Shown here in pieces: positions 1 through 64,000 of a stretch of DNA of 64,000 nucleotides. How positions within the stretch are numbered: the stretch's first letter is position 1; each line of letters opens with the position of its first letter. The notes below the pieces were generated by a model that saw only the letters and a program-made list of their open reading frames with translations, was not told where the DNA came from and made no database searches. The position numbers and the translations under genes were made by a program. Source of the stretch: Notolepis coatsorum (taxonomy: Eukaryota > Chordata > Actinopteri > Aulopiformes > Paralepididae); assembly GCA_963971535.1 (NCBI GenBank), contig OZ020599.1, forward strand, positions 93,507,765-93,571,764, written 5' to 3'.

Positions 1-97
1 TTAAATTGAATGCTCACTATGAGAATGGCAAAATGGCTGTGACAAACAGAAGCTGTAACAACTGTAAAGCAAAGTCTACTTCGTGTGTATATACTCT

Positions 98-400
98 ATT
101 AGATTAGATTAGATTAGATTCAAATGTAGTGTCATTATACAGCACAAGTACAGTACAATTAAAATAAGTTTGGCGTCCAACTAGAGTGCAAATGTAGCAG
201 TAAAGTGCAACAGCAATATACAATGTAAAGGTGATTAAACTGGGCACAAAATATGCAAACTAACTAGTAACTAGTAAGAGTAGGAGGTACACTGCTGACC
301 AGTATGACTACCACCACACTGTCTTTATACCTGTATCACTGTACACTGTACATTAAACATTAATATAAAATATTATATTAATATATTCATGCTATTATAT
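98..400 (-). mobile_element. LINE 3'-end fragment (Rex1/CR1-like tail)
   Basis: The stretch begins with tandem GATTA and continues through a segment containing tgtcattatacagcacaag. Related copies recur at 2364-2925, 30784-30960, 43090-43437 and 50086-50180. I infer the 3' UTR and tail of a non-LTR element on the minus strand. The tandem pentanucleotide would be its 3' end. Confidence 0.55.
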
Positions 401-423
401 GATTCTTCCTCTTTGTTTCACAG

Positions 424-513
424 TTAGAAATAAAGAACCACGTGTTCTTCTCTCCACTCAACTGGGACGACCTGTACCACAAGAGGATCACTCCCCCTTA
501 CAACCCCAACGTG
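424..513 (+). CDS. sgk2: SGK2-like kinase, penultimate coding exon
   Basis: This 90-bp exon encodes 30 residues from the start of the AGC-kinase C-terminal extension of a serum/glucocorticoid-regulated kinase, a cytosolic Ser/Thr kinase acting downstream of PI3K, PDK1 and mTORC2. It contains [17 protein letters not shown] followed by ITPPYNPNV, the usual end of the SGK catalytic region. An acceptor (tttgtttcacag) precedes it and a donor (GTG|gtgagt) follows, and both ends are in phase 0. The DDLYHKR stretch fits SGK2 better than SGK1 or SGK3, as far as I recall those families. The catalytic domain itself would lie left of the window. The next exon is about 4 kb downstream, across a repeat-filled intron. 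Confidence 0.85.
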
Positions 514-589
514 GTGAGTTGGATTAGTCTGTCTCCCCGGCCCTGCATGCCTGTCTATCCATCCTACTACGCCTCTGATTAACCCAAAT

Positions 590-660
590 GTCCGGCACCG
601 GACTCATAATTCGGAAGATCACCGGTTCGAGACCCGGGCATGGGCGTTGTCGGAAAGTGG
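590..660 (+). mobile_element. SINE head remnant with tRNA-like B box
   Basis: The segment holds ggttcgagaccc, a good match to the RNA polymerase III B-box consensus, and then runs directly into the 44-bp minisatellite. Together with the SINE-like tail at 1820-1985 it looks like one SINE split by expansion of an internal segment. Confidence 0.5.
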
Positions 661-1648
661 TGTTGTTGTCCAGCAGGGAGCACTCTGTCCTCTGGACCTG
701 GTGGTGTTGTTGTCCAGCAGGGAGCACTCTGTCCTCTGGACCTGGTGGTGTTGTTGTCCAGCAGGGAGCACTCTGTCCTCTGGACCTGGTGGTGTTGTTG
801 TCCAGCAGGGAGCACTCTGTCCTCTGGACCTGGTGGTGTTGTTGTCCAGCAGGGAGCACTCTGTCCTCTGGACCTGGTGGTGCTGTTGTCCAGCAGGGAG
901 CACTCTGTCCTCTGGACCTGGTGGTGCTGTTGTCCAGCAGGGAGCACTCTGTCCTCTGGACCTGGTGGTGCTGTTGTTCAGCAGGGAGCACTCTGTCCTC
1001 TGGACCTGGTGGTGTTGTTGTCCAGCAGGGAGCACTCTGTCCTCTGGACCTGGTGGTGTTGTTGTCCAGCAGGGAGCACTCTGTCCTCTGGACCTGGTGG
1101 TGTTGTTGTCCAGCAGGGAGCACTCTGTCCTCTGGACCTGGTGGTGCTGTTGTCCAGCAGGGAGCACTCTGTCCTCTGGACCTGGTGGTGTTGTTGTCCA
1201 GCAGGGAGCACTCTGTCCTCTGGACCTGGTGGTGCTGTTGTCCAGCAGGGAGCACTCTGTCCTCTGGACCTGGTGGTGTTGTTGTCCAGCAGGGAGCACT
1301 CTGTCCTCTGGACCTGGTGGTGCTGTTGTCCAGCAGGGAGCACTCTGTCCTCTGGACCTGGTGGTGTTGTTGTCCAGCAGGGAGCACTCTGTCCTCTGGA
1401 CCTGGTGGTGCTGTTGTCCAGCAGGGAGCACTCTGTCCTCTGGACCTGGTGGTGCTGTTGGTGGTGCTGTTGTCCAGCAGGGAGCACTCTGTCCTCTGGA
1501 CCTGGTGGTGTTGTTGTCCAGCAGGGAGCACTCTGTCCTCTGGACCTGGTGGTGCTGTTGGTGGTGCTGTTGTCCAGCAGGGAGCACTCTGTCCTCTGGA
1601 CCTGGTGGTGCTGTTGTCCAGCAGGGAGCACTCTGTCCTCTGGACTTG
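655..1648. repeat. 44-bp minisatellite, about 22 copies
   Basis: The unit contains ccagcagggagcactctgtc and recurs every 44 bases. The main variants are T/C changes in the gttgttg/gctgttg part, plus two local partial duplications near 1455 and 1560. Because 44 is not a multiple of 3 and the unit lacks stops in most frames, long spurious ORFs appear on both strands. Confidence 0.95.
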
Positions 1649-1819
1649 TCAGTAACAATGCCGAATTTGGTCGTTAAAGAAACCCCCAGGAGTAGGGGGT
1701 TCCCCGACATTCCTGGCAAAATTCCAAATCAGGTCTCTTACATCAAGGCTACCTAATCATCCCTCCCCCCCTTAATTGCCTGATATCAATCCCTGTCTCC
1801 CGAGCCTTTCAGCCATTGT

Positions 1820-1985
1820 GAGTAGGGTGATGTGTGCCGGGTGCCAGTGTATGGCAGCCATTGAGCTTGCATAGCCCAAGGTTTGGTGCTACACAGTGGT
1901 GGTGAAGGAGGCAATTGTGGTAAAAAGCGCTTTGAGTCTGCCTAGAAAAAAGTGCTATATAAATGCAATGATCATTCATTCAAAT
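1820..1985 (+). mobile_element. SINE/L2-type 3' tail
   Basis: The end (aaagcgctttgagt, then agtgctatataaatgcaatg) is the 3' tail shared by many fish V-SINEs and L2-like LINEs. It sits just right of the minisatellite and probably belongs with the B-box remnant at 590-660. Confidence 0.6.
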
Positions 1986-2363
1986 GTGGTGAGTTGGTGT
2001 CGTACAACACGTCGGCCTGTTTGTCTTGTTTACCCTCCTTGCCTAAGACAGCGTGTCCATATAGTCTTTCAGCCGACAACGTTCGAGGGACACGCTCGGA
2101 AGTGCTGGTCGTGACTGCCGTCGTCGCTAGGTTACTATTTAAAACTCCTCTGGAGCGTGGTGGTGTTCTCTCTTGCTAAACGTTGAACTAATATTGACCT
2201 TCTGGTACTCTGGGAGAGCGCTGTGGAGTATGCGCAATAGCACAGCGCTTCCATTGAAATGAGCGACGGTCGGCGCTTAGAAGACAAGGTTATCCGTGGA
2301 CATGTTGCCTAATTGCTCCTGTAATGCCAACACACTAAGTCAGCCCGCCTGGCTGTAATTACA

Positions 2364-2925
2364 TTAGATTAGATTAGATTCAAATGCATTGTCATCATAC
2401 AGCACAACGAAAATAAGTTTGGCATCTATCTAACCAGAATGCAAAGGTAACGGTAAAGTGCATTAACACTATACAATGTAGCATACAAAGTAATTAAATG
2501 TGATATATATATAGTATAACAAACTACTGAGGAATATATGCTAAACTGATGTATGTACAGTATTATTATATACAGTAATACAAATATAAATACACTATAG
2601 TAGTAAGCCATAATGTCCAGTGGATTAACTATAAGAGTAGGTTTGGGATATATGCAAATATAAATATAGTATACACAGTGTGTACAGTGCACAGAGTTGC
2701 TATGTATACAGGTATGTAAACAGGGATATATGCAGATATATTCATACAGATAAGTAAAATATATAGTGGTAAGCCATACTGGCCAGTGGTAAAACTAGTA
2801 AGAGTAGGTATGGGATATATATACAGATATAATATATACAGGCAAATCAACAGGGATATATGCAGATATATCCAAACAGTTGTAGATACATATATGTACA
2901 CTATATACAGTGTTATAGTATTATT
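2364..2925 (-). mobile_element. LINE 3'-end fragment with internal repeats
   Basis: It opens with tandem GATTA like 98-400 and continues with several copies of an AT-rich motif (gtaagagtaggtatgggatatat). It is a related but longer and internally duplicated tail lying in the SGK intron. Confidence 0.5.
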
Positions 2926-3037
2926 GTGTCAGGACCAGGACTGGGGGACCCAAGATGCAGGTGGACACTGTAGTGATATAGAAGATATTTAATTTCAAGA
3001 ACGGGGGAAGGTTGGAGGTGGTGATGTTGTAGCAGAG

Positions 3038-3038
3038 A

Positions 3039-3069
<31 letters not shown>

Positions 3070-3103
3070 CCGGCAGGCAGGCTGGCAGGCAGGCAATGGT
3101 GAT
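3038..3103. repeat. (GGCA)n microsatellite
   Basis: About 16 tandem ggca units with two small interruptions, in the SGK intron. Confidence 0.9.
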
Positions 3104-3881
3104 CCTGAGGCAAAAGAAACACAGAATAAGCTAAGCAAAAAAAACACAAAAAGACAGACAAAAAGCTGTCGAGTAATAATTTCCAAAAAGAGAGGCCTGA
3201 AACATCAGTACCAAGTAGCTGAGTTAATGATCTGATGAAGAGTGACTGAAGAACCGGGGTAGATATGCTGCAGGGCTGATGAGTAGATGGCCGGCAGGTG
3301 TGGTTGAGTTGATTACAGGAAGCTGCCCATATATGGGATGCAGGAAGCTGCTCGCCTCAGTTGACACACAAACAAGGACAGACATGAGAAAAACAGGGGT
3401 AGGGGAGACACAGGAGCTGCTGGATCATGACATTATTGAACGTGGCTATCATACAGGTACAGTATGTAAACTGTAATATATGGGTAGACAATAGGTTGAG
3501 GTAGGTAGGTACTTGATTGACTATTGTAGCTCTCTTCATGACAACACAGACACAGGTCCATTCTTTATACAGGCGCTTATTATTCAGGCAAGTCTTGTGG
3601 CTCATCCACACCTCCTCCTTCTTTCTCATGCCGTCCATTGTGAATGAACACGGTACAAAATGCATCAGCAGATTACACCATAGGCTACATCGTTTGAAAC
3701 TAATTAAATACAATGGCCCTTAGCGTGCGCATGAAACAAAGTGCATTTTCTCAAGTGAAATAAAATACCTCGTTGGCCACTTGTCATGAGAAGAGGTTCT
3801 TGAGTTCTTATGAGTCCTTGGAAAGTTCTTTGACTTCAGACGTCAACAATTGTAACTTAAATAAAATCTTGTGGAGCAGCG

Positions 3882-3980
3882 TGAGACACCTGTTCACCTG
3901 AAGTCCATCAGAGAGAGAGACACCTGCTCACCTGAGGTCCATCAGAGAGAGAGAGAGAGACACCTGCTCACCTGAGGTCC

Positions 3981-4018
<38 letters not shown>

Positions 4019-4345
4019 TGCTCACCTGAAGTCCATCAGAGAGAGAGAGAGACACCTGCTCACCTGAAGTCCATCAGAGAGAGAGAGACACCTGCTCACC
4101 TGAAGTCCATCAGAGAGAGAGAGAGACACCTGCTCACCTGAAGTCCATCAGAGAGAGAGAGACACCTGCTCACCTGAAGTCCATCAGAGAGAGAGAGAGA
4201 GAGAGACACCTGCTCACCTGAAGTCCATCAGAGAGAGAGAGAGACCTGCTCACCTGAAGTCCATCAGAGAGAGAGAGAGAGACACCTGCTCACCTGAAGT
4301 CCATCAGAGAGAGAGAGAGACCTGCTCACCTGAAGAGAGAGACCC
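3882..4345. repeat. Variable-length minisatellite with (AG)n cores
   Basis: About ten units of the form acctgctcacctgaagtcca followed by tcag and a run of 4 to 14 AG dinucleotides. Unit length changes with the AG run. It ends about 165 bp before the acceptor of the last SGK exon. Confidence 0.9.
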
Positions 4346-4509
4346 AGTTCTGTAATTTTTAAATGTAACACTCTCTCTTGAGATTGTGTGCCTTATTGCT
4401 TTTAACAATTGTACATGAAATTAAGAACAATCACGAATCAATGAATCATCATGAATATAGAGTATTTATGCAACAGCACTTACACCCATTGTTCTGTCAT
4501 CCTTTCTAG

Positions 4510-4665
4510 AAGGGCCCAGCGGACACCCAGCACATTGACCCGGAGTTCACCAGAGAGATGGTTCCCAACTCCGTGAGTCGGACCCCCGAGTTCAACGCCA
4601 GCACCAGCGCCAACAACGCCTTCAACGGATTCTCCTACGTCAACAACGACGACAGCTTCCTGTGA
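4510..4665 (+). CDS. sgk2: SGK2-like kinase, last coding exon with stop
   Basis: The acceptor is cctttctag at 4501-4509. The 51 encoded residues include GPAD, DPEFTREMVPNSV and the hydrophobic motif FNGFSY, whose Ser is the mTORC2 site in AGC kinases. They end in DDSFL and TGA at 4663-4665. Phase 0 joins cleanly to exon 424-513. DPEFT with GPAD and SANNAF resembles SGK2. The DSFL tail is more like SGK1, so an SGK1/SGK2-type paralogue cannot be excluded. SGK3 is unlikely, because its tail differs. The neighbouring MYBL2-like gene on the same strand supports SGK2, since these two genes are close neighbours on human 20q13. Confidence 0.85.
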   Translation, partial: KGPADTQHIDPEFTREMVPNSVSRTPEFNASTSANNAFNGFSYVNNDDSFL

Positions 4666-4728
4666 GACGGAAGGTCCCCGTCAGACAGACAGACAGACCT
4701 GGGCAAGATGGAATGTTTCATATGAAGG

Positions 4729-4749
4729 GGGGGGGGGGGGGGGGGGGGG
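4729..4749. repeat. Poly-G run in SGK 3' UTR region
   Basis: A run of about 21 consecutive G lies 65 bp past the SGK stop codon. Similar runs occur at 31921-31942, 33679-33699 and 58316-58331. Confidence 0.9.
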
Positions 4750-4914
4750 CAACTTGTCTTGCAACTGTTGTCATGGTGATGTTACACGGGCAACATTTTG
4801 AGGCAATGGAGATGCAGTTGCCTTCACATGGATGGGATTGGTAGTAAGTGGGCGGATGTCAAGGATAAACTGTGAAGAAAATTCATTCAGTCTTAAAGGA
4901 ACCATTGATTTTGT

Positions 4915-5490
4915 TTAACCCTTTCCCTACCACACTACAAAGGGTTAACACTTTCACTACCACACTACAAAGGGTTAACACTTTCACTACCACACTACAG
5001 AAGGTTAACCCTTTCGCTACCACACTACAAAGGGTTAACGCTTTCACTACCACACTACAGAAGGTTAACCCTTTTGCTACCACACTACAAAGGGTTAACG
5101 CTTTCACTACCACACTACAGAAGGTTAACCCTTTCGCTACCACACTACAAAGGGTTAACGCTTTCACTACCACACTACAGAAGGTTAACCCTTTTGCTAC
5201 CACACTACAGGTTAACCCTTTCACTACCACACTACAAAGGGTTAACACTTTCACTACCACACTACAAAGAGTTAACGCTTTCACTACCACACTACAGAAG
5301 GTTGACCCTTTCACTACCACACTACAAAGGGTTAACGCTTTCACTACCACACTACAGAAGGTTAACCCTTTCACTACCACACTACAGACTGTTTCTGTTA
5401 ACCTTCTGTGGTGTGGTAGTGAAAGCGTTAACCCTTTGTAGTGTGGTAGTGAAAGGGTTAACCTTCTGTAGTGTGGTAGTGAAAGGGTTA
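4915..5490. repeat. 30-bp minisatellite ending in inverted copies
   Basis: The unit (actttcactaccacactaca then aagggttaac) repeats every 30 bases from 4915 to about 5388. Three copies in the opposite orientation then follow (5399-5490). Each unit also carries a short internal palindrome, aaccctt/aagggtt. Because 30 is a multiple of 3, long repetitive ORFs exist on both strands, but I see no sign of a gene. Confidence 0.92.
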
Positions 5491-6540
5491 AGAAGCTGAT
5501 CTGATTTGTCACAAACATTTGAATCCATCCAGAAATACACTGGCACCAGTGTATTGGTGTTTTGGTTTTCGAGGTATCAAAAGTAGAAATGGTTAGAATT
5601 TGAGTTTAGTATTAGCAATACTAGTGATAGTCAATTGTGTGAGGACGTCGTTTGGAAGGCGCTAACAGTGATTTTCCAGAGACCTGCTAACCACTCTTCC
5701 ATTGACTTCCACTAGCGTTTCACCCTCAGTGAACTAAAGACTAAAGCACAGAATGACGAGCCCAATGTCCCTTACTGAGTGGCTGACTCCCTGTTGTTGA
5801 AACATGCACGCGTGAGTCTGGCTTAACTAGACTCGCTAATGCCTAGTCTTGTTTTTCCAATATTGCCTGTCTATTACATTACCCTAAAATGTTGTCCATA
5901 ACCTGGGGAATACAAGCATGTAGGAAGTGGGACTACATTTGTAGTTTAGATATTTAAAACCACTTCCTAAACACACTTTTGACCAGGTCTCGTGTCAGAC
6001 AGGAAACCGGGGATCCTATACCACCACAGAAGAAGAATTAATAGAACACAGTGCTGGAAAAGGAATCTTTGCGACAAACGCTGAGCTCGTAATTGCCCTG
6101 CTGAGAGGTTGTTCTTTGTGCCATTGACTTACAGCGGAGTGAATATTATCTTAGCGCAAAGGTGCTTCTGGCGTAAATAGTAACATAATCAGCAGTGGGT
6201 GGACCAATGCTTTAGATTTGCATTTAACTGTCAAAATGATCTCTACCTTTAGTGGGGTGTTTTGTCCCCCCCTGTTGGTGGGATGAAATTTCCCCCCAAA
6301 ACGTACATTCCAGGACCGAGGACCTTTTGTCTGCAATGGCCGTGTCCTCCAGCTCAGAGGAGTTGTCTTTAACCTGTAGTCATTCAACGTGTTCTCATGA
6401 ACCCATTCCTTAGCGTGTGCTATGAAAAGTTGTGGACCAATTTTTGCCGCGTTGCAACTCCTCTGACTTTTTGTGGTCGTTATGATGAACTTATGGTTAG
6501 GTTTAGGTTAAGGTTAGGGTTAGGTTAAAGGTAGCATCCG
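5491..6540. other. Interval with no recognisable feature
   Basis: I see no exon, recognisable transposon end or tandem array. The only simple sequence is a short ggttaggtt/ggttagggt stretch near 6496-6530. Confidence 0.5.
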
Positions 6541-6564
6541 TAATGCTGTCAAACAGCAACCTAA

Positions 6565-6965
6565 GGGCGGTCAGGTGGCGTAGCTCGTCACCAATGCAAG
6601 AGGCTGCGGTCTCGACTCCCGGAGTCAGCATTGCTTGGGGCTTGGGCTGATCGCTATACTAACCCGTTTGGCTGGGTTAGGGGGAGGGCAAGTCATGGGT
6701 GGGAATCTGGCGTTGTGGACAGCGACGCCTACAGGTCAGGTCTGGGCGCTTGCTCAGCGGAGGCAGGACTTGATGAAGGCAGCGTGACCGCCGCGCGTGT
6801 CGGAGGAAGCGTGCAGATTACTTCAGGGTTCCCTTGTACCGACCAGTGGGAGAACATGCACACAACATCCAGGTAGGGAGGGGGGGAATTGGCACAACGA
6901 CTAAATTGGGATGGGGAGAAAACAGAGAAAAAATCGGAGAAAGATAGGATAAAAATAAAATTGCA
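6565..6965 (+). mobile_element. tRNA-derived SINE, old copy
   Basis: It starts gggcggtcaggtggcgtag and has a B-box-like gtctcgactccc. It shares blocks (gttgtggacagcgac, gaccagtgggaga, aattgggatggggagaaaa) with the full copy at 59251-59690. It is more diverged, so probably an older subfamily. Confidence 0.75.
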
Positions 6966-7376
6966 ACCTATAGGCAAAAGAGCCCCGATTGGTATTGCAC
7001 TTACATTTACTGTTTTGGTCTGATGTGTGGGGGGATAGGGGAAGGGTTTGCTTTTGTTTTGGTTCTTTTCATGTATTTTATTGGGGATGCTGCTCGGTGT
7101 ATACTGCCTGCCTATTCTGCAATGCCTATTTGATTTTGAACATAAAGTAAAACAATTTGTATAATAAGTTATGAATCTATATATATGATATAATATACTA
7201 TATACCAACCCTACTATAGCTATAATACTGTGAATTTCTCCACACCTCTCTTGGCAGAATCCCCTCCCCCTATCCCCACTCAGCTCCAAAAGTTGCAGCA
7301 GACCAAAGCAAAAACATTTGAAGGAGGAGCACTTTTGCCTAGAGGTTGAGGTTTGACGTCATTACAGATTCCACCT

Positions 7377-8905
7377 TTAAAGTGGAGATGAAGCAGTGAA
7401 CAATGTGATCCTAGTTTGTTTGTTGTGTACCTTGTGTAAGACAGGGTTCTATAATCAAATGTGAAATCTATCTTATTTGTCTGAAAAATCAAATATAATA
7501 TCCCTGTTTTCAACATGGGCGCCGCCATTTTGTTGCTGACGTCATGGCTGACGTCATGGGGCTTGTTTGGTGTATACACTGCTGGTTAGCTGCCTATAGT
7601 GAATGGGTCAGTCAGTAAATAAAATGTTGCCTACAAAACAACGGGACCGCGGTGGTTCTGTTTGTATTGCTCCTGGCTGTTCAAACTCATTTTACCATGT
7701 GAGAGAGAGGAAAGTTGGCTTATTTCCACAAACTACCAGTGAAAAAAACAGTGTTGTTGGCACGTTGGCTCAGGCTGGATCTGCAGCGAACACTTCATTG
7801 CCTCGGATTATGTTGTTTGGGTGGGATGTTTGTCCAGAAGACCACTAATCAGCTGAAGCCGGATGCGGTTCCCTCAGTCTTCGACAGACACACCGGCCCA
7901 GGCAGTTCAGCGTCGCGGAGCATTCAGCCTGCTGGCTACCTAGATCCACTTCAACCAGCGTCGCGGAGCATTCAGCCTGCTGGCTACATAGATCCACTTC
8001 AACCAGCCGAGCGTCGGGAGCTCCAGCAGCTTGTCGATGTGCTAATAGCCTGGAGCCAGCTACCGTTAGCTTGCCGAGGCTCCAGCACACCGACAAGCTG
8101 TGTAGCCAGCTACCGTTAGCTTGCCGAGGCTCCAGCACACCGACAAGCTGTGTAGCCAGCTACCGTTAGCTTGCCGAGGCTCCAGCACACCGACAAGCTG
8201 TGTAGCCAGCTACCGTTAGCTTGCCGAGGCTATTAGCACACCGACAAGCTGTGTAGCCAGCAGGCTGAATGCTCCGCGACGCTGGTTGAAGTGGATCTAG
8301 GTAGCCAGCAGGCTGAATGCTCCGCGACGCTGAACTGCCTGGGCCGGTGTGTCTGTCGAAGACTGAGGGAACCGCGTCCGGCTTCAGCTGATTAGTGGTC
8401 TTCTGGACAAACATCCCACCCCAACAACATAATCCGAGGCAATGAAGTGTTCGCTGCAGATCCTCCTTCCCTGTCCAACAGGCTGGTCGCGCCGCCTGAG
8501 TGCAGCCAGCCTGAGCCAACATGCCAACAACACTGTTTTTTTCACTGGTAGTTTGTGGAAATTAACCAACTTTCCTCTCTCTCACATGGTAAAATTAGTT
8601 TGAATAGCCAGGAGCAATACAAACAGAACCACCGCGGTCCCGTTGTTTTGTAGGCAACATTTTATTTACTGACTGACACATTCACTATAGGCAGCTAACC
8701 AGCAGTGTATACACCAAACAAGCCCCATGACGTCAGCAACAAAATGGCCGCGCCCATAATGATAAATGCTTCAAAAATGCACATAACAAATCGTTTTTTC
8801 TTAGAAACTGCTTATTTTTATAACGTGATTTTTTCTGTGGCTTATCTAAATACTAATGTGATGCTATGAATATGTATTTATCGCACTGCTTCATCTCCAC
8901 TTTAA
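7377..8905. mobile_element. Palindromic TTAA element with THAP remnants (Kolobok-like)
   Basis: TTAA at 7377-7380 and 8902-8905 flanks terminal inverted repeats (agtggagatgaagcagtg and its complement). The two arms are near-complementary over several hundred bases (about 7500-8010 against 8230-8760), with tandem repeats in the middle. Both arms encode pieces of a THAP zinc-finger domain, split over frames: CIAPGCSNSF, then ICSEHFIASDY, then DAVPSVFD. THAP plus TTAA target duplication is characteristic of the Kolobok superfamily. piggyBac also uses TTAA but usually lacks THAP. No intact transposase remains. Confidence 0.75.
8030..8255. repeat. About 52-bp tandem repeat at the palindrome centre
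   Basis: About four copies of a unit containing tagccagctaccgttagctt and gccgaggctccagcacaccg lie between the arms of the palindromic TTAA element. Confidence 0.85.
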
Positions 8906-9233
8906 GGTTATGGTTAGGATTAGGGGCGGGGTTACAGTTATTTGCGCACTCACCAATCCGTAGGAAATCCAACGAAAAAGTCGGCACTCATGAGAATAGC
9001 CTGAGTTATTACATAAGGATTAATGATTATATTAATGATTTGTTCATTGAAATGTAAAGTCACCAGTAAATGGCTAATGTTATCGTGGAAATAATGTATG
9101 GTGTGGAAAAAATTTCGCAGCTTTGATATTAGGATCATAGAAATAGTAATGTAGTTATATGAGGAAACACCACAAACGGCCTTTCATCCTTTGGATCGCA
9201 GGCTGTATAATAACACGGGCACAAAACATAATT

Positions 9234-9632
9234 TTAAAGGTGCACTACGCCGTTTCAGGGGAGGGGGATTTGTTTACATTTGCAAGAGCCTGCAGTTAGT
9301 TTACGAAACATATTTACTATATTCTGTGTGTGATTCCTCAAATTATTCTATATTAACATCATAAATAAATAGAAAATGTAATAAAAGAAATGGATACATT
9401 TGAGGCACTGAACCAAACCTAGAAGATACTTTTTGGAATAGTAAATGTATTCGTAAACAAAATGGACGGCTCTGTAACAACAGCATTCTAGTTTCAAACA
9501 GTGTTCCAAGGACCTGGTTTTTCTCAGAATTCTTTTTCAAATAATAATAGATATTTATAATAGAATTTATTATACTTTTTTATTTTTATTTTCTTCAAAT
9601 TTCTTTCCACAAACTACATAGTGCCCCTTTAA
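9234..9632. mobile_element. TTAA-flanked MITE, 399 bp
   Basis: TTAA at both ends, with short inverted termini (AAGGTGCACTA on the left, TAGTGCCCCTT on the right). No coding capacity. The superfamily (piggyBac or Kolobok) cannot be decided from the ends alone. Confidence 0.7.
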
Positions 9633-9639
9633 CTCCATC

Positions 9640-10780
9640 AAATCTGATGTGTTACGACAGATATATTTAATATATATATATTTATAATTATATATACTGT
9701 ATATATATATGATATACCTACGGCGGGACAACCACATTTAGCAACAGATCTGTGTCAGAAATCTGATTTTCTGGTCATCACAAAACCAGTCTTTGTCCCT
9801 CCTGTACAAAACTTAAAAGGGAAAATCCAACCTAAAATTGTATTTGCACAATGCTATTTTCTATAATACTGTACAGCTCAGTTTTGATTTGTGAATCGAT
9901 GAAGTCTCAGAGAGACAGGTTTGTACTGATGACATCATCAAGGGATCAATCCTGGAGCAGCTCCGTGGACAGTGAATAGAACTGTACTAAGAACTACCCT
10001 ACATTTAAATAAAACTCATTTGGATGTGACGGCTAGAAGAAAGATCCTGTGAGGCCACAAAGACAGCCACTAAGTCATATCGACCAACTCCAAAAGGTGT
10101 CACTTGATGACATCACAGATTCAAGTCTTGATGCTCTGATCTCCAGCTTAGGGAGGCGGTTGTCAGTTTATATATTTTGACAATATATATATATATATAT
10201 ATATATACATTGTCCAAGATCACTGCAACAGTACAATGTAAATTCAGTTTTAGGGTGGATTTCCCATTTAAGTACCAGTGCCTGGTTGCACCAGAACAAG
10301 AGTTTCTACATTACAAAGTCTCACTTAAAGGGTACGTTCAGAATCTTTTACCCCTAGCCATATATATTATGTCCTACTCATCAGTGGGGTTGTCGATTGG
10401 TAGAGTCCTTTGTCAGCACAATCCATGCTGCGTTTCATACTGGACATGCCAGCTCCTCTTTAGTTAAGACACAAAATCTATGTAAAGTTAGTGGAGCCAC
10501 AGTAAAGAAAATGAAATAAACCCCTCTCATACTCGAAAACAGACTTCTTTGCTTTGGGCGCTCTGTGGAGTAGGTCTCTGCGTTTATTTCAGGGTTTATA
10601 CAGACGTAAGCGTGGCCCCACATTACTCTACATAGTTTTTTTTTGTGGATAACTAACCGGAGCTGTGGATAAGATATCCAGTGCTGTGCTGAGAAAGTAC
10701 TGCGGCTCGACAACATGGTTGATGAGTGGGAAACAGGGCTAGGGCTCTGTCTGAACTCACCCTTTAAGTTATTTATGATT
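9640..10780. other. Interval with no recognisable gene
   Basis: Contains short AT dinucleotide runs (near 9666-9710 and 10184-10206) but no exon or complete transposon that I can support. Confidence 0.4.
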
Positions 10781-10785
10781 ATCAA

Positions 10786-11190
10786 GTTCAAGTTTTGTTT
10801 TATTTTATTTGTGACATAATAAAGGTACATGTACAACATTACAGTCAAATGCTTGGTTCCGAAGCCCCCTGAGATTGTGCTTCATACAGTAAAAAAAAAG
10901 GATAAAGACCAAACACTATACAAAAAATATACAATATACAAACTAAAATGCAAAAATGATAAAAATAAGGTAGGGATGTAGTGCAATTAAGAGTGTTGCC
11001 ATAGAGACGGCAAGATAAAGACGCCAAGAAAAGGAGTCTCCTGCAACTGACACCTGCTGACACACGGAACTGCCTGCAGAAGGTGCTTGATACGGGAAAT
11101 AAAGCTTGATACAGAAAACATTTATAATTATTTATTTTTATTTCTTGAGCGGAATGCTGTGAGTGGCGGCTGAGAGAAAATCTATATTGT
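10786..11190 (-). mobile_element. LINE 3' tail fragment
   Basis: The segment (caagttcaagttttgtttta, then aatgcttggttccgaag) matches in style the stretch at 47795-47935 (caagttcaagtttctttaat, then aaaatgcttctta). This suggests a dispersed LINE 3' end on the minus strand. No RT motif is visible. Confidence 0.4.
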
Positions 11191-11410
11191 TGGTGGAGCA
11201 TATATACGTATCTGCAGCAGTGCAGCCAGTATGCTGTAAAAGGGTGGACTTCTATCCAGCCTTAGTATGCTATTACAATTATCACTGAATACAACATTGC
11301 ATGGTATCAGTTAACTTTCAATTCAATCAATTAAAACATTAAACTTGTCAGGTTATCTGCTAATGGTAGAGCACTCATTATTGTTTAAAACAGGTTGGAT
11401 ATAATGTAAT

Positions 11411-11411
11411 A

Positions 11412-11460
<49 letters not shown>
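11411..11460. repeat. (ATT)n microsatellite
   Basis: About 16 ATT units. Confidence 0.95.
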
Positions 11461-12483
11461 GCAATAATATTATTCTCCTGCCAGTAGTTTTTCAGTATTT
11501 GAATTGTGAAGAAAACCTTTAACTTCCTTAATTGAATCTTTGAGACGAAGGACTATAAATCCATTTAAGATTTTGAGCAACATTTTCAAACCTACTTATT
11601 TAGAGCTGATAAGTTAGTAGTTAAAGTCAGTAGAGATGGAGTACTTTTGAGTGATGTGTATTGTATCCCATTCACACTCAAAAGTGATGGGGGTCTACTT
11701 TATAACAAACAGACATACAGTGCGCAGGTTTTCATCTCAAGGGTTCACGATTGATTAAGTGGAAAGTGTATTGATCCCGACCTTGTTCCACCTGTGTGTT
11801 TCTGAAGCAGTGGGCGTAGTTTGGTGCCAAGCCGCCATTCCCTGATTCTGTAAACAGAGACTCTGTCACGCTGCCAGCAACACCATGTTCTTTTGAGAAT
11901 TAATTACTCATTCAAAATGAAAACACTAGGGGTGAAAACATTTCTTCAGAGAAAGGTCAAGAAAAAGCGTGAAGGATATAAAGACTCCAAGGACCAACAC
12001 AACAATTCACAGAAAGAAAGTTAAAAGGCCTTTATTTAATAGCTAGTTCGTAGTTGAACAATGTGTTTAGTAGAAAAACCTGAATAGAAAATGTGTCAAT
12101 AAATCAAATCACAATATATTTTTTTTCTTTTTTTTAAGGAAACACTATAGAGAGAGAGAGAGAAAAAAAAGCTTCCATTGATGACTAATTTAACCAAAGA
12201 TCACCACAGATGGTGACATGTGGTGAGATTACAATCACTAGATGGTACTGTACTGTCAAGTTCTAGCTTTTGTAATATAGCCACAATGACATATTCAATG
12301 TTGTCATTTGGGGGGTGGGAACAATAAAAAAAACTCGATGATTGATTTCCTCATTTCATTTGTTGTCATAAAGCCTTTTTCCTTCAGTTACATACTGGCC
12401 TATTTGCTGACGACGTCATGACAAATATGCGCACACATTTTTGGGGCCAAAGGGAAAGCAAGCCATGCGTTGTTCATCTGAAA

Positions 12484-12615
12484 ATGGGTAGAAGTTGTTG
12501 TGCAGTCGGCTGTGCTAATCGCAGTGAGCAAGGATTTAAATTCCATCCATTCAAAATAAATAGAAGAAGGCTGTGGCTTCAAGCCATAAAGAGAGCGGAT
12601 TGGGGCAGTGATTGA
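12484..12615 (+). pseudogene. THAP-domain fragment of a DNA transposon
   Basis: The ATG at 12484 opens MGRSCCAVGCANRSEQ, then FKFHPF and RRRLWLQAIKRADW: the N-terminal half of a THAP C2CH zinc finger (CxxxC spacing, FHPF, the conserved Trp). A stop follows at 12613-12615, before the C-terminal Cys/His pair. A second piece (12831-12917) reads TPDFVPSIFPHD, the usual C-terminal AVPxxF-type end of the domain. I read this as a degraded P-element- or Kolobok-type transposase start rather than a host gene. It is unlike the THAP remnant at 7.6 kb, so it is a different family. Confidence 0.55.
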
Positions 12616-13261
12616 CCAAAGCTAGAGCTAGCTATGATTCGAGCTATGGTTAACACCGGGCATGTGTTACGTTTTTGATACCTAGATGCTCTCACTCAAT
12701 TCATAATGAATAGTCAATCGTTTCATAATTCCTCGCGTACGGTCACACCAACGTGATCATTCTAAAATGCAGCTGTCATGATGTCCAGTCAAATCAAAGT
12801 AATATTTTGTCTGTTCAGGAAAACCATCAATAGACTGCGACACCCCTGATTTCGTCCCCTCAATATTTCCCCATGATCGAGGCACAGACGAGAAACGTGA
12901 AAGCCTACAAGCAAGGTGACATTATGTAACTAACTAAGTATTATGCAATGTGTTTGGTTTTGTTTATCGTGTAGCTAGCCATTTCTTTCTTCATGTATAT
13001 TAAAATATGTTCATCTAAGCAGCTTTATTACAACAATTAAATACAAACAAATGCTCGTTTTAACAATATATTTGTCTTCATGTATCAACAAACATTTGCA
13101 GACAACGTATAGCTTACATGTTGATGAAAATCCATAAGACCCGGTATAATTGTTCTGCTTTCTGCTCCAAGGCTGTGTGCGTATCCAGTTTTGTTTGTAT
13201 ACAGGGAACAGGTCACACTACTGTACATGCACACTCAAGAAAACCTGCCTAATTAATTTTG

Positions 13262-13281
13262 TGTGTGTGTATGTGTGGGGG

Positions 13282-13356
<75 letters not shown>
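13262..13356. repeat. (TG)n microsatellite
   Basis: About 40 TG units with small interruptions at the left end. Confidence 0.95.
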
Positions 13357-13358
<2 letters not shown>

Positions 13359-13539
13359 TTATCCTGAGTATCAACAAATAGTCTTCATTCATGAATGCTC
13401 CTGCACCCAACAACAAACAGTGAAACACTCGGCAGGTGTCCAGCCGTGATGAAACCAGAACTCTTCAATGCCAAAACACAGCCATATTATGAGTGTGTGC
13501 ATGTGTAGCATTATTCTTATTGTGTGTGTGTGTACATTC

Positions 13540-14552
13540 TCACTGGGAGAACGGAGTATGTCTCCTTGGGAGAGGCAAGGTCTGATGTCACCTGTGGTGT
13601 CCCTCAAGGATCAGTCCTCGGCCCCACCATGTTCACTCTCTACATGCTCTCCCTCGGCTCTGTCATCAGCCGGCATGGAATATCATTCCACTGCTACGCT
13701 GATGACATCCAACCCTACCCCATCCACAGTCCTGCCATCAGCCACTCTGACCACCTGCCTGGAGGAGGCGTGGATGAAGCACAACTTCCTACAGCTAAAT
13801 AGCTCCAAAATTGAAGCCATTCTCGTTGGCACCCCACAGCAGGTCCGCTCATCCACCATCACCTTTTCCGGCCAGGACATCGCCCTGTCACCAACAGTCA
13901 CCAATTTAGGCCTTAAAATGGACCCTCATCTGACCTTTGAGGATCACATAAAATGTCTATACAAAAACTCCTTTTACCACCTGAGGAACATTGCCAAACT
14001 TCGCCCCACACTCACTCTGTCTGACGCCGAAAAGCTCATCCACGCCTTTGTATCACACCCGTCCTCAAGTCCCTTCACTCAGGGTTGAGTACAAAGTCTC
14101 CCTGCTCACTCACCAGTGCCTCCATGGAAACGCCCCCCTCTACCTTAAAGAATTCATCACCCCTCAATCCTCCTCACGACATCTCCGCTCCGGCCAGGCA
14201 AACCTCCTCCAGCGCCCAAGGACCAAACTCCACACCATGGGAGATCGGGCTTTCTGCTCATCCGCTCCCAGTCTGTGGAATGCTCTCCCTGATCATCTGA
14301 GAGCACCACGGACCGTGGATGCTTTTAAAAAGGGCCTCAAAACACATATTTTTAATAGAGCCTTTTGTTGATTTTATCTAGTTTTAGCTCCACACATGTT
14401 ATGTTCTTTTAGTGGTTTTAGCCCTTCTTATTTTATGTTTTTTTTATTCTTTTACTAGTTTTAGTGTTCTTTTACACTGTAGCGCTTTGAGATTTGTCCC
14501 ACAATTATAAAGCGCCTCTACAAAGCAAATATATTATTATTATTATTACATT
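13540..14552 (+). pseudogene. L2-like LINE, 3' part of reverse transcriptase
   Basis: RT motifs [10 protein letters not shown] and the catalytic YADD are in one frame (13524-13802). Downstream parts shift frame ([26 protein letters not shown]; then LWNALPDHLRAPRTVDAFKKGL at 13991-14371). The 3' tail (tagcgctttgaga, then ataaagcgcc and an ATT run) is that of L2-type elements. The 5' end is truncated and at least two frameshifts are present, so the copy is dead. Confidence 0.85.
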
Positions 14553-14589
14553 GATGTGTGATTGATGTTCTATCTGTATGCATTTGTAC

Positions 14590-14880
14590 ACTCCGTGCAC
14601 AGAGATCGCTTCAGGAAAGCTCTGTGCAGAGAGACCGCTTCAGGAAAGCTCCGTGCAGAGAGACCGCTTCAGGAACGCTCTATGCACAGAGACTGTTTCA
14701 GGAACGCTCTGTGCACAGAGACTGTTTCAGGAACACTCCGTGCAGAGAGACCGCTTCAGGAACGCTCTGTACACAGAGACCGCTTCAGGAACGCTCTGTA
14801 CACAGACTGTTTCAGGAACACTCCGTGCAGAGAGACCGTTTCAGGAAAACTCTGTGGCATGGACACAATGAAGCTTCAGG
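14590..14880. repeat. 29-bp minisatellite
   Basis: About ten units with the core agaccgcttcaggaac and gctctgtgcacag. All three forward frames are open because of the composition, with no gene-like features. Confidence 0.9.
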
Positions 14881-15170
14881 AACATTCCATGCACGGACAC
14901 AATGAAGGTCACTGGCAGCTGACAGAAACCCTGAAATAAATGCTGAAAACCTGCTATATTTGGAGAAGGTGAAGCTCTCAATCTGGCCCAGGTTGAAGAC
15001 AGGTAACTGGCTGAAGGTTCAGTGAGAGGAGGCCCGTCTGAATCCCTACAGCCCTACAGCTCTTCCTAGTTTTGGATGAAAAACACAAACCATGAAAAAA
15101 CAATCACTGTAAAGTCACGCTGTTAGTGATGCTTCAGCTTTAAATGGTCAACTCAACTCCGTAAGACATT

Positions 15171-15310
15171 TGATTGATTCATTGATTGAAAACAGATTGC
15201 AGAATGGGTACAGTACCGTACAGCTCAATACACACAATTGTTAAGGGGATGCAGACCAGAGAAAGACTTTCGTCTTGTTTACATCAGGGTCCCCCATTTT
15301 CAATTCACAA
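15171..15310 (-). mobile_element. LINE 3'-end fragment (tail family A)
   Basis: Contains agattgcagaatgggtac, then gttaaggggatgcagaccag and agggtcccccattttcaatt. This tail recurs at 31371-31515, 34523-34651, 36325-36453, 36690-36835, 57700-57912 and 57905-58080. The tandem ATTG at one side is the 3' terminus. Confidence 0.75.
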
Positions 15311-15454
15311 TGACATACACAACACAATATTGTCACTGTAACAGAGAAGCCGTTTGTCTTGCTGAGTTTGTTATTTGTCCCAATCTTCCTGATTTTCTAA
15401 AAAATGCCTTTACCCAATCATTTATTATCAATAAATGATAATAATAAATGATAA

Positions 15455-15689
<235 letters not shown>

Positions 15690-16211
15690 AAAAAAGATGA
15701 GAGATGGAAAAATGATGTCACTGGATAACCACTAACCACCCACAATACGAATACAATGAACCAAATAAACTCCAATACCTGGAAAAAACAACGAAATAAC
15801 CATCTAAATAACACTCACCCCCCAATCTACCCGGAAGGAGAAAGCCAGGGGGGGTACGTGAGTCCCCCCCTGAACCATACCATAACCCAAATGCTCTATA
15901 GGAGCCACCCACTTCCTCAGAAAAGGCAAACAATTTCATGAATACTTATTAAATATTGCCAAAATGTGTGTGATTTTATAACCATTTTACATTTTCAGCA
16001 CAGGCACTGTTAAATGGGTAAGTATAAACAGCTATAACTGAATCGTATTTTAAATATTTACAATTGAGAACATGTTAAATAAATAATTGATAAATAAAAG
16101 GGAAAATATTTGTGTCTACATCTCCCCACCAAACTCCACATCGTACAGCACTTGTTGAAAGCGCATTCTTCTGATCAGAGACCCGCCATTGAGGACCCCA
16201 GACGGATCCTA

Positions 16212-16868
16212 CTAATCACCCCAAAGTACCAGAAAATACCCTAAAGTACCCCAAAATACCCCAAAGTATACCCCAAAATACCCCAAAGTATACCCCAAAG
16301 TATACCCCAAAATACCCCAAAGTACCCCAAAGTATACCCGAAAATACCCCAAAGTACCCCAAAATACCCTAAAGTATACCCCAAAGTACCCCAAAATACC
16401 CCAAAGTACCCTAAAATACCCCAAAGTATACCCCAAAATACCCCAAAGTACCCCAAAATACCCCAAAGTACCAGAAAATACCCCAAAGTACCCCAAAATA
16501 CCCCAAAGTACCCTAAAATACCCCAAAGTATACCCCAAAGTACCAGAAAATACCCCCAAATACCCTAAAATACCCCATAATACCCCAAAGTACCCCAAAA
16601 TACCCCAAAGTACCAGAAAATACCCCAAAATACCCCAAAGTACCCTAAAATACCCCAAAGTATACCCCAAAATACCCCAAAGTACCCTAAAATACCCCAA
16701 AATACCCCAAAGTATACCCCAAAATACCAGAAAATAACCCAAAGTACCCCAAAATACCCCAAAGTATACCCCAAAATACCCCACAGTACCCCAAAATACC
16801 CCAACATATCCCAAAATACCCCAAAGTGCCTGGAAATATACCACAAAGTACCACAAAATACCTAAAAT
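16212..16868. repeat. Left outer satellite arm (taccccaaa type)
   Basis: Alternating taccccaaaa and taccccaaag/gtataccccaaa units. Inverted counterpart at 29486-30227. The aromatic- and Gly-rich ORFs here are products of the repeat. Confidence 0.95.
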
Positions 16869-16890
16869 GAAAAACTAAAATGTGCACATT

Positions 16891-17144
16891 TTGTGTAATA
16901 GTGTAATAGTGTGTAATAGTGTAATAGTGTGTAATAGTGTAATAGTGTGTAATAGTGTGTAATAGTGTAATAGTGTGTAATAGTGTAATAGTGTAATAGT
17001 GTGTAATAGTGTGCTAGTGTGTAATAGTGTGTAATAGTGTAATAGTGTGTAATAGTGTAATAGTGTGATAGTGTAATAGTGTGTAATAGTGTAATAGTGT
17101 GTAATAGTGTAATAGTGTGTAATAATAGTGTGTAATAGTGTAAT
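16891..17144. repeat. Left inner satellite arm (gtgtaatag type)
   Basis: Tandem 8-10-bp units of taatagtg/taatagtgtg. It is interrupted at 17145 by the BEL LTR and resumes at 26807 in the same orientation. Confidence 0.95.
17140..17144. repeat. BEL target-site duplication, left
   Basis: GTAAT directly precedes the LTR and is repeated at 26807-26811 directly after the other LTR. Confidence 0.85.
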
Positions 17145-19174
17145 TGTAACTGAGGGGTACAATTCCCTGACTGTATTGATAAGTATGGTATCATTAAACC
17201 ACTACCGCTTTATGTACTTTAACTACTGGCCATACAGTACACAATATATGAATATGATGAACACTTCCCACAATGAAATCGGTTCCAGTCAAAGGTATTA
17301 ATCAAGTATTTAATGGAGCAAAAGGTACATATGATACTTATATTACATTTGATTGCACTTGTAAGGCAAATGAGTATTCGTAGGCAAATCAACACTGAAT
17401 GTCCATTCTCTGGTTACGCAGGAGGCAAGTATACAACCTGGCTCTTAGGGAATTATATCTATGGTACACTTAATGATATAGCGGGATATACTGGAAGGGG
17501 TCCTCCCGGTTGTAAGCCGGCAGGGGGGGTAGGAGAGCTGTCGGTAGTAGAACGTCTGGTCAACGATATCTAGGGAGACTTCGAGTACAGAAGACAGTGC
17601 GATAGACTCTTGATCCGCAGACGAATACAGCTTGGTTCTCTTGTAGGCTGTAGCTCCACAGTGAAGAAAGCTAGGCGGCCTCAGGCTCTCTGAGCGCCGA
17701 CTCGACCTTGACTCCTCTCGGGGTAAATCCAACGCTCACAGGCGTCGGCGATTATCCGCTCCACAAATCACAGTACCAAAGCAAATATATATTCCAGCCG
17801 CACAGGGCTATGCAGACGTCGGGTAGGTAATCCAGTGTACATGTCCATTCGGTCCTCGCCTAGATCTCCTCGGATGAAAGCGCCATGTGGTCGGCCCAGC
17901 CTGGATAAGAATCTAGCTAACACGAGGAAGCGTTGGAGATGCTGGTCACTTTAGAACTCTAACCGCACGATGCACCATACACAATAGACTATTATTAACT
18001 TAATAGAAATACGTCGCACTCGACGGTACAGTGCCAAACTCTGACAATTCAGTTATTAATTCGCACGCGGTCTCAATGCTATTCTGGGGCCAAACAGGCC
18101 ATACTTCACCGCACGTCGTATCGTGGGTGAGGCTTGATTTGATTTGATTTGATTTGAAGTCTTTATTTCGAACATGCAATGAATACAACAAACAATAACA
18201 AAAAAAGAAAAACAACTCAATCTGCATGTTCGAAAAGGAGTAGGAAGAAGTATACACTTATTTAATCCTACCCCTTTTCCACTACTCAAATGAGTGTACT
18301 ATTTTAAACATAAAAAAGAAAAGAAAAGAAAAGAAAAAAAAAAAAAATATATATATATATATATGCAAAACAAAAAACAAAAACTATATATGTATAAAAT
18401 AAAATAAAATAGAAACAAAATAAAAATGTAAACACCTGTGAATATCAAGTCCCTTCTTCATCCCTGTACCTTGTGAACATAATTTCCTTATACATCAGTT
18501 TGAATTGTCTCATGTTTGGACATTGCTTTAACACCACATTAAGACTGTTCCACAGTTTCACTCCACATATTGAGATGCAGTGTTTTCTCATGGTAGTGCG
18601 TACGTTTAGCACCTTTAAATTGTGTTCTCCCCTCAGATTATAACCCCCCTCCCTATCAAAGAACAATTCTTGAATGTTTCTTGGAAGTGCATGACTTTTT
18701 GCTTTATACATTAATTGTGCCGTTTTAAATTCCACAAGATCATTTAACTTCAATGTCTTTGACTCCAGAAACAATATGTTAGTGTGATCACGATAACCTA
18801 ACGATAAGGCTTCACGTTGGTTACTAAGTTTCTGACTAAGACTAAGTGCTTCTGTATTCACTTGCGCCATATTTATATGCACGGTGAACAAATAGTGCCA
18901 CTCTCATTTCTGTCGCCGTATCCCTGGGCAGGGCCGGGGCTAGTACAGACATGTCTTGTCGGTAACTTTGAACTTGACTCCGGGGGCTGGTCCCCTGGCG
19001 CCTGGTCCTTTGTCCAATAGGAGAATGAACTATTATGGGCTATAGTAGGCTAAAGGGATATTCTGTGTATATGTACAAGGAATATACAAGGGATATCAAA
19101 CGACATACAAATACTATTCAATATATATCAACAAACAAATATATATACTCGGTTTAATCTGATCCTTCGTAACA
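17145..19174 (-). repeat. BEL 3' LTR (with internal LINE insertion)
   Basis: Starts tgtaactgagggg and ends tccttcgtaaca. It is 2030 bp, against 1353 bp for the other LTR; the whole difference is the insertion at 18136-18812. Confidence 0.93.
18136..18812 (-). mobile_element. 5'-truncated non-LTR element inside the BEL LTR
   Basis: A 677-bp insertion flanked by AGGCTT (18130-18135 and 18807-18812) and absent from the other LTR. On the minus strand it encodes the C-terminal end of a LINE ORF2 (LGYRDHTNILFLESKTLKLN, then KLWNSLNVVLKQCPNMRQFK) and ends in tandem AAATC, a LINE-type 3' tail. The clade is uncertain (CR1/L2/I-like). Confidence 0.85.
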
Positions 19175-19267
19175 GCCGCTCCCTAATTAGTCCCACCTAA
19201 TTAGCTAAGCAGAGACAGATTAACCGCACTGTCCACTACTCAATGTCTGCTGTGAGGGTCAGTCAAT

Positions 19268-22200
19268 TCACAAAGTCATGGGGTCATGGTCGTCATCGAT
19301 GGTATCGGGGAGCCTTGGCAGTTCTATTAGCCTCGCCACGGGTCGGGTGTAGGTCCGCCCTTGGACGAGCACTTCAGCTGCTCGGACCTTTCCGTCGGCA
19401 CCGGTGATCACCTTGCCTACGCGGCCAGCCGGCCACATAGCTCGGGGTAGTGACTGGTCGATAATCATGACGACTGTTCCTTCTGTCAAATTGTCTCTCT
19501 CTTTTACCCATTTCTGGCGGGTCTGTAGAGACGGTAGGTAGTGGAGTAGGAAGCTGTTCCAAAACTTGTCAGCCAATACTTGACTGTACCTCCACGTTCT
19601 TCGGCCGTTCGCTTCTTCAGGCCTGTACATTGTCTGGGGTAGCGCGGGGTCCAGCCGCCCCATCAAGAGTGTGTTGGGGGTGACTGGGTCGACATCTGCT
19701 ACATCACTTGAGACGTAACCGAGGGGCTTTGAGTTCAATACTCCCTCAATCTCCGTGAGGACTGTCATTAAGACTTCTTCCGCCACGGTCTGGGCCCCAA
19801 GCACGGCGTACAGGGCTGTCTTTATGGAACGTACTTCTCGTTCCCAAGTTCCACCGAAGTGAGGTGCGTTCGGGGGATTAAACTGGAAGTCAATCTGGGA
19901 TGGAGCGAGGTGGGTCTTAAGTTCTGGGCCCATAGCTTGGAAGCTCTCTCTCAGCTCTCTTTCTCCGCCTTTGAAGTTTGTCCCGTGATCAGACAATAAT
20001 GTAGACGGTTTTCCTTTCCATGATGTGAATCTTCGGAAGGCCATAAGGAATGAGTCTGTGCTCATGGTTGGAAGGAGTTCGATATGTATCGCTCGGGTGG
20101 TCATGCATTTGAATACAATACCCCACCGCTTCTTGGTTCCTCTTCCTTTCTTTATATACAGCGGGCCGAAACAGTTCATACCGGTGGAGTGAAAGGGCTT
20201 GTCGCCGAGTCGGAGGCAACAGGGAGGTAGGTCTGCCATCCGGGGTATACTGGGCTGTGCTCGCCACTTACGACAGTCTAGACAGGTTCGCTGGAAGCGC
20301 CGCACTGCTTCTCTCCCTTGCAGTATCCAATAACGACGTCTGATCTCCGCGAAGACTCTCTCTGCCCCTGCATGGTGCACATCCTCGTCGTATTTCTTTA
20401 TGATCAGCTCTGTGACCTTGTGTCGGCTGTTCAAGACTATCGGGTACTTGACGTCATCCGGTAAGTCTGGGGCTCTCCGCAGACGACCACCCACTCTGAT
20501 GAGACTATGGGCGTCGCTCTCGGGTGCTAGGTGGAGCAGTCTGCTGTCTGATGGGACGGGCTTTGCTCCCTGTAGACAGTCTAGCTCGTCGGGGAACGAG
20601 TCTCTCTGGGCTCGTTGTAGTAGAAGAAGTTCTGCTTCTTCGTAGTCAGCTGCTGAAATGTCAGTAGTGGGCTGAACCTCTGGGTGGTGCCACAGAAATG
20701 TCTTTAGCTGCGCACTCTCTAGGGTGAGGCAATCGTCTATGTCGGGGTCTGTGGAGACGAGTGTGTTCAATCCACAGAACATAGATTTCTTGTTTTCGGC
20801 CTCCTCTTTACTCGCCTCCCGTGGGGTGGGTGTAGGCCACTCTTCTTCCGGGAGCTTGAGAAACTCTGGTCCGTCACTGTATAGGTTGTGACGGGTGAGG
20901 TCATCCAGGGACATTCCCCGGGTGATGACGTCAGCTGGGTTGTGTTTTGTGTCCACATACCTCCAGCTCGCTACTTCTGTTAACTCTTGAATCTCTGTGA
21001 CTCTGACTCCCACGAAAACCTTGTATCTGCACGAATCAGACCGGATCCATGTGAGTACTGTCGTGGAGTCTGACCACAAGATTGTTCTTTGCACCGGAAT
21101 GGTGAGTTCACGTTGGATTAACGTGGCGAGCTGCGCTCCTGCTAGGGCTGCGCAGAGCTCTAGACGCGGGATAGATTGTTGCTTTCGTGGGGCTATTCTT
21201 GAGCGAGCCAGGATGAAAGCAGTATGTATTTCTCCTCCCTCCTCTCGGGCACGCAAGTAAGCCACCGAACCGTAGGCTACTTCGGAGGCGTCGCTGAAGA
21301 CGTGTAGATCCATCTTGCATGTCTCTGGCCTCACTGTGGGTGGGAAGTAGCTGCGGCGTATGTTAACACCTGGGAGTGAGCGGAGTTCCGTCTCCCACTC
21401 TCTCCATGTGGATGCAAGGTGTTCGGGTATGGGGTCGTCCCAGCTCTGGTCCTTGTCCCATAACGCTCTTACAATCATCTTTGCCCTGGTGGTGTAAGGT
21501 AGAATACATCCCAACGGGTCATATTGTCTGGCGAGTGTTCTGTATACACTCCGTCTGGTGGTCGGTAGTGCCGTCGACCTTCCCTGCTCCTTGGTCAGGG
21601 GTTTGTGTCTATAATGGAGCGAGTCTGTTTTGAAGCGCCAGACTAGTCCTAGTGTCATTTCTTGGGCTTCTCCTGGGATGGTCGCCATCCAGGTCTCGCT
21701 GCTCGCTGCCTTGTCCTCAGGGGAGAGGCTGCGCAATACTTGCGGGTCGCTGCTGGCCCACTGCCTGAGATCAAAGCCGCCTTTGATCAGGGAGGCGCGG
21801 AGCTTGAGTAGAAGAGCCTCGGCTTCTTCTGGCGTCGAGACGCTTTGCAAACAGTTGTCCACGTAGAAACTATTTCCTACACTTTGTCGGACCTCTTCAT
21901 CTGCTGCTGGGTCCTCTGCGACGTGTTTTTGCAGTGCAAACGTGGCACAGCATGGGCTGCATGTGGTTCCGAAAGGGAGGACTTCCCATTGATAGATGGC
22001 TGGTTGCTCATCCCCGATCCTCTCTCTCCATAGGAACCGCAGCAGGGGCTTGTCCTCCTCCACTAGTCTCACCTGCAGGAACATCCCTTTGATGTCGCCG
22101 CTGATGGCCACCTGGTCCTGGCGGAAACGTAGTAACACGCCTAGTAGAGAGGGGCCGAGTGTTGGGCCGGGCAAGAGCTCTTTATTCAGATTTTGTGATC

Positions 22201-25162
22201 CGATCTGGTAGCTGCAGTTGAACACAATACGATCCTTGCCGTTGTGGTGGACTTTGTGGTGCGGCACGTACCATGATTCGGTCGTCTGATCGGCCTCTTT
22301 AATGTCAATTTTCTTTATGTGTCCCGCTGTGATTAGCTTGTTAATCTCAGCGCGGTACACAGTCTCTTGAGCGGGGTCTCTGGCTAGGCGCCGCTCTGTG
22401 TTCAATAGATACCGCTCCGTCGCTTCTTTTGTGGCGTGAAAGGTAGGCATACCCTCTCGCCTCAGGAGTGGAGTTGCGTATCTCATCACTCCATTGACGT
22501 TGACTCTCTTTGTCCCTTGCTCGAGGAGGGCTATAGCGTAAATGTCTTCCTTGGAACGAATGTCTTTCCTTTCGTTCTTAAAGGGCATTGTCTCTAGTGT
22601 CCATAGCCTCTCGACGTGCTGTAGGAGAGTGGTGTCTTCTTCTGTCACTCTGGAGTGGAGGCAGTTAGTGGCTGCTGTTCGGTTAAGAGACTTAGCGAGG
22701 GGGCCTTGTAATGTCCATCCTAGGCGGGTCTCGACTGCTGCAGGACAGCCTCTGGGTCCTGTGTGGACCCGGTCTATCGGGACTATGAGGTCTGCATGGT
22801 CGGAGCCTATCAGCAGGGTCGGGGTGGCACCGTCTATGAGCGGGATAGGTAGTTGGCGCAGGTGCACATATTTATCCATCAGCTTGGCGATGGGGTAGGT
22901 GTACTGTGATAGGCCTATTTCTTGGCTGGTGAAAGCATTAGTAATCCTATACCGTCTCTCTGGCTGCCCGCTTGCTGCGATAGTGAAGGAGACATTCTCG
23001 CCCTTTATCGTCTTTAGATCTCTTCTTATTGTCCGAATCGTCATCTGGTTTTCGCTCCCCCGCAGCCCCAGCTGGGCCGCAGCGGACGCGAGGAGAAGGG
23101 TCTTCTCTGACCCGTCGTCAAGGACGGCGTAAGTGTCCATGACCTTATCTTGGTAACTCAGTGTTACGCGGACCACCTTTAAGAGCACCTGGGCGCCCCC
23201 GCTGCTGGCGGGGTCAATGTACATAACACTTGCCTTTGTGCTGCTGGAAGGTGCAGGCTTTCTTCTGTTACTGTCGTGTAGGACATCTAGGTGGGCTCCG
23301 TCACACCGACTACACCTCTTCTTTAAGCGGCAATCGGCTGCCATGTGACTGCGCGCACATCGGTAACAGCGTCGGTTGGACTTTATCCATTGACTCACTT
23401 CTTCAGCGGTCATCTTCTTGAACATGTCACATTGTGACAACCAGTGTTCCTTTTCGCAGTACGGGCACACCATCTTCCACTTCTCTTTCATCGAGGGGGT
23501 ACTGTGGTTCTTGCTGCTCGGTACTGATTCTGATTGGTGCATGACAGTCACCAATCTTCGGCCATCGTTTGCTCTCCTAGGTCCCTCTCTGGAGCTTGGT
23601 GTGCTCCGCACGAACGTATCCAATCGTAGGCTGCTGACTTCTCTCGCCAGGAAGTCGGCTAGGTCTAGGAGGGATGGCTCGGGACCGTTAGGATCACGGT
23701 GGTCTCTTTGCCGCCTGAAGCGCTCTTGTCGGGCGGGCGGCAGCTTCTCTAAAATCCTCTCGACATTAGAGTTTGCGTATAGTTCGTGCATACCCTTTTC
23801 TCGTTGCGCCCCCAGCATCCCTACCAGGGATTGTACTTTGATAGACAGGTCGTCTAGTGAGCGATTGTCTGTTGCTGGGGGTAGGCGGTCAATATGCCTT
23901 ATCTCTTGTATTACGTAATCCCATATGCGTCCATATCTTTGGTCGAGCGCTGCTAGAGCCGCTGTGTATGGGGTAGTAGAGGTGGCATAGGCTAGCGCTA
24001 TGTTGTGCGCTCGGGGCACCTTGAGGTGCTTCAATAGGATAGCATACTTGTGGCGTTCATCAGCTACGTCAACCATCATTGTCTCTAAGCACATCCGTAA
24101 CTCCGTGTACTGTGCTCGGTTCTCATGGGTGAAGTCTGGAAACGTCGGTGTGCCAATGTATGACGCCGTAGATGGCTGGCACATCGGTGAGCGTTGGAAG
24201 AGAGGCCTCCTAGGCGAGTCTCCTCTTACGCCTCTCGGTGGGCTGGTACCGGCAGGGTACCATGGCCCGCGTATCCAGGTGCTATTCCTCGGGACTGGTC
24301 GTGCGTCATGCTCACCCGTGAATAGAGTCGGGGGTCTGTAGCGCTGGACCTCCTGGTCCTGTGGAGTACTGTGCTGCTGTCGGGCTTGACTCTCCTCCTC
24401 TCCCTCTTCTTCTTCTGTCAGGTCATCTAGATCCTGTAGTCGTCTATTTAGCCTCTCCGCGGTGTACACCGTTCCTTCCTTGTAGCTGGGTCTCACTGGG
24501 ACCGGTCGGGGAAGGGGTTCGGAGGGGGGTATAGGCTCTCTCTGGTGGTCGAGTTCAGGGTCGCTTGATCGGTTAGGGGAGGGTGCCCTTGACCCGTGTC
24601 TTGACGAGGCCCTGGAACCCCGTGCGGAGGGAGGGGGTGTTGCCTTGGCGATCAGCTGCTCCATTAGCTGCGCTTGTATTCTGTCGCGCTCTGCTTCTCT
24701 TTGGGCACCGGCAGCGGCACGCTGGGTGTCGGCCCGGTCTCTTGCCATATTCTCTTCCGTCTGAAGGCGTCTAATCTCTAGACGTATACGATCTTCGTCG
24801 CTCCGTTGCTGCGCTTGAATGCGTTCTCTTTCCATGGAAGAATGTTCGCGCTCACTAAGCGTCTGTGCTTGGAGTCGATCGCGCTCTGTTGAGGCTGCTA
24901 GGCTGGCGAGGAACGCCTGTGCCAGCATCTTGTCCGCCTCGCTGGGGGAAGACGCTGGTTGAGGTGATCCGCTCCTGGCAGTACTCGTTGGAGATGCGTT
25001 CTCCTGCGGGGAGTCCTGGGGCTCTATCTCCGCGGCGCTCTCCTCATCTTGTACCGTGCAGAGTTCCATCTCTGGAGGGTTGTCTTCCTCCCGGAGCTCT
25101 CCGGGGACTACTTCTTCGGTCTTGGCGGGGGGTAGTCGTGTCGGTTCCCTCCTGGTCCCCAC
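19268..25162 (-). CDS. BEL/Pao gag-pol polyprotein (most of it)
   Basis: The frame is open from a stop near 25178; the given start is a GTG codon, so the real start probably lies in the overlapping upstream frame. It has 1964 codons. Domains in order: a charged, probably coiled-coil gag region (about 80-170); CCHC-like Cys/His knuckles near 564-615; aspartic protease with LDDGS near 680; reverse transcriptase with YVDN near 1099; RNase H with FSDAS near 1288 and WSDS near 1361; and integrase, comprising an HHCC zinc region, then a core with Asn at residue 1663, Asp in SDHGTNF near 1723 and Glu in GTWERE near 1772. The order PR-RT-RH-IN and the N-terminal knuckles are those of BEL/Pao. The proteins would copy the RNA to DNA in a cytoplasmic particle and insert it into the genome. 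The first integrase acid is normally Asp, so this copy is probably integration-defective. Confidence 0.93.
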   Translation of the reverse strand: MGTRREPTRLPPAKTEEVVPGELREEDNPPEMELCTVQDEESAAEIEPQDSPQENASPTSTARSGSPQPASSPSEADKMLAQAFLASLAASTERDRLQAQTLSEREHSSMERERIQAQQRSDEDRIRLEIRRLQTEENMARDRADTQRAAAGAQREAERDRIQAQLMEQLIAKATPPPSARGSRASSRHGSRAPSPNRSSDPELDHQREPIPPSEPLPRPVPVRPSYKEGTVYTAERLNRRLQDLDDLTEEEEGEEESQARQQHSTPQDQEVQRYRPPTLFTGEHDARPVPRNSTWIRGPWYPAGTSPPRGVRGDSPRRPLFQRSPMCQPSTASYIGTPTFPDFTHENRAQYTELRMCLETMMVDVADERHKYAILLKHLKVPRAHNIALAYATSTTPYTAALAALDQRYGRIWDYVIQEIRHIDRLPPATDNRSLDDLSIKVQSLVGMLGAQREKGMHELYANSNVERILEKLPPARQERFRRQRDHRDPNGPEPSLLDLADFLAREVSSLRLDTFVRSTPSSREGPRRANDGRRLVTVMHQSESVPSSKNHSTPSMKEKWKMVCPYCEKEHWLSQCDMFKKMTAEEVSQWIKSNRRCYRCARSHMAADCRLKKRCSRCDGAHLDVLHDSNRRKPAPSSSTKASVMYIDPASSGGAQVLLKVVRVTLSYQDKVMDTYAVLDDGSEKTLLLASAAAQLGLRGSENQMTIRTIRRDLKTIKGENVSFTIAASGQPERRYRITNAFTSQEIGLSQYTYPIAKLMDKYVHLRQLPIPLIDGATPTLLIGSDHADLIVPIDRVHTGPRGCPAAVETRLGWTLQGPLAKSLNRTAATNCLHSRVTEEDTTLLQHVERLWTLETMPFKNERKDIRSKEDIYAIALLEQGTKRVNVNGVMRYATPLLRREGMPTFHATKEATERYLLNTERRLARDPAQETVYRAEINKLITAGHIKKIDIKEADQTTESWYVPHHKVHHNGKDRIVFNCSYQIGSQNLNKELLPGPTLGPSLLGVLLRFRQDQVAISGDIKGMFLQVRLVEEDKPLLRFLWRERIGDEQPAIYQWEVLPFGTTCSPCCATFALQKHVAEDPAADEEVRQSVGNSFYVDNCLQSVSTPEEAEALLLKLRASLIKGGFDLRQWASSDPQVLRSLSPEDKAASSETWMATIPGEAQEMTLGLVWRFKTDSLHYRHKPLTKEQGRSTALPTTRRSVYRTLARQYDPLGCILPYTTRAKMIVRALWDKDQSWDDPIPEHLASTWREWETELRSLPGVNIRRSYFPPTVRPETCKMDLHVFSDASEVAYGSVAYLRAREEGGEIHTAFILARSRIAPRKQQSIPRLELCAALAGAQLATLIQRELTIPVQRTILWSDSTTVLTWIRSDSCRYKVFVGVRVTEIQELTEVASWRYVDTKHNPADVITRGMSLDDLTRHNLYSDGPEFLKLPEEEWPTPTPREASKEEAENKKSMFCGLNTLVSTDPDIDDCLTLESAQLKTFLWHHPEVQPTTDISAADYEEAELLLLQRAQRDSFPDELDCLQGAKPVPSDSRLLHLAPESDAHSLIRVGGRLRRAPDLPDDVKYPIVLNSRHKVTELIIKKYDEDVHHAGAERVFAEIRRRYWILQGREAVRRFQRTCLDCRKWRAQPSIPRMADLPPCCLRLGDKPFHSTGMNCFGPLYIKKGRGTKKRWGIVFKCMTTRAIHIELLPTMSTDSFLMAFRRFTSWKGKPSTLLSDHGTNFKGGERELRESFQAMGPELKTHLAPSQIDFQFNPPNAPHFGGTWEREVRSIKTALYAVLGAQTVAEEVLMTVLTEIEGVLNSKPLGYVSSDVADVDPVTPNTLLMGRLDPALPQTMYRPEEANGRRTWRYSQVLADKFWNSFLLHYLPSLQTRQKWVKERDNLTEGTVVMIIDQSLPRAMWPAGRVGKVITGADGKVRAAEVLVQGRTYTRPVARLIELPRLPDTIDDDHDPMTL

Positions 25163-25385
25163 CGTGAGCTTGGTCAGTTACATTAGAACCCACTAGGGCC
25201 TCTGTGGTCGGGGTATCCTGGTTGATAGGGTCGGACATAATTTTACTTTCTACTTTTACCGCGTTTACCGTCTGTAGAAGGCTAGGTAGTATACTGGCAG
25301 CGTAATCCTCTAAGTACTGAGGTGGCTGCCGTCTACGCTGCGGGCGATCTACTTTAGGAGGACCGTTTTGTGGAGTGTTCATCAT
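25044..25385 (-). CDS. BEL gag N-terminus, in another frame
   Basis: Starts at tandem ATGs (25380-25385) with MMNTPQNGPPKVDRPQRRR and includes PPQYLEDYAA, similar in style to fish BEL gag starts as I recall them. The frame is +1 relative to the long gag-pol frame and overlaps it by about 130 bases. A run of six C on the minus strand (25127-25132) lies in the overlap. The coding match moves naturally from one frame to the other around that run. This could be a one-base indel, a sequencing error in a homopolymer, or a programmed shift. Confidence 0.65.
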   Translation of the reverse strand: MMNTPQNGPPKVDRPQRRRQPPQYLEDYAASILPSLLQTVNAVKVESKIMSDPINQDTPTTEALVGSNVTDQAHGGDQEGTDTTTPRQDRRSSPRRAPGGRQPSRDGTLHGTR

Positions 25386-25434
25386 AGGCCATTTCAATAT
25401 TAATACCACTATATTAATATTACACTAGTTACCC

Positions 25435-25451
25435 TCCGGCTCGAAGGACCA
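25435..25451 (-). promoter_or_regulatory. BEL primer-binding site, tRNA-Tyr
   Basis: The 17 plus-strand bases tccggctcgaaggacca equal the 3' end of vertebrate tRNA-Tyr including CCA, as I recall that sequence. They lie two bases from the 5' LTR, where the primer-binding site is expected. Confidence 0.85.
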
Positions 25452-25453
25452 AT

Positions 25454-26806
25454 TGTAACTGAGGGGTACAATTCCCTGACTGTATTGATAAGTATGGTAT
25501 CATTAAACCACTACCGCTTTATGTACTTTAACTACTGGCCATACAGTACACAATATATGAATATGATGAACACTTCCCACAATGAAATCGGTTCCAGTCA
25601 AAGGTATTAATCAAGTATTTAATGGAGCAAAAGGTACATATGATACTTATATTACATTTGATTGCACTTGTAAGGCAAATGAGTATTCGTAGGCAAATCA
25701 ACACTGAGTGTCCATTCTCTGGTTACGCAGGAGGCAAGTATACAACCTGGCTCTTAGGGAATTATATCTATGGTACACTTAATGATATAGCGGGATATAC
25801 TGGAAGGGGTCCTCCCGGTTGTAAGCCGGCAGGGGGGGTAGGAGAGCTGTCGGTAGTAGAACGTCTGGTCAGCGATATCTAGGGAGACTTCGAGTACAGA
25901 AGACAGTGCGATAGACTCTTGATCCGCAGACGAATACAGCTTGGTTCTCTTGTAGGCTGTAGCTCCACAGTGAAGAAAGCTAGGCGGCCTCAGGCTCTCT
26001 GAGCGCCGACTCGACCTTGACTCCTCTCGGGGTAAATCCAACGCTCACAGGCGTCGGCGATTATCCGCTCCACAAATCACAGTACCAAAGCAAATATATA
26101 TTCCAGCCGCACAGGGCTATGCAGACGTCAGGTAGGTAATCCAGTGTACATGTCCATTCGGTCCTCGCCTAGATCTCCTCGGATGAAAGCGCCATGTGGT
26201 CGGCCCAGCCTGGATAAGAATCTAGCTAACACGAGGAAGCGTTGGAGATGCTGGTCACTTTAGAACTCTAACCGCACGATGCACCATACACAATAGACTA
26301 TTATTAACTTAATAGAAATACGTCGCACTCGACGGTACAGTGCCAAACTCTGACAATTCAGTTATTAATTCGCACGCGGTCTCAATGCTATTCTGGGGCC
26401 AAACAGGCCATACTTCACCGCACGTCGTATCGTGGGTGAGGCTTCACGTTGGTTACTAAGTTTCTGACTAAGACTAAGTGCTTCTGTATTCACTTGCGCC
26501 ATATTTATATGCACGGTGAACAAATAGTGCCACTCTCATTTCTGTCGCCGTATCCCTGGGCAGGGCCGGGGCTAGTACAGACATGTCTTGTCGGTAACTT
26601 TGAACTTGACTCCGGGGGCTGGTCCCCTGGCGCCTGGTCCTTTGTCCAATAGGAGAATGAACTATTATGGGCTATAGTAGGCTAAAGGGATATTCCGTGT
26701 ATATGTACAAGGAATATACAAGGGATATCAAACGACATACAAATACTATTCAATATATATCAACAAACAAATATATATACTCGGTTTAATCTGATCCTTC
26801 GTAACA
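25454..26806 (-). repeat. BEL 5' LTR
   Basis: A 1353-bp LTR. It differs from the 3' LTR by four substitutions that I can see (for example ctgagtgtcc against ctgaatgtcc) and lacks the 677-bp insertion. In element orientation it is the upstream LTR and would carry the promoter. Confidence 0.93.
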
Positions 26807-27801
26807 GTAATAGTGTGTAATAGTGTGCTAGTGTAATAGTGTGCTAGTGTGTAATAGTGTAATAGTGTGCTAGTGTAATAGTGTGTAATAGTGTAATAGT
26901 GTGTAATAGTGTGCTAGTGTGTAATAGTGTAATAGTGTGTAATAGTGTGCTAGTGTAATAGTGTGTAATAGTGTAATAGTGTCTATTACACTATTACACA
27001 CTATTATACACTATTACACGATTACACACTATTACACTATTACACTCTATTACACACTATTACACAAAATTACACTATTACACACTATTACACTATTACA
27101 CACTATTACACACTATTACACTATTACACACTATTACAATATTACACTATTACACTATTACACTAGCACACTATTACACTATTACACACTATTACACTAT
27201 TACACTAGCACACTATTACACACTATTACACTATTACACACTATTACACTATTACACTATTACACTAGCACACTATTACACACTATTACACACTATTACA
27301 CACTATTACACTATTACACTATTACACACTATTACACTATTACACTATTACACTAGCACACTATTACACACTATTACACACTATTACACACTATTACACT
27401 ATTACACACTATTACACTATTACACTAGCACACTATTACACTATTACACACTATTACACTATTACACACTAGCACACTATTACACTATTACACTATTACA
27501 CTAGCACACTAGCACACTATTACACTATTACACACTATTACACACTATTACACTATTACACACTATTACACTAGCACACTATTACACTATTACACACTAT
27601 TACACTATTACACTATTAAACACTATTACACTATTACACACTATTACACTATTACACACTATTACACACTATTACACTATTACACTAGCACACTATTACA
27701 CTATTACATTATTACACTATTACACACTAGCACACTATTACACTATTACACTAGCACACTATTACACTATTACACACTATTACACTATTACACACTATTA
27801 C
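26807..27801. repeat. Inner satellite containing the foldback axis
   Basis: Units of gtaatagtg type run to 26979, then a 3-base loop (tgt, 26980-26982), then the complementary ctattacac units to 27801. The two sides can pair over a long stretch. Confidence 0.95.
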
Positions 27802-29344
27802 TGTAGCTAAGGGGCTACACAACCCGGACTGTATTAAAGATTGTTTAGATTAAACCACCACTAAGGAATATTAATAGCCAGACAGTATAGTTAGACAAAA
27901 TGGCGGACACTCAATTGACTGCGCGGGGACAGGGATACCAGGTTAATAAGCATTTTAATAGTCATAGTAACATACATATCAGTTATCACGGTTCTCCTTT
28001 AATAATAGAATGTCAGTGTATCAAAGTCAGCGGTAATGAGTAGTTCCTAGGTTACGGATACTCGACCGGAGCTCTGCAGGGAGTGAGACGAAACGAGGCG
28101 ATACTGGGAAAAGCAAATGGTAGCTGGAGACGATGGTTTCCCTCTAGAGCTCCAAGCTCCGGAGGAACTGTAGACCGGTCGGATAATCCTGTCGCCGCTG
28201 GAAGAAAGGGGTCTCGTACGGAACCGGTCCTTGTAATCCTAGCGCCCGATGGCAGGGTTAATAGCTATTAATCCAAAAGCCCGTTGGCATAGATGGTAGC
28301 TAGCTAGCTTCGTTTGTACTGGAAGCTAACCCGCAGACGGTCTCCAATGAGTAGTTATATCCAAACGGCGCTGGGTTTAACTATAAGTCTCTCCACTTTA
28401 CTTCGCTTACACGAGTCACTATACTGTGCCAATAATGGCTCTACAATATTATAGTCGTATCTAAGTAGCCATTAGCTCTCTGTAACGATACACTGCTTGT
28501 AGGTCTGTGTACAACTGTACCGGACGTATCACGCTCTCGCTCTGCTACTTCTCCTGTTATGTTACTGCCGCAGCGGCTGCTTGCACCGTCTACAATATAT
28601 ATACTCAAAACTGATCCCTATGGGGCTCAGCCCATAGATATATATAGAACACTAGATAGCTTGCCCGCGCTGCCGGCCAATGGAGAGCGACGTCACTGAA
28701 CCGCCGCCATCTTGCTCCAGTTAGCCTTGAGTGAGAGTGAGTGAGCTGCACAAACAAAAATACTCATAACTCGCTGAAATATTGACGGATTTACAAACGG
28801 TTTGGTTTATTACAAGCATTATTAACGTGGCTATGATTCAAGCGGTTTGTAAAAAAAAACATCTTTAAATTTTTTTTTTATAAGTATGCAGTATCATAAC
28901 TACATCTTTGATGTTTATAGCAAACCAACCCGTTTGTAAATCCGTCAATATTTCAGCGAGTTATGAGTATTTTTGTCTGTGCAGCTCACTCACTCTCACT
29001 CAAGGCTAACTGGAGCAAGATGGCGGCGGTTCAGTGACGCTGGTGACTCCGCCTTAAGCTATCTAGTGTTCTATAGATATCTATGGCTCAGCCGATTCAC
29101 CTGTACAGAATCAATGCGCTTGCTCTGGGCTAGTCTGAACGTGTCTGAACATGTCTAGAAACCATGTCTAGGGGGCGCGTCTCTGGCGCCTACAACGTCA
29201 AGGATGGGACCCAATGAGGCGAGCGAATAATACTATTATGCAAACAGATGGCGTAAAGATATATATCTTATATATATAAACAATATACAAGTTATACAAA
29301 ATAATAAACGCAGACTTTCAGTGTTAATCTGGACCTTCAGAACA
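27802..29344 (-). mobile_element. Solo LTR of a second, related BEL element
   Basis: Starts tgtagctaaggggctaca and ends ggaccttcagaaca, both resembling the ends of the BEL LTR next to it (tgtaactgaggggtaca; gatccttcgtaaca). It is flanked by ATTAC (27797-27801 and 29345-29349). No internal region is present, so it is a solo LTR left by recombination. It is more diverged than the two LTRs of the full element and contains a MITE. Confidence 0.85.
28633..29085. mobile_element. Palindromic MITE inside the solo LTR, 453 bp
   Basis: Inverted ends (catagatat and atatctatg, continuing through agaacactagatagctt). Long inner arms pair (actcataactcgctgaaata with its complement near 28950-28975). It is flanked by an 8- or 9-bp duplication, (g)gctcagcc, at 28624-28632 and 29085-29093. 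That duplication size fits hAT or Mutator-type elements. No ORF. Confidence 0.85.
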
Positions 29345-29464
29345 ATTACACTATTACACTATTACACTATTACACACTATTACACTATTACACTATTACA
29401 CACTATTACAGTATTACACTATTACACACTATTACACTATTACACACTATTACACTATTACACA
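29345..29464. repeat. Right inner satellite, remainder
   Basis: Continuation of the ctattacac satellite after the solo LTR. It is followed by the palindromic linker aaaatgtgcacatttt (29466-29481). Confidence 0.93.
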
Positions 29465-29485
29465 AAATGTGCACATTTTAGTTTT

Positions 29486-30227
29486 TCATTTTAGGTATTT
29501 TGTGGTACTTTGTGGTATATTTCCAGGCACTTTGCGGTATTTTGGGATATGTTGGGGTACTTTGGGGTATTTTGGGGTACTGTGGGGTATTTTGGGGTAT
29601 ACTTTGGGGTATTTTGGGGTACTTTGGGGTATACTTTGGGGTATTTTGGGGTATACTTTGGGGTATTTTGGGGTACTTTGGGGTATTTTCTGGTATTTTG
29701 GGGTATACTTTGGGGTACTTTGGGGTATTTTGGGGTATTTTAGGGTACTTTGGGGTATTTTCTGGTACTTTGGGGTATACTTTGGGGTATTTTAGGGTAT
29801 TTGGGGGTATTTTCTGGTACTTTGGGGTATACTTTGGGGTATTTTGGGGTACTTTGGGGTATTTTCTGGTACTTTGGGGTATTTTAGGGTATTTGGGGGT
29901 ATTTTGGGGTATTTTCTGGTACTTTGGGGTATACTTTGGGGTCTTTTAGGGTATTTTGGGGTATTTTAGGGTATACTTTGGGGTATTTTGGGGTACTTTG
30001 GGGTATTTTAGGGTACTTTGGGGTATTTTGGGGTATTTTCTGGTACTTTGGGGTATACTTTGGGGTACTTTGGGGTACTTTGGGGTATTTTCTGGTATTT
30101 TGGGGTATACTTTGGGGTACTTTGGGGTACTTTGGGGTATTTTGGGTTATACTTTGGGGTATTTTGGGGTATACTTTGGGGTATTTTGGGGTACTTTAGG
30201 GTATTTTCTGGTACTTTGGGGTGATTA
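29486..30227. repeat. Right outer satellite arm (ggggtattt type)
   Basis: Complement of the left outer satellite, with the same terminal order of variants near the element end. Confidence 0.95.
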
Positions 30228-30373
30228 GTAGGACCCCACCAGACTCATGCTGCAATATATAATAGGTCTATCGGATTTTACCCACCAGGTGGCGCCATAA
30301 TTGCATATAACCCATAGGTCTTGACACCAAGTCCGATGCATGGTTACATCCCTGCTCAGGCTACTACGCCAAG

Positions 30374-31265
30374 CGCGTCTATTCGAAACCCAAACGGTTC
30401 GTGCTTCCGCGTTCGCATTTTCCGCTCTGATTGGCCACTGACCTACGCTAGTTTTGCAGACGCCGGTATGAGCGTAGAAATAATGCGTGGAGAGCAAGCC
30501 TCGCACACACGCACTTTGAAATGGGTATCACAGTAGTACGCCCTACTGTAGAACATGACATATTAGCATGACATCTGATTTATTAATGCCAATACTAGGG
30601 ACAAACGCAATTGGCACAAGTGTAAATTATGTATTAGTCACTCAGTTTTAACATCTGCCAACTTAGCTCACCTTGTTCGTCACCTTGTTCGTCTGCTGCC
30701 TGTGGAGCCTATGGTCACAAGTTCAAATCACTCTTGGTTAAAAAAATTTCTTTTTTACGTTTAATTAATTTATCCACTCTGGTTGGATGGTGTGTATGTA
30801 TATGTATGTATTGTGCTGTATAATGACAATACATTTGAATCGAATCTCATTTTGAAATCGCTACGCTGCCTATGGACACGACAGTCCGACAGCTTCGAAT
30901 GTATTGTCATTATACAGCACAATACATACATATACATACACACCATCCAACCAGAGTGGATAAATTAATAAAACGTAAAAAAAAAAAAAAAAAATTGAAC
31001 CAAGAGTGATATGAACTTGTGACCATAGGCTCCACAGACAGCAGACGGACGAGGTGACAAACAAGGTGAGCTAAGTCAGCATATGTTAAAACTGAGTTAC
31101 TAATCCATGATTTACACTTGTGCCAATTGCGTTTGTCCCTAGTATTGGCATTAATAAATCAGATGTCATGGGGGGGGGGGGGCAAAACTAGCGTAGGTCA
31201 GTGGCCAATCAGAGCGGAAAACGTGAATGCGGAAGCACGAACCGTTTGGGTTTCGAATAGACGCT
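30374..31265. repeat. Large inverted repeat, arms about 370-470 bp
   Basis: The left arm (30374-30843) pairs with the right arm (30897-31265) around a spacer of about 53 bp. Both arms include a tRNA-like segment (ggtcacaagttcaaatcac, B-box-like) and the LINE-like stretch tgctgtataatgacaatac. The left arm has about 70-100 bases missing from the right, where a poly-G run sits instead. Confidence 0.85.
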
Positions 31266-31370
31266 ATCGGGACCGCGTTATTTTTTTCCATAGCCGCATT
31301 TTGCGGAGATGCTCTCTGATTGGCCACTGACGTTTCTGGTGCGCCCAATCGCGTGACGAGCTGTGTCTTT

Positions 31371-31515
31371 TGATTGATTGAAAACTTTATTAACAGATTG
31401 CAGAATGGGTACAATACAGTACAGCTCAATACACACAATTGTTAAGGGGATGCAGACCAGAGAAAGACGTTCGTCTTGTTTACATCAGGGTCCCCCATTT
31501 TCAATTCATCAGGAC
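31371..31515 (-). mobile_element. LINE 3'-end fragment (tail family A)
   Basis: The same tail as 15171-15310, bounded by gattgattgaaaactttatt on the 3' side. Confidence 0.75.
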
Positions 31516-31920
31516 ATATAATATGACATACATGACATACAGATAGATACTTTATGTTTGAATAGGTTCCCTAATCCCTATTCAAACATACTTGATTGCA
31601 AGAATAGGTGCCCCTCTGCATATCTGTTGATATTTCAATGCTGGTGACGTCAGATGTCTGAAGTGGGAGAAATCAGGGTACATCTAAAAACTCCCAAGTT
31701 CCCAAGCAGGCCTAGTATTTACAACTTGAAAGCTGACATGAACGTTTTTTTTGTTTTGTTTTTGCAAGTAGTGTCTTTTCGACACTATTCGAAAAGGAAC
31801 CTGAAAGGACAAAGCTTTGCATGACTTCTGAGAGATCATATTACAACACTATACCTTCTTCAAACCATTTCAACAGGGAATAAAACCTATCCAGTAGAAG
31901 TCCACAGCATTTCAATTACA

Positions 31921-31942
31921 AGGGGGGGGGGGGGGGGGGGGG
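31921..31942. repeat. Poly-G run
   Basis: About 21 consecutive G, 180 bp downstream (minus-strand sense) of the SSUH2-like exon. Confidence 0.9.
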
Positions 31943-32120
31943 TTAAAAGATCACATTTGAGAAACAGAAAACATGATGCGTTGTTTTTGCTACCATCTAC
32001 CCCACATGACACAAATGCAGCATGAATGATGGCTCCTGTGTCCAGTATCTCCAGGGTTGGTCACATGACATGAATGTAGCATGAATGATTGGCTCCTGTA
32101 TCCAGTATCTCCAGGGTCGG

Positions 32121-32264
32121 TCACATTACTGTGCAGCAGCAGCATTTATCTGGATAATTATCCGCACAGACTTCAAACTCGTTCCCAAACACAAAGTAAA
32201 TGTGTGAGCCCCCTTTCCACTCGTAGGTCACCTTGGTGATGGGGATCAGCTCTATAGTTTGACG
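32121..32264 (-). CDS. SSUH2-like protein, terminal exon
   Basis: On the minus strand a pyrimidine-rich acceptor (tctccctcttcctctccag) precedes 47 codons and TGA. The protein starts RQTIELIPITKVTYEWKGG, continues IYFVFGNEFEVCADNYPDK and ends CCCCTVM. This resembles the C-terminus of SSUH2 (ssu-2 homologue) as I recall it. The function of that protein is poorly known. The tail CTVM has the shape of a CaaX prenylation box, with three more Cys in front. The reading frame is intact, so it may be a live exon. No other exon is visible within 10 kb upstream on this strand, but the assembly gap begins 34 bases away. It could also be an isolated duplicated exon. Confidence 0.6.
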   Translation of the reverse strand, partial: RQTIELIPITKVTYEWKGGSHIYFVFGNEFEVCADNYPDKCCCCTVM

Positions 32265-32298
32265 CTGGAGAGGAAGAGGGAGACAGATTTATCAGCAT

Positions 32299-32498
32299 NN
32301 NNNNNNNNNNNNNNNNNNNNNNNNNNNNNNNNNNNNNNNNNNNNNNNNNNNNNNNNNNNNNNNNNNNNNNNNNNNNNNNNNNNNNNNNNNNNNNNNNNNN
32401 NNNNNNNNNNNNNNNNNNNNNNNNNNNNNNNNNNNNNNNNNNNNNNNNNNNNNNNNNNNNNNNNNNNNNNNNNNNNNNNNNNNNNNNNNNNNNNNNNN
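32299..32498. other. Assembly gap (200 N)
   Basis: Exactly 200 unknown bases. The round number suggests an arbitrary gap size. It sits just upstream of the SSUH2-like exon. Confidence 1.
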
Positions 32499-32596
32499 GA
32501 AGTGAAAGTGACCGTTTGCACAGTAGGAGTTAGATCATTTTGTGTACTGTACTGTGTCACAATGTACAGTTTCTACGTCAAATGTCCCTTTTCCTG

Positions 32597-32735
32597 ACTC
32601 CTTCTGTATCATAAACAGTACTGTATTTGCAAATCTGGTATGTCATAGATGTAGCAGTATACTGCTACATCTATACATTTATGACATACCAGATTTGCAA
32701 ATACAGTACTGTTTGTGATACAAAAAGAGTCCAGA
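32597..32735. repeat. Near-perfect palindrome, arms about 65 bp
   Basis: The left half (acagtactgtatttgcaaat, then ctggtatgtcata) is followed almost at once by its complement (tatgacataccagatttgca, then aatacagtactgt). The centre is agcagtatactgct. Confidence 0.9.
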
Positions 32736-32769
32736 AAAGAGAGTGTATATACATTTGACCTAAAACTGT

Positions 32770-32945
32770 ACATTGGGGGAGGTTGGGTAGGTGGGTGGGG
32801 GGGGGGGGCTGTACATTGGAGGTGGTTGGGTGGGGGGGGGGGTTTGGGTAGGAGGGGTGGGGGGATTGTAAGGGGCTGTACATTTGAGGTGGTTGGGTGG
32901 GGTGGGGTGGGGGTTGGGTAGGAGGGGTGGGGGGGGGGCAGGGAT
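32770..32945. repeat. G-rich minisatellite
   Basis: Several copies of gtacattggaggtggttggg with long G runs between them. The minus-strand counterpart at 35280-35470 (LINE 3' UTR) is similar in style. Confidence 0.8.
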
Positions 32946-33794
32946 GCAGTGGTGGGTGGATGGGGTACCACGCCGTCCTAGTAGTTCGCTGAGCAGAAGT
33001 ACGCGCAATCGCGCACGGATGTGTACATGCAGTCGCGCACGGATGTGCACGCGCGCGCACACAAAAATGCGTTCACAATTGTCACTGGACTCGTCGCGCC
33101 GTGCGCCAAGTACCCGGCGGCTGGCACTTATCTATCACCTAGACTTTGCATAATAATAGGATTGATAGCATAACAAAGAACGAGAAGAGCCAAACCAAAA
33201 TACAAGCCTGTACCAATTGGTGGGGGTTTGCTTGAGCTGTGGAACCTCTCACTATGTGACAATGGTCCCGACTGGAAGGATCAAGGATGAGGCATTAAGT
33301 TGTGCTTCAGAAGGAAACTGTCCTTCTGTAAACTAAGTTACATTGTTAATTTAGTTTGTATTTACTTTTCTAGTTTAAGTTCATTCAATTAAAGAAATTG
33401 TAACTACAATTACATTTAAAACATTGTTTGTTTTTCAACCATATCTGTTTGACAATATAATTTCTTTATATATTGAAGGCTACATCCTGCTACCTTTTTC
33501 AGCTTCTCTATTTCAAGGCAATATTTACAAAAACTAAACTAAAACTAGTAATTTCCTATACAAACATGTTTCCTACTTTTTATTCTGCATTATAATAATC
33601 TGTTCTGTGTGCATGCGCCTCACGCGTGTGCACGTGGCGTCCGGTCCGGGCAGTTCCCATATTACGACTGCACCACTGGGGGGGGGGGGGGGGGGGGGGT
33701 AGGAGGGGGGGACGGACACTGTACAACTGTACAAGCAAAACTGTACATTGGAATATTGACAAAACCAAACTTGGTCATTTACTGTACATTGGAG

Positions 33795-34205
33795 GGGGTT
33801 GGGTTAGGACATTTACAGGGGCCAGTTTCTAATTGCAGCCCCCCGTAGGTGTTCTTTGAGAGTGGTTTTGAAAGTGGGTAGTGATTCACATTCCTTTACA
33901 GCTTTGGGTAGGGCGTTCCACATTGACGTGGCATAATTGCTAAACGTGTTTAGTCCCTTGTTTGAGCCGAATCTGGGTTTAACATGATTTGTGTTGTGAT
34001 CGTGGTATTCACTGACCTTTGGGAAGTATTTTGACATGTACTGTACATGGGTACCTTAGTCGTATAGTGTATCTTGTAGACCAGGCCCATTGCAAGTTGC
34101 TGTACTCTGTCGTCTACTCTAAGCCATCCTAGGTTGTCAAAGTGGGCAGGGGTGAGGTGGGTTCTAGGAGTAAGGTCAAGCAGTAGTCTGACCAGTTTGT
34201 TTTGA
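33795..34205 (-). pseudogene. LINE ORF2 C-terminus, fragment
   Basis: On the minus strand the frame at 33813-34037 encodes MSKYFPKVSEYHDHNTNHVK, then ATSMWNALPKAVKECESLPT and a tail HLRGAAIRNWP. The same tail occurs on + at 35100-35243 and on - at 58340-58500, so this is a dispersed family. Confidence 0.75.
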
Positions 34206-34284
34206 GATGGAAAAGATTAGCCCATTTCCGCGTCGAACATCAGAAAACTACCTAACGCCTAGTTTATCACTGGTTAAGCTTAGG

Positions 34285-34388
34285 CGACTCTTTCGAAGTT
34301 GGTTAAGGTTAGAGTTTGGAATCAGGGCTGGTGTTCTATCGCCCTGCTCTAAGACAAACTCTAACCTTAACCAACTTCGAAAGAGTGC
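34285..34388. repeat. Hairpin, arms about 31 bp
   Basis: actctttcgaagttggttaa and its continuation pair perfectly with the complement ending ttaaccaacttcgaaagagt. The loop is about 40 bases. The arm shares aaccttaaccaact with the array at 45950-46200. Confidence 0.85.
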
Positions 34389-34522
34389 AGAAGTACGCGC
34401 AAACCGGTGTAGAAACAGGCGTCACACGATTGGGCGCACCAGAAACGTCAGTGGCCAATCAGAGAGCGTCTCCGCAAAATGCGGCTACGGAAAAAAAGAA
34501 TGCACACAAGTGCACAGAATTG

Positions 34523-35540
34523 ATTGATTGATTGATTGAAAACTTTATTAACAGATTGCAGAATGGGTACAATACAGTACAGCTCAATACACACAATTGT
34601 TAAGGGGATGCAGACCAGAGAAAGACTTTCGTCTTGTTTACATTATCTTCGGTTCAAATAACAAACTCAGCAAGACCGACGGCTTCTCAGTTACAGTGGG
34701 TGACAATATTGTCACAAGGAAAGATGAAATGACCTACCTGGGTTTCATCCTAGAGGCAAATCTTTCCTGTGACAAAATGGCATCCAATGTAATAAAAAAA
34801 AGTCAACCAACGAACTAGATTCTTGTACCGGATCTCCTCTCTGGTAAACAAGAATACCATGAAGACTCTGGCAGGAGCACTCATTCAAGGGTACTACGAC
34901 TATGCTTGCACCTCATGGTACCAAAGCACCTCAAAGGCGCTAAAAACAAGATTACAAACATCACAAAACAAACTGGTCAGACTACTACTTGACCTTACCC
35001 ACATCTGTCAAAATACTTCCCAAAGGTCAGTGAATACCACGACCACAACACCAGAGAAAGCTCAACAAATCATGTTAAACCCAGATTCGGCTCAAACAAG
35101 GGACTAAACACGTTTAGCAATTATGCCACATCAATGTGGAACGACCTACCCAAAGCTGTAAAGGAATGTGAATCCCTACCCACATTCAAAACCGCTCTTA
35201 AAGAGCACCTACGGGAGGCTGCAATTCGAAACTGGCCACCGTAAATGTCCAAACCCCCCACCCCCACCCCCTCCTAATAGACAGTCTCCTCCCCACCGCA
35301 TGTATATATTCTCTCCCCACCGTATGTATATATTCTCTCCCCACCGTATGTATATTTCTCTTCCACCCACCCACCCCCTCCAAATGTACAGTCTCCTCAC
35401 CACTGTATGTATATTTCTCTCCCACCCACCCACCCCCTCCAAATGTACAGTCCCCTCCCCATCATATGTATATACTCTGTCAGGATCTATGGGTAACAGT
35501 ACTGTATATTTGAATACCGTATATGTCACAAATGTATCAG
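34523..35540 (+). pseudogene. LINE copy with inverted 3' tail
   Basis: 34523-34651 is a family A tail on the minus strand. From 34651 the plus strand encodes RT C-terminal sequence (IFGSNNKLSKTDGF, MTYLGFILEANLSCDKMASN, TMKTLAGALIQGYYDYACTS) with frameshifts, ending near 35243 in AAIRNWPP-like sequence and a C-rich 3' UTR. The head-to-tail inversion suggests twin priming or recombination between two copies. Confidence 0.75.
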
Positions 35541-35546
35541 TACTAA

Positions 35547-35716
35547 ATGTAATGATAAGTGCTATCATAGCTGCTACCACTAAGTGGCAGTATAACATCA
35601 TGCAAGCTGTTACTATGGTTACTGGTAGGGCTATATAATTAGGGCACCTGTGTACAACCTGCAGACAATAAACAGCTGGCTGAAGCAAGCATAAAGAACT
35701 AACCAAGTGTCTTATT
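35547..35716 (+). repeat. 170-bp duplicated segment, copy 1
   Basis: Begins atgtaatgataagtgctatc and ends ccaagtgtcttatt. A near-identical copy is at 36066-36232. It contains gacaataaacagctgg, a possible AATAAA-type signal, so a tiny LTR or SINE-like unit is possible. No flanking duplication is clear. Confidence 0.8.
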
Positions 35717-35854
35717 ATATAGCCCTACCAGTAAAGAACTAAACATAAAAAAAATAAAAGAGAGAATCATAGAACATTGTAGAATTGTTGATAGTGTTGA
35801 AGGAGAAGGTTTGTATGGTGGACACATTGTGGTTGGTGTTTATTTTAATTATAG

Positions 35855-35897
<43 letters not shown>

Positions 35898-36065
35898 GTA
35901 ATGTTATGCTCACCTGTTTGTTGATAGTTGAATTATTGATATTGGTGATGGAGAAGGTTACGTATTATTGTATGTTGACAAGGTTATGTATTATTGTATG
36001 GTTGACACAAAGCGTTTCAGGGTGATTTATTTGACTGATGTTATGCTCACCTGTTTGGAAAGAGG

Positions 36066-36232
36066 ATGTAATGATAAGTGCTATCATAGCTGCTACCACT
36101 AAGTGGCAGTATAACATCATGCAAGCTGTTACTATGGTTACGAGGGCTATATACTTAGGGCACCTGTGTACAACCTGCAGACAATAAACAGCTGGCTGAA
36201 GCAAGCATAAAGAACTAACCAAGTGTCTTATT
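36066..36232 (+). repeat. 170-bp duplicated segment, copy 2
   Basis: Same as 35547-35716, with small deletions (tggttacgagggctatatac against tggttactggtagggctata). Confidence 0.8.
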
Positions 36233-36324
36233 GATAGTAGACTACAATCTTTACACTAAATACCTGTATGTCCCTATGCCATAAATGTAATGTATGTTGT
36301 GTATGTCATAAATGTCAATATTAA

Positions 36325-36453
36325 TTGAAAATGGGGGATCCTGATGTAAACAAGACAAACGTCGGTGGTCTGCATTCCCTTAACAATTGTGTGTATTGAG
36401 CCGTACTGTATTGTACCCATTCTGCAATCTGTTAAATAAAGTTTTCATTCATT
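36325..36453 (+). mobile_element. LINE 3'-end fragment (tail family A)
   Basis: Plus-strand copy: aattgaaaatgggggatcct to ctgttaaataaagttttcat, ending in tandem ATTC. Confidence 0.75.
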
Positions 36454-36689
36454 CTTACATCAGGGTCCCCCATTTTCAATTCATCAGAACAGGTTAGCAG
36501 TTGGGATTGGGAACTAAACTACTAACGAAACTAAACTTTGTTGGGAATTCCTGTTGTACATGCTGTCCGATACATGGGCGAAGTGACTGGTTTTGTAGCT
36601 GGTGTTGTTGTTGTTGTGATCATGTTGAATAATGTGCGTTGCATGGGTCTATCTGTCTATCTGTATGTCATGTATGTCATATATGTTAT

Positions 36690-36835
36690 GATGAATTGAA
36701 AATGGGGGACCCTGGTGGAAACAAGACGAAAGTCTTTCTCTGGTCTGCATCCCCTTAACAATTGTATGTATTGAGACGTACTGTACTGTACCCATTCTGC
36801 AATCTGTTAATAAACTTTTCAATCAATCAATCAAA
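36690..36835 (+). mobile_element. LINE 3'-end fragment (tail family A)
   Basis: A second plus-strand copy, ending ttaataaacttttcaatcaa with tandem TCAA. Confidence 0.75.
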
Positions 36836-36839
36836 GTCA

Positions 36840-37720
36840 CTGTAAACCGCCACCACCAGGGGCACTGTCTCCTCTCGGCGCTGCCCGTTTGACTCAACCG
36901 TCAAAAACGTCTCCTCTCCTCCATGCGAGTGTGTCGGTGGAGCTGGCTAGTCCCGTGTTAGCTTGCCCATAAACCAAGTTGGAATGTAAGTTACATTGTC
37001 TTTCTTTACGGGTCTTTTATTTATTTTTTTACAAGCAACTATATCCCGTCAGTACAGTTGCACCGCTCAAGTTTTGGTATCGGGAATATTACGAGACGAT
37101 GTCTTATCCCTACAAAGCGTGCAGCTAGTTGTTGGCTATTCTGCAAAGAAGGCAGTTAGCAGCGAGCTAGTGGCACTACCGTATGCACGCGCTAGTGGGT
37201 GGGGGAGGGGCGGGCACGTGACTAGTTTTGGTAGCTGCACGGCTTTTTGAGGCAACTATTGCAACTTTCTGTCACTGATGTTGAGATGCTAATGAAGAGC
37301 TCAGACTTTGTAGCATGGAGTGCACGTAAACAATTTGGTTTCCCTATCCTCCTTTATTCCACTGTATGTTTTGAAGAATACTTTGGTTTATTAGGGTTAA
37401 AGTTAAAGGCCATCAGTGATGGAAACATTTAAAGATTTTTAAAGCTATTTTTAATATTGCCCAAATATTTATCTCCAAGCCTAAAATCACAGAACCAGGA
37501 CTTGTGATAATAACCACCATAATGCTTGTTTTGAGCTAGAACAACCAAGCCAGTGAGCTTTGCATTGAAAACCAATTTGGAATCAGAAAACGTAGGCCGA
37601 TTTTGGCATGGTCACATTGTCCTAGTCTCTCTCTAGTAATGAATGGTCATTGAGTGTCTGTTTACATTTAGGCACATCATTAAATACATGCATAATTTAA
37701 TGTATATCACAAACTGACCC
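36840..37720. other. Interval with no recognisable gene
   Basis: The open stretch near 36996-37250 has no family resemblance and no splice context that I trust. Confidence 0.4.
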
Positions 37721-37722
37721 AA

Positions 37723-38105
37723 TAGGGCTAGGGTTGGGTACCGTTCACATTTGAACCGGTAATTAAATGTAATTTCAGTTGTAAAACATATTTTGTTATT
37801 TATTGTTCTAACGCACCACACAAAAAAAATCTCATGATAATGTATTATGTTTTTAAATATCAATATTATCTGGCTTTCCTCTGTAAATATGATCAAACTC
37901 TGACCTCGTCTGGTCTTTCCAAAGATCCAAGAGACGGGACAGTAATATATATTTGTGGAAAAGGCTCCTTCTTGTCTAGTCTAGTATATTACACTCTTAT
38001 ACTAAACATGTAAAGGTATCGGCATTTGGTACTGATGGATCTAGTGTGAATCGGCACTCGGTAGTACTGATGTAATTTGGTCGTACTCGGTACCCTTAAA
38101 AGTAC
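37723..38105 (+). mobile_element. MITE, ggtaccgttc type
   Basis: Left side gggctagggttgggtaccgt, right side gtcgtactcggtaccctt. A second copy in the opposite orientation lies at 46950-47760 and is itself interrupted by another MITE. Confidence 0.6.
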
Positions 38106-38227
38106 AGAGGTACGAAGCTGAAATAAAATGTCTGGGGCAAGCCGCCACATGTAAAAGGATCACTCCCTTTGACTCCCTTCATTTAGCAGTTCTACTGACT
38201 TCTTTATGCATATTGATTGATGTAAGT

Positions 38228-40588
38228 TAGGGTGACTATATTTTCATTTCCAAAAAAGAGGACATGCTGCCCCCCCCCAGCCCCGAGATACTTAATGATA
38301 CTCAACGTTTACTCAAAGATGCATTATTGTTTTAATATATTTAAAGTATGCCTCCTATGGATATACAATTATTATTTATATTATTTTACTGTATATAACA
38401 CAACTATATCGCTCTATAACCAAAGACACACCAAACCAAAGTTACTCAACAATCAACATGCTTGATTATGCCTAGAATTATCTGACAAATCTCAATGGCA
38501 CAATAATAACTTAAAAATCAACCTGTAACAAAATAATAGCTCTCTTTTCAAGTCTTACTGGACAAAAATAAATAACAAAATATATGAAATAATAGAAAAT
38601 CCAGTTAACAAATATCTCTTTGTATCTTGTCAACCTCTGTATCATCCTCTCAATGCCTGGGAACAATGACAGCCACCTTGTCTTGCTGTGAGAAAGCATC
38701 CTTCTGTATTCAATGTCAACTAAATCACAGTACTCCTTCAGGCTCTCTGCGCACAGTGTAAATGTGGATGTACTGGTAGATTTTGAACATGATATTATCA
38801 AGGTCAACATCTATTGTGTCTGCCCCATGATGAACACAATTATTCAATATGAGTGCTGGGCAACCCACACAGATCAGTGTTGATCTGCAGCAACTGCTTC
38901 TAAAATTTGCAAACACATTCTTTCCCCCTTGATCACGTCGGATTCCTCCAAGGTTTGTGTTGCAATTGTTGCCAGTAAATGCAATGCATTTTTTTCAGAC
39001 AAATCGTTTCAATGAGATATTGTGCAATGGTTTCTGCTGTCTCATTTGGTGTATTTAACCTCGATACATTTTGTTTGCATGCCACCCCTCTTCCAGTCAA
39101 AGTACTGTATTATGATTGGGAATATTTTCACTGCTCCGTGGTTACTCCTGTCTGTAGAAACACCACAGTACTGGATTTGATTTGAGTGCTTCATCAATCG
39201 AGTGGGGCGCTAAACACATTGGCTTCGGATTTAGTGCACGCACAGTACTGAACTTTTTGGCAGTGTCAGAGTCTGGAAATGCCTTTTTTAGCAAGGCACT
39301 TGTGCAATCCATAGATTGTGATTAGGGATGCACCGAATGAGAAATTCTTGGCCGAAACCGATACCGAAAATAGAAAACAGTTGGCCGAATGCCGAAAGGC
39401 CGAAAATGATTCATAGAATAGAATTTTTTTTACCAATGTTGTGGAACATTATGATTATGGAAAAATATATGATTATGGCAAAACTTAACTTAAATAATAA
39501 ATAATCACTATTATGGGTCCATAAAACATTTATTCAGCACTTCTGAATGCATACAGTACATTAATTCCATATTTTCTCTGGCTGCCGCGGCGGACATCTG
39601 TGCTCTACTGAGCGCACCTTTCTAGTCCCCAGATGAATGCGCTCTCTTGACTCGGCACAGTAGACGCGCGACGTGTATGCTCGAGAAAGATTATATTATC
39701 AACGACAGACGGCGTCAATGTGAGAAACACTATCCCCCACCCCCCCTCTCGCTCTGAAGAATATAGATCACTCAGTGATTAACCGCGACGGGCATATAGT
39801 AAATAAGGATGTTAAAGACTCATTTATTGGACGCGTTGCGCGCAGAGTTTACATAGAAACAGCGCGGCTCCCGACAGCGCGACATCATCACAACAACACG
39901 CGTTAGGTTACAGGTTGTTTCTGTTTCTGTGATATATTTTCGGTGAAAAAACTCTTTCGGCCAAAAGCCGAAAGGCCATTTTTTGCCATTTTCGGCCGAA
40001 AACCTTCGGTGGCCGAAATTTCGGTGCATCCCTAATTGTGATGTTTCACAGTATGAAATGCAAACGCACCCTCCGCTGCATTTACTTTACAGCATCCTCT
40101 TTTCCCAGAGTTTAACAAAGAAGTCTGTCAACTTTGCAGACAAACTCTCAACTTGCACATGTGACTGTCCATACAGCGCTTTAAGATCGCCTGCACCTTT
40201 ATTGGACACACACATGTATGTGCAAGCTTTGCACACGGTGCACTCCGCCTCCCATTTGTTCTGACGGGTCGGTGCATTTGGAATTTCTTCTGCAGTTCAT
40301 CTGTAAAAGTATATTTGCGCTTTGGCATTGTGAATGTGAGCTGCGGTCCGCTCTGTCCCCTCCTCTGTTTGTATGTGAGCGTAGTTGTTGAGCAAAGCTT
40401 CTCAGGGATTACGTCACACACGCAACAGAGTACTGTAGTATTCTGTGCAATGCGCCAGTCAATTTAAGTACATGCAAACGGTCCGTGAAACCCGGACATT
40501 TTCATGAATTTATAAAACCCCCCCGGACGGCCCGGACAGGGAGTGAAAAGAGGACATGTCCGGGCAAAAGAGGACGTTTGGTCACCCT
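38228..40588 (-). mobile_element. hAT-type transposon with transposase remnants
   Basis: Ends tagggtgac and gtcaccct, flanked by ATGTAAGT (38220-38227 and 40589-40596). The minus strand carries broken pieces of a hAT-like protein: MPKRKYTFTDELQKKF (start, 40128-40421), FTGNNCNTNLGG, then VFANFRSSCCRSTLICVG and EYCDLVDIEYRRMLSHSKTR (38511-38916). These resemble the DUF4371/BED-type hAT-derived proteins common in fish. Stops and frameshifts throughout make it a pseudogene. A second hAT element is inserted in it (39323-40034). Confidence 0.82.
39323..40034. mobile_element. Non-autonomous hAT element, 712 bp
   Basis: Inverted ends tagggatgcaccgaa and ttcggtgcatcccta with an 8-bp duplication ATTGTGAT (39315-39322, 40035-40042). 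Repeated ggccgaaa motifs lie near both ends. No ORF. It lies inside the older hAT-type element. Confidence 0.93.
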
Positions 40589-40679
40589 ATGTAAGTGATC
40601 CTTCAAAGATGGCAACCAGCGTCTGTAGTGAGCAAGCAACCGTCACAAAATCGCATGATATCGCATGAGCAACCGTCAC

Positions 40680-41772
40680 AAAAGCCACATTCACCTATTC
40701 ATTCACACCCCGACGGCGGAGGGTGCAAGGTACCAATCTGCTCATTTAAGTGTCTTGCTCAAGGACACTTGAGCCGGAATCGAACTGTGAACCTTAACAA
40801 TTTGAGTGCCCTTCACGAGTTTTCTTGAGTTTACCCCCCGCTGGTTGAAGGCCCATCACAAGAATATTCGTTTTTTTCTCGTTTTTTTTTAAATTAGCGA
40901 TCTGAAATCATATTTCATCAACCAAGTCTACCGTTGGAAATCCAACCACTCCAGGCGCTCAGATGTGAAAAAAGCGCCCCCTATCGTCTCCCAGATGGTA
41001 ATTCACCCTTTTGGATTGAACTCAATGAAAATGAATGAGAAAAAAAATCCCTGATTCCACATTTTACTTCTCACTCACGCAGCCGGCTTCGATCAGCTCC
41101 ACTAGTGAGCCTCAGAGCAGCGGAGATTATGTGTTTTTACAGTATACACGGTGAATCAATAAAAATATCGATTTTTTCGAATGGCGATCAGGAATTGGAA
41201 TAATTCATTTGGATACCATCTGATCTCAGGTAAGGAATCTATGTTACCAGTATTAGGATAATCAGACTCGTTTTCATAAGCTTTTATGTGATTATGTGAT
41301 ATTGCTGTTTGGCTGTGCGAGCGGTCAGTAACTATGAGAATCGATTTTCAACTCGCGGCACGAGCGTGCATGCGCACACATATACTATCGATAATCTAGC
41401 GTTTATTTGAAAACGATTCATAAATAGGCCGAACAATGACAACGTTCTAGAATATTCCAGTAAAAGGCGATTATCATGGAATGTGTTATTTTTCCTGTGA
41501 AAACGAGTGATTTTCAAAATGCTAGAAAACGGAAATGAAGCGATAAAAAAACAATCTGCTACGACAATGTTGACTGGAAAATGAGTCTTTGATAAGCGAT
41601 GGGCAGATTAGACACATAGCCATAATTTAAACATAGATTAGGCGATATTAACGTTAACATTGAAGTGGCCCTGGGCATTCAAGGAGGTAAAAAGGAATTA
41701 ACCTTGGGCAATCAAAGTGTTAAGAATACCAGACAACTGCTCTACCTCCTGGGCCACTGTTGCCACACTGTG
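40680..41772 (-). mobile_element. V-SINE-like SINE split by a TTAA MITE
   Basis: The left part (40680-40797: ttcacaccccgacggcggag, then gtgtcttgctcaaggacact and ggaatcgaact) and the right part (41720-41772: agacaactgctctacctcct, then gggccactgttgccac) read through as one minus-strand SINE with the conserved V-SINE core and tRNA-like head. The MITE at 40794-41723 separates them. Confidence 0.75.
40794..41723 (+). mobile_element. TTAA MITE, 930 bp (family T)
   Basis: TTAA at both ends with termini caatttgagtgcc and ggcaatcaaagtg. Its interior matches the copies at 59699-60472 (inverted) and 60479-61405 (same orientation): gcgccccctatcgtctccca, aatggcgatcaggaattgga, tctagcgtttatttgaaaac. piggyBac or Kolobok type. 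No ORF. Confidence 0.88.
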
Positions 41773-41842
41773 GTAATGCAACAATGTGTTTCAACTAGGG
41801 AGGTACTGTATACCAAATATAAAGATACATTACAAGTAGGGA

Positions 41843-42331
41843 TTAGGGCGGACCTTCGTTTTTTTTTATTTCGAAGCTTCGGGGCCGAGATTCGATTTTA
41901 ATTCGAAGCTTCGAAATAAAAATAAAAATTGAAAAAAAATTATTATATAGATATATATTTTTTTTATATATATAATTTTTTTTTATGTTGTGGGACTTGT
42001 ACAGCACTTTGTTAAACTTGATCAGTGCTGTAAAGTTTAAACCTTTTTAAATCTTAGACAAACGAAACACTTTGCTTTCATGAAATATTGTAAGTCGTCA
42101 TTTGAGGCTTTATAAAAGCAGCACAATGAACACACATCTGTCAGTGCCGAGTCCAACCTCATCTTAAATAACAAACAGCATTGTTTGTTGTTGTTGTAAT
42201 TAACAAAGAGAGGCAGAGTTGATTTACCAAAAAAAATAAAAAACACTTTTTTATTTTAATAATATAATTTTATTTTCATATTCGAATCCCATGCCCATCG
42301 AACGAAGCTTCGAAGTATTTAAGACAGCCCT
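41843..42331. mobile_element. hAT MITE, 489 bp
   Basis: An 8-bp duplication AGTAGGGA (41835-41842, 42332-42339). Ends ttagggcgg and acagccct. Inside, ttcgaagcttcg palindromes occur near both ends. Confidence 0.8.
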
Positions 42332-42332
42332 A

Positions 42333-42480
42333 GTAGGGATGCACCGATCCGACTTTTTCAGTCCCGATACCGATACCTGGGCTTTGGGTATCAGTACCGA
42401 TCCGATACCCATTGTTCTATTAATAAACTGTGTGGAAGAGACTGGGATCATTCTTTTGTGCAAGGCAACATCAGGCTTGA
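42333..42480 (+). mobile_element. hAT MITE end, partial
   Basis: tagggatgcaccgatccgac is the same kind of terminus as 39323, followed by gataccgata repeats. The opposite end is not found. Confidence 0.55.
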
Positions 42481-42618
42481 CTTAAAACATTACTTTCCTA
42501 ACTTAGTGAAACAAAATGTAACAAATTAACACATAGATATAAATGTACTGAATTGTTATTTATTATTTAATTTATTATTATATTACCGTATTTAAAAAAA
42601 AACATAAAACATTATGTG

Positions 42619-42674
42619 GGGCGACAGTGGCTCAGGAGTTAGAGCAGTCGTCTGGTAGTCGGAAGGTCATATCT
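42619..42674 (+). mobile_element. V-SINE-like head fragment
   Basis: ggggcgacagtggctcagga, then gttagagcagtcgtctggta: a tRNA-like A box and anticodon-arm region. Only the head remains, just upstream of the Myb gene. Confidence 0.7.
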
Positions 42675-42749
42675 TGTTGCAACTTGTAATGGAAAATGAA
42701 ATACGTTGCATATTACCGCGATGCCATCAAAACCAAGGAAAATATGGTG

Positions 42750-42846
42750 AGGTGATATTTAGGCCACGTGGACCCAGGTCCTACGTCGTCCAGCCGCCAC
42801 GCCGACAATCATGGCGGTCACTGTTTACGTTTGTGTTGTTTACAGC
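42750..42846 (+). promoter_or_regulatory. Candidate Myb-gene promoter or first intron end
   Basis: Contains a palindromic E box (ccacgtgg near 42762), GC-rich sequence and atggcgg (YY1-like). It ends ttgtgttgtttacag just before the coding start, which also reads as a splice acceptor. An in-frame ATG at 42811 would add 12 residues. Whether this is promoter or intron cannot be settled from sequence alone. Confidence 0.35.
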
Positions 42847-42948
42847 ATGGAAGAAGAAGGCGAGGAGAAGCTGTGCATCGACATGGACTCTGATACAGAG
42901 GAGAGGATGGAGGGCAGCAAGTCAAAGATCAAATGGATGCAGGAGGAG
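42847..42948 (+). CDS. mybl2: MYBL2-like, first visible coding exon
   Basis: B-Myb is a nuclear DNA-binding activator of G2/M genes that works with the MuvB complex. This exon encodes the acidic N-terminus and the first turn of Myb repeat R1: MEEEGEEKLCIDMDSDTEE, then KSKIKWMQEE. The MDSDTEE and K-x-KW pattern fits B-Myb rather than A- or c-Myb. The donor is gaggag|gtgagt, phase 0. A splice-acceptor-like sequence directly precedes the ATG, so an earlier exon with the true start may exist; mammalian Myb genes have a short first coding exon. I chose the ATG at 42847 as the first Met inside the conserved exon. Confidence 0.82.
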
Positions 42949-43089
42949 GTGAGTGGCGTTCTAAACACCCGGTAGGAAGACTTTTAGTTTACACCCGTAT
43001 CCTCAGAAACTCCAGCAGTGGAAGTGGGTCTAGTCATATTTCGATGCAAAGCTCTGTATGATAGCCTGTACAATAATGCTGTATTACCA

Positions 43090-43437
43090 TATATATGTAT
43101 TTATTCTCACCGCATGTATATCTATTCACATCTGTCTCTACTTACTTGCACATAGTCCTTAATATATATATCTGTATCTGTACATATCCTACTCTTACTA
43201 GTTACGTTGCTGGCCAGTATGACTACTACCTACTGTCTTTATACCTGTATCCTTGTACATATTATACTACAACTCTGTACATGCATCTGATTAGTGCTAC
43301 ACTCAGTAGTACTAATTTATGTATTCTATACCCAGTCACCTGTACATTGTATATTACTATTGCACTTTACTGTTACTTTTGCACTCTGGTTGGATGCCAA
43401 ACTTCTTTTCGTTGTACTTTACTTGTGCTGTATAATG
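43090..43437 (+). mobile_element. LINE 3' UTR, left part
   Basis: A plus-strand copy of the family seen on - at 98-400: gctggccagtatgactacta, then tgcactttactgttac and gtgctgtataatg. Its last bases resume at 45759 (tatgatgacaatatatttga) after a 2.3-kb insertion. Confidence 0.7.
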
Positions 43438-44199
43438 CAGACCTGCCAACCTGCACGCATTTTAAGTACCAACCACACAATTCCTGGTCAAAATACGCAG
43501 GTACAAAATGGCAGCTGATTGAATTACAGAAAACAATCAATCGATACAAAACAATACCGTACATGTATTCAGTCAGTGTTTAAATTACATCCCTCTTGTG
43601 CTTCTGTAACGTCTCGGAAACTCAACTCAAGCGAGTTCGGCTGAGTTCTCGCATACAGGCTGGGGACGCTCCCTGACCCAAATCAACCTTCACTCACAAA
43701 CATCTACTGATGCGGTAACATTAGGCTACTTTATCATTGACAGAGGCGTACATTGCTGAGGTAAAATGGGAAGTGGGGTAGTAATAATGAAGCACAAAAA
43801 GAAAATGTCACCATAATGTTAACATAATATGAAACATAGCTAAACATGTTCGGTAACTTTGTAAGACGTGATTAGCCTCGTTACGAGACTTAACGGAACA
43901 CGCCAATTTTTGGGGAAATTAGCTTATTTGCCATCTACCCTGGAGTTAGACAAGCAGATACATACCCTCTTTTTCTCTGTGCATGCATTAGGCTTAGGGA
44001 ACAGCCACACCGTTAGCCTAGCTTAGCATCATACACTGGAAGTAGGTGTGCCAGTGTACTGTAGCCTAGTTCCCAACAGTCAACCCCCAATACACTCCAA
44101 ATACAACTCCAAATATTTCCTGTAAACCACCCACATTTCACTCTCAGCTCTTTTGTGCTCTTCAATTCCCCTGCAATCTCCCCAGTCCTGTCTAAATCC

Positions 44200-45490
44200 T
44201 GTAGTGTTACACTCCCTGAAAATTTGGTCCCAATTTAGAAAAAGTTATGGTTTAATCTCTGTCTACTTATGCTCCAATTGCAGCGAATCATCTGTTTCCG
44301 GCCTCCCTCCTAGATAACGTATTTGATCAGTGGTTAAAAAAGGGAGTTTTGAACACGAGACTGCTCTATGAAAGCAACATATTTATGTCATTTGAACAAA
44401 TTAAGAACAAGTATGATTTGCCATCACACCACTTCTTTCGTAACCTACAAGTTAGCAATTTTATACGTAGTCAATCCACTACATTTCCATCCCTGCCTCC
44501 AGATACATCACTGGACTCAATTCTGGAGACAACCTGAGCTCAAGGGAACAATGTCTAAGCTTTATATGAACATATTTGAGATGGAGGACTCGTCACTCTC
44601 AATAATAAAGGGGCACTGGGAAAAGGACTTTGAAACAGACATATCAGAAGAGGTGTGGTCAAGAGTACTAAAAAATGTTCACGCTTCATCTATCTGTGCG
44701 AGACACAGGCTTATTCAATTTAAGATTGTACATCGGCTACATATATCCAAACTCAAACTGTCAAAAAAATGTCCCTGAGGTTAGTCCTACTTGTAACGGA
44801 TGCAAACAAGCCCCGGCCGGTCTGTATCACACATTTTGGTCATGTCCTAGCCTAGCAGACTTCTGGTCGTCCATATTTAAGCTCTACTCAGACCTGGCAG
44901 GTCGGGTACTGGAACCATGTCACTTCCTGGGTTTTTTTGGTGTTCTTTCCGACGACTTACATCTACCAAAAGCACAACTGAACTGCATCGCTTACTCCTC
45001 CCTTCTAGCAAGACGTCTCATTCTTATGAACTGGAAAGATGAACATCCTCCCTCATTTGGCAGGTGGATTTGCGATGTAATGTACCATTTAAAAGTTGAA
45101 AAGATTAAATATACTCTACGGGGATCAAGTGGGAAATTTGATGTGGTGTGGCAACCCTTTATCTCGTATGTGGAACGGGTGACTACTTCTCTCACCTCCT
45201 GAAACAAGGACACTGTATAGGAACGACTCTGTAACACGAAATACTCTGAGAACCTTTTTTATTTTTTGACCTTTTTTATTTATATATATATATACATATC
45301 TATTTTTATTTTTTTAAATTCTTTTAAATATATATATATATTATTTTTTATTTTTTGTTTTTTTGTTTTTTTACCATTATTATTATATATATATATTTCT
45401 TTCTACACATTTTTTGGTGTTGGTCTGGTTTTTTGTTTGGTTTTTGTTTTGTTTGTTTTGTCGATAAGTGTATGTATGTCATGATCTGTG
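44200..45490 (+). pseudogene. L1-like ORF2 C-terminus
   Basis: Frames 44349-44537, 44368-44778 and 44675-45202 together cover an L1-type C-terminal region: LNTRLLYESNIFMSFEQIKN, KLYMNIFEMEDSS, then CNGCKQAPAGLYHTFWSCPS (the Cys/His cluster), ending near 45202. Frameshifts break it. An AT-rich 3' UTR follows. Confidence 0.8.
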
Positions 45491-45659
45491 TACTTACCAC
45501 ATGGAGACATTTCCAGTGTTTTTACTGTTTTAAGCAGGTGTACTCAAACCTTTGACTAGCACTCTATATCATAATATAGTCTAGTGGAGTGCAAGTGATT
45601 TAAGAATTGGGTCAAATTATACAATAGTGCTTCAACAGTCAAAATTTGAATGATGTGTG

Positions 45660-45684
45660 TGTGTGTGGTGTGTGTGTGTGTGTG
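45660..45684. repeat. Short (GT)n
   Basis: About 12 GT units with one interruption. Confidence 0.85.
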
Positions 45685-45949
45685 AGATAAGTGGGGAAAA
45701 TCGAAGTGGCGAACACCATTGTGGTACTCAAAATATTTTCCCATGGTTGGCAGGTCTGTATGATGACAATATATTTGAATAGAATATAATCATAAGACCT
45801 CACCCACCCGCGTCTATATTTATCACAGCCGAAGAGTGCGTCGCGTTTCTCTGATTGGCCATGTGACCGCGGCAGCGCGAGAGAGCGGCAGTGCGGAAAT
45901 AGGCTGCATCCTCCACGTCAAGAAAGACAGACAGGCATTCTCTGTGACA

Positions 45950-46205
45950 AACCCTAACCTTAACCAACTCCGAAATAATGCCTAACCTTAACCCTCCCTA
46001 ACCTTAACTTAACCCTAACCTTAACCAACTCCGAAATAATGCCTAACCTTAACTTAACCCTAACCTTAACCAACTCCGAAAGAATGCCTAACCTTAACCC
46101 TCCCTAACCTTAACTTAACCCTAACCTTAACCAACTCCGAAATAATGCCTAACCTTAACGCAACCCTAACCTTAACCAACTCCGAAAGAATGCCTAAACT
46201 TAACC
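45950..46205. repeat. Tandem array with cctaacctta motif
   Basis: Units such as aaccttaaccaactccgaaa and taatgcctaaccttaaccct repeat about six times. Related single units occur at 34230-34388. Confidence 0.85.
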
Positions 46206-46264
46206 AGCGGAAGAATGCACGTTTATAGCGAGAGATGATAAACGTAAAAAAGAAAAAAAAAGAA

Positions 46265-46345
46265 AAATTGAAGTGATTCGAACTTGTGACCAACCGCACC
46301 GCAGGCTCCACAGCACGGCGGCGTACCAGTTGAGTTAAGCGTCGA
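46265..46345 (-). mobile_element. tRNA-like segment of a dispersed repeat
   Basis: On the minus strand an A-box-like ttaactcaactggtacg and a B-box-like cacaagttcgaatcac are spaced as in a tRNA. The same segment lies in the inverted repeat at 30374-31265. No intact cloverleaf, so a SINE-type relic. Confidence 0.5.
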
Positions 46346-46817
46346 TGGAAAAACATCGGGGATTGCGGCTACATAATGCCGCAAGCTCTGCCGCTCCGCT
46401 CCGGCTGCCGCGGGGCGTGTCACAGCCAATCAGGGAAAACGCGGAAGCACTTGGCAGCACTCTTCGGCTCCAATTAAAGAATAGGCCACCCACCCAAGCC
46501 TCTCTGCCCCTAGTGGCGGTTTGTCAGCATGGCACTCATGTTCACAGATCCTGCCCTCAATACTTATTCCACTATGTGTCCTTGTTATTTGACTATAGTA
46601 GAGTCTGCTTACTGTATGCTCCTTTGAAGGTGTATTTTTTATTAAAGGGGAACACCATGCAAATTAATCATTCAAATGGGTTATTTTCATGGCCTAGGAA
46701 AGTTCAAAGTTCATATTTGTGTGAACACAAGTTACTCCCAAATAGGGTTTGGAACTGAACCTTATTAAATGTTATATTGTGACTAAGCTGTTTCGGCCCT
46801 CCTTCCTTAATGTCCAG

Positions 46818-46889
46818 GAAGACAATCTGAAAATCCTGATCAACAACTTTGGAACGAAAGACTGGAAAACCATCGCCAGCTTCTTACCG
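46818..46889 (+). CDS. mybl2: MYBL2-like exon, rest of R1 (first part)
   Basis: The acceptor is tgtccag, the donor CCG|gtgagt, and the length is 72 bp in phase 0. It encodes EDNLKILINNFGTKDWKTIA, then SFLP, with the second R1 Trp. Joined to the previous exon it gives one more Glu at the junction than I recall in human MYBL2. Confidence 0.88.
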
Positions 46890-46949
46890 GTGAGTCTGGG
46901 GAGATGTGTGTTTACTCCTACTGCTGGTAGGACACACCTACCTTGGCTG

Positions 46950-47760
46950 GGTATCGAGAACAACAGAGTACCGAGTAGGCTTAGGTACCGAACTCTGTAG
47001 TTGTGAGGGTACCGGCCGTATTACATCGGTACTACCGAGTACTGATTCACACTAGATCAATCGATACCAAATTCTGTTACCTTTACATGTTTAGTATAAG
47101 AGTGTAATATACTAGACAAGAGGGAGCCTTTTCCACAAATATATGTACCGTAATTCCTCTAATAGTAACCCCGGCTTGTATTTGTTTCAACTGTAGCGGG
47201 TACCAGGCTTGTATTAGGAGGAGGCCTGTATAAGAGGGAGGCCTATATTTCAAATTTTCAAACGGATCATAATGAATAAATCAACATTTTGTGTCAGTTT
47301 GAACCCAGTAAAATGTACTGGGTTCATTTATTGAAACCAAGTACTGTATGAAATAGTAAACCGTGCAATTACAGGTGGTCACTGGTCATTTCAACGTTTT
47401 CAAAGTGAAATCAAGTAACTAGCTCAGTATGCAGCTCAGTATATTAGTAACCCGGCTTGTATTAGGAGGCCGGCTTATAATTGCTTAGCTCAAGAGCGCA
47501 CCCGGCCATTAATAGAGACCCGGCTTGTATTTGAGACCCGGTTACTATTAGAGGAATTACGGTATTATTGTCCCGTCTCTTGGGTCTTTGGAAAGACCAG
47601 ACGAGGTCAGAGGAGTTTGATAATATTTACTGAGGATGGCCAGATAATATTGATATTTAAACATTTAAAAACACAATACATATTCGTGATTTATTTTGTG
47701 TGTGTTACAACAATAAATAAGAACCGGCATTGTTTTAAAGTATAGTTTTTGGCACCATAA
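46950..47760 (-). mobile_element. MITE, ggtaccgttc type, interrupted
   Basis: An inverted relative of 37723-38105 (tcccgtctcttgggtctttg, gaaagaccagacgaggtcag). A 409-bp MITE has inserted at 47156. Confidence 0.65.
47156..47564. mobile_element. MITE inside MITE, 409 bp
   Basis: Inverted ends taccgtaattcctctaatag and ctattagaggaattacggta, perfect over at least 20 bp. Comparison with the uninterrupted relative at 37.9 kb shows it is an insertion. Target duplication is at most 2-3 bases. Confidence 0.9.
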
Positions 47761-47794
47761 TCGAAGAAATTAAAATGATAGGTGTGTGTATGTT

Positions 47795-47935
47795 CAAGTT
47801 CAAGTTTCTTTAATAGTTGTCATACAGAAGTACAGAATACTTTTATACAAAATGCTTCTTACTGTTACGCTCCAGAGACTGTGCAAGACAAGATACGTAT
47901 GAAATAAAATAACATAGTATAGCATGTAAATTAGT
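47795..47935 (-). mobile_element. LINE 3' tail fragment
   Basis: Related to 10786-11190 (caagttcaagtt start, then tacaaaatgcttctta). Confidence 0.4.
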
Positions 47936-48102
47936 ATGTGTGGTCTAGATCAAAATTAAATCAACTTTCTTTAATGAATATAACTTGGCAGTCTTGATTT
48001 AAAATTCGAATGTTAACGTAACAAACGAACGTTCGAACATTCTGGCTCAGCCTTAGTGTGTACGTGTGCGGTCTAGGTGTGTACGTGTGGTCTAGGTGCA
48101 GT

Positions 48103-48620
48103 GTTTCCCCTAGGATTTCTTTCACAGGGTGGTGGGCCCCCCGAAACTACTAGTGTTGTCACAGTGTCACGGATACGTGGCGTCAACAGTGTCGTCATAG
48201 ACGGCGGTTGTTAGTATCAGTGAATTTCTCTACACTGAGCTGAAATGCAACGATTGCACATAAATTAGGTAAATAAATATTAACAATATTTATTTACAAC
48301 ACATAAATTAACTTATTTACAATTATACATACAGTAGTGACAACACGCATATGAACTATTTACAATACAGGGAGGCACATACAACACTCATAACTATTTA
48401 CAACCAGTGTCGGAGCATACACACAATGGACGATTCAATGTACGTTTGTTCCGAATGCACCCGGGAGAAGAGATGGTGTTCTAGCCAGTCAGCCGCGGGA
48501 GTACGAAATTCCACAGAATGATTGCCTCCATGAAACAAAACAAACACAATGCAGAGGATCAAGAGATAACACGGACAGAGGCTGATAGCGATCGACGACA
48601 GGCTGAAATGACCGAAATCT
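48103..48620. mobile_element. Possible hAT-type element, one end seen
   Basis: cagtgtttcccctaggattt is a hAT-like terminus, inserted in a short gtacgtgtggtctagg repeat that reappears near 48622. The right inverted end is not clear. Confidence 0.4.
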
Positions 48621-48735
48621 TGTACGTGTGGTCTAGGACAGACTGCACATGAAAAATATCTTGTACTGTGAATCTTGTGTTTCTGTTGTAATCTTTCATA
48701 AACCCTTGACCTAACCTTGTGTTCTCTTGGCCCAG

Positions 48736-48828
48736 GGCCGGTCAGACTACCAGTGTATGCGTCGCTGGAGGAGATATCTAGACCCTGACCTGGTCAAGGG
48801 CTGCTGGAGCAAAGAGGAAGATGAGAAG
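48736..48828 (+). CDS. mybl2: MYBL2-like exon, R1 end and R2 start
   Basis: 93 bp, phase 0. It encodes GRSDYQCMRRWRRYLDPDLV, then KGCWSKEEDEK: the third R1 helix with its Trp, the linker, and the first Trp of R2. The donor is gagaag|gtgaag. Boundaries match those of vertebrate Myb genes. Confidence 0.9.
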
Positions 48829-49097
48829 GTGAAGTCAAGTAATCTATCTAAAAAGCCTTGCAGGGTTGAATTGGACTACATCACTGTCGGAAGGGAAATT
48901 AGGGTTGAATTGGACTACATCACTGTCGGAAGGGAAATTATACAGCTATCTTCAACTAGAGAAATGTTAGTTCTAATTCTATATAAATATTGAGTAGTGT
49001 ATCTAGGTTCTAGAAGTGAAAATTAAGAAATTACTCTTTGTCTTTAAAAAAGGTCCAGACCTGCTCAACCTACCTTATACTTGTATTTCCCTAATAG

Positions 49098-49318
49098 GTC
49101 ATTGAACTTGTGCAGAAACACGGTATCAAGCACTGGTCTTTGATCGCCAGGCAGCTGAAGTATCGTCTGGGGAAACAGTGTCGGGAGCGCTGGCACAACC
49201 ACCTGGACCCAGGCGTCAAGAAGTCCTCCTGGACCAAGGAAGAAGACCTCGCCATCTACAAAGCCCACCGCGTCCTCGGCAACCGCTGGGCTGAGATCGC
49301 CAAGCTGCTTCCCGGAAG
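49098..49318 (+). CDS. mybl2: MYBL2-like exon, R2 and most of R3
   Basis: 221 bp between ctaatag and ggaag|gtgtgt, ending in phase 2. It encodes most of R2 (VIELVQKHGIKHWSLIARQL, then GKQCRERWHNHLDP) and R3 up to GNRWAEIAKLLPG. The R2 DNA-recognition helix is intact. One striking change is Tyr (49161-49163) in LKYRLG, where Myb proteins almost always have Gly (LKGR). The sequence is otherwise clearly Myb but more diverged than usual, which suits a fast-evolving paralogue. Confidence 0.93.
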
Positions 49319-49720
49319 GTGTGTGTGTGCATGCGGTTGACTAGTGTGGTGGATTATGATTGATCAATTATATTGTAGTCGTAGACGGATCTTCTGTACA
49401 TGTAGGTTAAATGAGCTTGGCTAAGGGGAGTGCTCTCATCGTGGCCAGCTAGGAGACACTGAGGAAGAGAAGGAGACAATGGTCCTCATTCTCGAACATG
49501 TTCGTAAATACCTTTGTAAATATCTTGGTAAAAAGTTTGTAAACTGGAAGCGCGTTCTCGTACACCTGCATTTGCATACAGACACGCCCCACAAGCTCCT
49601 TATAAGGCAAGGGCCGTGTGCAAAACAGAGAGAGGGTCAGCATTGCATCTGCTCTGCTGACCCCTGTATTCATTCAACAGGTAGGTTGCGACTGATCTCA
49701 AAATGAGATTAGATTAAAAT

Positions 49721-50083
49721 TAGGGATGCTCGATATTGGCTTTTTTACCGATACCGATATTGTCCAACTCTTAATTTCCGATACCGATATCAACCGATAC
49801 CGATATATGCAGGGTTCCCCCCCCCCAAAAAACAGAATAATTTCAGGTAATTAACATTACATATCTCTTGTTGTGGAATTAACACAACATTATGCATACT
49901 TTTGACAATAAATAAAATCAGAATTTGTTCTTACTTGCTTGCCTGGGTAAATAAAGGTTATAGAAATGTAAAAAAAAAAAAAAAAATTTAATTTGAAAAC
50001 CGATACAGATATCTTCCGATATCACATTTGAATGCCAATATCGGCCGATAATATCGGTAGGCCGATACTATTGGACATCCCTA
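49721..50083. mobile_element. hAT MITE, 363 bp
   Basis: Ends tagggatg and catcccta, 8-bp duplication ATTAAAAT (49713-49720, 50084-50091), many ccgatatcgg-type palindromes. Confidence 0.92.
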
Positions 50084-50085
50084 AT

Positions 50086-50180
50086 TAAAATGTATTGTAC
50101 AGCACAAGTACAATACACCATCCAATCAGAGTGCAAATGTAACAGTAAAGTGCAATAGTAACATACAATGCACAGGTGAT
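50086..50180 (-). mobile_element. LINE tail fragment
   Basis: tgtattgtacagcacaagta, then agagtgcaaatgtaacagta, as at 98-200. The MITE at 49721 has inserted at its left end. Confidence 0.6.
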
Positions 50181-50389
50181 GAAACTGGTAAAAGGCTTCA
50201 TTTGGGATAAATAGTTGGTGATTGCGTTCAAATTGATTCTACAGACATCCTCGGAATTAAATAATTATAATAAAGATAAATATGACTTTGTATCATTAAC
50301 AATTACCTTTTTCATTTATAATCCTGACTCAATGAGGCATCGAGAGCATCGTATTCATGCCTTAAATTGCCCCTTGCAGGACTAATTAC

Positions 50390-51107
50390 TAGGGCTGTCA
50401 GTTTATCGCGTTAATTAGATAAATTAATTACACAACAAATTATCGCGTTATGAAAATTAACGCAAATTATCGCGTTATGAAAATTAACTCAAAATGTATT
50501 TAAAAAAATTTAAAGAAAAGAAATGATTAAAATATATATATATTTTTTAAACTCATTCATTCCATAAGAACGTAGAATAAACATTTACAGACTTTTCTTT
50601 TTTAAATGGCCCATTTGCATGTTCTTGGTATCTGATTCTAGGGACATCTATGGATCTCAGGGAATGTATTCCCAGTGTCAGAAATACTTCTGTTACTAAG
50701 CTGGTCAGGACTTCCTGGAAGAAGAGATCTTGTATCTCAATGGGACATTCCTGGATAATAAAGGATAAATAAAAAAAAAAGCTTGAGTAAATTGTAATGA
50801 ACCAAATGAGAATATCAATTCAAATTATTATTATTATTTTTATCTTTGACTGTGAATAACACTATGCTAAAATTTACCAGACCTGAAAAATCTAAGCAAA
50901 TGAATAAATGGAAGATGATTTAAAAAGAAGGTTTTGTAGATACAGTACTGAATTCTGCCATCCGGACACATGTAATTTGAAATATTATTATTATTATAGA
51001 ATATAGAATATCAGGCCTAAAATGGTTATGCGATTAAAATGAGATTAATTAATTACAAATCCTGTAATTAATTAGATTAAAAAAAAGATATCGCCTGACA
51101 GCACTAC
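50390..51107. mobile_element. hAT-like MITE
   Basis: Ends agggctgtcagtttatcgcg and ctgacagcact, with subterminal ttaattagat/attaattagatt. A target duplication is not evident. Confidence 0.6.
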
Positions 51108-51433
51108 GAATAACATTTTTGGAATTACACACACACTGCATACTAATTAAATAAGAACTAAACTGATCGCCGTGGATATAGCTACTGTATAGTGGAACAT
51201 ACTGTATTAATTTGCCATATACCGTCTTCTTCTCTGATATTATTGTGTTACTATTGTTGGTTTGATTTATTCCTATTGCTAGAAATAAATAGCGTGCGAG
51301 CACACACACACACACTGTTCACACACACACGCACTGTTTACTTATAAGTATAAGTACTGTATATGTGCAAAATTAATCGTTCCAGCTAGGGTCACGATTC
51401 GTCGACGTCATCGAATATAAAATAATTTTTAGT

Positions 51434-51742
51434 GGGCGGCTAAGTGGCGCAGTGGGCAAGGCGCTCGCCACTAACGCAGGAGATGCTGGGTTCGAGCCCA
51501 GCTCTCGCTGTTGCTTCCGGCTTGGCTGGTCGTTCATACTACAATACAATTGGCAGTATTAGGGGGTGGGAAAGCCGGTGGGTGGGGATCGGACGTTGTG
51601 GACAGCGACTCCTACAGGTCGGTTGGTGCACCTGTACAGCAGAATCAGGAAGCAATGGGGGCAGCGTGAGCCTCCCACGCGTTACTCCTCGCCGCTGAGA
51701 GATTGCGCTGTACAGGTGAAAAGCTGCGACAGCTGCCTCCTT
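51434..51742 (+). mobile_element. tRNA-derived SINE, 5' part
   Basis: gggcggctaagtggcgcagt, with B box gggttcgagccc. It matches 59251-59560 closely and stops at gacagctgcctcctt, where the L1 starts. Confidence 0.92.
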
Positions 51743-51822
51743 TTTATTTTATTTTATTTTTTTATTATTTTTTAAACACACATATAAACAAACATGACAA
51801 CACACGATAAGATACACAAGCA

Positions 51823-52781
51823 TTAACACTTTGACTGCCATGAAACGTGTTTTGACGTCATTGCTGGCCATGCTCAAGTTGCCGGGGGACGCTGTACAGC
51901 GTCCTTATATCAATATTTCAAAAATCTGCGATCGGATTCATATGTCCCCTCCGCTGGCCTGAGATCCACCAGCAGGACCCACTGAGCTCTCTGGCGGTTC
52001 AGGAGCGCCATCTGGTGGCCGATCGGCGCAATCGCTTTAACAGGAAGTGGCATAGAGGTTGTGCTATGTCCGTAGTACTTCCGGGTGCTCGCTATAGGTC
52101 CCGCGACTCTGGCTCGTCACGCTACACAGTGATCAATTGCCAATAACTCGATAAACAACATGATTTGGACGTATATACCATTATACAAGCTGGAGATGGA
52201 CCGGGTAAATTTACATCCCATAATGATAAGATTTCAACTCTACGATGATCGCCCAACGGCGCGCGGAGACTGGGGTGAGTTTCAGCGTGTAACGTTACCG
52301 TCTTCGATACTAACTGCTATTATCAACATTTGACCTACATTAGATGATTGGTATAACGCTGCCCACGGAATTATAAACGGCCCCTAGCCCATCCGGTCAA
52401 CATCAGATGACGTGTAGTAACTTCTAGAAGTACGTCTAGTTGTAATTTTTTATATCGCGCTGATTGCCATAAAACTGTATTGCATCATCAATATAATGTA
52501 TTTGGGGCTATAGATCACGTTCTGGAGAAAGCTGCAGAAAGAGATGAAAACATACTTATACATTAGACCATACTTTACTATGAATATGTGAATGAAAAAG
52601 TTTAACGTTGCTACACAATGAACAATACATATAGGACTTTGAATGGGCCCTAATAATGGCAATGTAGCAATAGAATTTAAAAAGTTATAGCCCTGCAAAG
52701 AAGGGGACTTTCTCCATAGACAAATAGCGCTGGCAATCTATGGTATATCATGAATTTAACCTTAGGCAACCAAAGTGTTAA
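51823..52781. mobile_element. TTAA MITE, 959 bp, inside the L1
   Basis: TTAA at both ends, termini cactttgactgcc and ggcaaccaaagtg. The ends resemble family T, but the interior (ctggcggttcaggagcgcca and so on) is different, so it is a sister family. Confidence 0.88.
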
Positions 52782-53027
52782 TACACAGTGTATATCCAAC
52801 GAAATTACCATTTATACCAATGTCTTATACAGGATATACCCCTAATACCTGTTATCTAAAAACCTACACACATATGCTCCAGCTCGAACCCCCCCCTCCC
52901 GGACCCCTCTTTGGATAGTACCTCCATTATCCCTCGCTCCTAACCAGACACTACCATTATAAGCTAGCTTTTATTCTCTCCACCACTTCTAACCACATTG
53001 TCATTTTGGATTCATTGAGACCCAGAA

Positions 53028-53187
53028 TAGACCTGTCTCAAACCCTGCCCCTTTTCTTGATCCTCCAATCACAGCTGTCGCTTACCTCTGACTTCCTCGT
53101 ACAAACAAGTTTGTACGAGGAAGTCCGAGGTAAGCGACAGCTGTGATTGGAGGATCAAGAAAAGAGGGCAGGGTTTTGAGACAGGTC
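53028..53187. mobile_element. Palindromic MITE, about 160 bp
   Basis: gacctgtctcaaaccctgcc to gtttgtac, followed at once by its complement ending gagacaggtc; almost perfect. It interrupts the L1 ORF2. A 60-bp relative is at 57769-57837. Confidence 0.9.
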
Positions 53188-54057
53188 CATTCTTGCTGTA
53201 GATATTTCTTGATAAATCACATCGAGATATGTAAGAAACCAAACTTTCCGGCACATTTTTTCCGGTTGAAACCAGCGTGATGCGATCAGCTTTTTAGCTA
53301 CTGTGATACCCGATAAAACCAATCTCTTTAGCTGTGGATGTACTGCAAACTCAAAAACATCATTCAATAGTAATACAGAGGGGTGTACAGGTATATTCCA
53401 AGATAAGAGTTTTGATAATTGTTGGGTCACATCTTTCCAGAATATCTTAACTGGTGGGCAGTCCCAGTACATGTGCATAAATGTCCCTTCATCCCCATTT
53501 GTACATTGGGAGCATTTGGAGTCTTGTTTAAGACCCATTCTGTTCAGTCTTATAGGAGTCAAGTATGTCCTGTGAATATAGTTAAGATTGATTTGTTGAT
53601 GGTCCGGGTTCCTTGATGTAAGTCGGACATTTGCCCAGGCTTCTTGCCAATCAAAGTCACTTTCCAGGTCTGGTATATCCCTCCTCCAGACAGTCTAGTT
53701 GGAGGGTTTCATACGAGGACGTTAGTAATTGATGATAAAAATCTGAAACAAAACCTCTCGATGTCTCTCTTTCATAGAAGAATTTGTGGTATCTGTGGTG
53801 TTCAATTGGTATGTCTAATGGAACACTGTGAGACTTCAAACATAGCCGTAACTGTGTGTAAAAAAGCCATGTCGACTTGGTGAGATACATTTTTTTGCAT
53901 ATTTCTCCATAACTACAAAAACCCTGTTTGTTAAAAACATCCCCTAATGAGTGTATGCCTTGCTCTTCCCATATAGGGAATCTTATAGGTCGTTTTTCAA
54001 TCAAGAGTGCATTGTTATTGAATAAGGGAGTATGATTGTGCCATTTATGTGGGTTAG

Positions 54058-54212
54058 GACAGCTGCCTCCTTGTGTACCGGAGGGGACACGTGATACAAG
54101 GCTTGGTCCACATTGCAGCCGACCAGTGGGAGACAGGGGAGGGTAGAATTGGATAATACGAAATTGGGATGGGAGAAAAAAAATTGAAAATGGGGAGAAA
54201 AAGTAGATTAAA
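54058..54212 (+). mobile_element. tRNA-derived SINE, 3' part
   Basis: Continues the SINE of 51434: gtgtaccggaggggacacgt, then gaccagtgggagacagggga and the A-rich end. Confidence 0.92.
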
Positions 54213-54726
54213 AAAAATATTATTTTTTTAGTGCTAATGAAATAGAGTAACATAGGTCTGACCTTAAGTTGAACTTGAACTGGTGTACTCCAATTTTTCT
54301 GTAGTGGTTGCAATATCCAAAAAAAAATCTGTTGATCCAGGTAAACTGTGCACCGCTTAAAAAGACGCTCGCCTGACATATCGTCATGTAACTCGAGAAC
54401 CGAGGCACGGATTTGGTTGAGTGAGGTGGCGTTCGAATGACAACTAATATACCTTTCGAACTGTCATTTATATGTTTGGCGAAAAATGCAGACGCTAGAC
54501 GCTCACAAAGTGCCGTGACTTTCTGCGTTGCGCCCACGGGCACGTCGGCCCGAATACGGGCTGTTGCATGTTATTCTGCTTAGAGCCAGGACTCGACAGT
54601 GCGCGTTTCACGTCAACTCTAGCTGGAAGGGAGGGGCTGAGCCCGATACCCCCACCTTCAATTTTACAGCTCTTCAGCCCTGCGTCCTACAGCCTGTGAC
54701 AACTCCTCTTGCGAGTCGCGCTGTAG

Positions 54727-54740
54727 TAGTGGTAGACCAT

Positions 54741-54828
<88 letters not shown>

Positions 54829-54876
54829 TAAAGTAACAGGTGTATTGTCTATAACCCTTCAGTAGTGGTAGACCAT

Positions 54877-54968
<92 letters not shown>

Positions 54969-55007
54969 CGGGTGTATTGTCTATAATCCTTCAGTAGTGG
55001 TAGACCA

Positions 55008-55068
<61 letters not shown>

Positions 55069-55110
55069 CAGGTGTATTGTCTATAATCCTTCAGTAGTGG
55101 TAGACCATCA
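54727..55110. repeat. Higher-order (CA)n array
   Basis: Units consist of (CA)n followed by gtaacaggtgtattgtctat and cagtagtggtagaccatc. Four units are here, and more at 56284-56460 after the LINE. Confidence 0.93.
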
Positions 55111-55119
55111 CACACACAT

Positions 55120-56281
55120 ATCTAGCCTGATATCACCTGGGTGAGAAGTTAGAGGCGATGCAGGTAGAGGCCCCCCTGGTGTCCTGGGTTGTTGACTATC
55201 TGACGGGCAGACCACAGTATGTGCGCCTACAAAGTCGTGTGTCAGACAGACTGGTCACCAACACCGGGGCCCTGCAGGGGACAGTCCTCTCTCCCTTCAG
55301 TCCTCTCTACCTTCAGAAATGTTCTGATGACTCTGCGATAGTGGAATGTATTAAGGACAGTGATGAGGAGGAATACCGGGCACTGGTGGTGGACTTCATC
55401 ACATGGTGCGAAAAGAACCACCTTCAGCTAAATGTGATTAAGACCAGGGAACTGGTTGTGGATCTGGGGAGGAGGAGGAGTGCATCTGTGACCCCCGTTT
55501 CCATCAGTTGAGTTGATGTGGACATGGTTGAGGATTACAAATACCTCCGTGTACACATCGGCAATAAACTGAACCGGTCAAAACGCGCAGAGGCACTCTA
55601 CAAGAAGGGCCAGAGCCGACTCTACTTCCTCAGAAGGCTGAGATCCTTCAACGAGTCGGTGGTGGCGGGCGCCATCTTGTACGCTGTGACCTGCTGGGGC
55701 AGCGGACTGAGAGCGGGGGATGAAAACAGGCTGGATAAGCTGGACAGGAAGGCCAGTAACGTGGTGGGGGTGGAGCTGGACTCTCTAGCTGTGGTGGCGG
55801 AGAGGAGGAGCCTTGCTAAGCTCCATGCCATCAGGGACAACCCCTCCCACCCACTATACACAGACTTGGCTGACAGAAGGAGCATATTCAGTGCTAGACT
55901 AAGACTCCCAAGATATAGCACTGAACGGCACAGGAAGTCCTTCATTCCGACAGCCATCAGACTTTATAATGCATCACTGTGCCTCACTGCATCACTGAGC
56001 ACAGGGTGACAGAACTATCTTCCTGGACTTTTACTTTTAAACCGACATTGTACAATTTTACACATTACTGTACACTGTATATTTATGTATATTTGTACTG
56101 TATATTTTATATTCAAATGTATATACATAACATAGGAAATGTATTTCCCGGACCGTATTCTTTTCTTAGGCTTATTTTTACTCTTATTCGTGACTTTTGT
56201 TTTTGTCTACCTAAATGTTTACTGTGAGCGATTTGTAGTGCCAAATCTCCCTCAAGATGAATAAAGTATTTATATTCTATT

Positions 56282-56283
<2 letters not shown>
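55120..56283 (+). pseudogene. Rex1/CR1-like LINE, RT C-terminal part
   Basis: Two frames (55158-55511 and 55518-56009) encode SWVVDYLTGRPQYVRLQSRV, GTVLSPF, then SDDSAIVECI, WCEKNHLQLN and DYKYLRVHIGNKL, with KGQSRLYFLRRLRSF. The catalytic box reads CSDD rather than Y/F-x-DD, and residues before it are missing. A stop separates the two frames. The 3' end is gatgaataaagtatttatat. It sits inside the (CA)n array, in the Myb intron. Confidence 0.85.
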
Positions 56284-56352
<69 letters not shown>

Positions 56353-56460
56353 TAACAGGTGTATTGTCTATACTCATTCAGTAGTGGTAGACCATCACAC
56401 ACAGTAACGGGTGTATTGTCTATACATATTCAGTAGTGGTAGACCATCACACACACAGTA
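56284..56460. repeat. Higher-order (CA)n array, continued
   Basis: The same unit as 54727-55110. It ends only about 25 bp before the acceptor of the Myb exon at 56486. Confidence 0.93.
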
Positions 56461-56485
56461 ACACTTGCTTTCTATCGCCTGCCAG

Positions 56486-56630
56486 GACGGACAACGCCAT
56501 AAAAAACCACTGGAACTCCACCATCAAGCGAAAAGCTGAGATTGGCTTTTATGATGAAATGGCCGGGGACCTTGTTCTGGACCCTCAGAAGCTGACCCAG
56601 CAGATAACCCAACAGCTGGAGCAGGCAGAG
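56486..56630 (+). CDS. mybl2: MYBL2-like exon, end of R3
   Basis: The acceptor is tatcgcctgccag, the donor gcagag|gtacgg. It completes the split Arg codon and encodes TDNAIKNHWNSTIKRKAE, the R3 recognition helix, followed by a Gln-rich segment (LTQQITQQLEQAE). STIKRK is the B-Myb form; A- and c-Myb have STMRRK. The 7.2-kb intron before it holds several MITEs, an L1 in a SINE, and a Rex1-like LINE. Confidence 0.92.
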
Positions 56631-56639
56631 GTACGGGAC

Positions 56640-57690
56640 TCCAATGCCGTCGACAGATCACTGAACAAAGATGCATTGAGAGATCTAACATTATTGTGTG
56701 CTGTGTTTTAAACAGAGATTATTTTGCTTTGTGTGTTGCATTTCTTACAATTGCAGAGATTCTCGATCCCTGTACCATATTCAAGCCTGGTACCTGCAGG
56801 GTGTTGTTCCCACGTCTAGAGTGTGCGGCTGGGTGTGAATAGTAGCCAGCTACATGCATTAAAGCGCTCCGTCTTGAGACGGATTTCCGTCAATTTGATT
56901 CTGAGTCGTGGCGGATTTTCCGTCAATTGGCTACCTGGTATAATATGATTTGTAGACTGGGAACAATGAGAGGTCTGTCCACCACATGGCGGGTAACAAA
57001 ATAGTCATGTAAAATAATTAAAACTCCTCTGGGTTTTGGTCTTACGACAGTCGCCTTTTTTGCAGCCCCAATCTCCTCGTGCGTCAATCTCTCCTTGTTT
57101 ACCGACGTCACATCCACCACCTGCTTATGTACCTGCTTGCACTGTAACGTTACGCACGCCTGCTATACCGATTAGCTAACGTTAGCTTAATAACGCTAAA
57201 TGGAAGGAGTAAGCCGGCCGCTAAAAACCCACTGCGGTTTTCTCAGATGAAAAGGATGAGCGGGACCACCTAACAAAAGAAAGTTTAGAGTGGAAGTTTC
57301 AAGATAGCGGTGTTTCAAGAGACTGGCTAGGCTACTGGGGGCTGTAGTGGTGAGTTGTTAACTTGTTCCATGTGTCGCAGCTATGTCGAAAAGAAAAACA
57401 GAAACAACACATTTGTCATTGTCGTGTTACTTCACAGTACAAATACGTGAGTCTTCTGCTGTGGTTGTGAGTATCCTTTATTAGCGTAACTCCGTAGCAA
57501 CATCACACAGGTGTATCTCTCTGGATCTGGTATATCCAGTAGCAGAAACACATTCACATCATTAGGCTATGTCAGAAAACACATGTGCACAAATCCTGCA
57601 TTAGGCCTACTTTAGCGGACAAAACCCAAACAAAACTTATTTCTCACACGTTGATCTACCTCTGATACTCATCGGAGCCCATATGAGCGT
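56640..57690. other. Interval with no recognisable gene
   Basis: Myb intron. Nothing beyond short low-complexity runs. Confidence 0.4.
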
Positions 57691-57699
57691 GGAAACTTG

Positions 57700-57912
57700 A
57701 ATGAATGAAAACTTTATTTAACAGATTGCAGAATGGGTACAATACAATACGGCTCAATACACACAATGGACCTGTCTCAAAACGCTGCCCTCTTTTCTTG
57801 ATCAAGAAAAGGGGCAGGGTTTGAGATAGGTCTATTGTTAAGGGGATGCAGACCAGAGAAAGACGTTTGTCTTGTTTACATCAGGGTCCCATATTATCAA
57901 TTCATATTATGA
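57700..57912 (-). mobile_element. LINE tail family A with tiny MITE
   Basis: The tail continues across 57769-57837, where a palindromic element of about 65 bp (gacctgtctcaaaacgctgc, then gatcaagaaaa and its complement) splits acacacaat from attgttaagg. Confidence 0.8.
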
Positions 57913-58080
57913 TGAATTAAAAATGGGGGACCCTGATGTAACAAGACGAAAGTCTTTCTCTGGTCTGCATCTAACAACAATTAGATCTGGTCTAACAATT
58001 GTGTGTATTGAGCTGTACTGTATTGTACCCGTATTGTACCCATTCTGCAATCTGTTAATAAAAATGTCAATCAATCAATC
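57905..58080 (+). mobile_element. LINE tail family A, opposite strand
   Basis: gatgaattaaaaatggggga to taataaaaatgtcaatcaat, directly after the minus-strand copy, so the two form an inverted pair. Confidence 0.75.
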
Positions 58081-58319
58081 CCCCATTTTCAATTCATAGT
58101 GACATTTATGACATACACAAGTTAACACAACATACATGACATCATGACATTTATGACATAGGGACATACATGACATAGAGATGCAAATATACAGTACTGT
58201 TACCCAGAGATCCTAACAGTAAATATATTCATATGATGAGGAGGAGACTGTACATTAGGAGGGTGTGGGTGGGTTGTAAAAAATATATACATACGGTGGG
58301 GAGGAGACTGTCCATTGGG

Positions 58320-58505
58320 GGGGGGGGGGGGTTGGACATTTACGGTGGCCAGTTTCGAATTGCAGCCTCCCGTAGGTGCTCTTTGAGAGCGGTTTTGAAT
58401 GTGGGTAGGGAATAGAATTCACATTTCTTTACGGCTGTGGGTAGGGCGTTCCACATTGTTGTGGCATAATTGCGAAACGTGTTTAGTCCCTTGTTTGTAT
58501 GATAA
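58320..58505 (-). pseudogene. LINE ORF2 C-terminal fragment
   Basis: Same family as 33795-34205 and 35100-35250 (gccagtttcgaattgcagcc, then gggcgttccacattgttgtg). Confidence 0.7.
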
Positions 58506-58859
58506 CAAGCCTTTTAGTTCATGGTGCAAAAAACTAAAAGCCAGGTGTGTGTTTTTGCAACGTATGCCACAGGAAATTACAGTGTGGCAGTAATGGGAAA
58601 AGGGTGCCAGCTCGCCATCAATCAGAAGCTAGCCACAAGACTTGCATTCACGCTCTCCAGCACACAGCCTCCCTGCCTGGCATGACAACCACAACAGTAG
58701 GGTCTATAGTCACAGTCAGTACAGTAGGCTCTACAAGTAGGCTCCCTTAAAACGCTAACGCTATTATAAAAAAAAATACAGTGGAGGTTAAAATAAGAAT
58801 ATGACTTGGCCTGAAAAAAAGTTCAGTCAGGAGATCTTTTTTTTGCTTTAATCCTGAGC

Positions 58860-59220
58860 TGGCAACATCAGAGGGCTCTGTGCGGCGCTTTAATCAACCT
58901 CAGAGGGCTCTGTGCGGCGCTTTAATCAATGGGAGGACGAGCACAACCTCAGAGGGCTCTGTGCGGCGCTTTAATCAATGGGAGGACGAGCACAACCTCA
59001 GAGGGCTCTGTGCGGCGCTTTGATCAATGGGAGGACGAGCACAACCTCAGAGGGCTCTGTGGCGCTTTGATCAATGGGAGGACGAGCACAACCTCAGAGG
59101 GCTCTGTGCGGCGCTTTAATCAACCTCAGAGGGCTCTGTGCGGCACTTTAATCAATGGGAGGACGAGCACAACCTCAGAGGGCTCTGTGCGGCACTTTAA
59201 TCAATGGGAGGACGAGCACA
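58860..59220. repeat. 49-bp minisatellite
   Basis: About eight units with acctcagagggctctgtgcg, then gcgctttaatcaatgggagg and acgagcaca; two units are shortened. Confidence 0.93.
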
Positions 59221-59250
59221 TTTGCGAGCGATTAAACTATCTTAAATTGT

Positions 59251-59690
59251 GGGCGGCTAAGTGGCGCAGTGGGCAAGGCGCTCGCCACAAACGCAGGAGA
59301 TGCTGGGTTCGAGCCCAGCTCTCGGCGTTGCTTCCGGCTTGGCTGGTCGTTCATACTAATACAATTGGCAGTGTTAGGGGGTGGGAAAGCCGATGGGTGG
59401 GGATCGGACGTTGTGGACAGCGACTCCTACAGGTCGGTTGGTGCACCTGTACAGCAGAATCAGGAAGTATCGGGGGCAGCGTGAGCCTCCCACTCCCTAC
59501 TCCTCGCCGCTGAGAGATCGCGCTGTGCAGGTGAAAAGATGCGACGGCTGTCTCCTCGTGTACCGGAGGGGACACGTGATGCAAGGCTTGGTCCTCACTG
59601 CAGCCGACCAGTGGGAGACAGGGGAGGGTAGAATTGGACAATACGAAATTGGGATGGGAGAAAAATAGAAAATGGGGAGAAAAAGTAGAC
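59251..59690 (+). mobile_element. tRNA-derived SINE, full length (440 bp)
   Basis: A-box-like taagtggcgcagtgggcaag and B box gggttcgagccc, central block gttgtggacagcgactccta, end gaccagtgggagacagggga and A-rich tail. It is the reference copy for the split SINE at 51434 and the old copy at 6565. Confidence 0.92.
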
Positions 59691-59698
59691 TTGCTTGC

Positions 59699-60472
59699 AG
59701 TCAACATGCATGAAACGGATACTTTTTTCATCACTACATTTCCGTTTTATACCGTTTTGAATACAAGTATAGTTTTGGAGATTTCTAGAAAGAAAAAAAG
59801 ATTCCGCAGTAATAGCCATTTACTGGAATACACAAAACACGTTGTCATTTTCCGGCTGATTTATGAATAGTTTTCAAATAAACGCTAGATTATCGAGAGT
59901 ATTTGTGTTCTTATGCACGATACAAAAGTGGGCTGAAAAATCATTTATTCGTGCCGCGCCTAACGCCACACACACACACGTTGTGAACGCTGTGGAAAAA
60001 AACTCTGATTAACCCAAAACTGGTAACATACAGTCCTTACCTCAGATCAGATGTTCTGCAAAAAGATGAATCCAATTCCTGATCGCCATTCCAAATATCG
60101 ATCGCGTTTATTGATCCAACGTTATACTCCGAAACACATAATCCACGCTGCTTCCAGTCCCCTCAATGAATGCAATAGTATCAGGTTGCATGCCCCAGAA
60201 GTAAAATGTGGACCGGAGTTATTTTTTCTGATGCAAGTCCCATCGACTCCAATCCAATGATGTGCATTACCATCCGGGAGACGATAGGGGGCGGTATTTG
60301 CCCTTTTCGAACTCGGAGCCATTCCCATTGATAACGTCAGGCTGGATGGATGAAAAATTTATGGATATCGCTAATAAAAGAAATAACGATTAAATAACGA
60401 GAACTCGTTATTTGCACACAACGCATGGCGAGTTAGGACGAGAAATCTCGTTGTTGGCAACCAAAGTGTTAA
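59699..60472 (-). mobile_element. TTAA MITE family T, truncated, inverted
   Basis: The right end ggcaaccaaagtgttaa is intact. The left end is missing where it meets the SINE. The interior is the complement of 60479-61405. Confidence 0.85.
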
Positions 60473-60478
60473 GCACAT

Positions 60479-61405
60479 TTAACACTTTCAATGCCCAAAA
60501 CGTGATGAGACGTTTTATCAGCCCAATGCCTGAATGCCCACCACGACAATTATAATTTTATTTTTTTATTAGCGATCTGAATTCATATTTCATCAACCGA
60601 GTCTCCCGTTGGTATGCAGCCCCTGTAGGAGCTCAGATGTGAAAAAACCGCCCCCTATCGTCTCCCAGATGGCAATGCACCCTTTTGGAATGGACTCAAT
60701 GAAAATGGATGAGAAAAGAAAAATCCAGAATTTACATTTGACTTCTCAGGCATGTAACCCGAGCCGTCGGATTCATTGTGGACCATCAGAACAGCGTGGA
60801 ATATATATGTACAGTATGTAGCGTTGGATCAATAAAAGCAATCGATTTTTGGAATGGCGATCAGGAATTGGAATGATCTTTTTGGAGAACATCTGATCTG
60901 AGGTAAGGAATCTATTTTACAAGTCTTGGGATAATCAGAGTTGTATTCGCTGAGATCTCAGCGTTCGCCCTATGTGTGTGTGTGTGGACGATCGCTTTGA
61001 GGAAATCAGAGAATCGATTTTTCAGATCGCCTATATAGCGTGCATACGTACACATATACTATCGATAATCTAGCGTTTATTTGAAAACGATTCATAAATA
61101 GGCCGAAAAATGACCGTTTTTGTGTATTCTAGAATATTCCGGTAAAGGGCGATTATCATGGAATATTTATATTTTCCTTGAAAACGAGGGCTTTTCAAAA
61201 TGCTATAAAACGAAAATGAACCGATAAAAAAACAATCTGCTTCGACAATGTTGACTGGAAAACGAGTCATTGATAAGCGATGGGCAGATTAGACACATAG
61301 CCATAATTTAAAACATAGATTAGGCGTTATTAACGCTAACATTGAAGTGGATGGTGGGCATTCAAGCGGTAAATCAAGATTAAGCTTGGGCTCTGAAAGT
61401 GTTAA
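60479..61405 (+). mobile_element. TTAA MITE family T, 927 bp
   Basis: TTAA at both ends, start cactttcaatgccc, end gggctctgaaagtg. It lies six bases from the previous copy, head to head. Confidence 0.88.
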
Positions 61406-62250
61406 AGGGGAATGTCGCCCAATTTAAGAATCTGAATCATCAACTCCACGGAAGAAGGGCACTTGTTTCCCGTCCGTCCATCATTCCATATTGACGGACG
61501 CAATGCTCCTTACATCGAAGGGGCAGGTCAGAAGGCGCAACTAGGTGGAGAAGAAGGTGGTTGTTTCAGTGAACAGCCGTCCCTGTCGTTGCATCCTGTG
61601 TCATGGGGGTCTACTATAAAACATCTTCCAAGAAAAGCTTGATGATGGAAAATCGACACGCTGAGAGATTTTATATTGTTGTTCCGATGTTTGCTGCGGT
61701 GGAATGCTTTAGTTCGTTACGCTTTTTAAAGTCTCCATGAAACGGCTTAGTGGAATGCTATTTTATTCCACATTATGTAAAAACAGGAAGCTAGGGAGGG
61801 ACTTGTCGTGGATATTGATTGACATTTATAGTAGCCAATAGTGCTGAATGTGCATTACGGTCGACCCATTAGCTAGCAACATAGCTAATAATCTTAGCAA
61901 CATAGGTTAGCAACATTATGCAACATTAGTAATGTTAGCTAGCAAGCTGACATTGAACATTTGTTCAATTTAGTTAAAGAGGCAGAGTGCTGTAAATGTC
62001 ATTCTAGAAAGCATTTCATTGGATGCAAAATTAGTATACGCCCCTGTGTGCTGGATGACTCATCAACAATTATTTTTTATTTTCCCGGAAATGACAAACA
62101 TCAATTTTGATTTCATGGGGCCTTTAAATCTTAATACATTGTTGGCAAAACCTTTGCTTGTTCCTCGGTCTTAGGCAGCATATTTACTTAATTTGTATTT
62201 GCAGGAGTGTGTATCAGAGGAATATTTACCCAGTCTTGTTTTTATTATAG
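61406..62250. other. Interval with no recognisable gene
   Basis: Myb intron. Short repeats of ttagcaacat/gctagcaa near 61870-61950 only. Confidence 0.4.
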
Positions 62251-62328
62251 ATGGACTTCAAATGTGATGTTGTTCTCGACACTGAGCCAGAACCGACTGC
62301 GGTGGTAATGACACCACCCATGGTCTAC
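62251..62328 (+). CDS. mybl2: MYBL2-like, probable next exon
   Basis: 78 bp between tttttattatag and tac|gtaaga, phase 0 at both ends and compatible with the previous exon. It encodes MDFKCDVVLDTEPEPTAVVM, then TPPMVY. The region after R3 is poorly conserved, so the call rests on splice sites, phase, an open frame and position. Confidence 0.65.
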
Positions 62329-62402
62329 GTAAGAACACTTTTTATCCACCTCATATTTATCCCAATTCTTATTAAAAAAATAAGATATGTATATATATAT
62401 TA

Positions 62403-63017
62403 GTGGTGGGACTCGATTACAAATTTTAATCTAATTAATTCGAGACATTATAGTTAATTAATCTAAATTAATCACATTTTAATCGCATATCAATATTTGA
62501 TGTGAAAAGCAAACATTTTCAATTCAAATGAATTTTGGTATACGAGTTAATCAATGAATATACATACGTTTAAGCAGCAAAATCCTGTATTAGCTACTAC
62601 ACAGACCAACAGATCAATGCCATTTTTAACAAAGTGCAGCAATTTTAGGAATTATATATATATATATAGCGCAAAGGACCTTTTGTAAACTCAAGCACTT
62701 CCGAGGTAAAAGTAAAACGCAGTACTTTCAAGTACATTCCAGAATAGTTGACCATTGAAAAAAATAAACTCTTGATCTCAATTTCTCTTATTTTATTTTA
62801 TTTTTATGAACAAACCAGACTTAAGAAAAAAAGTCATTTGCGATTTATTATACTTTATACTTATAGCACATGCATGAGTCTGGTCTCCTTTGAAAGGTAA
62901 CATTCTTACACAATAAAGAATAATCATCACACGATTAAATGCTTACATTTTCTTTTACTTTTAATTCTTTCTGTAGTTAATTAATCGAAATTAATGCGAT
63001 AAAGTCCCAGCCCTAAT
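62403..63017. mobile_element. hAT-like MITE
   Basis: Ends agtggtgggactcgatta and gataaagtcccagccct, with subterminal ttaattaatct. The flanks are AT dinucleotides, so no duplication can be assigned. Confidence 0.6.
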
Positions 63018-63083
63018 ATATATATCATATTTACTAGTTGTTTGGTGTTAGTCCTTTAAATTCTAGCATAGCTAGAAGGCCTG

Positions 63084-63165
63084 GACTAGGGCTGCAACTA
63101 ACAATTATTTTGGTAGTCGACTAATCTGTCGATTATTTTTTCGATTAGTCGACTAATCTAACGAT
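63084..63165. mobile_element. hAT MITE end, partial
   Basis: tagggctgcaactaacaatt, then gtcgactaatctgtcgatta. Only one end is present. Confidence 0.6.
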
Positions 63166-63269
63166 TATTTCTGTCACACCCTCCATCTCTGCTTCCTGTG
63201 GGCACGGCTCCTTTTCCGGGCTCTTAGCCGACTTCTTAGCTTAACATAACAGACCGACAGTACCTTTTT

Positions 63270-63370
63270 AGGGATGCCCCGATCACGTTTTTTGCCACCG
63301 ATACCGACCACCGATCGCCTTGAGCCATATCGGCCGATACCGATCCGATATTGATCGTTTTTGGTTTTAT
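63270..63370 (+). mobile_element. hAT MITE end, partial
   Basis: tagggatgccccgatcacgt with ccgataccgatccgatat. The opposite end is not found. Confidence 0.55.
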
Positions 63371-63639
63371 AGAAAAAAAGAAATGTTAATAAAATATATA
63401 TATTATATAATCATACTTGTAGTTGTATTATCTGCGAGACATCGCCACCATGCAACAAGTCAAAATGCTCGCTATCTGCAAACAACTCCACTGTCTGTGT
63501 GTATACTCGAGTAGCCTCCAGCTCCAGCCAGGATTCTCCGGCGCTGCAGCTGGACCCTATACTCTCAAATCATATTCAGCATGCCCTCATGCGATGGAAG
63601 CCAGGGGCTCGAATACGCATCGAATCAATGTTATAAGAC

Positions 63640-63925
63640 ATTGATATCAGGAGCTATCTGTAGCTACTGCTAGCCAGCTAGATAACGTTAAGGAAACGCC
63701 TCAGTGAACTATTTAGTTTACTGGGATATTTCGTAATGAGCTAACGTGAGCTAACGGAGGTATCATACACTACTAGACTATTGCTGGAGCATATGTTGAT
63801 ATCAAGAGCTATCAGTAGCTAGCCGGCTAGATAGCGTTTGACAATGCCTCATGTATTAAACTAAAAGTGAATAGTTGACTGGGTCATTTTGTAACGGTAG
63901 CTAACGTTAGTTCACGGAGGTCCCA
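63640..63925. repeat. Tandem duplication of about 155 bp
   Basis: Two diverged copies with ttgatatcaggagctatctg, then agctagataacg and gagctaacggaggt (about 63640-63795 and 63796-63925). Confidence 0.8.
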
Positions 63926-63959
63926 CTAGACTAGACTAGACCCGTGTTTACACGGGTGC

Positions 63960-64000
63960 GGGAGGAGCAGGAGGAGGAGGAGGCGGAGCAGTACGCTGCA
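63960..64000 (+). CDS. Possible further exon, cut by window end
   Basis: One frame reads REEQEEEEAEQYAA, similar to the acidic stretch that follows in B-Myb. No convincing acceptor is seen and the sequence ends here, so this is a weak suggestion. Confidence 0.25.

Follow-up and report, generated by a model that had tools for sequence, protein, structure and literature searches.

The foldback elements FB of Drosophila and TU of sea urchin have inverted arms built from repeats, a feature that they share with the family described here; the target duplication of FB is 9 bp, whereas that of the present family is 8 bp. Tm1 is a Mutator/Foldback family of root-knot nematodes, in which members sharing the same ends include coding, histone-hairpin, and MITE-like copies (PMC3169594). 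Like the present family, Tm1 has composite ends in which short repeats follow one another in tandem in variable number, target duplications in the range of 8-10 bp, and a MULE-type transposase (PMC3169594). In the parts of the Tm1 report drawn on here, four differences stand out: the Tm1 repeats are about 14 bp with asymmetric outermost motifs, whereas the outer repeats of the present family are about 10 bp; the Tm1 target duplications range from 8 to 10 bp and are most commonly 9 bp, whereas those of the present family are 8 bp; the Tm1 transposase is a Phantom-like protein of 496 aa with a FLYWCH domain, whereas the protein predicted for the present family is a PHD-OTU-MULE protein of 1,311 aa; and the features listed for Tm1 include no counterpart of the second satellite that is present here in hairpin copies (PMC3169594).

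Tetris, a non-coding foldback element of Drosophila virilis for which its authors suggested a Mutator affiliation, resembles the present family in having tandem repeats in its arms that expand into satellite arrays and in having target duplications of 8-10 bp. According to the passages of its description used here, however, the Tetris repeats are about 220 bp and a coding partner was not found, whereas the present family has a coding partner and outer units of about 10 bp (PMC4079207). Rehavkus, a MULE-related group listed from arthropods and annelids, resembles the present family in having a minisatellite beside an end and a MULE-related DDE transposase; it also has a PHD finger, which is putative in the transposase of the present family. 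It differs in having 9-bp duplications and one ORF, and the portion of its description drawn on here makes no mention of OTU, whereas the present family has 8-bp duplications and a predicted OTU domain (PMC6446971).

Architecture of the element in the window

The window (the whole 64,000-nucleotide stretch of DNA that was analysed) contains a foldback element of 14,033 bp at positions 16204-30236, with the following features:

16196..16203, no strand: left target duplication CCCCAGAC, identical to the right copy at 7 of 8 bases, with the register set by other copies
16204..16240, plus strand: left terminal inverted repeat core GGATCCTACTAATCACCCCAAAGTACCAGAAAATACC (family GGGTCC...)
16218..16862, plus strand: outer satellite, left arm, in units of about 10 bp, TACCCCAAA
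16864..16892, plus strand: conserved 29-bp linker, left arm, with the 16-bp palindrome AAAATGTGCACATTTT
16893..17144, plus strand: inner satellite, left arm, outer part, in GTGTAATAG units
17145..26806, minus strand: BEL retrotransposon, a later insertion with a 5-bp duplication GTAAT and a long minus-strand frame
26812..26979, plus strand: inner satellite, left arm, remainder
26980..26982, no strand: palindrome centre, 3-base loop TGT
26983..27801, minus strand: inner satellite, right arm, inner part
27802..29344, no strand: solo LTR, a later insertion with duplication ATTAC
29350..29463, minus strand: inner satellite, right arm, outer part
29464..29492, minus strand: conserved 29-bp linker, right arm
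29494..30222, minus strand: outer satellite, right arm
30200..30236, minus strand: right terminal inverted repeat core, ending ...GATTAGTAGGACCC
30237..30244, no strand: right target duplication CACCAGAC

The preliminary description had placed the element at 16205..30233; these limits are replaced here because other copies put the end three bases further out (GGG/CCC). The true family end is GGGTCCTACTAATCACC, of which the left copy in the window reads GGA, and, save for this GGA in place of GGG, the 37 bases at 16204..16240 are those of a coding copy at C23:44355551-44364703. A 9-bp target duplication, an early guess, was ruled out by other copies, which have the GGG/CCC end and 8 bp. The arms, claimed to be exact inverted copies for at least 45 bp at the ends, are exactly inverted for 86 bp inward from 16207 and 30233. 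Both arms have the order of parts originally reported (outer satellite, linker, inner satellite, and then the inversion), and the 3-base loop lies at the reported place, 26980-26982. The palindrome AAAATGTGCACATTTT is at 16877 and 29464, within a 29-bp inverted block. Once both insertions and the surplus target duplications are subtracted, 2,818 bp remain, in agreement with the reported size of about 2.8 kb; the "almost pure hairpin" of that report is asymmetric, because the inner satellite measures about 930 bp in the right arm and about 420 bp in the left, a more than twofold difference.

Over 1,359 aligned bases, the LTR pieces of the BEL element show 4 differences. The solo LTR, which has no match in the remainder of the window, carries an inverted-repeat insert of its own at about 28646-29075. 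Four satellite and end words do not occur in the window outside the element, and a search of the window with Rfam gave no match.

Copies, target duplications, and an empty site

A search of the 3.42-Gb assembly (G000) with the exact 17-bp end gave 976 forward and 963 reverse matches (1,939 in total), whereas the reversed 17-bp word, used as a control, gave 0 and 0. The ends are therefore present at many other loci, contrary to one of the two refuting conditions named in the preliminary description. We sampled 36 other loci, chosen as those that matched the window's end best and hence biased, and a set of 20 end pairs from contig C1, none of which had been sampled before.

The target duplication is 8 bp in most of the sampled pairs, consistent with the constant length that had been expected of a mobile family. 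In the first set, read in a fixed register, 7 of 13 pairs (including the window) agree at 7 or more of 8 bases, and none of 156 mismatched combinations agrees at 6 or more. With adjusted ends, L023 reaches 8/8 and L026 reaches 6/8, while L031, L032, and L036 remain at 4, 5, and 6 of 8; L043, in the same set, is at 0/8. In the C1 set, 11 pairs agree at 8/8, four at 7/8, one at 6/8, and four at 5/8 or fewer; the 15 of 20 pairs at 7-8 of 8 have differing target words, and none of 456 mismatched combinations reaches 7/8. An empty site, which the preliminary description had proposed to look for, was located for copy C1:122105553-122118207, within a BEL LTR: the flanks of this copy, with the second target copy removed, align to the window's own LTR with a gap-free junction. 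For 13 copies, a search limited to sampled sequence gave no empty site.

The same arm order is present at many loci, the 16-bp linker core is present at no more than 2 mismatches in 19 of the 36 sampled loci, and the satellite arms vary in length, the shortest being about 130 bp and the longest several kb. The family thus has long inverted arms of tandem short repeats that vary between copies, as defines a foldback element. The centre GTGTCTATTAC recurs in L021 (twice) and L038, with a near variant in L028; centres of other kinds are present in L011, L017, L018, L027, and L033. A complete copy of 395 nt (L010) has a DNA folding energy of -142.7 kcal/mol, compared with a shuffle mean of -53.5 kcal/mol, and 0 of 100 shuffles fold as low. 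A search for a core common to the interiors of the initial copies showed that many contain LINE, BEL, Gypsy, or other inserts. The observation of a satellite-armed foldback is confirmed, and its initial interpretation as a foldback-type mobile element is supported by the recurring ends, the 8-bp target duplications, and the empty site.

Transposase-coding copies with the same ends

Three loci (L019, L034, and L037) contain a MULE transposase within the same ends and outer satellite as the window copy, and their coding interior is common to all three, with 93-99% identity over pieces of 254-1,259 bp. Pfam MULE matches a piece of L034 at 28.7 bits (cut-off 27.6) and the whole 1,092-aa frame at 26.6 bits, just below the cut-off; a weak match to IS256, at 19.4 bits, is far under its cut-off of 150. 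The motifs GVDRTF, GSDQE, CSKH, and TNNNCEAMNH, which we take to be MULE catalytic motifs, are located at 766, 843, 866, and 960. The 1,092-aa frame is without stops in 14 of 128 reported matches in the assembly.

The complete coding copy, C23:44355551-44364703 (9,153 bp), has exact ends, a target duplication of 8/8, and arms of outer satellite, about 1.4 kb and 1.3 kb long, that lie directly within the ends and enclose the gene. After one GT-AG splice, with the putative junction at L088 1326 to 2223, this copy is predicted to encode a protein of 1,311 aa comprising PHD, OTU, and MULE domains, with the PHD connected to the transposase solely through that splice. Pfam PHD matches the first 84 residues at 24.8 bits (cut-off 24) and scores 20.8 bits, below the cut-off, in longer context. 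A search of solved structures returned no match to the 1,092-aa frame at E up to 1, and returned 24 weak matches to the PHD-OTU part (E 0.011-0.86), mostly PHD-finger chains and OTU and other ubiquitin-protease chains.

The preliminary description had seen no coding capacity, which holds for the window copy but not for the family. Its corollary, that the element depends on another transposase or on recombination, stands insofar as the window copy is non-coding and a transposase gene resides in sister copies with the same ends; recombination is not required for the target-duplicated copies. What the window copy has in common with the complete coding copy is limited to three features: the 37-bp end, the satellite of the outer arms, and the length of the target duplication. 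The linker (at no more than 2 mismatches) and inner-satellite units are absent from the three transposase loci, and the only linker-like place in the complete coding copy has 4 mismatches. These differences, and the one mismatch in the window's own target duplication, weigh against the assignment proposed below, which does not account for the inner half.

This lack of linker and inner satellite, together with the unrelated elements inserted in many interiors, would fit a MULE gene of foreign origin that happens to have inserted into satellite arms, with a different transposase moving the foldbacks. We consider this very unlikely: L019, L034, and L037 have one interior in common; in the complete coding copy, the arms and gene are directly bounded by the family ends and target duplication; and all five of the reported transposase matches in the first 147 Mb of C1 are situated inward of an exact end in the correct orientation, at a distance of at most 6.2 kb, as are 0.35% of random points.

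It is likewise highly improbable that the family spread mainly as its satellite arrays recombined or were segmentally duplicated, and not by transposition. The long outer-satellite arrays at L016, L029, and L040, the tandemly duplicated flank and end at L034, the repeated ends at L073, and the four C1 pairs at 5/8 or fewer point in that direction, but the different target words of the 15 well-matched pairs and the empty site argue for transposition. Recombination is a likely route of arm-length change. Palindromic satellites are difficult to assemble, but it is scarcely credible that the inverted structure arose in assembly, given copies at separate loci, their differing target words, the centre junctions that they have in common, and the complete 395-bp copy.

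Class assignment and meaning

The window element very probably belongs to a foldback transposon family within the Mutator (MULE) superfamily and is a non-autonomous, palindromic member of it. The 8-bp target duplication falls within the range of about 8-11 bp for MULEs, and the arms of the complete coding copy are long terminal inverted repeats, which are common, although not universal, in MULEs. The 8-bp duplication had first suggested Merlin and Zisupton as candidates, and P and hAT were entertained briefly; all were dropped on finding the MULE domain. FLYWCH, indicative of Phantom, is missing from the Pfam matches to both frames (E up to 1) and to the pieces (E up to 10), and Pfam reported MULE, PHD, and OTU but not THAP, indicative of P-element foldbacks (Galileo). 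Rehavkus would call for a 9-bp duplication, rather than the 8 bp found.

In our proposed mechanism, the PHD-OTU-MULE transposase, produced through one splice, would bind the ends, and probably also repeated sites in the outer satellite, excise the element, insert it with an 8-bp stagger, and mobilise hairpin copies, such as the window copy, in trans. The arms would grow and shrink through slippage or unequal exchange. The hairpin sub-line would have originated in a head-to-head fusion of two arms, with the linker and inner satellite at the junction. The BEL element and another LTR inserted later into the inner satellite of the window copy.

Foldback MULEs are already known, from Tm1; what is new are the two-satellite arms, the predicted domain fusion, and, in a presumed fish, MULE genes with open frames. 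Searches of the open-licence PMC literature turned up no account of a family of this kind. In the portions drawn on here, a 2019 survey of MULEs found limited evidence for them in chordates, one sea-squirt sequence excepted, regarded zebrafish and mammal reports as probable misidentifications, and posed as open questions whether the absence from vertebrates is real and what long variable ends mean (PMC6446971). The present family bears on both questions, with its open coding copies, its 1,939 exact ends, its variable satellite arms, and the clean target duplications of most sampled pairs.

On balance, we favour the view that a vertebrate (fish) genome has a recently, perhaps still, active Mutator-superfamily lineage whose transposase carries a PHD chromatin reader and a domain resembling OTU deubiquitinases as fusion partners, that its satellite-built arms serve both as landing strips for transposase binding and as seeds of kilobase satellite arrays, and that the two-satellite palindromic sub-line is its successful parasite. 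If so, MULEs do occur in vertebrates. The family also presents a transposon that carries dispersed satellite DNA and is its likely source, and the ends and transposase gene constitute a defined pair that is testable in cells.

Structure and boundaries of the window element

Re-analysis of the window sequence bears out the preliminary description of a foldback element: its two-satellite arms, both linkers, the inner satellite and the centre are all confirmed. In particular, the outermost 86 bp of the arms are exact inverted copies, and the two outer-satellite arms are inverted copies on alignment, differing by gains and losses of units.

We searched the window's own genome assembly (3.42 Gb) with window 16205–16300, which gave 1,122 candidates, with 40 scored and 98 matches listed. 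The best listed matches, the window's own aside, start at query base 3 or 4. The 40 places were fetched as 36 loci, the window's own two being omitted and two pairs of places each forming one stretch. Together these loci and the window contain 53 end-like places, and at 44 of them GGG precedes TCCTACTAATC; the other nine are variants, one being not an end but a satellite unit. The end register of the other copies shifts the element's boundaries to 16204 and 30236, and the target duplication in the corrected register is CCCCAGAC/CACCAGAC. The element carries two later inserts:

17145–26806, minus strand: BEL insert, with its own 5-bp target duplication GTAAT
Within the element: solo LTR insert, with its own 5-bp target duplication ATTAC

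The BEL LTR pieces show 4 differences in 1,359 aligned bases, indicating that the BEL insertion is young; the foldback element is older than the BEL insertion within it. The BEL element contains a 1,969-aa stop-to-stop frame, and its left LTR holds an insert of roughly 670 bp. An inverted-repeat (MITE-like) insert with ends GAACACTAGATAGCTT lies within the solo LTR (28646–29075). Other tandem arrays are located in the window at 657–1645, 4915–5491 and 58863–59220; 4915–5386 is a 30-bp array, followed by an inverted array at 5397–5491.

Copy number, target duplications and an empty site

The exact 17-mer GGGTCCTACTAATCACC has 976 + 963 occurrences in the assembly, and the reversed-word control has 0 + 0; these numbers count exact ends, and altered copies escape the count. 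Among the first 100 listed exact-end places, all on contig C1, 30 adjacent pairs face inward within 30 kb, with spans of 0.6–22 kb.

Target duplications were scored in two sets of end pairs. In the first set (13 pairs, window included, one fixed register), seven pairs, the window among them, match at 7/8 or 8/8, and not one of the 156 mismatched combinations gets as far as 6/8. Correction of the ends places locus L023 at 8/8 and L026 at 6/8, and leaves L031, L032 and L036 at 4, 5 and 6 of 8; L043, outside this rescoring, matches at 0/8 in the fixed register. The second set comprised 20 of the 30 C1 pairs (left out were two already seen and eight short ones): 11 match at 8/8, four at 7/8, one at 6/8, and the other four at 5, 3, 1 and 0 of 8. 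Of 456 mismatched combinations, one reaches 6/8 and none exceeds it. One second-set pair has three right ends and was entered three times in tally and control.

At L073 (C1:113928398–113928525), three right termini stand in tandem, each followed by target word TCAGCGGG; such repeated end-plus-target units perhaps arose by slippage, by aberrant processing of ends or when the element inserted into its own target. At L034, whose ends lie at C30:101904468 and 101905961, flank and end form a tandem duplication that repeats every 1,493 bp. The L031 copy (locus position 476–500) lacks a target duplication (4/8), and its outer flank opens with ~19 bp of inverted outer satellite.

Copy C1:122105553–122118207 resides in a BEL LTR, with target CTCGTATG duplicated at 8/8. 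With one of the two target copies removed (the second), the flanks, 300 and 292 bases long, join into a sequence that aligns with an empty site, window 17145–17655, without a gap at the junction and with 456 of 536 columns identical. This copy encloses two transposase matches, and is thus a coding or once-coding copy.

Coding and non-coding copies

L019, L034 and L037 have the same coding interior, in pieces 93–99% identical; L019 and L047 together make up a complete copy: both ends are present, the duplication (TCACTAAA/TCAATAAA) matches at 7/8, and the gene is broken by inserts. A protein search of the assembly scored 125 of 283 candidates and listed 128 matches. Among the matches listed, at least 23 places have a common score of 681.5 bits, and at least 14 lie within a 1,092-aa frame without stops. 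In the first 147 Mb of C1, 5 of 5 listed transposase loci lie on the inward side of an exact end that faces the right way, at a distance of at most 6.2 kb, compared with 0.35% of random points.

A single open coding copy was sequenced through in the assembly from end to end: C23:44355551–44364703, 9,153 bp, with exact ends, outer-satellite arms and an 8/8 duplication, TAAAAAAA, which is weak by itself because it is A-rich. Its first frame contains a candidate PHD finger, for which the Pfam cut-off is 24 and the score is 24.8 bits when the first 84 residues are taken alone but 20.8 when the context is longer. The same frame contains an ovarian-tumour (OTU) domain scoring 26.9 and 26.1 bits against a cut-off of 23.3. 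A GTGAGT donor and TTTTTATAG acceptor, bounding a putative 896-base intron, would join this frame in-frame to the 1,092-aa frame, yielding a predicted protein of 1,311 residues. The segment VNHFVPL follows the junction in the predicted protein and could supply the OTU histidine; the Pfam OTU match stops short of this segment. Tandem repeats of ~65 residues occupy the middle of the predicted protein; in the nucleotide sequence (L088 2180–5455, N-terminal half of the transposase frame) they form a coding minisatellite.

The 36 fetched loci are a non-random sample, many of them open at the inner side. The linker core (up to 2 mismatches) is present in 19, at least four inner-satellite units in 18, and the transposase frame in three, all three lacking the linker at that threshold. 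L010 is a complete 395-bp copy with outer satellite alone that folds into a strong hairpin, and outer-satellite words cover 4,939 (L016), 5,030 (L029) and 4,386 (L040) of 6,504 fetched inward bases. L042, which has the linker and pieces matching the coding copy's interior, may be intermediate, a weak assignment because interior pieces are dispersed repeats that also have matches in many hairpin loci. The centre GTGTCTATTAC is common to the window, L021 (twice) and L038, with a near variant in L028, and the centres of L011, L017, L018, L027 and L033 differ from it, indicating partly shared palindromic ancestry. BEL elements, together with a kelch-like gene in L015, are compatible with the fish host supposed in the preliminary description, without proving it.

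Proposed mechanism and place among known elements

The analysis establishes the family's ends, its target duplication and an empty site, and shows that copies with and without the gene have the same ends and outer satellite. We propose that its Mutator-superfamily (MULE) transposase would move elements by cut-and-paste, in cis and in trans. The outer satellite may supply extra transposase binding sites, by analogy with Galileo as reported in the Tetris paper (PMC4079207). Arms would grow by slippage or unequal exchange, and a hairpin sub-line would have dropped the gene while acquiring the linker and the inner satellite. The many places sharing one score and an open frame suggest recent movement, without proving present activity.

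By transposase, ends and duplication length, the family is a foldback MULE. Of the published elements compared, the closest match in organisation is Tm1 (PMC3169594), followed by Tetris (PMC4079207). The candidate PHD finger and the satellite are reminiscent of Rehavkus, but Rehavkus has a 9-bp target duplication (PMC6446971), as against 8 bp here, so we do not assign the family to it. The same 2019 survey records 8-bp duplications for Spectre and an OTU motif for one cnidarian MULE, MuDR-6_HM (PMC6446971). The survey also doubts MULEs in vertebrates (PMC6446971), and it is for this reason that the family matters.
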